Shown: positions 1 to 46,847 of the stretch, in pieces | Layout of the letters: each line of letters starts with the position of its first letter | Position numbering within the stretch: position 1 is the stretch's first letter | Assembly: GCA_900318955.1 (NCBI GenBank) | Contig: ONMJ01000013.1 | Coordinates: forward strand, 1 to 46,847 | Direction: 5' to 3' | DNA from: an uncultured Bacteroidales bacterium | Lineage (GTDB): Bacteria; Bacteroidota; Bacteroidia; Bacteroidales; UBA932 | Length of the DNA stretch: 46,847 bases | The notes under the pieces: generated by a model | The model's database searches: none | The model's input: the letters and a program-made list of their open reading frames with translations, nothing else | What the model was told of the DNA's origin: nothing | Position numbers and translations under genes: made by a program

Positions 1-99
1 AATCAAAGCAAAACTAAACGGAATGAGTCCGGTGCAATTCCGAACTCAAAACAATAAATCTTAGTTATTAACCCGTCCAACAAAAGGGGCGCACTTCAC

Positions 100-193
100 G
101 GTGAGCAACTTGGGGGCGCAGAGGCGTGTTTCCGCCCCCATCTGCCTTCAATGGTGAGCAACTTGGGGGCGCAGAGGTATGTTCCCGCCCCCG
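100..193. repeat. 53-bp direct repeat with internal GC-rich palindrome
   Basis: Two copies of a unit of about 41 bp start at 100 and 153 (period 53). Both begin GGTGAGCAACTTGGGGGCGC, and each carries an inverted pair GGGGGCG...CGCCCCC (first copy 112-118 with 133-139) that could fold as a hairpin. The only differences inside the shared unit are a few bases between the arms and one at its end. It lies in a gene-poor stretch and could be read as spurious short ORFs on the plus strand. Function unknown. Confidence 0.8.
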
Positions 194-240
194 AAATCAT
201 CATCTCTCGGATATCACGGATATGTTATCGTACATCCGTG

Positions 241-365
241 CTACGAAACACCCTTCTGGTGGCACGAGAACAACAAAACAGCCCTGCCGTACCACGAAAC
301 ACCCTTCCGGTAGCACGGGAACATAAATTCCTGCCAGCCGTGCTACGAAGGCCCCTTCTGGTCAT
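241..365. repeat. 51-bp tandem repeat, about 2.4 copies
   Basis: Units start at 241, 292 and 343, an exact 51-bp period. The shared core reads CYACGAAACACCCTTCYGGT followed by a GCACG-rich part. The third copy is partial and diverged (CTACGAAGGCCCCTTCTGGT). A further isolated copy of the core lies at about 577-600 (GCAACGAAACACCCTTCCCG). Together with the flanking families this shows that the whole left stretch is repeat-built rather than coding. Confidence 0.75.
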
Positions 366-370
366 TCAAC

Positions 371-493
371 ATGGCGCAGGTGCGAAAAAATGCTTGGGAC
401 CTGCGCCGCTAATAATTAGTAATATTCTGAGAATCAATAACTTATCTTTATCTGATGGCGCAGGAAACCACGAAAACTCTGCACCTGCGCCAT
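371..493. repeat. Composite palindromic repeat, left copy (A and B modules)
   Basis: Module A (371-408) is an inverted repeat, ATGGCGCAGGT facing ACCTGCGCC. Module B (455-493) is ATGGCGCAGG facing CCTGCGCCAT. Each encloses a short A-rich loop with a GCGAAAAA or ACGAAAA core. They are joined by 46-47 bp of AT-rich sequence. The same A then B arrangement, with the same module lengths and the same 84-bp start-to-start spacing, is found at 46481-46603, so this is a defined repeat element and not chance. It could act as a transcript-end hairpin or a REP-like element; no protein is encoded. Confidence 0.8.
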
Positions 494-788
494 TAGGTGA
501 TTAAGCCTGTTCAAGATCATGCTTTGGCTTGGCACAGAACAATGTGTAATATAAAGGACTTGATATCTCCTGCATTGCAACGAAACACCCTTCCCGTGGC
601 ACAGAGCTCAGAAAAACAGGCTTCCCGCGCCTGCCATGTATCTTATTGCATATCAGCGATATATAACTTTTTCCCTAAGGCCGTGGAGGTAGGGAAAATA
701 CTGGAAGCAATTGAGAATTAGCCCTTTGATGAGCAGACCCTCAGGCCGCGAAATGTCTATTATGTCTAAAGACCTACATTGAGGGCAC
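494..788. other. Gene-poor stretch, nothing recognised
   Basis: Apart from the isolated 51-bp-family core near 577-600, I see no convincing gene, RNA or promoter here. Short open frames exist, but they run through repeats, show no recognisable protein family and have no promoter or ribosome-binding context. Confidence 0.5.
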
Positions 789-822
789 CGGAACGTGCTC
801 CTCCTAGGATGAGCACGTTCCG
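789..822. other. Perfect 12-bp hairpin
   Basis: CGGAACGTGCTC (789-800) is the exact reverse complement of GAGCACGTTCCG (811-822), separated by a 10-nt loop. There is no T-run on either strand, so it is not a standard intrinsic terminator. It may be an inverted-repeat protein-binding site or part of a structured RNA. Confidence 0.6.
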
Positions 823-950
823 TGTGTCGTAAACTCTTGATACTGAGACAAATGCTGACTTTAATCTATTAATAGCGACAAGTTTAAAATCGAGAAATAA
901 CTGATAGTAAACGAGTTGCCACTCACGGCGTTGAAATTCTATGCTGTAAT

Positions 951-1038
951 ATAGGGAAGGGGTATAGGGAAGGGGTATAGGGAAGGGGTATTGGGACGGG
1001 TCAGGGAGGGGTATGGGGAAAGGGAATGAGGAAAGGGC
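951..1038 (+). repeat. G-rich 13-bp tandem repeat with G-quadruplex potential
   Basis: Three exact copies of ATAGGGAAGGGGT occupy 951-963, 964-976 and 977-989, followed by about 50 bp of decaying G-rich sequence (GGGACGGG, GGGAGGGG, GGGGAAAGGG) to about 1038. The plus strand has well over four runs of three or four G separated by loops of 2-4 nt, which satisfies the usual G-quadruplex pattern. It sits in an untranslated area about 450 bp before the first gene promoter. Confidence 0.8.
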
Positions 1039-1077
1039 AACATGGATAGGTACTTATCCCTCGCTCACCTTCTGGAT

Positions 1078-1170
1078 TTGTCCGGCTTGTTGAGGAATGA
1101 CAATTATATCCGGTTGTCCGGCTTGCAGCCCTTTGCTTTGTGCCCGAAAAATTGCTTTGTGCCCGAAAAT
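1078..1170. repeat. Short direct repeats (12 bp and tandem 19 bp)
   Basis: TTGTCCGGCTTG occurs at 1078-1089 and 1114-1125. A tandem 19-bp unit beginning TTGCTTTGTGCCCGAAAA occurs at 1133-1151 and 1152-1170. These look like slippage or local duplication products in noncoding DNA. Confidence 0.7.
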
Positions 1171-1185
1171 GTCAATTATAACATA

Positions 1186-1212
1186 TAAAGCCCGCTGTCA
1201 CAGCGGGCTTTA
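1186..1212. terminator. Terminator-like 12-bp hairpin
   Basis: TAAAGCCCGCTG and CAGCGGGCTTTA form a perfect stem around a TCA loop. The arm ends in TTTA on either strand, so it could terminate transcription in both directions, but the T-run is short. No protein gene reads into it from the left. The nearest source of a transcript is the minus-strand promoter at 1317-1347, which would give an RNA of roughly 125 nt ending here. Confidence 0.6.
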
Positions 1213-1316
1213 ATGGTTAGTTAGTAGTGTATTTACCTTGTTAAGAAGGCTAGTTGTTGGTTAGATGATGCGGTCTAAATTGTCAAATTGCTAGTATTAT
1301 TTTCCTTTGACTTTTG

Positions 1317-1347
1317 CAAAATTAGGAAAAGATTTCTTATTTCCAAA
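1317..1347 (-). promoter_or_regulatory. Bacteroidota-type promoter on the minus strand
   Basis: On the minus strand the -33 element TTTG (1347-1344) is followed by 19 nt and the -7 element TAATTTTG (1324-1317), an exact match to the TTTG/N19-21/TAnnTTTG consensus. It points away from the protease unit into a region with no protein gene, so its product would be a short noncoding RNA or an untranslated leader. Confidence 0.5.
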
Positions 1348-1462
1348 TTATTTTTCAAAAAATATCTTATTTTTTATTGAAAAGTTTATTTACACTATGC
1401 CCTATAATAAAAATTCTTAATAACTATAAGTTAAATATTTTAAGAACTCAAATCAAAAGAAT

Positions 1463-1494
1463 TTTGCATAAACGGGCCTTTTTACATATCTTTG
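1463..1494 (+). promoter_or_regulatory. Promoter of the peptide-lipoprotein-protease unit
   Basis: TTTG at 1463-1466, 20 nt, then TATCTTTG at 1487-1494, matching the Bacteroidota housekeeping consensus exactly. Transcription would begin near 1500, which excludes the upstream in-frame ATG at 1377 as the start of the small peptide and supports a start at 1515 or 1539. Confidence 0.7.
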
Positions 1495-1514
1495 GAGGCT
1501 ATTTTATTGAAAAT

Positions 1515-1646
1515 ATGGATATTATTAAAAATTTTTACATGAAACCCGAGGTCAGAACTCTCCCTCTGACTGTCGATGTTTCATTTCTCCAGTCTTATTC
1601 GGGCGAAATTGAAGATGGAGAAGAAAATCCCTGGGGAGATTTATAG
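1515..1646 (+). CDS. Small acidic peptide of unknown function
   Basis: This encodes a 43-residue peptide if the ATG at 1515 is used, or 35 residues from the ATG at 1539 (starting MKPEVRTLPL). No signal peptide or membrane segment is visible. The tail is acidic and Gly-rich and ends EENPWGDL. The open frame extends back to 1377, but the promoter at 1463-1494 lies inside that extension, so I chose a start downstream of it. The stop is six bases before the lipoprotein ATG, so the two are almost certainly on one transcript. I do not recognise the family. From memory, short ORFs of this general look (charged or hydrophobic head, Gly/Asp/Glu-rich tail with Trp) are common ahead of Bacteroidales surface-protein genes. 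It could be a regulatory leader peptide, a small secreted or modified peptide, or a chaperone-like partner. Confidence 0.55.
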   Translation: MDIIKNFYMKPEVRTLPLTVDVSFLQSYSGEIEDGEENPWGDL

Positions 1647-1652
1647 GAGGGC

Positions 1653-3350
1653 ATGATGATGAGTATTAGAAAATCAATAATCATAATTGCTGCGGCCCTT
1701 TCCCTTACTGCCTGCGCGATAACTGTCAAGGAGCAGGATGCTCCTTCGACACTCAAAGTGACCTTTAACTCAGAGGTTATAGAATCCAGAACTTCTTTTG
1801 AGGAACCGGAAGGTACGATCTATCCCGTCCGCTGGACCGACAATGACAAGACTGTGCTTTTGTCTCTGAATAAGGCAGATGCTACTGATGCTCAGGTGGT
1901 TGTTGAAGAAGGCCGTAAGCGGGCTTGGTTTACCTCTGATGTGACTGTAGGGTCGACCACGGCTCCGTTTGTCTTCTATTCTGTCAGTCCGGCATCTGCC
2001 GCTACTGCTATGAATAAGACACATGGCGGATGGAGCGTCACTATCCCTTCGACTCAGACCCCTTCTGTTCTCTCTCCCGATGAGAGTGCCCAGATTCTCG
2101 TGGGTGCTTCCAATCCGCTGACTTCAATCCCAGAAAAGGTTTCTCTGTATTTTAAGCACCTTTCAGCTTATGGAAAGTTCTCATTGAAGAATCTTCCTTC
2201 TACAGTGACTTCTATTAGTTCTGTTGAACTGACGGCCGGTGCTCCCATAGCCGGAAACTGGTTTTACAACGTCGAAGAGCAGTCGATGGAGTCCAACGGA
2301 GCTTCTTCGACTATTACAATCAATACGACTTCCTTTGAGGATATCTGGTTCGCCTGCGCTCCTCAGGATCTAAGCGGAAAGACTCTGAAAGTCACAGTTT
2401 CGACTGATCTTGGCAAGTTCGCCCGCACAATAACTCTTCCCGAAGGCTCCGCCTTCAAACCAGGCAAGATTTCAACGTTCTCGGTGGATATGTCTAAATC
2501 CGAGCCTGTTGTTTTCAATAAAATCTACCGTCTGGTAACCTCCGTAAGTTCTCTTGAAAAAGGCGATAATGTGATTATCACCCAGGCTCCGAGCGATTAT
2601 GCGGCAGACGGCCCTCTTGCGGTTTCTACCTCAGCCGCAGCTCGATATATCAATCCGGAAGGGGTTACGGTAAGTGGTGACACACCATCGGAAATGGTAA
2701 TAGCCAACCCTTCGGAGAAAGTGCAGGTTTTCACCCTTGTCAGTGGTGAAAACGGCCTTTGGGCTTTTAAATCCGCCGATGGCTTTCTCAATTCAAATGG
2801 GGAGAAAAATGTCAATTACGTCGCTCTTCCATCTGAAAAGTCTTATTGGGGACTGACTATCAATGAGTCGGACGGAGAAGCTGTTTTGACTTCCAGCTAT
2901 GGATATTATCTAAGGTATAACAGCCAAAGCCCGCGTTTTACTACATACAGGGAAACCAGCAGTGTCAAGATCAATGTCGCCATCTATAAGGAATACATCG
3001 AATCCGTAGTTGTAACTGACGAAGATCCAATTCTTTCCGAGTCTGTCTATGGAGCTTATCTTACTTCCGGTAACAGGCTTTATTCAGCCGGTACCGATCA
3101 GATAAGCAATGAATTCGGCGAGACTGATGAGGATTTCATCATTATCCAGCCATCTTCGGAAACCGTAATGACCTTCGGAGGTATTCCTCAGGACGTGGCA
3201 AAGGGCAGCTCATTCAGCCTTTCCTTTACTGTCGTTACCGGTAAGGAAACAGTAATCAAAGCAGTCTATCCGGTTTCAGTAGTTCGCGAAGACGGTCCGA
3301 AGTTATGGCTTTCGGACGGTGCGGGTCATGGTTTCATTGTCAAAAAGTAA
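1653..3350 (+). CDS. Mfa/fimbrillin-like surface lipoprotein
   Basis: A 565-residue lipoprotein with a signal peptide and lipobox LTAC (Cys21). Residues of about 30-290 resemble the Mfa-like/fimbrillin-like adhesin fold: an early R-T-S-F segment, W-T-D-N-D-K-T, a KHLSAYGKF strand and a PGKISTF end. Residues of about 300-455 form a second module (YRLVTSVSSLEKGDNVIITQ ... YLRYNSQSPRFTTY) of a type seen in other Bacteroidales secreted proteins. A C-terminal part ends LWLSDGAGHGFIVKK. A GGAGG-like ribosome-binding site just precedes the start, where three ATG codons stand in a row. It lies six bases after the small peptide gene and six bases before the M6 protease, so the three form one unit. The role is probably surface display or adhesion, or binding of the protease or its target; this is inference. 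Confidence 0.75.
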   Translation: MMMSIRKSIIIIAAALSLTACAITVKEQDAPSTLKVTFNSEVIESRTSFEEPEGTIYPVRWTDNDKTVLLSLNKADATDAQVVVEEGRKRAWFTSDVTVGSTTAPFVFYSVSPASAATAMNKTHGGWSVTIPSTQTPSVLSPDESAQILVGASNPLTSIPEKVSLYFKHLSAYGKFSLKNLPSTVTSISSVELTAGAPIAGNWFYNVEEQSMESNGASSTITINTTSFEDIWFACAPQDLSGKTLKVTVSTDLGKFARTITLPEGSAFKPGKISTFSVDMSKSEPVVFNKIYRLVTSVSSLEKGDNVIITQAPSDYAADGPLAVSTSAAARYINPEGVTVSGDTPSEMVIANPSEKVQVFTLVSGENGLWAFKSADGFLNSNGEKNVNYVALPSEKSYWGLTINESDGEAVLTSSYGYYLRYNSQSPRFTTYRETSSVKINVAIYKEYIESVVVTDEDPILSESVYGAYLTSGNRLYSAGTDQISNEFGETDEDFIIIQPSSETVMTFGGIPQDVAKGSSFSLSFTVVTGKETVIKAVYPVSVVREDGPKLWLSDGAGHGFIVKK

Positions 3351-3356
3351 GCAGCT

Positions 3357-5195
3357 ATGAGAAAGATAATATATTATGCCATTGCACTTGTTGCTCTTGC
3401 AGCAGCGGCTGAGACGGCTCTTGCCATTCCTGCGAAAAGAGGCACATTCACATATACTCAGCCTGACGGATCCACCATCGTTCTCCAGAGGGTAGGAGAT
3501 GAGAGGATGCATGCAACCCTCGATGCTTCCGGTAATCCTATGGTAATGGATGAGAACGGCTTCTACGTCAGAGCTTCAGTTGCCACCCGCTCGGGGGATG
3601 CCCCTTCTCCCGTTGTAATGACTCATCTCGGAGCGAGGCGCAAAGTAGCACCCGCTACCGATATGACAATAGGCACCAGGTATATCCCTGTCCTACTTGT
3701 AGAATTCAGCGACAAGAAATTCAAAGTATCTGACCCTCAGGGCAAGTTCAACGACCTTCTCAATCAAGAGGGATACAGCTACAATGGAGCTACAGGCTCA
3801 GTCCATGATTTTTATTATGATAATTCTCATGGGCTTTTTGACCCGAAATTCGATGTTCAGCGCGTTGTTTCCCTCTCGAACAAAATGTCCCATTATGGAA
3901 GCAGCGACGAGGATGTTGTTCTTGCTATAATGGAGGCCAGCGACAGCCTTAGTAAAGATGGTATCGACTTCTCAAAGTATGATTCCAATTCAGACGGGGT
4001 CGTTGATATGCTCCTTATCTATTATGCCGGAAATAATGAGGCTGAAGGTGGTTCTTCCAGCACGATCTGGCCCCACCAGTGGGAAGTCTCCTCATATGAC
4101 GCTTATTACAATACTTCCTATTCCAAGAGAAAGTATAATGGAGTTACACTCGATAAGTATTTCTGCACATCGGAGCTCCAGTCCGGTGGAAGTCTTTGCG
4201 GCATCGGAACGACTTGCCATGAGTTTGGACATTCTCTCGGCCTTCCGGATTTCTATGACTCCAACTATGCTGATGACGAACTGCTTTCATCATGGCCTTC
4301 ATATTCCAGAGATACCCATTCTATGGATTCTTTCTCCACAATGGACGGCGGTTCGTATCTCAATAATGGCCGCACTCCTCCATATTTCACTACAGAGGAG
4401 AGGATTATGCTAGGGTGGATTGGCGAGGATGCAATAGAAGAGGTCAACTCAACCAGAACTGTGACTATTCCTTCTGTGTATGAAGGGAAGGCTTATAAGC
4501 TCTCCACAAGCGAGGAAGGGGAGTATTTCCTCTTTGAGTGCCGCGACGGAAGCGGGTGGGATGCTTATCTTCCTACCGGTTGCACGGTTACCCATATTGA
4601 TAAGACAAAGAATAGGACTCTCCAGTATCCGGAAGTCGTCCAGAACGGTTGGAATTCGAGTATCAACTATATCCCGGTCACCCCGTTCTTTCTTTGGGAT
4701 CAATGGGAGGTTTATAACGCTATAAATGCAATCAAGGGACATCCTTGCAGCTATTTGATTTACCCGTCTGACCCGTCAAATTATAACAAGTCGTCTTACA
4801 ACCTGAACGAATGGGTCTTCCCGGGTTCAGGAGTCAGCACCTATCGTCCGACAGATTGGAACGGAGTAGAGAATGACATCATCGCCGAGACCATCTCGTA
4901 TGCTGAGGGTATCGTGACAATCTCGTTCAGGGCACCGGAACCGGTTCTTACTCTCTACAATGAGATTGTTAATCCCAAAAACGGCAAGTATTCCCTTGGC
5001 GATGAATTCGTCTTTGAACTCGACAGGGCAACTCTTGACAGGGTCCCAGCAACTGTCTCTTGGTATTTCGATGATGAGCTCGTAACAGACTCATATAAAG
5101 TTCTTTCCGTCCCCGGGCTTCACACTGTTGAAGCAGTGCTCGGCCTCGAGAACGGAAAGACTAAAAAAGTTTCTCTCGAGATTACTGTCGAATAA
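3357..5195 (+). CDS. Secreted M6-family metalloprotease
   Basis: A 612-residue protein with a signal peptide of about 23 residues. The zinc site HEFGHSLGLPD (288-298) fits the M6 immune-inhibitor-A pattern HExxHxxGxxD. The N-terminal part starts IPAKRGTFTYTQPDGSTI, as in Bacteroidales M6 proteases, and IPVLLVEFSDKKF opens the catalytic domain near residue 110. Residues of about 535-612 look like an Ig/PKD-like beta domain. I see no clear type IX secretion C-terminal domain. M6 enzymes are extracellular endopeptidases acting on host or microbial proteins. It is third in the unit with the small peptide and the Mfa-like lipoprotein, and ends two bases from the convergent nifJ. Confidence 0.9.
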   Translation: MRKIIYYAIALVALAAAAETALAIPAKRGTFTYTQPDGSTIVLQRVGDERMHATLDASGNPMVMDENGFYVRASVATRSGDAPSPVVMTHLGARRKVAPATDMTIGTRYIPVLLVEFSDKKFKVSDPQGKFNDLLNQEGYSYNGATGSVHDFYYDNSHGLFDPKFDVQRVVSLSNKMSHYGSSDEDVVLAIMEASDSLSKDGIDFSKYDSNSDGVVDMLLIYYAGNNEAEGGSSSTIWPHQWEVSSYDAYYNTSYSKRKYNGVTLDKYFCTSELQSGGSLCGIGTTCHEFGHSLGLPDFYDSNYADDELLSSWPSYSRDTHSMDSFSTMDGGSYLNNGRTPPYFTTEERIMLGWIGEDAIEEVNSTRTVTIPSVYEGKAYKLSTSEEGEYFLFECRDGSGWDAYLPTGCTVTHIDKTKNRTLQYPEVVQNGWNSSINYIPVTPFFLWDQWEVYNAINAIKGHPCSYLIYPSDPSNYNKSSYNLNEWVFPGSGVSTYRPTDWNGVENDIIAETISYAEGIVTISFRAPEPVLTLYNEIVNPKNGKYSLGDEFVFELDRATLDRVPATVSWYFDDELVTDSYKVLSVPGLHTVEAVLGLENGKTKKVSLEITVE

Positions 5196-5197
5196 TA

Positions 5198-8100
5198 CTA
5201 TTTTCCAGCAAGTCTCTTGTAAGTATCAAGACGCACCTTTGCGAACTCTTCCGTCTTCTCTAGAAGCTCCTGTGCCTTATCGGGATAGAGCTTGTAGAGA
5301 GATGAGAAGCGTACCTCACCCTTGAGGAAGTCCTGGAACTTGGTCCAGTCAGGCTCCTTGGAATCGAGTGAGAACGGGTTCTTGTCAGTGCCTTCGAGGG
5401 CTGGATTGTACCTGTAGAGGTGCCAGTAGCCGCAATCGACAGCGAGTTTCTCCTCCTTCTGGCTGAGTCCCATGCCTGCGCGGAGACCGTGGTTGATACA
5501 AGGCGAGTAGGCGATGATGAGAGAAGGTCCGTCATAAGCTTCAGCTTCCTTGATGGCATTGAAATACTGCTGAGGGCTTGCACCCATTGCTACCTGAGCT
5601 ACATAGACATAGCCATAGCTCATAGCCATCATTCCAAGATCCTTCTTGCGAATCTTCTTTCCGGATGCGGCAAATTTAGCGATTGCTCCTGCAGGGGTGG
5701 ACTTGGAAGACTGACCACCGGTGTTGGAATAAACCTCGGTATCGAGAACGAGTACATTGACATTCTCTCCGCTAGCGAGGACGTGGTCGAGTCCGCCGTA
5801 ACCGATATCATATGCCCAACCGTCACCACCGAAGATCCACTGGCTGCGTGAAGGAATGAAGTGCTTGTACTCCTTGAGCTTGGCGTAAACTTCGCAGCTG
5901 CATTCGCTGAGAATAGGATCAAGCTTGTCGGCAACCTCGCGGGTGATGGCGGCGTCATTGCGGTTTTCAAGCCAGAGCTTGAAGAGCTCCTTCGCCTCGG
6001 CGGAAGCGCAGTCGCACTCGAGTCCCTTCTGCATGAATGAAGCGACAGTCTCACGGGCCCTATCTGATCCGAGTTTCATTCCAAGACCGAATTCTGCGGC
6101 ATCCTCGAAGAGGGAATTAGCCCATGCGGGACCATGACCGGACTCGTTCTTGCAATAAGGAGAAGCGGGGAATGAAGCACCGTAGATAGAGGAGCAACCG
6201 GTAGCATTTGCTATCATCATATGGTCTCCGAAGAGCTGGGTGATGGTCTTGATGTTCGGGGTCTCACCGCAGCCGGAGCATGCTCCTGAGAACTCAAAGA
6301 GAGGCTGTGCGAACTGAGAGTTCTTGATGGAAGCGGCCTTGTTCACGACATCGCTCTTGTAGCCGACCTTCTTTGCGAGATAGTCGAAAGAAGCCTGCTC
6401 TGCCTGATTGTCGATATAAGGAACCATCTTGAGAGCCTTTTCGGGCTTTGCGAGGCACACGTCTACGCAGTTTCCGCAACCGGTACAGTCGTCGACAGAA
6501 ACGGAGAGGGCATACTTGTAGGCCTTGAGTACAGCCTTACCCTGAGCCATCTTGACTCCTTCAGGTGCAGCTGCTGCCTCTTCTTCTGTGAGAAGGAACG
6601 GACGAATAGCAGCATGAGGGCATACAAATGCACAGGTGTTGCACTGGATACATTTCTCTGCATCCCATGCAGGCACATTGACGGCCACTCCACGTTTCTC
6701 ATAAGCGGCTGTTCCTGCAGGCATGGTGCCGTCTGCATAAGGAAGCATTGCGCTTACAGGGAGGGTGTCGCCAGCCTGGGCGTTGACTATATCTGCAACC
6801 TGCTTTACAAACTCAGGAGCGAGGCGGTCCTTCTGGGGATTCTCAAATTTGGCGCTTAGTTCAGCCCACTCTGCAGGAACCTGGATTTCGGTGTATTCAC
6901 CGCCGCGGTCGACTGCTGCATAGTTCATATTGACAACATTCTCACCCTTCTTGCCGTAGCTCTTGACGATTGCGTCCTTCATATATTTGACAGCATCCTC
7001 GTAAGGAATGATGCCGGTAATCTTGAAGAAGGCGCTCTGGAGGATAGTGTTGGTCCTTCCGCCGAGACCGATTTCTGCGGCAATCTTTGTAGCATTGATA
7101 ATGAATACCCTGATATGTTTCTTGCCGATGACCGCCTTTACATGGTCGGGGATGTTCTTAATTGTGTCTTCCTCGTCCCAGAGGCTGTTGAGAAGGAGGG
7201 TGCCACCTTCTTTGATACCCTTGAGAACATCATACTTCTTGAGGTAAGAAGGAACATGGCAGGCTACGAAATCGGGGGTCCCGACAAGGTAAGGTGCCTT
7301 GATGGGGGAGTCGCCGAAACGAAGGTGAGAGCATGTATATCCGCCGGATTTCTTAGAGTCGTAATCGAAATAACCCTGGCAGTACTTCGGAGTATGGCTA
7401 CCGATAATCTTGATTGTATTCTTGTTAGCGCCGACGGTACCGTCAGAACCGAGACCGAAGAATTTGCACTCAGTGGTTCCGGGCTTAACGATGGAGATTT
7501 CTTCCTTGACCGGAAGTGACTTGAAGGTCACGTCGTCTACGATTCCGATTGTGAATCCGTTCTTCGGTTCCTTCATTTCGAGATTCTCGAAGACGGCTAC
7601 GATCTGTGCCGGAGTGGTGTCCTTTGAGGAGAGGCCATAGCGTCCGCCTACGATAAGAACATTGTCTTTGCCCTGGAAAACGGTCTTTACATCCTGATAT
7701 AGAGGCTCGCCGAGAGCTCCCGGCTCTTTAGTACGGTCGAGAACAGCAATCCTCTTGACACTCTTCGGGAGTACTTTCATGAAGTATTTCTCGGAGAACG
7801 GACGATAGAGATGGACGGTGATGAGTCCGTATTTCTTGCCTTCGAGTGCAAGGTGGTCGATAGTCTCCTTAATAGTCTCGGTAACCGAACCCATTGCTAC
7901 TATGATATTCTCGGCATCGGGATCACCATAGTATGAGAAAGGACGATAGCTGCGTCCTGTGAGCTCGGAAATCTCGCCCATGTAGCGGGCTACGATATCG
8001 GGAACTGCATCATAGAACTGGTTGCGGGTCTCAACGCCCTGGAAATAGACGTCGCCGTTCTGGGCAGTGCCGCGGGTGACAGGGGCATCAGGGTTAAGAG

Positions 8101-8725
8101 CCCTCTCGCGGAACCTCGCGAGGGATTTTTCGGAAACGAGCTTGCGGAGGTCGTCCTCGCTGAGCTCTTCAATCTTCTGGATTTCATGCGAAGTGCGGAA
8201 TCCGTCGAAGAAGTGGAGGAAAGGAATGCTGGATTTGATAGTTGAAAGGTGAGCAACCGCTGCGATGTCCTGAGCCTCCTGAACTGAGCCGGATGCTATC
8301 ATTGCAAAACCGGTCTGACGGCAAGCCATTACATCCTGATGGTCTCCGAAAATGGAGAGTGCATGGGATGCAAGTGCACGTGCAGATACGTGGAAGACAG
8401 TCGGAAGCATCTCTCCTGCAATCTTGTACATATTGGGGATCATCAGGAGGAGTCCCTGTGAAGCAGTAAATGTTGAGGTGAGCACGCCAGCCTGGAGGGA
8501 ACCGTGAACGGCACCGGATGCTCCGCCTTCGCTCTGCATCTCAGTTACTTTCACTACTTCGCCCCATAGATTCTTTTTGCCCTTTGCCGCCCATTCGTCG
8601 ATGTTCTCTGCCATTGTCGAAGACGGTGTGATAGGGTAAATGGCTGCGTGCTCGCTGAAAAGATAAGCGATTGAAGACGCCGCCCAGTTACCGTCACAGG
8701 TGATGAATTTTTTCTCTTTAGCCAT
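5198..8725 (-). CDS. nifJ: Pyruvate:ferredoxin (flavodoxin) oxidoreductase
   Basis: A single-chain 1175-residue PFOR, the usual full length. It oxidises pyruvate to acetyl-CoA and CO2 and reduces ferredoxin, the central step of anaerobic energy metabolism in the cytoplasm. The order is the N-terminal pyruvate-binding domain (ITCDGNWAASSIAYLFSEHA), a central PFOR domain, two 4Fe-4S clusters (CIQCNTCAFVCP near 695-707 and CTGCGNCVDVC near 748), and the TPP domain (GDGWAYDIGYGGLDHV near 970, TEVYSNTGGQSSKSTP). A proximal cluster cysteine pair is in FSGACSGCGETP. It starts 18 nt after the fabD stop, so it can be transcribed with fabD and the upstream lipoprotein gene. Confidence 0.97.
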   Translation of the reverse strand: MAKEKKFITCDGNWAASSIAYLFSEHAAIYPITPSSTMAENIDEWAAKGKKNLWGEVVKVTEMQSEGGASGAVHGSLQAGVLTSTFTASQGLLLMIPNMYKIAGEMLPTVFHVSARALASHALSIFGDHQDVMACRQTGFAMIASGSVQEAQDIAAVAHLSTIKSSIPFLHFFDGFRTSHEIQKIEELSEDDLRKLVSEKSLARFRERALNPDAPVTRGTAQNGDVYFQGVETRNQFYDAVPDIVARYMGEISELTGRSYRPFSYYGDPDAENIIVAMGSVTETIKETIDHLALEGKKYGLITVHLYRPFSEKYFMKVLPKSVKRIAVLDRTKEPGALGEPLYQDVKTVFQGKDNVLIVGGRYGLSSKDTTPAQIVAVFENLEMKEPKNGFTIGIVDDVTFKSLPVKEEISIVKPGTTECKFFGLGSDGTVGANKNTIKIIGSHTPKYCQGYFDYDSKKSGGYTCSHLRFGDSPIKAPYLVGTPDFVACHVPSYLKKYDVLKGIKEGGTLLLNSLWDEEDTIKNIPDHVKAVIGKKHIRVFIINATKIAAEIGLGGRTNTILQSAFFKITGIIPYEDAVKYMKDAIVKSYGKKGENVVNMNYAAVDRGGEYTEIQVPAEWAELSAKFENPQKDRLAPEFVKQVADIVNAQAGDTLPVSAMLPYADGTMPAGTAAYEKRGVAVNVPAWDAEKCIQCNTCAFVCPHAAIRPFLLTEEEAAAAPEGVKMAQGKAVLKAYKYALSVSVDDCTGCGNCVDVCLAKPEKALKMVPYIDNQAEQASFDYLAKKVGYKSDVVNKAASIKNSQFAQPLFEFSGACSGCGETPNIKTITQLFGDHMMIANATGCSSIYGASFPASPYCKNESGHGPAWANSLFEDAAEFGLGMKLGSDRARETVASFMQKGLECDCASAEAKELFKLWLENRNDAAITREVADKLDPILSECSCEVYAKLKEYKHFIPSRSQWIFGGDGWAYDIGYGGLDHVLASGENVNVLVLDTEVYSNTGGQSSKSTPAGAIAKFAASGKKIRKKDLGMMAMSYGYVYVAQVAMGASPQQYFNAIKEAEAYDGPSLIIAYSPCINHGLRAGMGLSQKEEKLAVDCGYWHLYRYNPALEGTDKNPFSLDSKEPDWTKFQDFLKGEVRFSSLYKLYPDKAQELLEKTEEFAKVRLDTYKRLAGK

Positions 8726-8743
8726 AATAGTTTATTTGAATTG

Positions 8744-9634
8744 TTATATTGTCGAAATACCTTCGATTGTTATTTCTTTTTCGCCGGCAATCCTCTTTAC
8801 AAGGCCTTGCAGGACCTTTCCGGGCCCAATTTCAGTAAACGAGTCGGCCCCGTCGGAGATCATGTTCCTGACACTCTGGGTCCATCTGACCGGAGAAGTC
8901 AGCTGAAGAAGCAGATTCTCTCTAATGGTGTCGGGATCCTTCGTAGGAAGGGCGGTGACATTCTGATATACGGGACAGACCGGCTCGACGATCCTTGTCG
9001 AATCAATCGCCTTCGCCAGTGCGACTCTTGCGGGCTCCATGAGAGGGGAGTGAAAAGCGCCCCCGACAACAAGTGGAAGAGCTCGCTTCGCTCCGGCTTC
9101 CTTCATCGCCTTGCATGCGGCCTCGATTGCATTCATTTCGCCCGAGATGACAACCTGTCCGTCGCAATTGTAGTTTGCCGGAACGACTGTCCCTTCGATC
9201 GATGAACATATTTTTTCGATAGTTTCATCCGGGAGGGCAATTATAGCAGCCATGGTCCCGGGAACAATGTCGCAGCATTTCTGCATCTCTCTAGCCCTAA
9301 TCTCGACGAGTTTCAGAGCATCCTCGAATGACATGGCCCCTGCGGCAGCAAGAGCGGAGAATTCGCCGAGAGAATGCCCGGCAACCATATCCGGAGCAAA
9401 TCCTTCAAGGCATTTTGCAAGGACTACGCTATGGAGGAAAATAGCAGGCTGAGTCACTTTTGTGGCCTTCAGGTCCTCGTCGGAGCCTTCGAACATAATG
9501 TCCGTAATCCTGAAACCAAGTATCTCATTTGCCCTTTCCAGAAGATTGCGCGCTTCCTTTCGGGAATCGTAGAGCTCCTTTGCCATCCCTGGGAACTGAG
9601 CTCCTTGTCCTGGGAAAATATATGCTTTCATCAT
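8744..9634 (-). CDS. fabD: Malonyl-CoA:ACP transacylase
   Basis: A 296-residue FabD transferring the malonyl group from CoA to acyl carrier protein for fatty acid synthesis. The fingerprint GQGAQFPGM is at the start. The nucleophile Ser88 sits in GHSLGEFSA, and the catalytic His195 in GGAFHSPLM. The start has two consecutive ATG codons (9634 and 9631). The first gives an ATGA overlap with the stop of the upstream lipoprotein gene, which suggests translational coupling. nifJ follows after 18 nt. Residue numbers assume the start at 9634. Confidence 0.96.
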   Translation of the reverse strand: MMKAYIFPGQGAQFPGMAKELYDSRKEARNLLERANEILGFRITDIMFEGSDEDLKATKVTQPAIFLHSVVLAKCLEGFAPDMVAGHSLGEFSALAAAGAMSFEDALKLVEIRAREMQKCCDIVPGTMAAIIALPDETIEKICSSIEGTVVPANYNCDGQVVISGEMNAIEAACKAMKEAGAKRALPLVVGGAFHSPLMEPARVALAKAIDSTRIVEPVCPVYQNVTALPTKDPDTIRENLLLQLTSPVRWTQSVRNMISDGADSFTEIGPGKVLQGLVKRIAGEKEITIEGISTI

Positions 9635-10902
9635 TTGGCTGTGGGGATATATGTGATAACAGGAGAAATCTTGTAAAGCTGCGCTCCACTGCTGTAGAAG
9701 TTGACATAATACTCGCCTGCAGCGTAGAACATACTCTCTGATTCCATTGAAAGGGGAACATCAATCGTCCCTTTATATTTTCCGTTCCAGTCATAAGCGA
9801 CGAGGATGTTGACACTCCTGTTCGATGATCCGGAATTCGGGCTCATCGGGAAGTATACATAGTAGTCATCACTTCCCATTCCCTGAGCAGTATATCCGGT
9901 ATTGTCGGAGCGGCCGAAATTCTTGACCATTTTGAAATTCTCATCGGCAGTCTGGTATTTCGTGCCTCCCTGGGTAATACCGTAGATGTTGAGCGAAGGG
10001 TTGTAAGTCATTCCACCGATTCCAAGGCTGGTGGTGATTGTAGAAATGGCAAGAGTATTCGCATCTATTGCCGTAAGAGTACCGGAAGCCCCCGAACCAT
10101 TAACCACGAGGGCGCGTTTGTTCTTGGTGTCAAAGGTCATGTCGTTGGCATGATGTCCGTTGAACTCTTCACTGACAGCGACATACTTGAACGGCTTAAG
10201 GGTATATTTATAGACAACGCACTGAGAGTTGTAATTAACCTCATTGCCCTTCATTACAAAATAGACGTATTCCCCGTCAGAAGCGGCTCCCTGGGCAACC
10301 TTATATACTCCTTTCTGGGGGCAGGTGCCGGCGAGGGTGGCGCTGACAGTGAATTTGCGGTTCTTATTGAGAAGATAACCGATCATCTGGGGATCTTTTA
10401 CGCTGGTTTTCATTCCTTCCCATTCTTCGGGAAGCTTGAGTGCGCCATCCTTGCAGTAATCGGCATTTTTCAGAACGCTTTCTCCAAAGGCCTCCAGGGC
10501 GAGGATTGTCCAGTTCTTGTCCGTCCCGGCAATGACGAGCTGCTTGCCGGAAAGCTGAACGCTATAGCCGTAGGAGATATTCTGTAGCGCTTTCTCAATA
10601 GCACTTCTACCCTTGCTTCCGACTATGATCTCATAAGTTGATTCAGATGTGTCAGATGCTTTGGCAGCATTGAAAGTCGCTCCTGTCCATGAGTTCAGAG
10701 TAGAAGAAAAAGCTTCAGCTGTACTTTTCAGCCCTTCTTCATAAATAACTTTATAGTTGGTCTTTGAATCTACAGCAATGCTGATAAATCCATCGGTCTC
10801 GGGAACAGGCTCCGGATCATCACCTTTGCTACCATTGCACGAAACTAACAAGGTTAATGAAGCGGCAGCTAAAAACAATGATTTAAAGAGATTAATATGC
10901 AT
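9631..10902 (-). CDS. Surface lipoprotein, probable beta-propeller
   Basis: A 423-residue lipoprotein. The lipobox LLVSC ends at about residue 22, followed by a charged NGSKGDDPEPVPE tether typical of exported Bacteroidales lipoproteins. Residues of about 40-150 (YKVIYEEGLKSTAEAFSSTL ... YEIIVGSKGRSAIEKAL) resemble the small domain that precedes some glycosidase-related proteins. Residues of about 195-420 hold repeated strands (KGVYKVAQGAASDGEYVYF, HHANDMTFDTKNKRALVV, YYVYFPMSPNS) consistent with a beta-propeller. The function is unknown. It is first in an unusual operon with fabD and nifJ. The promoter is probably the TATATTTG element just upstream. Confidence 0.7.
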   Translation of the reverse strand: MHINLFKSLFLAAASLTLLVSCNGSKGDDPEPVPETDGFISIAVDSKTNYKVIYEEGLKSTAEAFSSTLNSWTGATFNAAKASDTSESTYEIIVGSKGRSAIEKALQNISYGYSVQLSGKQLVIAGTDKNWTILALEAFGESVLKNADYCKDGALKLPEEWEGMKTSVKDPQMIGYLLNKNRKFTVSATLAGTCPQKGVYKVAQGAASDGEYVYFVMKGNEVNYNSQCVVYKYTLKPFKYVAVSEEFNGHHANDMTFDTKNKRALVVNGSGASGTLTAIDANTLAISTITTSLGIGGMTYNPSLNIYGITQGGTKYQTADENFKMVKNFGRSDNTGYTAQGMGSDDYYVYFPMSPNSGSSNRSVNILVAYDWNGKYKGTIDVPLSMESESMFYAAGEYYVNFYSSGAQLYKISPVITYIPTAK

Positions 10903-10927
10903 AATAAGGATAATTCTATTAATTAAA

Positions 10928-10935
10928 CAAATATA
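10928..10935 (-). promoter_or_regulatory. -7 element (TATATTTG) before the lipoprotein-fabD-nifJ operon
   Basis: On the minus strand TATATTTG lies 25 nt before the lipoprotein ATG and fits TAnnTTTG. The expected -33 region at the correct distance is only TTTCGG-like, so this is a partial match. It would be the main promoter for the three-gene minus-strand operon. Confidence 0.4.
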
Positions 10936-10987
10936 ACCAATCTTTTCGGAAAAACCGAAAAAATGTTACTCTTTCCTTAAAAAATCT

Positions 10988-10995
10988 TATCTTTG
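10988..10995 (+). promoter_or_regulatory. -7 element (TATCTTTG) of the tRNA gene
   Basis: TATCTTTG ends nine bases before the first base of the tRNA. No clear TTTG is seen at the -33 position, so only the -7 part is supported. Confidence 0.45.
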
Positions 10996-11004
10996 TACTC
11001 CGAA

Positions 11005-11079
11005 GCCCCCGTAGTTTAACGGATAGAATTTGGGATTCCGGTTCCTAAGATAGGCGTTCGATTCGCCTCGGGGGTACCA
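11005..11079 (+). tRNA. tRNA-Arg (anticodon CCG)
   Basis: The cloverleaf can be folded by hand. The acceptor is GCCCCCG with CGGGGGT, the anticodon stem TGGGA with TCCTA, the anticodon loop TTCCGGT, and the T arm AGGCG-TTCGATT-CGCCT. The anticodon CCG is at 11038-11040, reading the CGG arginine codon. The 3' CCA is encoded (11077-11079). The D stem uses G-T wobble pairs and the variable loop has four bases. A strong terminator follows directly. Confidence 0.93.
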
Positions 11080-11118
11080 AAGAGGAATTTCCGGCCTTTG
11101 CCGGAGATTCCTCTTTTT
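11080..11118 (+). terminator. Intrinsic terminator after tRNA-Arg
   Basis: AGAGGAAT and CCGGC pair with GCCGG and ATTCCTCT around a CTTT loop, interrupted by one TT/AG internal mismatch, and a run of five T follows. It begins directly after the CCA end of the tRNA. Confidence 0.85.
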
Positions 11119-11120
11119 CA

Positions 11121-11151
11121 TTTGATTTCCCCGTTTTCTTTCTTATTTTTG
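11121..11151 (+). promoter_or_regulatory. Promoter of the nitrilase/serine hydrolase operon
   Basis: TTTG at 11121-11124, 19 nt, TATTTTTG at 11144-11151: an exact Bacteroidota consensus promoter. The start codon at 11169 is 17 nt past the -7 box, so the leader would be very short. Confidence 0.7.
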
Positions 11152-11168
11152 TAGCAAACCACAAGTCT

Positions 11169-11945
11169 ATGAGAATTACACTGTTGCAGACAGCTCCTGA
11201 ATGGGGAAATCCGGAGAAGAGCCTAGATGATGCACGTCGCATGCTGATGGGCAGTAAGCCGACTGACCTTATTGTCCTTCCGGAAATGTTCTCTACCGGT
11301 TTCGCCCCTTCTCCCTCGGAAGTAGCTGAGCCTGAGGACGGACAAAGTCTAGCCTGGATGAAAGAACTCGCTACGAGAAGAGGCTGCGCAGTAGCTGGCA
11401 GCGTCCCCGTCCATGTAGAAGGGACCTATAGGAATCGTTTCTACTTTGTTTATCCTGACGGAAATGTCCGTTTCTACGACAAACACCATCTGTTTACTTT
11501 TTCGGGGGAGCATCTTCAATATACTCCGGGGCAGGAAAGAGTCATTGTGGAGCATGAGGGCTTCCGCATACTGCTTCAGGTCTGTTACGACCTGCGGTTC
11601 CCGATTTTTTCAAGAAACAGAATCGTAGCAGGTCAACCTGATTTCGATCTCATATTGTATGTCGCCAGCTGGCCTCAGCAGAGAATTGAAGCATGGGATG
11701 CCCTCCTAAGGGCGAGGGCAGTAGAGAACGTCTGCTTTGTAGCCGGAGTCAACCGGGTTGGAAAAGACCCAGAGAATCTATTCTCCGGGCATACAAGCCT
11801 TTTCGGCCCTAATGGAGAAATTATTTCAATCTGCAAAGAGAGAGTCCTGGATATCATTGAAACCGAAATCAAAAAGTCCTATCTTGACAGGTTCCGGGAA
11901 ACTTTCCCTTCGCTCAATGACGCAGACAGTCAATTAGTTTTTTAG
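11169..11945 (+). CDS. Nitrilase-superfamily omega-amidase (YafV-like)
   Basis: A 258-residue carbon-nitrogen hydrolase with the expected triad: Glu39 (VLPEMF), Lys105 (YDKHHLF) and Cys139 (QVCYDLRFP). The CYDLRFP cysteine box and the length match the YafV/omega-amidase group, which hydrolyses alpha-ketoglutaramate and similar omega-amides in the cytoplasm, a metabolite clean-up role. It is followed after three bases by a secreted serine hydrolase gene on the same transcript. The assignment to omega-amidase rather than another nitrilase branch is by motif resemblance. Confidence 0.85.
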   Translation: MRITLLQTAPEWGNPEKSLDDARRMLMGSKPTDLIVLPEMFSTGFAPSPSEVAEPEDGQSLAWMKELATRRGCAVAGSVPVHVEGTYRNRFYFVYPDGNVRFYDKHHLFTFSGEHLQYTPGQERVIVEHEGFRILLQVCYDLRFPIFSRNRIVAGQPDFDLILYVASWPQQRIEAWDALLRARAVENVCFVAGVNRVGKDPENLFSGHTSLFGPNGEIISICKERVLDIIETEIKKSYLDRFRETFPSLNDADSQLVF

Positions 11946-11948
11946 TAT

Positions 11949-13043
11949 ATGAAACAAAAGCTTTTTTTAGCTATCGCTATCGTTTTCTTGCTTGGCAGTT
12001 GCCGCCCTGCAAGTAAGGACCTTCCAAGAGGAAAGGCCTCGGAGAGTATCACAGAAGCTGTTGAGCAGTTTGTTGCCGAAGCGGCCAAGGATACCAACTG
12101 GGATCTTCACAGTGTAATGGTGCTTCAGCACGGGAAAGTGCTTGCTGAACAATGGATGAGCGAAGGTGCTCCCGACAAGCCCCATGTGATGTTTTCTGTG
12201 AGTAAGACCTTCACTGCAACAGCAGTAGGATTTGCAATCTCCGAAGGTCTTCTGAGCGTCGATGACAAACTCGTATCATTCTTCCCCGATGCTCTTCCGG
12301 AGAACATGGATGAGAATATGAAAGAAGTGACGGTCAAGGATCTTCTGACAATGAATGTCGGTATGGATCGAGAGCCAAGGGCGCAGACCAGGGACAGCGA
12401 CAGGCCGTCATGGGTGGAAGGCTTTTTCACCGCTCCGGTCCCGAACAAGCCGGGAACCTACTTTATGTACAACAGCATGGCTACATATATGCTGTCCGCA
12501 ATCGTCCAAAAAGTCACCGGTGAGAAGGTCAACGACTACCTGACCCCGAGATTATGGGAGCCTCTAGGCATAGAAAAGCCTACTTTCGAGGAGAGTCCCG
12601 AAGGAATTAACTGCGGAGGCTGGGGCCTTTATCTCAAGACCGAAGACATGGCTAAGATGGGACAGACCCTGCTGGATGGAGGTAAATACAAAGGACGTCA
12701 GGTGATTCCGGCGGATTGGGTGGAGCAGATGACCACTTATAAAGTCCCTTGCCAGCCGGCCGGAAAGCGTCCGGAAGATGTCCCGGCTTCTGGTCTTACA
12801 AAAGAGAACTCCGACTGGGTCCAGGGTTACTGCTACCAGATGTGGCGCTGTCGTCACAATGCTTTCCGCGCAGACGGAGCCCGCGGACAGTATATTCTGG
12901 TTATGCCGGATGTAGATGCAGTAGTGGTTATTACTGAGTTCTCCAAAAACCTCCAGAAGGTTCTCAATGCCGTATGGAATATTATTTACCCTGCTCTTGG
13001 CGGAAAGAGCCCTGAGCAAGCCAATGACGCCCTTGAGGCTTAA
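11949..13043 (+). CDS. Serine hydrolase lipoprotein, beta-lactamase/DD-peptidase fold
   Basis: A 364-residue lipoprotein with lipobox LLGSC (Cys18). The SxxK motif is S83-V-S-K86. The second motif is at Tyr174 in YFMYNS, where the usual YxN reads Y-N-S. A late DGARGQYILVMP segment fits the third strand of class C-like enzymes. The family includes esterases, D-aminopeptidases and penicillin-recycling hydrolases, so the substrate is unknown. It lies at the cell envelope. Its 3' end overlaps the convergent YiiX-like gene by 62 bp. Confidence 0.85.
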   Translation: MKQKLFLAIAIVFLLGSCRPASKDLPRGKASESITEAVEQFVAEAAKDTNWDLHSVMVLQHGKVLAEQWMSEGAPDKPHVMFSVSKTFTATAVGFAISEGLLSVDDKLVSFFPDALPENMDENMKEVTVKDLLTMNVGMDREPRAQTRDSDRPSWVEGFFTAPVPNKPGTYFMYNSMATYMLSAIVQKVTGEKVNDYLTPRLWEPLGIEKPTFEESPEGINCGGWGLYLKTEDMAKMGQTLLDGGKYKGRQVIPADWVEQMTTYKVPCQPAGKRPEDVPASGLTKENSDWVQGYCYQMWRCRHNAFRADGARGQYILVMPDVDAVVVITEFSKNLQKVLNAVWNIIYPALGGKSPEQANDALEA

Positions 13044-13680
13044 CCCTTACAAGGGCAGGGGATTCCGACATGCTCTCGGGGTTGGTTCCGTCCACATCCT
13101 GAGGCACTTTCTGGCCGAGGCGGTCGAACAGGTTGGTCCAGTACTGAGGCATGTTCCCTTCCGCATCCTTGAAATTCATCGGAGAGCAGCTGAAAAGGTG
13201 CTCTCCGTCTTTTATATACGAATCATAAACAAGCTCGGTGCAGTAATGGAGTCCGTTGTCAGGAAGGAAATAGAGGTCATAACCCTCGCCGATAAAGGCT
13301 TTGGAGTTTTCTACATATTTCTCCGGAGTGGGGTCGTCTTTCAGTCTCATATAGACAAGGGTCGGCATAGTCCCGTCTTTGAGCATGAACTGCCGGATCA
13401 ATGTATCCAAAGGGTGCCTGTCGACTCCGTATTTTATGGTAGCGTCGATTACAAAGTCCCCGCTGTCAGTTACTTCCAATATCGCCGTGTGAACGAATTC
13501 CAGTTTTCCCTTGCCGGTTGAAGAGGAAATTGCTTCAGCCATTGAACCGCTTCCGGAAAGAGTCCCGGCAGGGTAGCCCACAAAGACGAGGTCTCCTGTT
13601 TTAGGAGAATCATATTTTTCGGCGCAACCGGATAAAAACATCGCGGCTATCAGGAATGAGAACAAAAAATTCGATTTCAT
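12982..13680 (-). CDS. YiiX/YaeF-like permuted NlpC/P60 lipoprotein
   Basis: A 232-residue lipoprotein with lipobox FLSGC (Cys19). The catalytic pattern is His64 (FVHTAI) before Cys147 (HYCTELVYDSY), the permuted order of YiiX/YaeF/LRAT-type papain-like hydrolases. Such enzymes cut amide or thioester bonds of peptides or lipids in the envelope. The last 20 codons overlap the convergent serine hydrolase gene. The minus-strand -7 box TACATTTG ends only four bases before the ATG, so the mRNA would be leaderless or nearly so. Confidence 0.8.
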   Translation of the reverse strand: MKSNFLFSFLIAAMFLSGCAEKYDSPKTGDLVFVGYPAGTLSGSGSMAEAISSSTGKGKLEFVHTAILEVTDSGDFVIDATIKYGVDRHPLDTLIRQFMLKDGTMPTLVYMRLKDDPTPEKYVENSKAFIGEGYDLYFLPDNGLHYCTELVYDSYIKDGEHLFSCSPMNFKDAEGNMPQYWTNLFDRLGQKVPQDVDGTNPESMSESPALVRVKPQGRHWLAQGSFRQEQGK

Positions 13681-13746
13681 GCTGCAAATGTACTTTTTTC
13701 TTGGGAAAGAAAGAACTATCTTTGTCGCAATCCCCGGATTAGGACG

Positions 13747-14904
13747 ATGGACACAACAAAAAAGAAAAGAGCGCTGCGCCGTTCGACAATTGAAGCTTTA
13801 GTCTTCCTGGTCATACTATTTACAGTATCGGCTGTTCTGGCCAATAAAATGGGTGGAGCAAATCTCGTAAAGACGATTATGAATACCGCCCATGACCTTC
13901 TTCTCAATACGGTATTCTATCTGATGGGAATTACGGTCCTTACCGGAGCTATGTCAAAACTGATGTCGGAATTCGGAGTCGTGAAGCTTCTCGAGCGAAT
14001 TCTCCGTCCTCTCATGAAGCCTCTTTATAATCTTCCCGGTGTTTCCGCTCTCGGTGCGGTGATGACCTTCCTTTCCGACAATCCGGCAATTATCGCTCTT
14101 TCCAAGGACAAGACTTTTTCTTCCTTCTTCAAGAAGTATCAGCTTATTTCCCTGACGAATTTCGGTACCGCTTTCGGAATGGGCTTCGTAGTGATTGTGA
14201 CAATGATCGGCTATGGGCATCTCGCAGGAGCCCTCATAGGCCTATTTGGGGCGTTTTGCGGCTCAATTATCTCTACCCGCATCATGCAGAGAAGCTGCCT
14301 TAAGAGTTATCCCGAACTCGATTCTCCGGTTCTTGAAGAGATTTCCGAGGATGAGCCGGAGGAAATCGCTGAAGAGGGAAAGAAGAAGGACAGTATTTTC
14401 ATGCGTGCCCTCAATGCCCTTCTCGACGGAGGCAAGAACGGAGTCGACCTCGGTCTTCAGATTATCCCGGGAGTCCTGATCATAACTACATTTGTACTAC
14501 TGATCACTTTCAGTGCAGGGGATGGAGGCTACAACGGCTCTGCCTACCAGGGAGTCCCTATACTTCCATGGCTTGCAGAAAAGATCCACTGGGTCTTTGA
14601 GTGGCTATTCGGATTCAATGATATGGAGCTCATTGCCTTCCCGATGACTGCTCTTGGATCAGTCGGAGCCTCGCTGGGACTTATTCCCGCATTTAATTCC
14701 GCCGGGATAATCGATGGCAACGCTATTGCGGTCTTTACCGCAATCGGAATGTGCTGGAGCGGTTTCCTCTCCACCCATACGGCGATGTTGGATTCCCTCG
14801 GCTACCGTAAGGTCATTTCCAAGGCTCTCGGAGCCCATGCCGTTGCCGGCCTATGCGCAGGTGTTATCGCTCATTTTCTCTTCCTTTTGATCTCGCTCAT
14901 ATAG
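13747..14904 (+). CDS. Nucleoside-recognition (Gate) domain membrane protein
   Basis: A 385-residue inner-membrane protein with about eight hydrophobic segments in two blocks. The first block has the Gate signature MGITVLTGAMSKLMSEFGVV and FLSDNPAIIALSKDK. A charged cytoplasmic linker (SEDEPEEIAEEGKKK) follows near residue 210. The second block (LGLQIIPGVLIITTFVLLIT, FPMTALGSVGASLGLIPAFN) repeats the fold. This matches the Gate (PF07670) group often annotated as the CD0519/CD1768 family. Transport or sensing of a small solute is likely, but the substrate is unknown. TATCTTTG at 13717-13724 is a plausible -7 box. Confidence 0.75.
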   Translation: MDTTKKKRALRRSTIEALVFLVILFTVSAVLANKMGGANLVKTIMNTAHDLLLNTVFYLMGITVLTGAMSKLMSEFGVVKLLERILRPLMKPLYNLPGVSALGAVMTFLSDNPAIIALSKDKTFSSFFKKYQLISLTNFGTAFGMGFVVIVTMIGYGHLAGALIGLFGAFCGSIISTRIMQRSCLKSYPELDSPVLEEISEDEPEEIAEEGKKKDSIFMRALNALLDGGKNGVDLGLQIIPGVLIITTFVLLITFSAGDGGYNGSAYQGVPILPWLAEKIHWVFEWLFGFNDMELIAFPMTALGSVGASLGLIPAFNSAGIIDGNAIAVFTAIGMCWSGFLSTHTAMLDSLGYRKVISKALGAHAVAGLCAGVIAHFLFLLISLI

Positions 14905-14958
14905 ACTGAACACCCTCAGGAGGCCAATTGGCTCTATTATTGCAGTAAATGCTGCGCA

Positions 14959-17316
14959 ATGAAATTGTCTGAGAAGTTAGTGGTGTTCCTCCTTGTTCTT
15001 TTTGGAGGATTGTTTCCTGCCGCGGCCCAAAAGGTCGTTATGTCAGGTTATGTAAAGGAGGCTTCCAGCGGAGAGCCTCTTATCGGAGCAGTCGTTTTTA
15101 CTGAAGATAAAAGTGTAGGAGTCTCTACCAATTCGTACGGCTATTATTCTCTCCAGATAGGGAAAAAAGAGCAGGTAATAAAGTGCTCCTATTCTGGCTA
15201 TATTACAGCGGAGACAAGGGTAAACCCCAAAGAATCATTTAAATACGACTTTGGACTTGAAGAAGACCATGAAGTTCTTGAAGCCTCAAAGGTTTTCTCT
15301 TCCAGTAAGAGAGAGCAGCTGACTGTTCCCCAACTTGGGAAAGAGTCTGTCAGTGCTGAAGTGATCAAGAAGATCCCTGCCCTGATGGGGGAGGCCGATA
15401 TAATCAGGGTAATCCAGATGATGCCTGGGGTGCAGACCCCAAGCGAGGGATCTACCGGTTTCAGCGTCCGCGGAGGAGGCATTGATCAGAATCTTATCCT
15501 CATGGACGGGGCTCCACTATACAATTCGGGCCATTTCCTAGGCTTTCTTTCCATGTTCAATGGTGACGCGGTAAAGAATGCCCACCTTTATAAGGGAGAT
15601 TTCCCGGCCTCGTTCGGCGGCCGACTCTCTTCAGTGCTTGAGGTAAGCACTAGGGACGGCAACAACCGTAAGTTCGAAGGGAACGCTTCTATCGGCCTTA
15701 TTACTTCGAGAGCGGCCGTAGAAGGGCCTATAGTGAAGAATAAGCTATCTTTCATGCTCGCAGGAAGGCGGACATACATGGATGCGTTCTTCCCGCTCTT
15801 CGGAGAGAAGATACCTAAGAATACGAGGATGTATTTTTATGACATCAATGGAAAGATAAGTTGGATAGCCGGACCGAATGACAGGGTCTATCTAAGCGCG
15901 TTCAGGGGGAGGGATGTCTTCGGAATGTCGATGGAGGAGTTCGATCTTAATAATATGAGATTCAATTTCGCCAATAATACCCAGACTCTCCACTGGAATC
16001 ATGTTTTTTCCCCGAAGGTTTTCTATAATTTCTCCCTCTATAATTCTCGCTTTGACGACGGTTTTTATGGGGATCTGAGTTCAGCGGCATGGGATTATAC
16101 CGCTGTTATAAGGGAGTCCGGAGTGAAAAATGGAATCACTTGGTATATAAATCCTTCCAATACTTTCCAGGCCGGAATCAATCTGGCGTATTATCGGCTC
16201 GATCAGGGCGATGTGGTCCCGATTGGCGAGGAATCCATAGTCCAGGCGCTTCACCTTCCGAGAAGCTATGGTCTTCACCCGTCGCTCTATGTCCAAAACG
16301 AGCAGAAAATAGGAAAGTTGACTATGAGATACGGCTTCCGGGTCGCCTCTTTCTCATCCCTCGGAGAGGCGGATCAGAAATACTATGATCCACTGACTCA
16401 TGAACTTACTCATACAAAACACTTTGACTCCGGTGAGCCGATAAAGACATATTTTGGAATTGAGCCGAGACTGTCCGGATCCCTTTCCCTGTCGGATGAC
16501 CTCTCTTTGAAAGCGGCGTACTCCAGGTCCTTTCAGTATATTCAGCAGGTCCCTATCAGCATCTCCGGTAGTCCGATCGATGCGTGGTTCATATCATCGC
16601 CGAATATCCGTCCCCAGCTCTCAGATCAGTTCTCTGCAGGAGTGAACGCACTGTTCCTCAATCAGGCCTTGGAGGTGAGCGCAGAGGCGTTTTATAAGCA
16701 CAATGAGAATACGATGGATTTCAAGGAAAATCCGGGATTTGTCTTTGACGATGCCGAGAGGGAAGGTCTGCTGAGGTTTGGAAAGTCATATTCATATGGC
16801 ACCGAGGTTATGCTCAAATACGAATTCGACCGCTTGAGCGGCTGGCTGGCCTATACATGGTCCAAGGCTATTTTCGACATTCCCGAGCTCAATGGAGGAA
16901 AGCCTTACCGTTCTCCGCTTAATCATGAGCATTCGGTCAATTTCGTTATGTCCTATGACATCAGCAAGCGGGTCGCACTTTCGACTGACTGGGTTTTCTA
17001 TAGCGGTGCTCCGACGACCTTCCCGACGGGTAGGTTCTCATATGGAGGATCGTATTCATCCATCTATTCGTTCAGAAATGAAGATTCCATGCCTCCCTAT
17101 CACAGGATGGACCTTTCCCTTACCTTCAAGAGCCGCCGAAGGGCGGCCGGCCTTCCGGGAGGAAGCGAGTGGAATCTTTCCGTATATAATGCATATTCCC
17201 GTCATAACGCCTGGTCTCTCGCATTCATGTACAATAGGGAAGAAGATGAGCCGCAGGCTCTTAAAGTCTATCTGTTTACAATCGTTCCTTCCATTTCATA
17301 CAATGTGTATTTCTAA
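14959..17316 (+). CDS. TonB-dependent receptor with N-terminal carboxypeptidase-like domain
   Basis: A 785-residue outer-membrane receptor. The signal peptide ends near FPAAAQ. Residues of about 25-110 form the CarboxypepD_reg-like domain (GYVKEASSGEPLIGAVV, SVGVSTNSYGYYSLQI). The plug follows (RVIQMMPGVQTPSEGSTGFS, VRGGGIDQNLILMDGAPLYN), then a beta-barrel ending in SYNVYF with a terminal Phe. It would import a substrate across the outer membrane using TonB energy. The DUF4249 lipoprotein gene overlaps its end by 14 bp, a standing pair in Bacteroidota. The substrate is not evident; this is not the SusC/SusD pairing. Confidence 0.92.
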   Translation: MKLSEKLVVFLLVLFGGLFPAAAQKVVMSGYVKEASSGEPLIGAVVFTEDKSVGVSTNSYGYYSLQIGKKEQVIKCSYSGYITAETRVNPKESFKYDFGLEEDHEVLEASKVFSSSKREQLTVPQLGKESVSAEVIKKIPALMGEADIIRVIQMMPGVQTPSEGSTGFSVRGGGIDQNLILMDGAPLYNSGHFLGFLSMFNGDAVKNAHLYKGDFPASFGGRLSSVLEVSTRDGNNRKFEGNASIGLITSRAAVEGPIVKNKLSFMLAGRRTYMDAFFPLFGEKIPKNTRMYFYDINGKISWIAGPNDRVYLSAFRGRDVFGMSMEEFDLNNMRFNFANNTQTLHWNHVFSPKVFYNFSLYNSRFDDGFYGDLSSAAWDYTAVIRESGVKNGITWYINPSNTFQAGINLAYYRLDQGDVVPIGEESIVQALHLPRSYGLHPSLYVQNEQKIGKLTMRYGFRVASFSSLGEADQKYYDPLTHELTHTKHFDSGEPIKTYFGIEPRLSGSLSLSDDLSLKAAYSRSFQYIQQVPISISGSPIDAWFISSPNIRPQLSDQFSAGVNALFLNQALEVSAEAFYKHNENTMDFKENPGFVFDDAEREGLLRFGKSYSYGTEVMLKYEFDRLSGWLAYTWSKAIFDIPELNGGKPYRSPLNHEHSVNFVMSYDISKRVALSTDWVFYSGAPTTFPTGRFSYGGSYSSIYSFRNEDSMPPYHRMDLSLTFKSRRRAAGLPGGSEWNLSVYNAYSRHNAWSLAFMYNREEDEPQALKVYLFTIVPSISYNVYF

Positions 17317-18235
17317 TAATTATTCATTGGTGCTCCTCACTGCTGCAATCGTAGTTCTTGCCGGTTGCAATGAGAAGGTGGATGTCCATACCAAAAGCAT
17401 GGACAGGACTTTTCTTGTTGTTGAAGCCATGCTGACTGACAGGGCGGATGAGCCCCAGAAAGTCACTCTGTCGAGATCGATTGATTACTTTGAAAAAGAA
17501 GTCCCGGCCCCGGTCTCCGGTGCAGAAGTGAAAATTTCTGATGGCATTTCTGATTATCCTTTCACTGAAACTCCGTCCGGGAGCGGATGTTATATTGGTC
17601 CGGAAGGGTTCTGCGGCACTCCGGGTACAACGTACAAGCTTTCTGTCGATGCCGAGATTGATTCCGAGAAGAACCATTATGAAGCGGAGTCGACAATGGT
17701 CGAAAGAGGATTTGACCTCACCGATATTGACTATATGTATGGGGGGAATGAGAAAATGAACATTGACAGCCTTTGGTTGGTTGCCATGTGGGGCAAAGAT
17801 TATCCCATCACCAGTTATTATTTCCTCGGAATTGATCTCAATGGGACCAGATTTCCTCTCGAGCTCTCAGAAGTTATCGACGATAAGTATTTTGCAGGCC
17901 AGGATGTGGTCTGTTTCCCGGTGAAGACAATGAGCCAGACAGCAATGGTTCAAAAGCAATACGGAGAGTGCGGGAAGTATCTTGAAAGGGGAGATGTAAT
18001 TACTTTCACCGTTTATTCCATCCCCAAAGAGTATTTTGAGTTCTTTATGGGGTTCATTTCCAACAGTGTCGGTTCGGCAATCCCGCTGCTCCAGTCGCAG
18101 CCTGCAAACTGCCCTACAAATATCAAAGGAGGAGATGCTGTAGGCTTCTTTGCCGCCTGTTCTACCTCTTCTGCATCGGTCACAATCGAGGATCCCATGC
18201 GTCCTTACTACAAAAAAGCCCTTCCCTTGCCATAG
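17303..18235 (+). CDS. DUF4249 lipoprotein, partner of the TonB-dependent receptor
   Basis: A 310-residue lipoprotein starting at the ATG at 17303 (MCISNNYSLVLLTAAIVV) with lipobox LAGC (Cys22). The open frame extends further upstream inside the receptor gene, but the signal peptide fixes this start. The conserved DUF4249 features are visible: FLVVEAMLTDR near the start, VSGAEVKISDG and a cysteine-bearing GSGCYIGPEGFCGTPG. It probably caps or assists the receptor at the cell surface, as expected from the 14-bp overlap and the known pairing. The ligand is unknown. Confidence 0.85.
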   Translation: MCISNNYSLVLLTAAIVVLAGCNEKVDVHTKSMDRTFLVVEAMLTDRADEPQKVTLSRSIDYFEKEVPAPVSGAEVKISDGISDYPFTETPSGSGCYIGPEGFCGTPGTTYKLSVDAEIDSEKNHYEAESTMVERGFDLTDIDYMYGGNEKMNIDSLWLVAMWGKDYPITSYYFLGIDLNGTRFPLELSEVIDDKYFAGQDVVCFPVKTMSQTAMVQKQYGECGKYLERGDVITFTVYSIPKEYFEFFMGFISNSVGSAIPLLQSQPANCPTNIKGGDAVGFFAACSTSSASVTIEDPMRPYYKKALPLP

Positions 18236-18307
18236 AGGTTTTAGACTCTTTTAACTATTTGAAATATAATATTTGAAACAAAATAGTTTCTAGCTATAAC
18301 ATTTTTG

Positions 18308-19057
18308 TTAATAGCCTTCGCAGGCCGTTTTTGTCACCAATCCGACGAGGGTGAAGCCGAAAATTGCAGTGATATGGACAAGCGATCCGTTGATGACAGC
18401 CTTGCCATTCATAGGCTCGTTTTCAGATAGTGAAAGAGAACCTTTATTCTCCAAAACTTCCTCGTCGTAGACACATAAAAAATCCTTCTCCGGAAGAATT
18501 CCGCTCTTTCTGAATTTCTTTCTGAGGGCGGCTCCAAGAGGGCAGCCCCGAACCTCCCAAAACGATGCGACTCTCACTTTTGTCGGATCCATTTTAAGAG
18601 CCGCTCCCATCGAAGAGAAGAAAGTTGCTTTGGACGCTGACGCAGCAAGTATCAGTTCGGCCTTGTCTTTAAGGGTATCGATACAGTCTATGACAAAGTC
18701 GTAGCTGTCAAGATCAAACTCTCCGGCCGTTTCTTTGCTGAATACTTGTCTTATAGCTATGATTTCAGCCCCAGGATTGATCTCCATGAGCCTTTCCTTT
18801 AGCACATCCACCTTTACCCTGCCAACGGTCTTTGTCGTCGCCATAAGCTGCCTGTTGACGTTGGATTCCGCAACCAAATCGGGATCTACTATGGTCAGAT
18901 GGCCGATTCCGTTTCTGACAAGGCCTTCAGCGCACCAGCTGCCTACTCCGCCTACTCCGAAAATGATGACTTTGACTGCCGAAAGCCTCTCAAAATTGTC
19001 CTCTCCGATAAGAAGAGCTGTCCTGCTATTGTACTTTCTCGAAAATAAATTGTCCAT
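18308..19057 (-). CDS. tcdA: tRNA threonylcarbamoyladenosine dehydratase
   Basis: A 249-residue E1-like/ThiF-fold enzyme that makes cyclic t6A in ANN-decoding tRNAs using ATP. The ATP-binding loop is IFGVGGVGSWCAEGLVRNG, followed by DPDLVAESNVNRQ. The later EVRGCPLGAALRKKFRKSG segment is typical of TcdA/YgdL rather than ThiF or MoeB. The minus-strand -7 box TAAGTTTG ends seven bases before the ATG, suggesting a near-leaderless mRNA. It is divergent from the WYL regulator gene. Confidence 0.9.
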   Translation of the reverse strand: MDNLFSRKYNSRTALLIGEDNFERLSAVKVIIFGVGGVGSWCAEGLVRNGIGHLTIVDPDLVAESNVNRQLMATTKTVGRVKVDVLKERLMEINPGAEIIAIRQVFSKETAGEFDLDSYDFVIDCIDTLKDKAELILAASASKATFFSSMGAALKMDPTKVRVASFWEVRGCPLGAALRKKFRKSGILPEKDFLCVYDEEVLENKGSLSLSENEPMNGKAVINGSLVHITAIFGFTLVGLVTKTACEGY

Positions 19058-19095
19058 AACAGGACAAACTTAAGTAAAAATCCGGAATTTTTATG

Positions 19096-19103
19096 TAAGT
19101 TTG
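19096..19103 (+). promoter_or_regulatory. -7 element (TAAGTTTG) of the WYL-peptidase operon
   Basis: TAAGTTTG lies 22 nt before the WYL gene ATG. No clear -33 TTTG is present. It is back to back with the TAAGTTTG box for tcdA (19072-19065 on the minus strand), so the two promoters share a short control region that a WYL regulator could occupy. Confidence 0.4.
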
Positions 19104-19125
19104 CCAAAATTAAGCACATTTATCT

Positions 19126-20019
19126 ATGCTTTCCAGTCTAATTGAAAAATATATATGGCTTCTTCAGGAGTTGACAGATGCCGGAGAGGAGGGAATGTCT
19201 TTGGATGAGATAGTAAAGGAATATCAGGAACGCTATGATTCTGCATATCCGAGAAGGACTTTCAATAATCATCGTGCATCTATTGAGGAGGTCTTCGGTA
19301 TCAAGATCGGGTGCGATCGAAGCACAAACAGATACTTTATCGACGAATATGCCATCGACAAGAGGCAGACGGTTCAGTGGCTTATCAATACTTTTTCAGT
19401 CAACAGCCTCCTGTCGCTTGGCAAAGAGCGTCTTGGAGGAAGGGTCCTTGTTGAAGATGTACCCTCGGGACATAGGTTTCTGACGAAGGTAATGACCGCC
19501 ATGATGGAGAATAAAGTGATCTCGATTACTTATTGCAAATATTCAAGTAGTACTCCGGAAGTGCTTAATATTCATCCGTATGCAGTCAAGGAATACGAAA
19601 AGAGATGGTATCTCATAGGTTATTGTGTGGAAAGAAAAGCCCTTCGTCTTTATGGATTGGACAGGATAAGGAGCATCAAAGAAACCGGCGATACTTTTGT
19701 ATACCCCAAAGACTTCAATGCAAGGGAAAAATTCGTCGTCAGCTTCGGCCCTTATTTACCTGAAGGAAAACCTCAAATAATAAGGCTTAAAGCCTATGGT
19801 ACTGAGGCTCTTTATCTTAAGGATCTCCCTCTTCACGAGAGTCAGACCCTCATATCCTCGGACGATGAGGGAAGTATCTTCCGACTATATCTGATTCCTA
19901 CAGAGAATTTCGTGATGGAGCTTTGCAAACTGGGCTCAAGAATAGAGGTCCTGGAGCCTGTATCTCTTCGAAATCGGGTTATCGATGAGCTGACTAAAAC
20001 TTTAGATATATATAGGTAA
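19126..20019 (+). CDS. WYL-domain transcriptional regulator
   Basis: A 297-residue protein with an N-terminal winged-helix part (LDEIVKEYQERYDSAYPRRT) and a WYL domain whose name motif is at 160-163 (RWYL in EKRWYLIGYCVERKALRLYG). WYL domains bind nucleic acid or nucleotide-like ligands and often control stress or defence genes. The stop is one base before the S9 peptidase ATG, so the two are co-transcribed. It may also regulate the divergent tcdA promoter; that is inference from position. Confidence 0.85.
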   Translation: MLSSLIEKYIWLLQELTDAGEEGMSLDEIVKEYQERYDSAYPRRTFNNHRASIEEVFGIKIGCDRSTNRYFIDEYAIDKRQTVQWLINTFSVNSLLSLGKERLGGRVLVEDVPSGHRFLTKVMTAMMENKVISITYCKYSSSTPEVLNIHPYAVKEYEKRWYLIGYCVERKALRLYGLDRIRSIKETGDTFVYPKDFNAREKFVVSFGPYLPEGKPQIIRLKAYGTEALYLKDLPLHESQTLISSDDEGSIFRLYLIPTENFVMELCKLGSRIEVLEPVSLRNRVIDELTKTLDIYR

Positions 20020-20020
20020 A

Positions 20021-22240
20021 ATGAAGTTAACTAATTATTTAAATGCGCTGGCAATAGTATTTTGTGCAGCTTCTTGCAGTATGAAACCACAACAAGGTTA
20101 TATTGGCCCCTCCGAGATTACGGTGCAGGACGGGAAAATGTCCCCGGAAGTTCTGCTTTCTCTCGGGCGACTTTCGGATCCCCGGCTTTCTCCCGACGGA
20201 AAGAAAATTCTTTACGGAGTGAGCTATACCTCCATTAAAGATAATCGAAGCGTAAGGAATCTGTTTTTCTCTCCTCTCGATGGAGGAAATAAAGTCCAAC
20301 TTACATTCGACGGAAAAAGCATTTCCTGCGCTCGTTGGTCTAAGGATGGAAACAGCGTCTATTTTATCCAGGGTGGACAGATTTATAAAGCTCCTTTCAA
20401 AGCGGGAAAGCTCGGGAAGAAGGTGAAAATCAGCGATGTCCCAGAGGGAATAAGTGAATTCGAATTCTCTCCTGATGAAAGTGAGATTATGTATGTAAGT
20501 TCAGTAAAAAGTGCAGTCCAGACTCCTTCCGACAGCGATCCTGCCCTCGACAAGGCTACAGCCTATGCTACAGAGGATCTGATGTATCGCCATTGGGATC
20601 ATTGGGTTGAGACTATCGACCATACTTATATCTGCCCTGCAGGCGGCGGTATGATTACCAAGGACAGGTCCCTCGACATTTTAGGAGGCCCCGATGTCCT
20701 TTATCAGCTCCCTAACGGACCTTTCGGCGGTATTGAGCAGCTTTCATGGAGTCCGGACGGACGATATGTCGCTTATTCCTGCAAAAAACTTACTGGAAAA
20801 GAATACGCCTTCTCCACTAATACAGAGATATTTATCTATTGCATCCTTACCGGAGAGACTACGAAGATCTCAGATGGCGGCGGATATGATACCGACCCGG
20901 TGTGGTCTCCGGACGGCAAGGCGATAGCCTGGCTCCATATGGAGCGGGACGGTTATGAGGCAGATAAGACTGACCTTTTCCTTGCAGAGCTCCAAAGCGA
21001 AGAAGAAGGGGAGGGTCAGACATCGAATCCCGCTGCCCTTAATATTCGAAATCTCACATCCGGATTTGCCTATAACGTTGCCGGCCCGGTCTGGGCTGAA
21101 GACAGCAAGTCCATATATTTCAACTCATTAGTTGAAGGGCTTCAGGGTATTTTCAATATCCGTACGGACAATAATGTCCCCGGAGAGCAGGGACTTACCC
21201 GTTTGACTCCGGACGGAGCTTGGTTCGATTTCGGATCTCCTTTTGCCGTATTGGAGGATGGAACTCTTCTCGCTACTTACTGCAGCATGGATTTCCCGAC
21301 AGAGATTGTAGCTGTAAAAGATGGAGAATTCAAGGCCGTTACATCCGAAAACGCCCATATCCTTTCTCAGTTGAAGGGCCATAAGACTGAGATGAGAAAG
21401 GTAAAGACTGTGGACGGAAAGGATATGCTCACCTGGGTTCTTCTCCCTCCCGATTTCGACTCTACAAAGGTCTATCCGGCAATTGAAATCTGCCTTGGAG
21501 GCCCTCAGGGGACACTTTCTCAGGGATGGTCCTACCGTTGGAACTATTGCCTCATGGCCAATCAGGGATATGTCGTAGTCCTTCCTAACCGCCGCGGAAC
21601 GACCGCCTTCGGTCAGCCTTGGTGCGAGCAGATCAGCGGCGACTATATCGGCCTCAATATGCAGGACTATCTCTCTGCCGCCAAGATGATAAAGGCCGAG
21701 CCTTATGTCGGGAAACTTGCCGCGTGCGGGGCCAGCTACGGAGGATACAGCGTCTATTATCTTGCCGGAATCCATGGAGACATCTACGACTGCTTCATCG
21801 CGCATGCCGGTATCTTCAATGAGGAGCATATGTACATGACAACGGAGGAAATGTGGTTCCCCAACTGGGATAACGGCGGTATTCCGGAAGAGTATGCTTA
21901 TGAGCCCGGCCAGATCGGCCCGAAGGGCGACGGAAAGACATTCGGAGGCATTCAGCAGGCCGGTTCTCCCTGGAGTACGTCTCCCAAAGCCGTACGCCAT
22001 TATTCCAATTCTCCCCATACCCTTGTGAAGAACTGGCACACTCCTATTCTCTGTATCCACGGCGGAAGCGATTTCAGGGTCCCTTACGATGAAGGAATGG
22101 CAGCATTCAATGCAGCCCAGATGATGGGCGTTCCTTCTAAACTCATCGTTTTCCCGGACGAGAACCACTGGATTCTCAAGCCGCAGAATGCTCTTTACTG
22201 GCACCGCAGCTATTTTGAGTGGCTGTCGCGTTGGCTGTAA
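20021..22240 (+). CDS. S9-family prolyl oligopeptidase-type lipoprotein
   Basis: A 739-residue exopeptidase with lipobox AASC (Cys19). An N-terminal beta-propeller of DPP type is marked by repeated SPDG segments (DPRLSPDGKKILYG, WSPDGRYVAYS, WSPDGKAIAWLH). The alpha/beta-hydrolase domain follows, with Ser572 (GASYGGYS), Asp684 (GGSDFRVP) and His716 (ENHWIL). It would remove di- or oligopeptides at the periplasm or cell surface for amino-acid nutrition. It is translated just after the WYL regulator and its stop abuts the stop of the convergent recG. Confidence 0.93.
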   Translation: MKLTNYLNALAIVFCAASCSMKPQQGYIGPSEITVQDGKMSPEVLLSLGRLSDPRLSPDGKKILYGVSYTSIKDNRSVRNLFFSPLDGGNKVQLTFDGKSISCARWSKDGNSVYFIQGGQIYKAPFKAGKLGKKVKISDVPEGISEFEFSPDESEIMYVSSVKSAVQTPSDSDPALDKATAYATEDLMYRHWDHWVETIDHTYICPAGGGMITKDRSLDILGGPDVLYQLPNGPFGGIEQLSWSPDGRYVAYSCKKLTGKEYAFSTNTEIFIYCILTGETTKISDGGGYDTDPVWSPDGKAIAWLHMERDGYEADKTDLFLAELQSEEEGEGQTSNPAALNIRNLTSGFAYNVAGPVWAEDSKSIYFNSLVEGLQGIFNIRTDNNVPGEQGLTRLTPDGAWFDFGSPFAVLEDGTLLATYCSMDFPTEIVAVKDGEFKAVTSENAHILSQLKGHKTEMRKVKTVDGKDMLTWVLLPPDFDSTKVYPAIEICLGGPQGTLSQGWSYRWNYCLMANQGYVVVLPNRRGTTAFGQPWCEQISGDYIGLNMQDYLSAAKMIKAEPYVGKLAACGASYGGYSVYYLAGIHGDIYDCFIAHAGIFNEEHMYMTTEEMWFPNWDNGGIPEEYAYEPGQIGPKGDGKTFGGIQQAGSPWSTSPKAVRHYSNSPHTLVKNWHTPILCIHGGSDFRVPYDEGMAAFNAAQMMGVPSKLIVFPDENHWILKPQNALYWHRSYFEWLSRWL

Positions 22241-24388
22241 TCAAGAGATTTTGCTATAGTCTTTGACCTGATACCTGTCTTTTCTGAGTTCTTCGAGAAG
22301 GCAGGTATTTTTTGCGCTTGTTAGCGAAGGATCATCGTCGAGGATATGAGCAGCGTAGTTTCTGGCATCGGATAGAATGAGGCCGTCGCGGGCAAGGGAA
22401 GCTATATTGAGCTTTATCGGGAGTCCTGACTGCTGGGTGCCTTCCAGGTCGCCGGGACCGCGCATTTTCATGTCTTCCTCTGCTAGGACGAATCCGTTCT
22501 CTGTGGAGCAAAGGAGATCGAGCCTTTTCTGGCTTTCCTTTGATACTTTCTGTCCCTTCATCAGGATGCAATATGATGATTCAGAACCCCTTCCGACCCG
22601 TCCGCGGAGCTGGTGAAGCTGGCTTAGGCCGAATCTCTCGGCGCTTTCAATGACCATTACAGAGGCATTGGGGACGTCAACGCCGACCTCTATGACAGTA
22701 GTTGATACGAGGATATCAGCCCTGCCGGCTGCAAAGGCGCTCATATTGAAGTTCTTCTCTTCGCTCGTCTGACGGCCATGGACTATTGCAACTTTATATT
22801 TTGGCAGCGGGAATGCCTCTACGATCTCTTCGTAGCCTTTTTCGAGGTTCTGGTAATCCAGCTTTTCGCTTTCGAAAATAAGCGGATACACTACAAAAAT
22901 CTGCCTTCCAAGGGCAATCTGATCCCTCATGAACTTATGGAGAGCCATCCGCTTGTTCTCGCCGAACTGATTGGTTATTACGGGCTTTCTCCCGGGAGGC
23001 ATCTCGTCGATTACAGATACGTCGAGATCTCCGTAAAGTGTCATTGCGAGTGTTCTCGGAATAGGCGTTGCCGTCATTACAAGTACATGCGGGGCAACTC
23101 CTCCGGCTCCTTTATTCCATAGTTTTGCCCTCTGCTCTACTCCAAAACGATGCTGCTCGTCCACTACCGCGAGCCCTAGATTCTTGAAGGCGACCGTATC
23201 TTCAATCAGGGCATGAGTCCCGATAATAATCCCGATAGATCCGTCCAGAAGACCGGAATGAATCTCGCGGCGGGCTTTTACTCCTGTCGCTCCGGTAAGA
23301 AGCACAACTTTAACTCCCGTTGGCTCGAGGTATCTGGAGACATTTGCAAAATGCTGTTCTGCAAGTACTTCCGTTGGAGCCATTATGCATGCCTGATAAC
23401 CGTTTCCGACGGCGATAAGGGACGAAAGTACCGCAACCATTGTCTTGCCGCTGCCTACGTCTCCCTGGAGGAGCCTGTTCATCTGACGCCCGCTTTTCAT
23501 ATCTTCCCGAATCTCCCGGATAACCCTCTTCTGCGCACCTGTCAGCTGGTACGGAAGGGAGTTATAGCAGAGATTGAAGGCCTCTCCGACACGGTTCATT
23601 TGGATTCCCGTCTCGATTCTTGAGCGTACATATTTCTGCTTCAGAAGGGATAGCTGGAGGAGGAATAGCTCTTCGAATTTAAGCCTGTAGGAGGCCTTTG
23701 CAAGGGAATTCTGGTCGGTAGGGAAGTGTATCTGGCGGAGAGCGAAAGAAAGCGGCACAAGACCTTTTTCCTTCAGGATATAATCGGGAAGAGAGTCTTT
23801 AAGGGTAGGAAGGACCATATCGAGGGCGCTGGCAACGAGTTTTGCCATTACCTTGCCGGTAATTCCCCCGTTTTTCAACTTTTCCGTGCTGGCATAGACT
23901 CCGGAAAGACCGCCTTTCGCTGACACGTCGGGATCATCGACTTCCGGGTGGACAAGGTTGATATGGCCGTTGAAGACGGAGGGCTTGCCGAAGAATACAA
24001 ACACCCTTCCTACGACTAGTCTTGTGACCATCCATTTTATCCCCTTGAAGAACACTACCTCAATCTCTCCGGAATCATCCTCAACAATGGCGCTGAGCCT
24101 GTTTACGGCCCCTTTTGGAGCAGAGGAGGGATCAAGGGTGTCTCCCTTCTTACCGAGCAGTTTGACGGACTTTACGGCAGCTTTTATCTGAATATAGGCC
24201 TGGTCAGGGACAATGTCGGCGATACGATGGAAGGAAGTGCGGTCGATGTATCTGAAAGGATACTGACTCAGCAGGTCGCGGACAGTCTCTATCTCCAGTT
24301 CGCTCTTGAGGAGGGCGGCCCTTCTCGGTCCGACCCCCTGGAGATACTGTATGTTCATGTCCATCATCCCGCTGATAATTTTTACCAT
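22241..24388 (-). CDS. recG: ATP-dependent DNA helicase RecG
   Basis: A 715-residue protein, close to the usual length of about 700. It reverses stalled replication forks and branch-migrates junctions. The N-terminal wedge/OB domain starts IQYLQGVGPRRAALL. Helicase motif I is GDVGSGKT, and the DExH box is DEQHRFGVEQR. Motif III is TATPIPRT and motif VI QLRGRVGRG. The annotated start (MVKIISGMM) may be too early: ATGs at 24367, 24364 and 24358 are alternatives and the last gives a better-looking N-terminus. Its stop directly abuts the S9 peptidase stop. Confidence 0.95.
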   Translation of the reverse strand: MVKIISGMMDMNIQYLQGVGPRRAALLKSELEIETVRDLLSQYPFRYIDRTSFHRIADIVPDQAYIQIKAAVKSVKLLGKKGDTLDPSSAPKGAVNRLSAIVEDDSGEIEVVFFKGIKWMVTRLVVGRVFVFFGKPSVFNGHINLVHPEVDDPDVSAKGGLSGVYASTEKLKNGGITGKVMAKLVASALDMVLPTLKDSLPDYILKEKGLVPLSFALRQIHFPTDQNSLAKASYRLKFEELFLLQLSLLKQKYVRSRIETGIQMNRVGEAFNLCYNSLPYQLTGAQKRVIREIREDMKSGRQMNRLLQGDVGSGKTMVAVLSSLIAVGNGYQACIMAPTEVLAEQHFANVSRYLEPTGVKVVLLTGATGVKARREIHSGLLDGSIGIIIGTHALIEDTVAFKNLGLAVVDEQHRFGVEQRAKLWNKGAGGVAPHVLVMTATPIPRTLAMTLYGDLDVSVIDEMPPGRKPVITNQFGENKRMALHKFMRDQIALGRQIFVVYPLIFESEKLDYQNLEKGYEEIVEAFPLPKYKVAIVHGRQTSEEKNFNMSAFAAGRADILVSTTVIEVGVDVPNASVMVIESAERFGLSQLHQLRGRVGRGSESSYCILMKGQKVSKESQKRLDLLCSTENGFVLAEEDMKMRGPGDLEGTQQSGLPIKLNIASLARDGLILSDARNYAAHILDDDPSLTSAKNTCLLEELRKDRYQVKDYSKIS

Positions 24389-24419
24389 ACAATTATACGA
24401 AAAAATTGCGGAATATCGT

Positions 24420-24427
24420 TAAATTTG
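24420..24427 (+). promoter_or_regulatory. -7 element (TAAATTTG) before the four-gene peptidase/PqqD operon
   Basis: TAAATTTG ends eight bases before the ATG at 24436. The -33 TTTG is not clear. If used, the mRNA would have almost no leader. It is the only visible promoter candidate for the operon at 24436-27937. Confidence 0.45.
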
Positions 24428-24435
24428 CATTCTGT

Positions 24436-24918
24436 ATGGATAAACTGACGATAAATAACGATGAATTCTTCGCTTCTGTGCGTCAGATGCTTTCAGCCGG
24501 TCATGATGTTACCATCCCGGTCAAAGGATATAGCATGCTTCCGTTTATCAGGGGTGGGAAGGATCTTGTCGTCCTCCGCTCTCCGGGGGAGGTGAAAAAA
24601 GATGATATCGTCCTTTTCCATATAGGGCCGGAATTCGGCGGTCGTTATGTGATGCACCGCATTCTATCCCGCGATGGCAAGAAACTTGATATAATGGGCG
24701 ACGGCGTGCCGAAAAACCACGAATATGTGACTGTCGAGAGCGTTGTCGGAAAGGCTGTCAGCATTATCAGGGACGGGAAGCATCCGGTGGACCCGTATTC
24801 CGACAAAGAACTCCGTAAGGTCCATGCCTGGCAGCGCCTGTTGCCGCTGAGGAGGTACATCCTCTTTGCCTACAGGCACCTCCCGTGGAACAGGAAATGG
24901 TTGAAAGAAAATAAATAG
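24436..24918 (+). CDS. S26-type (Ser-His-Asp) signal-peptidase-like protein
   Basis: A 160-residue protein from the ATG at 24436; an in-frame ATG at 24406 lies upstream of the -7 box and is rejected. Ser33 lies in GYSMLPFI, the SMxP box of signal peptidases. His74 (YVMHRIL) takes the place of the bacterial general-base Lys, and Asp89 is in IMGDG. This is the archaeal/ER type triad (S26B, SipW-like). No N-terminal membrane anchor is seen; a basic hydrophobic C-terminus (RRYILFAYRHLPWNRKWLK) could associate with the membrane. It heads an operon with PqqD-like, nucleotidyltransferase and ABC exporter genes, so it may cleave an exported peptide. An S24 (LexA-like) relation is the alternative. Confidence 0.75.
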   Translation: MDKLTINNDEFFASVRQMLSAGHDVTIPVKGYSMLPFIRGGKDLVVLRSPGEVKKDDIVLFHIGPEFGGRYVMHRILSRDGKKLDIMGDGVPKNHEYVTVESVVGKAVSIIRDGKHPVDPYSDKELRKVHAWQRLLPLRRYILFAYRHLPWNRKWLKENK

Positions 24919-24926
24919 AACACAAT

Positions 24927-25193
24927 ATGAAAATCAAAGAAGGATTCATTCTGAGAACAATCTGCGGCCAGAGCGTAGTCTCCGCTGAAGGCTCCGCCAA
25001 TGTCAATTTCTCCAAGCTTGTGAGTCTCAATGAGACCGCAGCCTATCTTTTCGAGAATCTCGTTGGTAAGGAATTCGACGCCTCCGTGATGGCAGATCTT
25101 CTTACTGAATCTTACGAAGTCGACAGGGAAACAGCCCTTGCCGATTCGGAGAAACTGATTGAACAGTGGCAGGGTGCCGGTATAGTGGAATAA
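24927..25193 (+). CDS. PqqD-family peptide chaperone
   Basis: An 88-residue PqqD-like protein (KEGFILRTICGQSVVSAEG ... LVSLNETAAYLFENLVGKEF ... IEQWQGAGIVE). PqqD domains are RiPP recognition elements that bind a precursor's leader peptide and deliver it to the modifying enzyme. The N-E-T-A-A-Y-L-F segment is a hallmark. It begins eight bases after the peptidase stop and its end overlaps the nucleotidyltransferase reading frame by 28 bp. No radical SAM partner is encoded nearby. Family assignment is strong; the bound peptide is unknown. Confidence 0.85.
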   Translation: MKIKEGFILRTICGQSVVSAEGSANVNFSKLVSLNETAAYLFENLVGKEFDASVMADLLTESYEVDRETALADSEKLIEQWQGAGIVE

Positions 25194-26296
25194 CTGTCGA
25201 GAGACTTCTCGAACTCGTTCGTTCGGGGCTCCATGGAGGGGCTCCGAATCCCTCTCTTTTCACTGAAGACACCGATTGGGAGTCTTTATACAGGCTTGCC
25301 CATGACCAGACAGTTGTCTGTCTCGCTTCAGAAGGAATAGACCGCCTGCCTTCCTCCTCACTCCCGAAAGATGAGACCCGGCTCGATCCCTTTGTCGGCG
25401 ACACATTGATGACGGCAAGCCGTAATTCTCTTCTCAATAGCTTCATTCCCAAGTTGTTCCATCGTCTCGAAGGTACGGGAGCAGTGCTCGTGAAAGGGCA
25501 GTCATTAGCTCCTTTTTATCCTTCTCCTATGAAGCGGCAGCCGGGGGATATCGACATCCTCCTTATGGATGAAGGCTATCAGGAGGCCAAGAAGCTGCTT
25601 CTTCCAAAGGCATCGAAAGTAGAGGAAGAAGTGGTGGAGATACTCCATCAGGGCCTTTTTTACGGGTCGGTAGAAGTAGAGCTCCATGGAAGGATCAGTA
25701 CAGGGATGTCGAGAAAGCTCGACAAGAAGCTTCTGACAATCCAGAAACGGATGTTCTCAAGGCCTGAAAGAACCTTTGTGGAGATAGGAGGAGAGGATAT
25801 TCCCGTTCCTGACCAGAATTTCAACGCTCTCTATATTTTTATTCATTTTCTCCAGCATTACTGGTCGTCGGGACTCGGTCTGAGACAGATAGTGGACTGG
25901 GCGGTCTTTTTGAGAAAAAACAATACTCTAATCGACCTTCAGGCCCTTAAATCTGATCTCGAAGATCTCTCCCTGATGAGGCTGTGGCGCTCTTTCGGCT
26001 GCTTTGCCGTTGAGTATCTGGGGTTCAGCAAGAGGGATATTCCCTTTTATGACGGAAAATATTCGGGCAAGGGCGAGAAGATTCTTTCGTATCTTCTGAG
26101 CGTCGGGAATTTCGGGAAATTGGAGGGGAGAAAGGATAATTCCGACATGCCGGTGCTTTTAAGGAAAATGGATTCATTCAGAAGAAAGGTTGCGGGCGAC
26201 AGGCTTCGTCACTTCGGCATCTTTCCCGGGGAGTCTCTCCGCTTCTTCTTCGGGGCGTTTGGTTACGGTATCAAGAGATTGACTGACACTATTTAG
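25166..26296 (+). CDS. NTP_transf_5 family nucleotidyltransferase
   Basis: A 376-residue protein of the PF14907-type nucleotidyltransferase family. The substrate-loop signature is VLVKGQSLAPFY (108-119), followed by the metal-binding pair D128-x-D130 in QPGDIDILL. The start is uncertain: the frame opens with GTG at 25166, inside the PqqD gene, and no in-frame ATG is near. This family recurs in lasso-peptide and related clusters, where a member has been linked to adding groups to a phosphorylated peptide. The acceptor here is not known. It lies between the PqqD-like protein and the ABC exporter. Confidence 0.8.
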   Translation: MAGCRYSGITVERLLELVRSGLHGGAPNPSLFTEDTDWESLYRLAHDQTVVCLASEGIDRLPSSSLPKDETRLDPFVGDTLMTASRNSLLNSFIPKLFHRLEGTGAVLVKGQSLAPFYPSPMKRQPGDIDILLMDEGYQEAKKLLLPKASKVEEEVVEILHQGLFYGSVEVELHGRISTGMSRKLDKKLLTIQKRMFSRPERTFVEIGGEDIPVPDQNFNALYIFIHFLQHYWSSGLGLRQIVDWAVFLRKNNTLIDLQALKSDLEDLSLMRLWRSFGCFAVEYLGFSKRDIPFYDGKYSGKGEKILSYLLSVGNFGKLEGRKDNSDMPVLLRKMDSFRRKVAGDRLRHFGIFPGESLRFFFGAFGYGIKRLTDTI

Positions 26297-26305
26297 GGAT
26301 TGAAT

Positions 26306-27937
26306 ATGGCGGCAACTATCAAAGATTATTTCAGATGGCTATATTCTCACTCCAAAGGGGTGAGAAGGCGAATTGTCCTGAATATCGTCCTAAGCGGAGT
26401 GAGCATTCTTCTCAATCTCTTCTTTATCTATCTCTGTAAGAAGCTCGTCGATATTGCCACCGGGGTCTTCGACGGCAGCATCTGGCTCTATACTTCTGTT
26501 GTGCTGGTAGTTGTCCTTCTGAGGCTTGTAGTCAATGCTATGAATACCAGGCTTGAGAGCCTTACCAACTCAAAGATGAACTTCATCATCAGAAGCCGTA
26601 TCTACTCGGATATTCTCCAGGCGGAATGGTTCGGTAAGGATAAGTATCATTCAGGGGATACTCTCAACCGTCTTGAAACCGATGTCTCGACAGTGACAAA
26701 TGTCATCTGCTCCGACTCGCCTCAGATAGTCTCAACCTTGTTCCAGCTGGCAGCAGCCCTTGTTTTCATGTGCACCATGGACTGGCGTCTGGCTCTGATT
26801 CTGCTTATTATCACCCCTGTTTTCGTCGGTCTCAGCAAGGTCTTCTACAGCCGTCTCCGCGCAATGACAAGAACTATCCGCGATACCGAGAGCAAGGTCC
26901 AGAGCCACCTCCAGGAAAGTATCCAGCACCGGGTAGTCATCAGGTCCATGGAGAATGAAGATATGATGGAAAACCGGCTGGAGAACCTCCAGAACGAGGA
27001 GTATTCTCAGGTAAAGGAGAGGACAAAGCTCAATATTATAGCGCGGACAATCGTTTCGGCATCATTCCAGTTCGGATACATAGCCGCATTCCTTTGGGGA
27101 GTTTTCGGTATCATGCATGGAAACCTCACTTATGGTATCATGACCGCATTCCTCCAACTCGTCGGACAGATCCAGCGTCCTATGGTCAATCTGACCCGTC
27201 AGATTCCTGCATTTATCAATGCTACAGCTTCGATAGACCGTCTCATGGAGCTCGAGGAAGGGCCGAAGGAGGAGAGTGGAGAAAGCATAATGATGGATTC
27301 ACCTCTCGGGATCAAGGTGGAGAATCTTACTTTCCGTTATCCGGATGGTGAAAAAGATGTCCTGAAGGATCTCTCTTTCGATTTCCCGCCTCTTTCCAAG
27401 ACAGCTATAGTCGGTGAAACCGGAGTCGGTAAGAGTACTCTTATAAGGCTCATGCTCTCTCTCCTCAAGCCGACTTCCGGTACTGTGTCTTTGTATAATT
27501 CCAGTGAGTCAATGCAGGCTTCTCCTCTTACAAGGTGCAATATAGTCTATGTCCCTCAGGGAAATACGCTTTTCAGCGGTACGATCCGTCATAACCTGAT
27601 GATAGGAGACCCCGAGGCTGACGAAGAGAAGATGCTGTGGGCCCTGAAGGCCGCCCAGGCAGATTTTGTATTTGATCTTCCCGACGGGCTGGATACGGTC
27701 TGCGGCGAGAGAGGGTCTGGCTTGAGCGAAGGACAATCGCAAAGAATCGCCATTGCAAGAGGACTTCTCCGTCCCGGAAATATTCTTCTTTTCGACGAGT
27801 TCAGTTCTTCCCTGGACCCGGAGACAGAGGACAGGCTCATAAAAAATATCACCGAACTTGCTTCCAACAAGACGATGATATTCATTACCCATAGGGAAAG
27901 AATCGCAGAGTTCTGCGACCGCGAACTGAAACTCTAG
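26306..27937 (+). CDS. ABC exporter half-transporter (peptide/multidrug type)
   Basis: A 543-residue fused membrane and ATPase protein. The start is the ATG at 26306; a TTG six bases earlier is in frame. There are six predicted membrane helices over about residues 1-300. The ATPase has Walker A GETGVGKST near 370, signature LSEGQSQR, Walker B ILLFDEFSSSLD with the catalytic Glu kept, and the His switch in FITHRE. No N-terminal C39 peptidase domain is present, so any leader removal would need a separate enzyme such as the S26-type protein. It is the last gene of the operon. Its TAG stop sits in a CTAG shared with the stop of the convergent pdxA. Confidence 0.88.
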   Translation: MAATIKDYFRWLYSHSKGVRRRIVLNIVLSGVSILLNLFFIYLCKKLVDIATGVFDGSIWLYTSVVLVVVLLRLVVNAMNTRLESLTNSKMNFIIRSRIYSDILQAEWFGKDKYHSGDTLNRLETDVSTVTNVICSDSPQIVSTLFQLAAALVFMCTMDWRLALILLIITPVFVGLSKVFYSRLRAMTRTIRDTESKVQSHLQESIQHRVVIRSMENEDMMENRLENLQNEEYSQVKERTKLNIIARTIVSASFQFGYIAAFLWGVFGIMHGNLTYGIMTAFLQLVGQIQRPMVNLTRQIPAFINATASIDRLMELEEGPKEESGESIMMDSPLGIKVENLTFRYPDGEKDVLKDLSFDFPPLSKTAIVGETGVGKSTLIRLMLSLLKPTSGTVSLYNSSESMQASPLTRCNIVYVPQGNTLFSGTIRHNLMIGDPEADEEKMLWALKAAQADFVFDLPDGLDTVCGERGSGLSEGQSQRIAIARGLLRPGNILLFDEFSSSLDPETEDRLIKNITELASNKTMIFITHRERIAEFCDRELKL

Positions 27938-28965
27938 TCTTCTCCGTGAAGATTGTCGTATTTCTCGCGGTTCCTGTAGATATCGATAGCAGAATAAATC
28001 GAGCACATCATCGAATGGGGATCCGCCTCGTCGCGGCCGGCCATTTCGTATGCTGTCCCGTGATCTGGAGACGTCCTCACTATAGGAAGACCTGCGGTAA
28101 AGTTTACTCCGCTTTCGAATGATAGGGCCTTGAATGGAGCCAGACCCTGGTCGTGGTACATTGCAAGGGTGGCGTCGAAGCGGCTGTAATTGCCCATTCC
28201 GAAGAATCCGTCGGGGGAGTAGGGACCGAATGCGAGAATGCCCTCATTTACGGCTTCCATAACGGCGGGAAGGATGATATTCTGCTCCTCGTCGCCGAGG
28301 AGGCCTCCGTCTCCGCAGTGGGGGTTGAGGCCGAGTACGGCGATTTTAGGCTCGATGATGCCGAAGTCCCTCTGGAGAGAGGCTTTCATCAGACGCAGCT
28401 TGGAAAGAATCTTCTCTTTCGTGAGGCTCTCGGCCACTTTCTTTAGGGGAATATGTCCTGTGACAACTCCGATCTTGAGGCGGTCGCTGCACATTACCAT
28501 AGTTACGTCATCAACCCCGAATTCCTTCTCCAGATACTCTGTATGTCCGGTGTAGCCGAAACCCTCATTGACCATCGCCCTCTTGTTGATCGGGGCGGTG
28601 ACAAGGACGTCGATATAGCCTTTCTTGATATCCTCAACTGCGCACTGGAGGGACCTGATTGCGCTTTTTGCTGATTCTGCAGTAGCCTGCCCCGGCTCGA
28701 CATATATATTGTCAGGAAGGCAGTTTACGATGTTGATCCTTCTCTGGTGGACATCCTTTGCAGAAGAGATAACATTGGTGTCCATCTGATCGATATTGTG
28801 GATCAGTTTGCGATAGAAGCCGAAAAGCTTGGAGGATCCGTAGATAACGGGAGTGAAAGACTCCAGTATTCTCGGGTCTGAGAGAGACTTGATTATGACT
28901 TCATATCCTATTCCGTTGCCGTCGCCTTGAGTAATTCCGACGACGAGTTTTCTCTGGTTTTGCAT
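27934..28965 (-). CDS. pdxA: 4-hydroxythreonine-4-phosphate dehydrogenase
   Basis: A 343-residue PdxA for the DXP-dependent pyridoxal-phosphate pathway. It oxidises 4-phosphohydroxy-L-threonine with NAD. Conserved boxes are GITQGDGNGIGYEVI, TAPINKRA, GHTEYLE, LNPHCGDGG and MYHDQGLAPFK, which carry the metal-binding histidines. The frame stays open upstream to 29055, but the ATG at 28965 begins the family's normal N-terminus and lies two bases after the rnhA stop, so it is co-transcribed with rnhA. Confidence 0.95.
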   Translation of the reverse strand: MQNQRKLVVGITQGDGNGIGYEVIIKSLSDPRILESFTPVIYGSSKLFGFYRKLIHNIDQMDTNVISSAKDVHQRRINIVNCLPDNIYVEPGQATAESAKSAIRSLQCAVEDIKKGYIDVLVTAPINKRAMVNEGFGYTGHTEYLEKEFGVDDVTMVMCSDRLKIGVVTGHIPLKKVAESLTKEKILSKLRLMKASLQRDFGIIEPKIAVLGLNPHCGDGGLLGDEEQNIILPAVMEAVNEGILAFGPYSPDGFFGMGNYSRFDATLAMYHDQGLAPFKALSFESGVNFTAGLPIVRTSPDHGTAYEMAGRDEADPHSMMCSIYSAIDIYRNREKYDNLHGED

Positions 28966-28967
28966 AT

Positions 28968-29471
28968 CTAAAACAATTGTTCTTCTTTTTCGGTATATCC
29001 GGTATCCTCCGGGAGATTCTCCCCGTGGTAAGCTTCTACCGCAAGGGTGTCGCACCTCTCGTTCTCGGGATGACCGGCATGGCCTTTCAGCCAGTGGAAG
29101 CGGACAGTGTGGCGGCGGAAGACTTCGTCGAAGCGAATCCAGAGGTCCATATTCTTCTTCCCCTTAAATCCCTTTCTTTTCCAACTCTCGAGCCAGCCTT
29201 CATTTATTGCTTTCACAACATATGAAGAATCGCTCCAGACCTCCACTTCAGCATGCTCCCACTTTATGGCTTCCAGCCCGACAATCACTGCGAGAAGCTC
29301 CATCCTGTTGTTGGTCGTAAGGCGGAATCCTCCTGACATCTCCTTGACAGCCAAGCGCTTCTGACCGTCGACGAGAATCTCGCACTTCATCACAACACCA
29401 TACCCTCCTGGACCGGGGTTGCCGCTGGCGGCTCCGTCTGTATAGAGATATATCGGACTTTTCTTATCCAT
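28968..29471 (-). CDS. rnhA: Ribonuclease HI
   Basis: A 167-residue RNase HI degrading RNA in RNA-DNA hybrids. The four acidic catalytic residues are Asp12 (YTDGAASGNPG), Glu58 (NRMELL), Asp81 (VWSDSSYVV) and Asp141 (NERCDTLA). The His loop is HWLKGHAGHPENERCD. The minus-strand box TACCTTTG ends seven bases before the ATG, so the transcript is probably near-leaderless. pdxA follows after two bases. It is divergent from the glycan locus. Confidence 0.96.
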   Translation of the reverse strand: MDKKSPIYLYTDGAASGNPGPGGYGVVMKCEILVDGQKRLAVKEMSGGFRLTTNNRMELLAVIVGLEAIKWEHAEVEVWSDSSYVVKAINEGWLESWKRKGFKGKKNMDLWIRFDEVFRRHTVRFHWLKGHAGHPENERCDTLAVEAYHGENLPEDTGYTEKEEQLF

Positions 29472-29498
29472 ACGGATACAAAGGTAATGAAATATTTT

Positions 29499-29530
29499 TT
29501 TGCTTTACTTATGTAAAATAAGTATTTTTG
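29499..29530 (+). promoter_or_regulatory. Promoter of the surface glycan locus
   Basis: TTTG (29499-29502), 20 nt, TATTTTTG (29523-29530): an exact Bacteroidota promoter. The leader to the first ATG contains a small GC hairpin, CGCGC (29541-29545) with GCGCG (29552-29556) around GTAGGA. It has no T-run, so it may be an RNA-stability or protein-binding element. Confidence 0.75.
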
Positions 29531-29580
29531 CACGATTATACGCGCGTAGGAGCGCGATTTGAAAAGTAAAGATGTTATTT

Positions 29581-30390
29581 ATGAAAAAGATATTAATCCC
29601 ATTTACAGTCCTGGCTCTATCGATTGCCGTTTCTTCATGCGATCACCAGACCTGGAAAAACATCAACTATCTTCAGGATATTGATGAGACGACAACAACC
29701 AAGATGCCGGTGAATAACGGCATTATTATTCAGCCTCAGGATCAGCTGTCCATAATTGTTACAAGCCGTCGTCCTGATCTTGCCGCTCCGTTCAATCTTC
29801 CTATCGCCAGCACGTATGCAGGAGGAGAAAATATCTCGTCTGCTCAGCATCTTTCCGGCTATACGGTAGACAACAGCGGTGAAATTAATTTCCCATCGCT
29901 CGGAAAGATCAAGGTATCAGGAATGAACCGCTGGCAGCTTCAGGAAGAGATTGCAGACAGGCTATCGTCTACGGGTCTTCTCAAAGATGCCATAGTTACT
30001 GTCGAGTTCATGAACTTCAAGATCTCAGTCCTCGGCGATGTCACACGTCCCGGAACATATACAGTCACCAGCGACAAGATTACCATCTTCCAGGCTATTG
30101 CTCTAGCCAGCGACCTTACGGTCTACGGACAGCGCGACAACATAAAAGTCGTCCGTGAGCAGAACGGAAAGAGGCAGGTATTCGTCCTTGATCTGAGGGA
30201 CTCGAACGTCTTTAATTCTCCTGCCTATTATCTCCAGCAGAACGATGTCGTTTATGTGACTCCAAACGAAGTAAGGGCCGGACAGTCCACCATCAACGAA
30301 AACTACTTCAAATCCGGAAGCTTCTGGATTTCAGTTGGTTCTATTGCAATTACGGTTACGAACCTTATCATAACCATTCTCAGAAAGTAA
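29581..30390 (+). CDS. Polysaccharide export outer-membrane lipoprotein (Wza-like)
   Basis: A 269-residue export protein with lipobox VSSC (Cys20 from the ATG at 29581; an ATG three codons earlier is possible). The Poly_export domain spans about residues 45-140 (QPQDQLSIIVTSRRPD, GYTVDNSGEINFPSLGKIKV). A SLBB-like segment follows (FKISVLGDVTRPGTYTVTSD). A C-terminal membrane segment (WISVGSIAITVTNLIITIL) is typical of the Bacteroidetes form. It forms the outer-membrane channel for the exported glycan and works with the BY-kinase gene six bases downstream. Confidence 0.9.
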   Translation: MKKILIPFTVLALSIAVSSCDHQTWKNINYLQDIDETTTTKMPVNNGIIIQPQDQLSIIVTSRRPDLAAPFNLPIASTYAGGENISSAQHLSGYTVDNSGEINFPSLGKIKVSGMNRWQLQEEIADRLSSTGLLKDAIVTVEFMNFKISVLGDVTRPGTYTVTSDKITIFQAIALASDLTVYGQRDNIKVVREQNGKRQVFVLDLRDSNVFNSPAYYLQQNDVVYVTPNEVRAGQSTINENYFKSGSFWISVGSIAITVTNLIITILRK

Positions 30391-30396
30391 AATATC

Positions 30397-32814
30397 ATGG
30401 CAGATAATCAGTACAATAACCCATCTCAGGCAAATCAAACAGAAGAACAGCCCTCTCTTCAGCTATCCGACCTTTGGGAGCTGGTATGGAACCATAAATG
30501 GTGGTATGTCTTTTCTGTTCTCGCAGCTCTATTCATTGCCGGATTCTATCTCTACAAGACCCCGAAAGTCTACTCCAGGACAGAGAAAGTCATAGTGGAC
30601 GAAGACTCTCAGAATGCTATGATGAGAGATCTTACTTCTTTCTCCGGAAGTTACAGGCGTTATTCTCAGGGTACGAATGTAGACAACGAGATTGAAGCTT
30701 TCACATCCCCTGACCTTATGGAAAGGGTAGTTTCCCGTCTCGGACTGGAAGTACAATATGTTGACGACCAGTTCTTGAGGGTTCGTGAGATGTACAAGAA
30801 CACTCCGGTTGAGATGCATGTTCTGGAAAACAGCAGTTCGTCTTTCTCATTCATACTCTCTAAAACCGGTAAAGAATCTTTCCAGCTGAAGGATATCCGT
30901 ATCGCCGGAAGGGAGCTCGAAGGGGAGAAGATTGAAGGAGTCTTGGGAGATACCCTCACGACTTCTTTCGGTAAGCTTTTGTTCACTCCGACGAGCTACA
31001 TCGACTCCTGGGGGCATAATATCCTGATTTCATGGGTCAACGCCAAGGCTCGTGGAAAGGCTTATTGCTCAAGACTTTCCGCTTCGCTTTCCAGCAAGCA
31101 GTCGTCTGTGATGGTTCTCTCGTTCAAGGATGTTTTCCCCGGTAGGGCTGAGAGCGTTCTGAGCACCCTCCTCGACATTTACAATGAGGACTGGATGAAT
31201 CTTAAAAACACTTCTGCCCGCAACACCTCGGTATTCATAAATGAGCGACTCAATGTCATCGAGCATGAACTCGGCGGCATCGAAGGAGAGCTGAAAGCCT
31301 ACAAGCAGCAGCACCAGATTACCGATGCCGAGTCTGCCGCGCAGGCTATTCTCCAGCAGTCGAGCGCTTATTCCGCGCAGTCTTTTGAGACATCGAAGCG
31401 CCTCGAGATCGCCCAGTATATCAAGAACTGGATCAACGATCCAGCCCACTCCAATGACCTTATTCCTGTGAACATGGGTATGCAGAGCCCCAATGTGGAG
31501 GCTCAGATCGCCGACTACAACAAGGCTTACCTAGAAAGGGACAGGCTCCTTGCCCTCTCAAGCGATTCCAACCCTCTCGTACAGGACCTCAATGTCACTT
31601 TGGAGGCTTATAAAGTCGCAATCAATCGCTCTATCGACAACCTGATTTCAACCCTCAATCTTGAGGTCAATAAGATTAAGGCACAAGAGCGTGAGATTCT
31701 AGGCCGCCTGACTTCTACTTCCGGGGAGCAGCTCGAACTTCTTGGCATCGAGCGTCAGCAGATGGTTAAGCAGCAGCTCTATATCTTCCTTCTCCAAAAG
31801 CGAGAGGAGAACGAGCTCCAGAGCCTTCTCACAGTCGGAAATACCCGTCTTATCCAGAAGCCTACCGGCGGCAGCAGCCCTATCGCACCGAACAAGATGA
31901 TGATTCTTCTCGTAGCGCTTATACTCGGTTTCGGCATTCCGTTCGCTATTTTCTATATCATGAAGATAATGGACAATTCCGTCAAGGGCAGGAGCGACCT
32001 TTCCCGTCTTTCCGTTCCGTTCCTTGCTGAAATTCCTCAGCTCGGACTGGAAGGCAACTATTGGCAGAAACTGAGAGCGAACAAGTACGACGAAAAGCAT
32101 ACCCGAATCCTCGTACAGAGCGGCAAGAGGGATATGATCAACGAGGCCTTCCGAGTACTGAGGACCAATCTCGACCTTATGATGCATTCTCAAGAGGGAG
32201 AGTCCAAAGTCATTATGCTGACTTCTTTCAATCCAAATGCGGGAAAGACCTTCACCGTTCTCAACCTGGCCGCATCGATGGCACTGAAGAACTCCAAGGT
32301 TATTCTTGTCGACCTCGACCTTAGAAAGGCCACCCTCTCCAAGGCTCTCAATATGAATAATACCGGAGTGGCTGCTTATCTGAATGGAAAAGACAACAAC
32401 CTTGCGGGGCACATTCAGCCTGTTACAGAGAATCTGGATCTGCTTCCTGTCGGATCACTTCCTCCGAACCCTGCTGAGCTTCTCGTCTCAGACAAGTTCA
32501 AGGGAATGGTTGAGATGCTTAAAAAGCAGTATGACTATGTCTTCCTCGATTGCCCTCCGCTCGATGTTGTAGCTGATACTTCAATCATCGCATCCGCTGC
32601 GGATATTACCATCTTCATCCTCCGTGCCGGTCTCTTCGACAAGAGAGGAATTCCTGTAGTAGAGGAAATCTATCAGGGCGACAGATTCAAAAGGATGGCC
32701 ATTATCCTCAATGGCGTAGAAGCATACCACAGAGGCTATGGACATGGATACGGCTATGGCTACGGTTACGGATACGGCTATGGCTACGGATCATCATCTG
32801 ACGTGAAAGAATAA
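30397..32814 (+). CDS. Wzc-like chain-length protein and BY-kinase
   Basis: An 805-residue protein. It has an N-terminal Wzz domain with a membrane helix near 35-55 and a long coiled-coil periplasmic part (300-480). A second membrane helix is near 505-525 and the cytoplasmic tyrosine kinase is near 575-770. The kinase P-loop is SFNPNAGKT (Lys617), Walker A' is VILVDLDLRKATLS and Walker B is YVFLDCPP. The tail holds nine tyrosines, seven of them in an unbroken Gly-Tyr repeat, the cluster autophosphorylated in BY-kinases. It controls polymer length and export together with the Wza-like protein and the PHP phosphatase next to it. Confidence 0.92.
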   Translation: MADNQYNNPSQANQTEEQPSLQLSDLWELVWNHKWWYVFSVLAALFIAGFYLYKTPKVYSRTEKVIVDEDSQNAMMRDLTSFSGSYRRYSQGTNVDNEIEAFTSPDLMERVVSRLGLEVQYVDDQFLRVREMYKNTPVEMHVLENSSSSFSFILSKTGKESFQLKDIRIAGRELEGEKIEGVLGDTLTTSFGKLLFTPTSYIDSWGHNILISWVNAKARGKAYCSRLSASLSSKQSSVMVLSFKDVFPGRAESVLSTLLDIYNEDWMNLKNTSARNTSVFINERLNVIEHELGGIEGELKAYKQQHQITDAESAAQAILQQSSAYSAQSFETSKRLEIAQYIKNWINDPAHSNDLIPVNMGMQSPNVEAQIADYNKAYLERDRLLALSSDSNPLVQDLNVTLEAYKVAINRSIDNLISTLNLEVNKIKAQEREILGRLTSTSGEQLELLGIERQQMVKQQLYIFLLQKREENELQSLLTVGNTRLIQKPTGGSSPIAPNKMMILLVALILGFGIPFAIFYIMKIMDNSVKGRSDLSRLSVPFLAEIPQLGLEGNYWQKLRANKYDEKHTRILVQSGKRDMINEAFRVLRTNLDLMMHSQEGESKVIMLTSFNPNAGKTFTVLNLAASMALKNSKVILVDLDLRKATLSKALNMNNTGVAAYLNGKDNNLAGHIQPVTENLDLLPVGSLPPNPAELLVSDKFKGMVEMLKKQYDYVFLDCPPLDVVADTSIIASAADITIFILRAGLFDKRGIPVVEEIYQGDRFKRMAIILNGVEAYHRGYGHGYGYGYGYGYGYGYGSSSDVKE
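32746..32789 (+). repeat. 24-bp in-frame repeat encoding the Gly-Tyr tail
   Basis: GGATACGGCTATGGCTACGG occurs at 32746-32765 and again at 32770-32789, a 24-bp period equal to eight codons, inside the tail of the BY-kinase gene. Slippage here would lengthen or shorten the tyrosine cluster without a frameshift. Confidence 0.85.
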
Positions 32815-32817
32815 GTG

Positions 32818-33540
32818 ATGTTTTCTCTGTTTGAAAAGAAACAATCGATTGTCGGGAGCGGCCTTCTTCAAGGCGCTGTCGACAATCACTGTCATATACT
32901 CTACGGTCTTGACGACGGGGTCAAGACGGTCGAGGAGTCTCTGAGCATTCTCCAGTGGCTTGAGGAGCACGGCGTCAAGAAGGTCTGGTTCACCCCCCAT
33001 GTAATGGAGGATGTTCCGAATACTACGGAAGGCATTTTAGCCCGATTCAATGAGCTAAAGTCTGTCTACAAAGGCGGTCTGGAATTCGATGTGGCCGCGG
33101 AGTATATGATGGACAACATCTATGAGGAGAGGCTTGCCGCGAAGGATCTTCTGACCCATGGAGACGATACCGTCCTGGTGGAAACATCTACCTGGGCACC
33201 TCCGATTGACCTTTGGGGGACTCTCGACAGCACTATGGCTGCCGGCTACAGGCCTCTTATAGCCCATCCGGAGAGATACAGGTATATGGATTATAAAGAC
33301 TACCTGAGACTCCACAAGATGGGCTGCCTTCTCCAGCTGAATCTGCCGTCTATAGTCGGTTTCTATGGAGAGACAGCTATGAGAAAAGCAGAATATCTAC
33401 TCGAAAAGGGATGGTACTGCCTCAGCGGATCGGATTGCCACCGCTTCAAGGCGATAAAATCCCAATATGACCAGATTGTGCTCAAAAAGAATGTCGTCAA
33501 AGCCCTTGAGAAAATCATGGGCGAATATGAACAGGCGTAG
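32818..33540 (+). CDS. PHP-type tyrosine phosphatase (CpsB/CapC)
   Basis: A 240-residue CpsB/CapC-family phosphatase. Metal ligands are visible in DNHCHILYGLDDG, WFTPHVM, IAHPERYRY and SGSDCHRF. It dephosphorylates the BY-kinase tail so that kinase cycling and polymer assembly can proceed. The ATG at 32818 is used; a GTG just before it is in frame. It begins three bases after the kinase stop, which fits a dedicated kinase-phosphatase pair. Confidence 0.9.
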   Translation: MFSLFEKKQSIVGSGLLQGAVDNHCHILYGLDDGVKTVEESLSILQWLEEHGVKKVWFTPHVMEDVPNTTEGILARFNELKSVYKGGLEFDVAAEYMMDNIYEERLAAKDLLTHGDDTVLVETSTWAPPIDLWGTLDSTMAAGYRPLIAHPERYRYMDYKDYLRLHKMGCLLQLNLPSIVGFYGETAMRKAEYLLEKGWYCLSGSDCHRFKAIKSQYDQIVLKKNVVKALEKIMGEYEQA

Positions 33541-33545
33541 AATCT

Positions 33546-34418
33546 ATGAACATCTTGGTAACCGGAGCCAACGGACAGCTCGGCACAGAAATGCGAAATG
33601 TCTCGTCAGGTGGTGATGACAGGTATATCTTCACAGACGTCTCCAGCCCGAAAGGGGTAGATACCGTCTATCTGGATATTACCAATATCGATGCTATCCG
33701 TTTGATTGCCGAATCGGAAAAAGTTGATGTTATTGTCAATTGCGCTGCTTATACCAATGTCGACAAGGCGGAGGATGACTATGCTACGGCTGATCTTCTC
33801 AACCATGTCGCTGCCGGGAATCTGGCAAAAGTGGCAGCTGAAAGGGGTGCGGCGTTGATTCATATTTCGACTGATTATGTATTTCAGGGCGACAGAAGCA
33901 TTCCTTGCCGCGAGGACTGGCCTACCGAGCCTCTCGGAGTGTATGGAGTGACCAAGCTCCAAGGGGAGAAAGCAGTTCTGGCATCTGGATGTAAATATCT
34001 GATTTTCAGGACAGCATGGCTTTACTCTCCGTACGGCAAGAACTTCGTCAAGACTATGCGCTCGCTGACGGCGGAGAAAGATTCTCTCAGCGTAGTCTTC
34101 GATCAGGTAGGTACCCCAACATATGCCAAGGACCTGGCCACGCTTATTTTCAAGGTTATTCAGGAGCGTATGCTAGACAAGACGGGTATTTATCATTTCT
34201 CTGATGAAGGTGTCTGCTCCTGGTACGATTTCGCTTGCGCAATCAGAGACCTCTCCGGCAATTTCTGCGATATCCGCCCCTGCCATAGCGACGAGTTCCC
34301 TTCAAAGACCAGGAGGCCTCATTTCTCCGTCCTTGATAAAACCCTCGTAAAGAAGACCTTCGGAATCACAATTCCTCATTGGTACTCATCTTTGAAAGAC
34401 TGCATTTCAAGATTATGA
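33546..34418 (+). CDS. rfbD: dTDP-4-dehydrorhamnose reductase
   Basis: A 290-residue short-chain dehydrogenase making dTDP-L-rhamnose from dTDP-4-keto-rhamnose with NAD(P)H. The nucleotide loop is VTGANGQLGTEM. NCAAYTNVDKAEDD and YGVTKLQGEKAV (the YxxxK site) are RmlD signatures. Its stop overlaps the rfbC start by four bases (ATGA). Confidence 0.95.
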   Translation: MNILVTGANGQLGTEMRNVSSGGDDRYIFTDVSSPKGVDTVYLDITNIDAIRLIAESEKVDVIVNCAAYTNVDKAEDDYATADLLNHVAAGNLAKVAAERGAALIHISTDYVFQGDRSIPCREDWPTEPLGVYGVTKLQGEKAVLASGCKYLIFRTAWLYSPYGKNFVKTMRSLTAEKDSLSVVFDQVGTPTYAKDLATLIFKVIQERMLDKTGIYHFSDEGVCSWYDFACAIRDLSGNFCDIRPCHSDEFPSKTRRPHFSVLDKTLVKKTFGITIPHWYSSLKDCISRL

Positions 34419-34951
34419 ATATAATCCAAACTCCAATCCCGGGACTTTTAGTCATCGAACCTCGAGTCTTTACTGACTCGAGAGGCTATTTTTTCGAGTC
34501 CTTCAATCTTAGAGAATTCAGAGATAAAGTAGGGAAAATCGACTTTGTCCAGGACAATGAGAGTAAATCCTCCTACGGGGTCCTCCGTGGCCTTCATTTC
34601 CAAAAAGACCCCTTTGCCCAGGCAAAGCTTGTAAGGGTCGTAAAAGGCTGTGTTCTCGACGTTGCAGTAGATATCCGAAAGGATTCTCCTACTTATGGGA
34701 AGCACTTCTCTGTGGAGCTGAGTGAAGAGAATCATTTTCAGTTTTTTATGCCCCGGGGATTCGCCCATGGATTCAGCGTCCTTTCCGATGAGGTGATCTT
34801 CCAGTACAAGTGCGATAATTTCTATCATCCTGAGGCAGAGGGTGCAATTGCATGGAATGACCCTGATCTCGCGATTGATTGGCGCCTGCCCGCTGATAAA
34901 ATAATCCTTTCCGAAAAAGACAGTCATCATCCTTCTTTCCGATCATTATGA
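34415..34951 (+). CDS. rfbC: dTDP-4-dehydrorhamnose 3,5-epimerase
   Basis: A 178-residue RmlC cupin epimerase. Signatures are GYFFESFN, FVQDNESKSSYGVLRGLHFQ (with the catalytic His in LHFQ) and FFMPRGFAHGFSVL. The ATG at 34415 overlaps the rfbD stop. An in-frame ATG at 34379 would lie within rfbD and lacks family support. The stop overlaps the rfbB start (ATGA). Confidence 0.95.
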   Translation: MNIIQTPIPGLLVIEPRVFTDSRGYFFESFNLREFRDKVGKIDFVQDNESKSSYGVLRGLHFQKDPFAQAKLVRVVKGCVLDVAVDIRKDSPTYGKHFSVELSEENHFQFFMPRGFAHGFSVLSDEVIFQYKCDNFYHPEAEGAIAWNDPDLAIDWRLPADKIILSEKDSHHPSFRSL

Positions 34952-36084
34952 AAAGAACAATTATCATAACCGGCGGAGCCGGATTCATTGGAAGCCATGT
35001 AGTCAGGCTTTTTGTCAACAAGTATCCGGAATACAAGATAATCAATCTAGACAAGCTTACCTATGCAGGAAACCTTGCGAACCTCAAAGATGTTGAGGAT
35101 AAACCCAATTACAAGTTTGTCAAGGCAGATATCTGCGATTTCGATACAGTGTATAAGCTGGTCTGCGACGAGCATGTTGACGGCATCATCCATCTTGCAG
35201 CCGAGTCCCATGTCGACCGCTCGATAAAGGATCCGTTCACCTTCGCAAAGACCAATGTGATGGGTACTCTCTCGCTTCTTCAGGCCGCTAAGCTCTACTG
35301 GGAGAGCCTGCCGGAGAAATGGGAGGGTAAACGCTTCTATCATATCTCTACTGATGAAGTATATGGAGCATTGGAAATAACTCATCCTGAGGGAATTAAG
35401 CCCCCGTTCTCCACAAAGGCCTCAAGTGGTGAGCACCATCTCGCATACGGAGAGAACTTCTTTACGGAAGATCTCAAATATCAGCCCCATAGCCCCTACA
35501 GTGCGGCTAAGGCTTCGAGCGATCATTTTGTCCGTTCGTTCCACGACACCTACGGGATGCCTACAATTGTGACAAACTGCTCCAACAACTATGGCCCTTA
35601 CCAGTTCCCCGAGAAGCTAATCCCTCTCTTTATCAATAATATCCGCCATCGCAAGCCACTCCCGGTCTATGGTAAAGGCGAGAATGTGCGCGACTGGCTT
35701 TATGTAGAAGACCATGCGAGAGCGATAGATCTTATTTTCCATGAAGGAAAGGTCGCTGAGACATATAATATCGGGGGATTCAATGAGTGGAAGAACATAG
35801 ATCTGATCAAAGTCCTTATCAATACCGTCGACCGCCTTCTTAGCCGTGAGGAAGGAGCTGATATGGACTTGATTACATACGTTACTGACCGTGCTGGCCA
35901 CGACCTTCGCTATGCAATCGACTCCTCGAAACTCCAGAAAGAACTCGGTTGGGAGCCTTCTCTTCAGTTCGAAGAGGGAATTGAAAAGACAGTCCGCTGG
36001 TATCTAGAGAATCAGGACTGGATGGATAATGTCACCAGCGGCGACTATCAGAAGTATTACGAGCAGATGTACAAAGACCGTTAA
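34948..36084 (+). CDS. rfbB: dTDP-glucose 4,6-dehydratase
   Basis: A 378-residue RmlB of the extended SDR family. The NAD loop is GGAGFIGSHVV. The dehydratase T-D-E motif is in HISTDEVYG, and SPYSAAKASSDH carries the YxxxK pair. GEHHLAYGENFFTED is the usual RmlB insertion. It makes dTDP-4-keto-6-deoxyglucose from dTDP-glucose. It is third in the overlapping rfbD-rfbC-rfbB run; rfbA lies about 5.6 kb downstream. Confidence 0.95.
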   Translation: MKRTIIITGGAGFIGSHVVRLFVNKYPEYKIINLDKLTYAGNLANLKDVEDKPNYKFVKADICDFDTVYKLVCDEHVDGIIHLAAESHVDRSIKDPFTFAKTNVMGTLSLLQAAKLYWESLPEKWEGKRFYHISTDEVYGALEITHPEGIKPPFSTKASSGEHHLAYGENFFTEDLKYQPHSPYSAAKASSDHFVRSFHDTYGMPTIVTNCSNNYGPYQFPEKLIPLFINNIRHRKPLPVYGKGENVRDWLYVEDHARAIDLIFHEGKVAETYNIGGFNEWKNIDLIKVLINTVDRLLSREEGADMDLITYVTDRAGHDLRYAIDSSKLQKELGWEPSLQFEEGIEKTVRWYLENQDWMDNVTSGDYQKYYEQMYKDR

Positions 36085-36102
36085 TGTCTTTCTTCTAATC
36101 AT

Positions 36103-37176
36103 ATGGGGCGTAATCTGTATTTTGGCGTAGCCATTTCACCATACCGGGTTGATCTATGCAATGCCTTGCATGACCGATTCGGTTTTGGCATTTTTCATAT
36201 GCGCCTCCCGTATGATTCAGATTGCTTCGATCTTGATGACATTAGCCGGAGATGCCATTTTGAAAACAATATCCTTCCTTCCCGGAGGATAGGCGGAAGG
36301 TTCCTGATCAAGGGGCTTAAGCGGATTCTACGCGAGAATGATCCTGAGATAGTGATTGTTCCGGAGTTCTCTTTCCTTACCCTTCAGGTCATTTCGCTTC
36401 GTCGAAGGCTCAAGATGGGCTTCAGGATAGTTGTCAGCTGTGACGACTGTATGAAAATGATCGAAGGAGGAGACTATTCCAAGTTCCATAAGTTGATGCG
36501 AAAGGTTGTCCCGCCGAGGGTAGACAATCTTATTCTTGTCAATGATAAGGTCACCTCTTGGTATCAGTCTCATTTCGGAAAGGGAGTGTTCTTCCCGATC
36601 ATTTATGATGAAGCTATCTTTCGCGAGCGGATTGAAGCTGCTCTTCCGAGAGCCTCCCGGATCAGGAAAGAAATGGGCCTTGAAGGAAAGAAAGTTGTAG
36701 TTTTCGTCGGCCGCCTTATCGAGCTAAAGAGAGTGCCTCTTCTGATGGAGGCTTTTTCCAAAGTCAGGACAGACGAAGAGCTTGTCGTGATTGGCGACGG
36801 GGAGAGTAGGGAAGCGCTTGAGAATCAATCACCTTCGCACTGCACCTTCGTCGGAAGCAAGGGCGGGGAAGAGCTCTATGCATGGTACAATATAGCTGAT
36901 ATACTGGTACTTCCGAGTAGGATCGAGGCCTTTGGCGCTGTTGTCTCCGAAGCCCTTGCGGCAGGTTGTCCTGCCATCGTATCAGAAGCCGCAGGGGCGA
37001 CTTGCATGATTCGCGATGGCGAAAACGGAAGCGTCTTTTCTGACGGTAAAGATCTGGAAGAAAGGTTGTCATTCTGGCTCGGAAAGGTAGAGAGAAGGGA
37101 TATTCTGTCGGTGCGGGATAATCTCACCGGGTACCGGTTCAATGATGAAATTGAAAGGTTGTTCAGTGCAATCTAA
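36103..37176 (+). CDS. GT4-family glycosyltransferase
   Basis: A 357-residue retaining GT-B transferase. The C-terminal half has VVFVGRLIELKRVPLLMEAF and the donor-binding EX7E box in RIEAFGAVVSEALAAGCP. The donor is not readable from sequence; L-rhamnose or L-fucose would fit the sugar genes around it. It lies 18 nt after rfbB and 11 nt before gmhA on the same strand. Confidence 0.85.
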   Translation: MGRNLYFGVAISPYRVDLCNALHDRFGFGIFHMRLPYDSDCFDLDDISRRCHFENNILPSRRIGGRFLIKGLKRILRENDPEIVIVPEFSFLTLQVISLRRRLKMGFRIVVSCDDCMKMIEGGDYSKFHKLMRKVVPPRVDNLILVNDKVTSWYQSHFGKGVFFPIIYDEAIFRERIEAALPRASRIRKEMGLEGKKVVVFVGRLIELKRVPLLMEAFSKVRTDEELVVIGDGESREALENQSPSHCTFVGSKGGEELYAWYNIADILVLPSRIEAFGAVVSEALAAGCPAIVSEAAGATCMIRDGENGSVFSDGKDLEERLSFWLGKVERRDILSVRDNLTGYRFNDEIERLFSAI

Positions 37177-37187
37177 AAGATAGAATT

Positions 37188-37769
37188 ATGAATACTGATA
37201 TAATTAAAACGCAGATACGTCTTTCTGCCGAGAATAAGATGAAAATGCTCGCGGATGATGCCTTGCTGGAGAAGGTAGCATCTGTGGCTCAGATAATTAC
37301 GGAAGCCTATAGGAAGGGGCACAAGACTCTCTGGGCAGGAAATGGCGGAAGTGCGGCCGATGCCCAGCATATGGTCGGAGAGCTTGTCAACAAGTTCTGC
37401 ATGGACCGTCCCGGGCTGCCGGCTATGGCCCTTACTGTCGACAGCTCTGTAATGACTTCGATCGGCAATGATTTCTCTTTTGACGAGGTCTTTGCCCGTC
37501 AGATTCAGGCCTGCGCGGGGGAGGGAGACGTGTTCATAGGGATTTCTACTTCCGGCAACTCCCGAAATCTTGTAAAAGCCCTCGCTGAGTGCCGCAAGAA
37601 GGGGGTAATAACGGTAGCCCTCGTAGGGGAGAAGCAGTGCCTTATGGACGGATATGACTTTGTGGTCCATATCCCGTCTACCGAGACTCCTAGGATCCAG
37701 GAATGCCAGACTCTCATCGGCCATATCATCTGCTACATAGTAGAACAGAATCTTTTCGGCAAAGCATAG
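37188..37769 (+). CDS. gmhA: Sedoheptulose-7-phosphate isomerase
   Basis: A 193-residue SIS-domain isomerase converting sedoheptulose 7-phosphate to D-glycero-manno-heptose 7-phosphate. Signatures are GNGGSAADAQHMVGELVNKF, STSGNSRNLVKAL and RIQECQTLIGHIICYIVE. No heptose kinase, phosphatase or nucleotidyltransferase is seen in the window, so either these lie elsewhere or the sugar differs. Confidence 0.9.
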   Translation: MNTDIIKTQIRLSAENKMKMLADDALLEKVASVAQIITEAYRKGHKTLWAGNGGSAADAQHMVGELVNKFCMDRPGLPAMALTVDSSVMTSIGNDFSFDEVFARQIQACAGEGDVFIGISTSGNSRNLVKALAECRKKGVITVALVGEKQCLMDGYDFVVHIPSTETPRIQECQTLIGHIICYIVEQNLFGKA

Positions 37770-37770
37770 T

Positions 37771-38877
37771 ATGCATACTCTTGATATAATACTTTTGGCT
37801 GATTTTCTCTCGGCACTGCTCCTGGCGGCCTTGATGATACTTCTTATCCTCAAGGTAGCTTACAGCAACCGCCTTTTCGACATTCCCAACGAGAGAAAAG
37901 TCCATGAAATACCAGTCCCGAGGCTTGGTGGCGTATCCTTCCTGCCGACTATAGTTGTGGTCTGCACCTTCACGATTGGCGTAATCTACAGCCTTGGACT
38001 GACAACAAAGAGTTTCGGGGAGGTCAAAAGTTTTGTCAATCTGACTTATCTTCTCGGCGGTGCAATCCTGCTTTTCATAGTGGGCCTGGCAGACGACCTT
38101 GCCGATGTAGGATTCAAGATCAAATTTGCCGTGCAGTTCCTTGTAGCTCTTGTCATTGTCGCTTCGGGGATGTATATCCACAACCTGTACGGCCTTTTCG
38201 GCATCCATGAGTTGCCGGATTTCGTCGGAATTACATTCACTATCCTTCTTCTGATTTTTATCACAAACGCCATTAATCTCATAGACGGTATCGACGGTCT
38301 GGCCTCCGGAATAGTAGCAATCTCTCTCGTCTGCTTCTGCGTCATATACGTTTTCGAGAGGAAATTCGTTCCCGCAATGGTCTCTCTTACCACTCTCGGA
38401 GCAGTATCGGTTTTCTGGCTATTCAATATTTTCGGCACCAGAGAAAAGAAGACGAAGCTCTTCATGGGTGACACCGGCTCCCTCCTTCTCGGACTCATCC
38501 TTTGTTATCTGATCATCAATCTGGATACTTTTATAGGGCATAATGGACCGACTCGCAATACTAAGTATTATGTCATTGCGTTTTCGTCCTTGATGATACC
38601 TCTTCTGGATGTCATCCGTGTGATGGGCTATCGTATCATAAAACATAAGAGCCCCTTCCTTCCGGATATGAACCATATCCATCATCTGCTTTTGAAGACC
38701 GGTTTTTCTACGCGGAAAGCATTATTTACCCTTCTTGGAATTGATTTTTTCCTCATTGCATTGAATGCGCTTCTCTGCCGAGTAATCAATGTCAATATTC
38801 TTTTCGTCCTTGATATTGCTCTATATTGCCTGTTGATATGGTATATCGATAGCAAAAAGGTCACTGAAACGCTTTGA
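37771..38877 (+). CDS. WecA/TagO-type undecaprenyl-phosphate sugar-1-P transferase
   Basis: A 368-residue inner-membrane MraY-family enzyme with about ten hydrophobic segments. The active-site motifs are RKVHEIPVPRLGGVSF, the acidic GLADDLADVG, NAINLIDGIDGLASG, FMGDTGSLLLG and DMNHIHHLLLKTG. The HIHH motif points to the WecA/TagO branch rather than MraY. It starts glycan assembly by linking a HexNAc-phosphate to undecaprenyl phosphate. The WecG/TagA-like gene begins two bases after its stop. Confidence 0.92.
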   Translation: MHTLDIILLADFLSALLLAALMILLILKVAYSNRLFDIPNERKVHEIPVPRLGGVSFLPTIVVVCTFTIGVIYSLGLTTKSFGEVKSFVNLTYLLGGAILLFIVGLADDLADVGFKIKFAVQFLVALVIVASGMYIHNLYGLFGIHELPDFVGITFTILLLIFITNAINLIDGIDGLASGIVAISLVCFCVIYVFERKFVPAMVSLTTLGAVSVFWLFNIFGTREKKTKLFMGDTGSLLLGLILCYLIINLDTFIGHNGPTRNTKYYVIAFSSLMIPLLDVIRVMGYRIIKHKSPFLPDMNHIHHLLLKTGFSTRKALFTLLGIDFFLIALNALLCRVINVNILFVLDIALYCLLIWYIDSKKVTETL

Positions 38878-38878
38878 G

Positions 38879-39607
38879 ATGAATATTCGCCAGTTAAATA
38901 TGGTCAAAAGTAAGGAGGCTCTCGAGCTTCTTCCGGAAGGGAAACTTCTGATCGATACGATTAATGCCCATTCTTTTGTAACGGCTCAAAAGGATGAGAC
39001 ATTTGCCGAAGCCCTTCTCGACGCTGATGTGTTGATACCGGACGGGATAAGTGTCGTCAAGGCTGCCAAGTTTCTGGGAATGAATAATGCTCCTTCCGAA
39101 AAAATTGCAGGAGCGGACCTTTTCGAGTTCGAGATGGAGAAACTTAATCTTCGTGGGGGAAAGTGCTTTTTCATGGGAAGCAGCGAAGGAGTTCTTAGAA
39201 TGATTCGCGAGCGAGTCGCAAAGGAATATCCATCCATCGAGGTAGGAACTTATTCTCCTCCCTACAAACCGGTCTTCTCCGAAGAAGATAATCGGCTTAT
39301 TCTCTCAGCTATCAATTCATTCGATCCGGATCTTCTCTGGATTGGAATGACTGCCCCGAAACAGGAAAAATGGCTCCATGACAACTGGTCCCGTCTCAAT
39401 ATCCATTGTCATGCAGGAGCTATTGGGGCGGTTTTCGACTTTTTTGCCGGTACTGTTCAGCGCGCTCCTTTGAAGTGGCAGAAAGCAGGACTCGAGTGGC
39501 TATACAGGTTCATCAAGGAGCCTCGTCGTATGTGGCGCCGAAATCTCATCAGTAATCCGTTGTTCGTCTGGGTTGTTTTTAAGGAGAAACTCGGTCTTCG
39601 CCGATAA
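38879..39607 (+). CDS. WecG/TagA/CpsF-family glycosyltransferase
   Basis: A 242-residue GT26 enzyme. LIDTINAHSF, ALLDADVLIPDGISVVKAAK, GKCFFMGSSEGVL, LLWIGMTAPKQEKW and HCHAGAIGAVFDFFAGTVQR are the family blocks. GT26 enzymes add the second sugar (often ManNAc or ManNAcA) to the lipid-linked HexNAc, so it fits directly after the WecA-like step encoded next to it. A basic C-terminus (RFIKEPRRMWRRN) is the usual membrane-binding tail. Confidence 0.92.
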   Translation: MNIRQLNMVKSKEALELLPEGKLLIDTINAHSFVTAQKDETFAEALLDADVLIPDGISVVKAAKFLGMNNAPSEKIAGADLFEFEMEKLNLRGGKCFFMGSSEGVLRMIRERVAKEYPSIEVGTYSPPYKPVFSEEDNRLILSAINSFDPDLLWIGMTAPKQEKWLHDNWSRLNIHCHAGAIGAVFDFFAGTVQRAPLKWQKAGLEWLYRFIKEPRRMWRRNLISNPLFVWVVFKEKLGLRR

Positions 39608-39629
39608 TCTTTTTCCTCAAGGCTGTTCG

Positions 39630-39661
39630 GTTGTAAATTTGCGCCTTTTATATTATATTTG
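39630..39661 (+). promoter_or_regulatory. Internal promoter before gmd
   Basis: GTTG (39630-39633), 20 nt, TATATTTG (39654-39661) is a near-consensus promoter in the only sizeable gap (76 bp) within the glycan locus. It would allow GDP-fucose, rfbA and ABC genes to be expressed separately from the upstream genes. A second -7-like TAAATTTG lies at 39634-39641. Confidence 0.5.
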
Positions 39662-39683
39662 TTGGGTATAGCTCATAATTAAT

Positions 39684-40775
39684 ATGAAAAAAGCGCTGAT
39701 TACCGGTGTAACGGGGCAGGACGGTTCGTATCTTAGCGAATTCCTGCTGGAAAAGGGATATGAGGTCCATGGTGTCATCCGCCGCTCGTCGGTGGATTTC
39801 CGAGAAAGGATAGCCCATCTCGAAGGACATAAGAATTTCCATCTTCATTACGGGGACATGTGCGATTCGATGTCGCTTGTCAAGGTTGTTGCCCTTGTAC
39901 GCCCAGATGAAATCTACAATCTGGCTGCCCAGAGCCATGTACAGGTGAGCTTCGATGCTCCTGAGTTCACAGCCAATGCCGATGCCGTCGGAGTGCTGAG
40001 GGTGCTTGAGGCGGTCCGTGCGGCAGGGCTAGAAAAGAGCTGCCGCATCTATCAGGCGTCAACTTCCGAACTCTACGGAAAGGTCGAGGCCGTGCCCCAG
40101 AATGAGGATACTCCCTTCCATCCCTACAGCCCCTATGCAGTTGCAAAACTATATGGCTACTGGATTATCAAAGAGTATCGCGAGGCCTACGGAATGTACT
40201 GCTGCTCAGGTATTTTGTTTAACCATGAATCCGAGCGCCGCGGCGAGACCTTCGTCACCAGGAAGATAACTTTAGCAGCTGCTAGAATAGCCCAGGGTAA
40301 GCAGGATAAGCTTTATCTTGGAAATATGTCCTCTCTGAGGGACTGGGGTTATGCCAAAGACTATGTAGAGTGCATGTGGATGATACTCCAGCAGGAAAAA
40401 CCGGATGATTTTGTCATCGCGACCGGTGTCCAGCACAGTGTCCGTGAGTTCTGCTATCTTGCCTTCAAGCGGGCCGGAATCGAGCTTGAGTTCGTGGGCG
40501 AAGGAGCCGATGAAAAGGGCATAGATAAGGCCACAGGACGCGTTCTAGTTGAGGTTTCCAAGGATTTCTACCGCCCGACTGATGTTGTCAATCTTTGCGG
40601 GGATCCTACCAAGGCGCGCTCCGTTCTCGGATGGAATCCTGGCAAGACCTCTTTTGAGGAACTTGTCGATATCATGGTCGACCACGACATGAAAAAGGTG
40701 GCGGCCGACGGGGCTGCTGAAAATGTCCGCAAGATGAACCTTGCCGAATATCTCGAAAAAGGCATTGTGAAGTAA
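39684..40775 (+). CDS. gmd: GDP-mannose 4,6-dehydratase
   Basis: A 363-residue extended SDR enzyme. [20 protein letters not shown] and HGVIRRSS are Gmd signatures. The catalytic YxxxK lies in [12 protein letters not shown], and [18 protein letters not shown] is the conserved dimer loop. It makes GDP-4-keto-6-deoxymannose. The stop overlaps the fcl start by one base (TAATG). Confidence 0.96.
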
Positions 40776-41716
40776 TGGAGAAAAACAGTAAAATATATGT
40801 TGCAGGCCATCGGGGGATGGTCGGATCGGCTATCGTAAGAGAGCTTCGCAGGCAGGGGTATGAGAACATAATAGTCCGTACCCATAAGGAGCTGGATCTT
40901 TGCCGCCAGGAAGCTGTAGAGGCCTTTTTCGCTTCAGAAAAGCCCGAATACGTGTTCCTTGCCGCTGCGAAAGTCGGCGGTATAGCTGCGAATGAAAGCG
41001 CTCTTGCGGATTTCATGTATGACAACATGATTCTTGAGATGAATGTCATCAATGCTGCATGGAAAAACGGCTGCAAGAAGCTGGAATTCCTCGGCAGCAG
41101 CTGCATCTATCCGAGGATGGCCCCTCAGCCGATGAAGGAGGATTGCCTCCTTACAGGGCCGCTCGAGAAGACCAATGAGGCTTATGCGCTGGCGAAGATA
41201 AGCGGTCTTAAGTACTGCGAGTTTCTCAATCGCCAGTACGGGACCGATTATATCTCGGTGATGCCGACAAATCTCTATGGGCCCAATGACAACTATCATC
41301 CGACCCACAGCCATGTTCTTCCCGCCCTTATCCGCCGCTTCCATGAGGCTAAGGTCTCTGGAGCGAAGGAGGTGACCTGCTGGGGCGATGGAAGTCCGCT
41401 TAGGGAGTTCATGTATGTTGATGATCTTGCCAACCTCTGCGTCTTCCTGATGAATAATTACAGCGGCAATGAGACTGTCAATGCCGGGACAGGGAAGGAA
41501 CTGACAATCAAGGAATTGACTGAGCTTGTCGCAAAGGTAGTCGGCTATGAGGGAGCAATTAAATGGGATCCCTCGAAGCCCAATGGCACCCCGAGGAAGC
41601 TTCTCGATGTGTCGAAAGCGAAGGCTCTCGGATGGACCTATAAGACCGAGCTCGAAGACGGAATCCGCCTCGCTTATGAAGATTTTCTAAACAACCCTAT
41701 ACGCGCAGAAAGATGA
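40775..41716 (+). CDS. fcl: GDP-L-fucose synthase
   Basis: A 313-residue epimerase-reductase that finishes GDP-L-fucose. The loop is [20 protein letters not shown]. The catalytic Tyr-Lys is in [16 protein letters not shown], and the substrate segment is [19 protein letters not shown]. It is coupled to gmd by a one-base overlap and to rfbA by an ATGA overlap. Confidence 0.96.
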
Positions 41717-42588
41717 AAGGAATAGTTCTCGCAGGTGGTTCAGGGACCAGACTCTACCCGATCACCAAAGGAGTCAGCAAGCAGCTTCTCCCGATTTATG
41801 ATAAACCGATGGTCTATTATCCTATTTCCGTCCTCATGCTGGCTGGAATCAAGGAAATACTCATTATATCGACCCCTCAGGACCTTCCGGGATTCCGTCG
41901 GATGCTTGGAGACGGCTCTGACTATGGTGTCAGTTTCTCTTATGCAGAGCAGCCTTCGCCTGACGGACTTGCCCAGGCATTCATTATCGGCGAGGAATTC
42001 ATCGGAGATGACGATGCCTGCCTTGTTCTTGGAGATAATATTTTCCATGGGTCCGGATTCGAGGATCAGCTCAAGGAGGCCGTTGAAAATGTCGAGAAAG
42101 AGAGAAAGGCTACTGTCTTCGGCTATTGGGTAAAGGATCCTGAGCGCTATGGAGTTGCCGAATTCGATGCGGAAGGGAACTGCGTTTCTATAGAGGAAAA
42201 GCCCAAGGAACCAAAGTCAAATTACGCTGTTACAGGTCTTTACTTCTATCCCAATAAGGTCGTAGAAGTGGCAAAGACTATCAAACCTTCTGCTCGCGGC
42301 GAGCTTGAAATTACTACAGTCAACCAGCGATTCCTTTCCGACGGAGAGCTTAAGGTCATTACTCTCGGCCGCGGTTTCGCTTGGCTTGATACGGGTACCC
42401 ACGAGTCCCTTGCAGAGGCATCCAATTATATCGAGGTCATAGAGAAGCGTCAGGGACTGAAAGTAGCCTGCCTTGAGGAAATCGCTTTCAGAAAGGGCTG
42501 GATATCAGCAGAAAAGCTCCGTGCGGTAGCCGCTCCGATGATTAAAAACCAGTACGGGCAGTACCTTCTTTCCCTGATAGATGCTTAA
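41713..42588 (+). CDS. rfbA: Glucose-1-phosphate thymidylyltransferase
   Basis: A 291-residue Rml[21 protein letters not shown] is the nucleotide site, with [18 protein letters not shown] and [11 protein letters not shown] for metal and sugar binding. It makes dTDP-glucose, the first step of the rhamnose pathway whose later genes lie at 33546-36084. It overlaps fcl (4 bp) and the first ABC gene (8 bp). Confidence 0.96.
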
Positions 42589-44320
42589 GACTATTCTCCG
42601 CGAGGTGCGGCAGTATAAGGGCGCCGCTCTCCTGACACCCCTTTGGACAACGCTGGAAGTGGTCACATGGATTGTGATCCCTTATATCACAGCGTCCCTT
42701 ATCGATGACGGCATCTCTGCGGGGAATCTCGGCAAAGTCTGGCTATACGGAGGAGAAATGGTGGGGATGGCATGCCTCAGTATGCTCTTTGGCATTCTTG
42801 CAGCCCGGTTTGCAGCATATTCCTCTACCGGTCTCGCTGCGAACCTCCGAACGGCGATGTACCGTAATATCCAGAACTTCTCCTTTTCCGATATTGACAA
42901 GTTCTCCACCGCAGGCCTGGTGACGAGGATGACTACGGACGTTTCGAGTATCCAGAACGCCTTCCAGATGCTCCTCAGGACCTCTTTCCGCGCTCCGCTC
43001 AATATGGTCTCCGCTCTTGTGATGTGTTTTGTGATCCATAAGAAGCTGAGTATCATCTTCTTGATTGCGATGGTCATTCTGTCGGTATTTTTGGCTATTC
43101 TGATTACAAGGGCGGCAAAGCTCTTCAGGGAGATTCTCCTGAGGGTAGATGCTCTCAACGGAGTCGTCCAGGAGAATGTCTCCGCAATCAGGGTGGTAAA
43201 GGCTTATGTAAGAGAGGATCACGAGATTTCGAAGTTCGACAAGGCCGCTCTCAACCTCTATACTATGAATGTGAACGTTGAGACGCTGATGGCCCTTAAC
43301 AATCCGGTGATGAACCTGATTGTCAACGGCTGTATCATCGCTCTCAGCTGGTTTGGAGCCCACTTTATTGTTGAAGGTTCGCTGACAACGGGCCAGCTCA
43401 CTTCTCTCTTTTCATATGTGATGACGGTCCTTTCGGCCCTTATGATGCTCTCGATGATTTTTGTCCAGCTGACCCAGAGCTTCGCGAGTGCCGTAAGAAT
43501 TGCGGAAGTAATTGAGGAAGAGCCGGATATGGCTAATCCTTCGAATCCTATAATGGAAGTTCCTGACGGAAGCGTCGACTTCGACCATGTATTCTTCTCA
43601 TATAAAAAGGGTGGAGATCATGCTCTCGAGGATATCAATCTCCATATCAATGCTGGGGAGAGCATCGGGGTGATTGGCGGTACCGGAAGTGGAAAATCTA
43701 CTCTCGGAAGCCTTATTTCAAGACTCTATGATGTTTCCGAGGGAGTAGTGAAGGTAGGAGGGAACGATGTCCGCCTCTATGATATGACGACTCTTCGAAA
43801 TCAGGTTGCCGTGGTTCTCCAAAAGAGCACCCTTTTCAGTGGCACAATTCTCGAAAACCTTCGCTGGGGCCGCCCGGGGGCTACCCGTGAAGAATGCATC
43901 GAAGCATGCCGGGCGGCATGTGCGGATGAATTCATAAGCGAGATGCCGGACGGATATGATACCCTTATCGAGCAGGGAGGAACAAATGTCTCCGGCGGTC
44001 AAAGACAGAGGATTTGCATTGCCAGGGCCCTTCTCAAAAGGCCGAAGGTGCTGATTCTCGACGATTCTACTTCCGCGGTCGATACCGCTACGGACGCCGC
44101 GATTCGCCGCACCTTTGCCGAGCGGATTCCGGGTGTGACCAAGATAATTATTTCCCAGAGGATTCTGAGTATAATGGATGCCGACCGGATAATCGTTATG
44201 GATAACGGGCGTGTCAATGCCTTTGATACCCATGAGAACCTCCTCAGGGACAATGAGATATACCGTGATATTTACGAAATGCAGACCTCGGGTGCCGAGG
44301 GCGATTTCGACGAAAAGTAG
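42581..44320 (+). CDS. ABC half-transporter with degenerate ATP site
   Basis: A 579-residue fused membrane-ATPase protein with six predicted helices in the first 310 residues. Walker [10 protein letters not shown] is near 366 and the signature is VSGGQRQR. The Walker B reads [11 protein letters not shown], with Asp where the catalytic Glu is expected, and the switch His is Gln (IIISQRIL). This pattern marks the degenerate half of heterodimeric exporters of the TM287/288 and BmrCD kind. The partner with a complete site is the next gene, which overlaps or follows directly. The substrate could be the locus glycan-lipid or an unrelated compound. Confidence 0.88.
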
Positions 44321-44325
44321 TGCCT

Positions 44326-46284
44326 ATGCCTCCAGGATTCCAGCCAAGACGTGATGGCGGCCCCAGAGCGGGCGCGACGCTAAAAGACCTGAAAAACAGC
44401 AAAAATGTTTTCAGGCTCTTCAAACTGATTTTCAAGGAGTACAAGGTCAATTTCATCGTTGTACTCGTCTGCATTGCCGTTTCTTCTATTACCTCTCTTG
44501 CTTCTTCGCTCTTTACAAGGACTCTCATCGACGACTACATCAACCCGATGCTCTCATCGCCTGCTGTATCATCCCTCTTCTCCGGGGTGGGGATAGGGCC
44601 GGATTACCATCCCCTTGCCATTGCCCTTGTTAAACTGGCAGCGATTATCCTTGTCGGAATCGTCGCCGGCTATGTGAGCAGTCTTATGATGATAAAGGTC
44701 GGGCAGGGGACAATGCTGAAGATTCGGAGCGACCTCTTTACCCACATGGAGGATCTGCCCCTGAGCTACTTCGACAGCCATTCTCATGGAGATATAATGT
44801 CGGTCTATACCAATGACGTCGATACTCTGAGGCAGGTGATAGGGAACACCCTTCCGAGTCTTTTCAGGTCTCTGGTGACCCTCATTGCAACCTTTGTCAG
44901 CATGATTGTGCTGAGCCTCCCGCTGACGTTGATTTCAATTATAATGGCTTTCCTGATGTACAAGGTGACCACTTCGCTTGGGAAGCTGTCGAAGAAGTAT
45001 TTCACTGAGCGACAGAAGAACCTTGGAATAGTCAACGGGTACATCGAGGAGATGGTTTCCGGACAGAAGGTTGTGAAGGTCTATTGTCATGAAAAAGAGG
45101 TCCTGGAAGGCTTTGAAAAGATTAATGAGGACCTTCGGTCGAGCGTCTACAATGCCAACAAGATTGGTAATGTAATTATGCCGATCAATAACAACCTCGG
45201 TAACTTTGCCTATGTTTTCCTGGCGATAGTCGGAGCAGTGATAGCTTTGAATGGATGGACTTCATGGTACCTCCGCGGTCTGGACGGATCTCTCCTTACG
45301 ATAGGAACTCTGGTTTCCTTCCTTACCCTCCAGAAGAATTTCACCCGTCCGGTATCCCAGATCTCCAATGAAATTAACTCCATAGTGATGGCTTCGGCGG
45401 GTACTGACAGGGTCTATGCTTTACTTGATGCTCCGCTTGAAGTGGATGAAGGTAAGGTGCTGCTTGTCAATGTATCTAAAGATGGTTCAGAAGTTGCGGC
45501 GAGGACCGGCTCATGGGCGTGGAAGTCTCCTTCGGGAGAGCTTACACCTCTTAAGGGCGAGGTGTCCCTCAAGGATGTTGACTTCAGCTATGTGTCTGAC
45601 AAACAGGTGCTTTTTGATATTACACTGACTGCATACCCCGGGCAGAAAATCGCCTTTGTCGGCGGTACAGGAGCAGGGAAGACAACGATTACCAACCTGA
45701 TCAATCGGTTCTATGCGATTCAGGACGGGACGATAACTTATGATGGTTTTAATGTTTCTGAGATAGATAAGGATTCGCTCCGTCGAAGCCTCGGGACAGT
45801 GCTCCAGGAGACAAAGCTTTTCAGCGGGACTGTGCTTGAGAATATCCGTTACGGTCGTCTCGATGCTACCGACGAGGAATGTCGTGAGGCGGCACGGCTT
45901 GTCTATGCTGACTCCTTCATTCGGCGTCTTCCTCAGGGCTATGACACCCTTCTTTCCGCCGATGGAGGCAACCTCAGCCAAGGTGAAAGGCAACTCCTCT
46001 CCATCGCCAGGGCTGCCGTTGCCAACCCTCCTGTACTGATTCTCGACGAGGCTACTTCGTCAATCGATACCCGTACTGAAAAGTTGATACAGAAGGGAAT
46101 GGACTCCTTGATGAAAGGACGTACTACATTCGTTATCGCCCATCGGCTCTCTACTGTCCAGAACGCTGATTACATAATGGTCCTTGACCATGGACGCATC
46201 ATAGAGCGCGGCAAACACGCCGAACTCCTCGACCTTCGCGGCAAATACTACGAACTCTACACCGGTAACCAGATTACGGCGTGA
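44326..46284 (+). CDS. ABC half-transporter with canonical ATP site
   Basis: A 652-residue partner of the preceding gene; a GTG at 44320 is an alternative start. It has six helices over about 35-350. Next comes an extended linker before the ATPase (VSKDGSEVAARTGSWAWKSP) of a type seen in a Bacteroidota/Firmicutes exporter group. Walker A GGTGAGKTT is at 446-454, and the signature is LSQGERQ. Walker B VLILDEATSSID keeps the catalytic Glu, and His606 is in VIAHRLS. It is last in the locus. Together the two halves would form a heterodimeric lipid, drug or glycolipid exporter. Confidence 0.88.
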   Translation: MPPGFQPRRDGGPRAGATLKDLKNSKNVFRLFKLIFKEYKVNFIVVLVCIAVSSITSLASSLFTRTLIDDYINPMLSSPAVSSLFSGVGIGPDYHPLAIALVKLAAIILVGIVAGYVSSLMMIKVGQGTMLKIRSDLFTHMEDLPLSYFDSHSHGDIMSVYTNDVDTLRQVIGNTLPSLFRSLVTLIATFVSMIVLSLPLTLISIIMAFLMYKVTTSLGKLSKKYFTERQKNLGIVNGYIEEMVSGQKVVKVYCHEKEVLEGFEKINEDLRSSVYNANKIGNVIMPINNNLGNFAYVFLAIVGAVIALNGWTSWYLRGLDGSLLTIGTLVSFLTLQKNFTRPVSQISNEINSIVMASAGTDRVYALLDAPLEVDEGKVLLVNVSKDGSEVAARTGSWAWKSPSGELTPLKGEVSLKDVDFSYVSDKQVLFDITLTAYPGQKIAFVGGTGAGKTTITNLINRFYAIQDGTITYDGFNVSEIDKDSLRRSLGTVLQETKLFSGTVLENIRYGRLDATDEECREAARLVYADSFIRRLPQGYDTLLSADGGNLSQGERQLLSIARAAVANPPVLILDEATSSIDTRTEKLIQKGMDSLMKGRTTFVIAHRLSTVQNADYIMVLDHGRIIERGKHAELLDLRGKYYELYTGNQITA

Positions 46285-46287
46285 TTA

Positions 46288-46386
46288 CCTGGGCTGATTT
46301 CTGTTTTGCCTGCGTGGTTTCCTGTTTTGCCTGCCGTGCTTTCCTGTGTTGCCTGCGCCTCTCTCTGTCCCACCTGCTCCACTTCC
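46288..46386. repeat. 21-22 bp tandem array, first block
   Basis: About five units starting at 46288, 46309, 46330, 46352 and 46373. Each begins CCTGC or CCTGG and ends TGTTTTG or TGTGTTG. The fourth unit, CCTGCGCCTCTCTCTGTCCC, is identical to a unit in the second array. It starts directly after the last ABC gene. Confidence 0.75.
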
Positions 46387-46480
46387 TATATATAAACATT
46401 TGATTACCAATTGTTTGCGAATCGCTCGTGGCGCAGGAGTGAGAACAAATGGTTGATTACTGAAGTGCGTTAACCATCTT

Positions 46481-46603
46481 ATGGCGCAGGTGCGGAAAAA
46501 TGATGTTAACCTGCGCCATTGGATAAATATAAATGTTTGATTATCAGTCATTTACTTATAGACAGTGGCGCAGGTCAGCACGAAAAAATCGCACCTGCGC
46601 CAT
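46481..46603. repeat. Composite palindromic repeat, right copy (A and B modules)
   Basis: Module A (46481-46519) and module B (46565-46603) have the same lengths, order, orientation and 84-bp spacing as at 371-493. Module A here has an 11-bp perfect stem (ATGGCGCAGGT with ACCTGCGCCAT). The AT-rich connector is clearly diverged. A further half-element (GTGGCGCAGG at about 46429) with a similar AT-rich lead-in lies upstream, so the unit is itself locally repeated about every 136 bp. Confidence 0.8.
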
Positions 46604-46739
46604 TTCCTTTATTACCTGCGCCATTTCCTGTATTACCTGCGGTGCTTTCCTGTGTTGCTTGCGGTGCTTTCCTGTGTTGCCTGCGGTGCTTTCATGTGTT
46701 GCCTGCGCCTCTCTCTGTCCCACCTGCGCCATTTCATCC
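46594..46739. repeat. 21-22 bp tandem array, second block
   Basis: Seven units start at 46594, 46615, 46636, 46658, 46680, 46702 and 46723. They are of two kinds: 21 bp (CCTGCGCCATTTCCTNTATTA) and 22 bp (CCTGCGGTGCTTTCCTGTGT plus TG). The array begins inside the right arm of palindromic module B, so the tandem unit seems to have grown from that arm (CCTGCGCCAT). Confidence 0.8.
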
Positions 46740-46847
46740 ATGAAAAAGGCCGGTTTTCGTGGATGGGGTTGGGATGCCGGGGATTAGTCATTATTAGTTT
46801 TTTCTGTTTTTTTATTTCGTCAAAAAAACAATTTGTGTTTTTTGCCG
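46740..46847. other. Window end, no gene seen
   Basis: AT-rich sequence without a recognisable gene start or complete promoter. A gene beginning beyond the window could have its control region here. Confidence 0.4.

Follow-up and report, generated by a model that had tools for sequence, protein, structure and literature searches.

The four-gene operon at positions 24436 to 27937 of the window (the whole stretch of 46,847 nucleotides analyzed here, from an uncultured Bacteroidales bacterium) very probably encodes most of a RiPP pathway resembling that of the linear polyphosphorylated peptides (LPPs), with machinery acting in trans on dispersed precursor genes that precede genes for fimbrillin-like lipoproteins. 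The genome carries one machine and many precursors, nearly all of which were observed to be tied to such a lipoprotein; the chemistry, comprising phosphorylation, leader cleavage, and export, is proposed by analogy with the LPP enzymes. The pairing of precursor and fimbrillin provides a testable functional lead for LPPs. The results also point to a sizeable family of peptides among Bacteroidales of gut and rumen, which could easily be missed by cluster-based RiPP mining because machinery and precursors lie apart.

Gene content of the operon

All four of the tightly packed genes described in the first-pass annotation were found on the + strand. The first (24436..24918; 160 aa; PF00717) encodes an S24/S26 Ser-His-Asp peptidase, which is LppS-like and is the proposed leader peptidase. 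It scored 23.8 bits against Peptidase_S24 in a Pfam scan (cut-off, 23.3), and residues S33, H74, and D89 were unchanged in 13 of 13 aligned homologues. The closest PDB chains were the SEC11C/A signal peptidases (3.6e-6), in agreement with the S26-type assignment made earlier, and the top NCBIfam match was an archaeal signal peptidase model (28.9 bits, under the cut-off of 51.85). The second gene (24927..25193; 88 aa) encodes an LppB-like, PqqD-family RiPP recognition element (RRE), and the third (25166..26296; 376 aa, with a GTG start; PF14907) encodes an LppN-like NTP_transf_5 nucleotidyltransferase and overlaps the second by 28 nt. Both identities, as previously annotated, were upheld by Pfam scores of 49.0 bits (cut-off, 23.4) and 123.5 bits (cut-off, 31.2), respectively. 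The PqqD protein was the single match in the whole genome, and its closest solved structures were lasso B1 proteins; it is a discrete RRE with a leader-binding fold. The fourth gene (26300..27937; 545 aa) encodes an LppD-like, MsbA-type ABC exporter, for which Pfam gave ABC_membrane and ABC_tran alone, confirming that a C39 domain is lacking. The flanking genes are a divergent RecG gene and convergent PdxA/RNase H genes, and the reported absence of a cyclase, a radical SAM enzyme, and a B2-type protease held for the six flanking genes scanned. A polysaccharide export gene begins 1.6 kb downstream of the operon, inside the window.

An HprK-like kinase as the fifth part

In related Bacteroidales, an HprK-like kinase is the fifth gene of the set. 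The genome under study has an intact copy that is unlinked to the operon (G000:C21:30026-30838) and retains the motifs SGTGKST, NDDNP, and GSPWSGK. A 98-nt gap separates this gene from a lipoprotein gene, and cotranscription of the two is uncertain because the gap holds a hairpin. Among 119 genomes of the same family, 48 had both PqqD and the kinase (E ≤ 1e-20), 2 had PqqD alone, and 69 had neither; of the 48 genomes with the kinase, 47 also gave a strong peptidase match. Strong kinase matches were single copy, the one copy of G083 being in two pieces. Eight genomes with weak matches only (E, 3e-4 to 1e-3), which cover the P-loop region in open frames 539 to 564 residues long, were left out of the kinase count, and seven with weak matches only (E from 4e-13 up) were left out of the peptidase count.

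Clustering was scored in the 80 named loci listed among 277 confirmed loci. The kinase clustered with the peptidase in 71 of these 80, with PqqD in 65, and with the ABC gene in 51, and the four-part set recurred in 44, a count that covers the parts of the set. NTP_transf_5 was present in only 16 of the 80. The window copy grouped with copies that stand without an adjoining cassette, and many such cassette-free copies lie in loci resembling exopolysaccharide loci. NTP_transf_5 was dropped as a hallmark of the system because it is an optional part and many copies stand without a cassette. Cultured rumen relatives with the cassette include Segatella baroniae B14 (locus L127) and Prevotella ruminicola KHT3 (locus L189).

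A family of short precursor peptides

Short open reading frames (ORFs) near homologous operons, the search for which had been suggested as a check, were found: the precursors emerged, without any prior expectation, as the two groups of short ORFs that recur most widely beside cassettes. Short-ORF clusters 5, 6, and 9 were oddly composed and were assumed to be frame artifacts. Members of the precursor family are roughly 35 to 70 residues long and have a leader with Y/F-x-x-P; position +16 is hydrophobic, +19 is mostly Ser or Gly, and the tail is acidic. The anchor chosen for alignment was [YF]xxP at 0 and +3, and all 59 distinct peptides contain one; 98% of these anchored peptides had F, I, L, or V at +16, and their tails were 28% acidic versus 2% basic. 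When the profile was widened, a weak match at L047 (E = 0.31, with no Y/F-x-x-P) was omitted, and two near-duplicates of members were kept out of alignment A5. The 61 precursor matches with examined neighbors include two repeats (L256 is L089, and L257 is L059). None of the Pfam or NCBIfam models reached its cut-off for the nine family members scanned.

The profile detected a candidate precursor of 43 aa (MDIIKNFYMKPEVRTLPLTVDVSFLQSYSGEIEDGEENPWGDL) at 1515..1646 (+), with a YxxP leader and a putative cut/acceptor region, FLQSYS. This ORF was not contained in the profile that found it (14.4 bits; E = 0.048), and it scored 15.1 bits with both rows from its own genome omitted, while none of 10 shuffled windows gave more than 5.3 bits. 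The earlier view that no precursor is encoded in cis needs correcting for the window, since this precursor-type ORF lies 23 kb upstream of the operon. The proposal of a peptide-tagging and export system with a substrate encoded elsewhere was partly supported. The genome contained 11 precursor profile matches, and the kinase completing the system is encoded away from the operon. A Bacteroidota-type promoter-like site (TTTG-N20-TATCTTTG; 1463..1494, +) ends 20 nt before the precursor ATG; a full match of this type was present at only 2 of the 11 precursors of this genome, and the idea of a promoter common to the precursors was rejected.

Co-occurrence and linkage of precursors and machinery

Among the 119 family genomes, 42 had PqqD and the peptide, 8 had PqqD alone, 5 had the peptide alone, and 64 had neither. 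In the rest of the order, outside this family, both kinase and peptide were found in 21 genomes, the kinase alone in 18, the peptide alone in 5, and neither in 343 (Fisher, 1.3e-19), with the proviso that the profile favors cassette genomes because it was trained on peptides beside cassettes. PqqD was present in two of the five peptide-only genomes outside the family. Even so, no precursor match was obtained for 19 of the order's 43 genomes with a kinase (E ≤ 0.01) or for 6 of the 48 such genomes in the family (E ≤ 0.1). The cassette had a precursor no more than 7 kb away in only 16 of the 80 named loci (listed among the 277 confirmed) and in 16 of 57 family loci.

Precursor and machinery were found in one cluster at six loci (L261 to L266) from five other families. 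The order was precursor-kinase-peptidase-PqqD-NTP5-ABC in L261 and precursor-lipoprotein-kinase-peptidase-PqqD-NTP5-ABC in L263; L262, L264, L265, and L266 likewise hold both. L267 has PqqD, NTP5, ABC, and a fimbrillin-like frame, with no precursor match by profile. In the genome under study, the kinase, the operon, and the precursors lie apart and not in the one cluster of the LPP pathway.

Pairing with fimbrillin-like lipoproteins

The gene for a fimbrillin (FimA/Mfa)-like lipoprotein (1653..3350, +), predicted by modeling to have a FimA/type V pilin fold, begins 6 nt after the stop codon of the window precursor. It is followed by a gene for an M6-family (immune inhibitor A-like) metalloprotease (3357..5195, +; PF05547, 2.8e-14), and this trio was present at 3 of the 11 precursor loci of the genome. 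A lipoprotein gene lies directly 3' of 10 of the 11 precursors, the exception being C65. Where a lipoprotein follows, the precursor ends within about 50 nt of its open frame or overlaps it. The paired lipoproteins have a lipobox and, by profile, a FimA-type adhesin fold, and their C-terminal domains vary, with a nuclease domain and GLUG repeats among them. An initial idea that the lipoprotein itself was the substrate was set aside once short ORFs were found 5' of it.

As a hypothesis, the gene pairing suggests joint action of every mature peptide with the surface lipoprotein encoded directly after its precursor. Covariation of core and lipoprotein was not significant for the 11 pairs of this genome (98 of 1,000 permutations were as high). 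None of 1,000 permutations was as high either for 12 pairs from other genomes or for the combined set of 23, a result confounded by tandem duplication and kinship.

Comparison with known systems

A May 2026 report (Nat Commun; PMC13381572) describes the LPP pathway of Bacillota as comprising an HprK-like kinase, a discrete RRE, an archaeal-type signal-peptidase-like Ser-His-Asp peptidase, an MsbA-like exporter, and an NTP transferase, with precursors that have a YxxP leader (N-terminal consensus, YxxPxVLxHQxIxFETxxS) and undergo Ser phosphorylation; the role of LPPs is given as unknown. The present system, known from its genes, shares all five protein kinds (the kinase being unlinked), the YxxP leader, and the lack of an adjoining cyclase. 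It differs in its Bacteroidota host, in the separation of machinery from about a dozen precursors, and in the unlinked kinase. The precursors contain YxxP and a later hydrophobic-x-x-Ser, and their spacing and middle residues depart from the consensus, with a hydrophobic residue at +16 in place of Phe at +13. A further difference is their pairing with FimA-like lipoproteins; no word beginning with "bacteroid" or "fimbr" occurs in the main text of PMC13381572. Judged by titles, abstract openings, and passages, no paper listed in full-text searches describes the Bacteroidota system.

Paeninodin-type lasso peptides have the HprK-like kinase, NTP transferase, and RRE in common with this system, according to the same report, but the peptidase here is of another kind and neither cyclase nor B2 cysteine protease was found in the six flanking genes. 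HPr-rel-A (TIGR04352/TIGR04353) and SynChlorMet (ScmC/ScmD), to use the NCBIfam family names, likewise combine an HprK-like kinase with PqqD. The window PqqD, as well as five kinases and three PqqD proteins of relatives, scored far below the curated cut-offs, one kinase reaching 23.4 bits against 200. The downstream lipoproteins resemble type V pilins of the FimA/Mfa kind and related adhesins in predicted fold and lipobox; they differ in being preceded by a RiPP-type precursor gene.

Proposed pathway and alternative explanations

Judging from its family and a model, the PqqD protein would bind precursors through the Y-x-x-P leader. The unlinked kinase, like LppK, may phosphorylate a Ser early in the core, with +19/+20 from the Tyr as candidate positions, and the peptidase, like LppS, would act with PqqD to cut the leader just after the hydrophobic +16 residue. 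In systems that include it, NTP_transf_5 may further modify the phosphate, and the ABC protein would carry the acidic core to the periplasm. A single machine acting in trans on precursors encoded in many places would therefore serve about a dozen substrates. A bolder reading, which we give slightly less than even odds, is that in Bacteroidota one such machine supplies about a dozen fimbrillin-like lipoproteins, each with its own phosphorylated, trimmed, and exported acidic peptide. The peptide would be a dedicated partner of that lipoprotein, whether as a cap, a ligand, a switch for assembly, or a covalent decoration, and the system would equip type V pili and adhesins rather than make an antibiotic.

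The same machinery could instead produce bacteriocins or signals, the lipoprotein of the next gene being an immunity protein or receptor. The tight precursor-lipoprotein units, the variable peptide tails, and the varied C-terminal domains of the lipoproteins are consistent with this proposal, which we regard as unlikely: the lipoproteins have an adhesin fold in common (by profile and, for that of the window, also by model), about a dozen distinct pairs occur in one genome, and the machinery, which is single copy and present in 48 of the 119 family genomes, looks less patchy than expected of a weapon. That the short ORFs encode regulatory peptides controlling translation of the lipoprotein genes downstream of them, with cassette co-occurrence reflecting shared ancestry only, would fit their close spacing with the lipoprotein frame. 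This is very improbable given the conserved amino acid register, the strong co-occurrence with machinery outside the family, and the presence of such ORFs immediately 5' of the kinase gene (L261), 5' of NTP5 (L142 and L178), or without a lipoprotein. Equally improbable is a polysaccharide or other nonpeptide substrate, with NTP5 tying the cassette to capsule loci. The cassette-free NTP5 copies in exopolysaccharide-like loci and the export gene downstream of the operon point in that direction; against it, the PqqD fold is that of a leader binder, precursors occur in cis at six loci, and NTP5 is absent more often than any other part. The least credible alternative is decay of a lasso-peptide cluster with loss of its cyclase and B2 protease, which the kinship of PqqD with lasso B1 proteins would favor and which is opposed by the recurrence of the four-part set in 44 of the 80 named loci (a count of the parts of the set), the different kind of peptidase, and the conservation of its catalytic residues.

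The operon and an HprK-like kinase

All four genes of the operon reported by the first-pass annotation, encoding an S24/S26-type peptidase, a PqqD-family protein, an NTP_transf_5 (NTP5) nucleotidyltransferase and an ABC exporter, were found on the plus strand between 24436 and 27937, and the exporter indeed lacked a C39 domain. RecG lies divergently on one side and PdxA/RNase H convergently on the other. The genome contained one PqqD match and two NTP5 matches, the second on another contig (C36; 9173-10228 of locus L034), in surroundings resembling an exopolysaccharide locus and with no adjoining PqqD gene. Many NTP5 copies of relatives likewise lay amid exopolysaccharide-like genes (by resemblance) without adjoining PqqD. 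A polysaccharide export locus begins 1.6 kb past the operon (29572 onward) with a Poly_export/SLBB protein, the next gene being Wzc-like by eye; capsule loci are also reported, in the available part of PMC13381572, as a setting of the linear polyphosphorylated peptide (LPP) clusters of Bacillota.

Homologues of the window NTP5 protein were encoded in 44 of 119 same-family genomes drawn, and around several of these the operon genes recurred with one extra gene. Its product (~300 residues) had conserved SGTGKST-, NDD- and PWSG-type motifs and showed weak similarity to HprK-related kinases and PEP carboxykinase. Profile searches of the same 119 genomes detected this kinase (E at most 1e-20) in 48, PqqD in 50 and a strong peptidase match in 47; PqqD and kinase occurred together in 48, PqqD alone in 2 and neither in 69. 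The kinase of the window's own genome (contig C21, 30026-30838) had intact motifs and was unlinked to the operon.

Named loci found via the kinase came from Prevotella, Segatella, Muribaculaceae and other Bacteroidales, with three labelled Fibrobacter. Among the matches listed (80 of 277 loci), kinase clusters included the peptidase in 71/80, PqqD in 65/80, the exporter in 51/80 and NTP5 in only 16/80, and hence the conserved core of the cassette is kinase-peptidase-PqqD-exporter, with NTP5 optional. In a tree, the window NTP5 clustered with five copies lacking an adjoining cassette.

A family of candidate precursor peptides

Conserved short ORFs were sought in the neighbourhood, as the first-pass annotation had proposed, by a blind comparison of 1045 short ORFs within 2.5 kb of cassette genes, mostly not overlapping long genes. 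A recurrent peptide family emerged. In the two groups that occurred most widely, each at 6 loci, Y-x-x-P precedes a stretch rich in E/V/I; a hydrophobic residue, Ser/Gly and finally an acidic tail come after it. Twelve of these peptides served to build a profile, which was then widened. The precursor gene had been considered absent, but at positions 1515-1643 of the window the widened profile detected a precursor-type ORF (14.4 bits, E 0.048) that was absent from its training set. One precursor at the own-genome kinase locus (19.4 bits) was also outside the profile when found. Against a profile without both own-genome rows, the 11 own-genome peptides scored 12.1-29.3 bits (the window's, 15.1), versus a top score of 5.3 bits in 10 shuffled windows.

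When 59 distinct peptides were aligned on [YF]xxP, position +16 was F/I/L/V in 98% and +19 was Ser or Gly in 73%; tails were 28% acidic and 2% basic, with Cys in 2/59. A Pfam and NCBIfam scan of nine members yielded no model at its cut-off, two having chance-level Pfam matches (E 0.14 and 0.17). Precursors ending in HLA or RLA, from loci labelled Fibrobacter and Prevotella (L178, 4156-4290; L142, 6378-6524; L163, 6259-6402), suggest a subfamily that has a C-terminal signal of its own. Those of L178 and L142 lie 8-10 nt 5' of the NTP5 frame.

Co-occurrence and gene arrangement

Substrate peptides and machinery travel together across genomes. PqqD and peptides co-occurred in 42 family genomes, with PqqD only in 8, peptides only in 5 (1-2 matches each) and neither in 64. 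Among 393 genomes drawn from the order, 43 had the kinase, 29 had peptides and 24 had both. Outside the own family, kinase and peptides were both present in 21 genomes, the kinase alone in 18, peptides alone in 5 and neither in 343 (Fisher 1.3e-19); in both draws the genomes share kinship, and the training peptides of the profile adjoin cassettes, some from the same family and order. PqqD was present in 2/5 of the peptide-only genomes outside the own family; of the remaining three, one was 65% and one 89% complete.

Only 16/80 named loci, among the matches listed, and only 16/57 family loci had a precursor no more than 7 kb from the cassette; separation is therefore common. Precursor and machinery were in cis at six loci that represent five further families of the order and were selected for both matches lying close together on one contig. 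The order was precursor-kinase-peptidase-PqqD-NTP5-exporter at L261 and precursor-lipoprotein-kinase-peptidase-PqqD-NTP5-exporter at L263; the others were L262, L264, L265 and L266. At L265 (4123-10096), PqqD-NTP5-kinase is followed by two Wza/Wzc-like genes (by eye) and a precursor-lipoprotein pair.

Comparison with the LPP pathway

The available part of PMC13381572 describes an LPP set in which an HprK-like kinase adds several phosphates to a single Ser of the core, the leader peptidase is an archaeal-type enzyme resembling signal peptidases, with S29/H68/D93 as catalytic residues, and an export pump is included. In vitro cleavage of the YxxP leader needed the RiPP recognition element (RRE), and NTP transferase deletion caused no detectable change; according to the authors, LPPs occur only in Bacillota and have no known role. 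The window proteins and the unlinked kinase map one to one onto LPP proteins. Ser-His-Asp was invariant among aligned homologues of the window peptidase, whose closest solved peptidases were SEC11. The nearest solved relative of the window PqqD was TfuB1, and the predicted model of this PqqD (three strands, three helices) best matched leader-bound lasso RREs. By analogy, the system would work like the LPP pathway. However, its genes are unclustered in the own genome and the leader consensus past YxxP differs, and it was therefore not filed as a formal LPP member.

YxxP is among the characterised RRE recognition motifs listed in the available part of PMC12710340. From this and the LPP correspondence, we infer that PqqD would bind the YxxP leader as the RRE, that a Ser near +19/+20 would be phosphorylated, and that the leader would be cut just past the hydrophobic +16 region and the peptide then exported. 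Pairing with a fimbrillin-like lipoprotein suggests a surface role. An M6-family metalloprotease gene followed the precursor-lipoprotein pair at 3/11 own-genome loci (window, 3357-5195; L249, 1917-3668; L252, 4679-7366), and this protease may therefore process the lipoprotein or the peptide.
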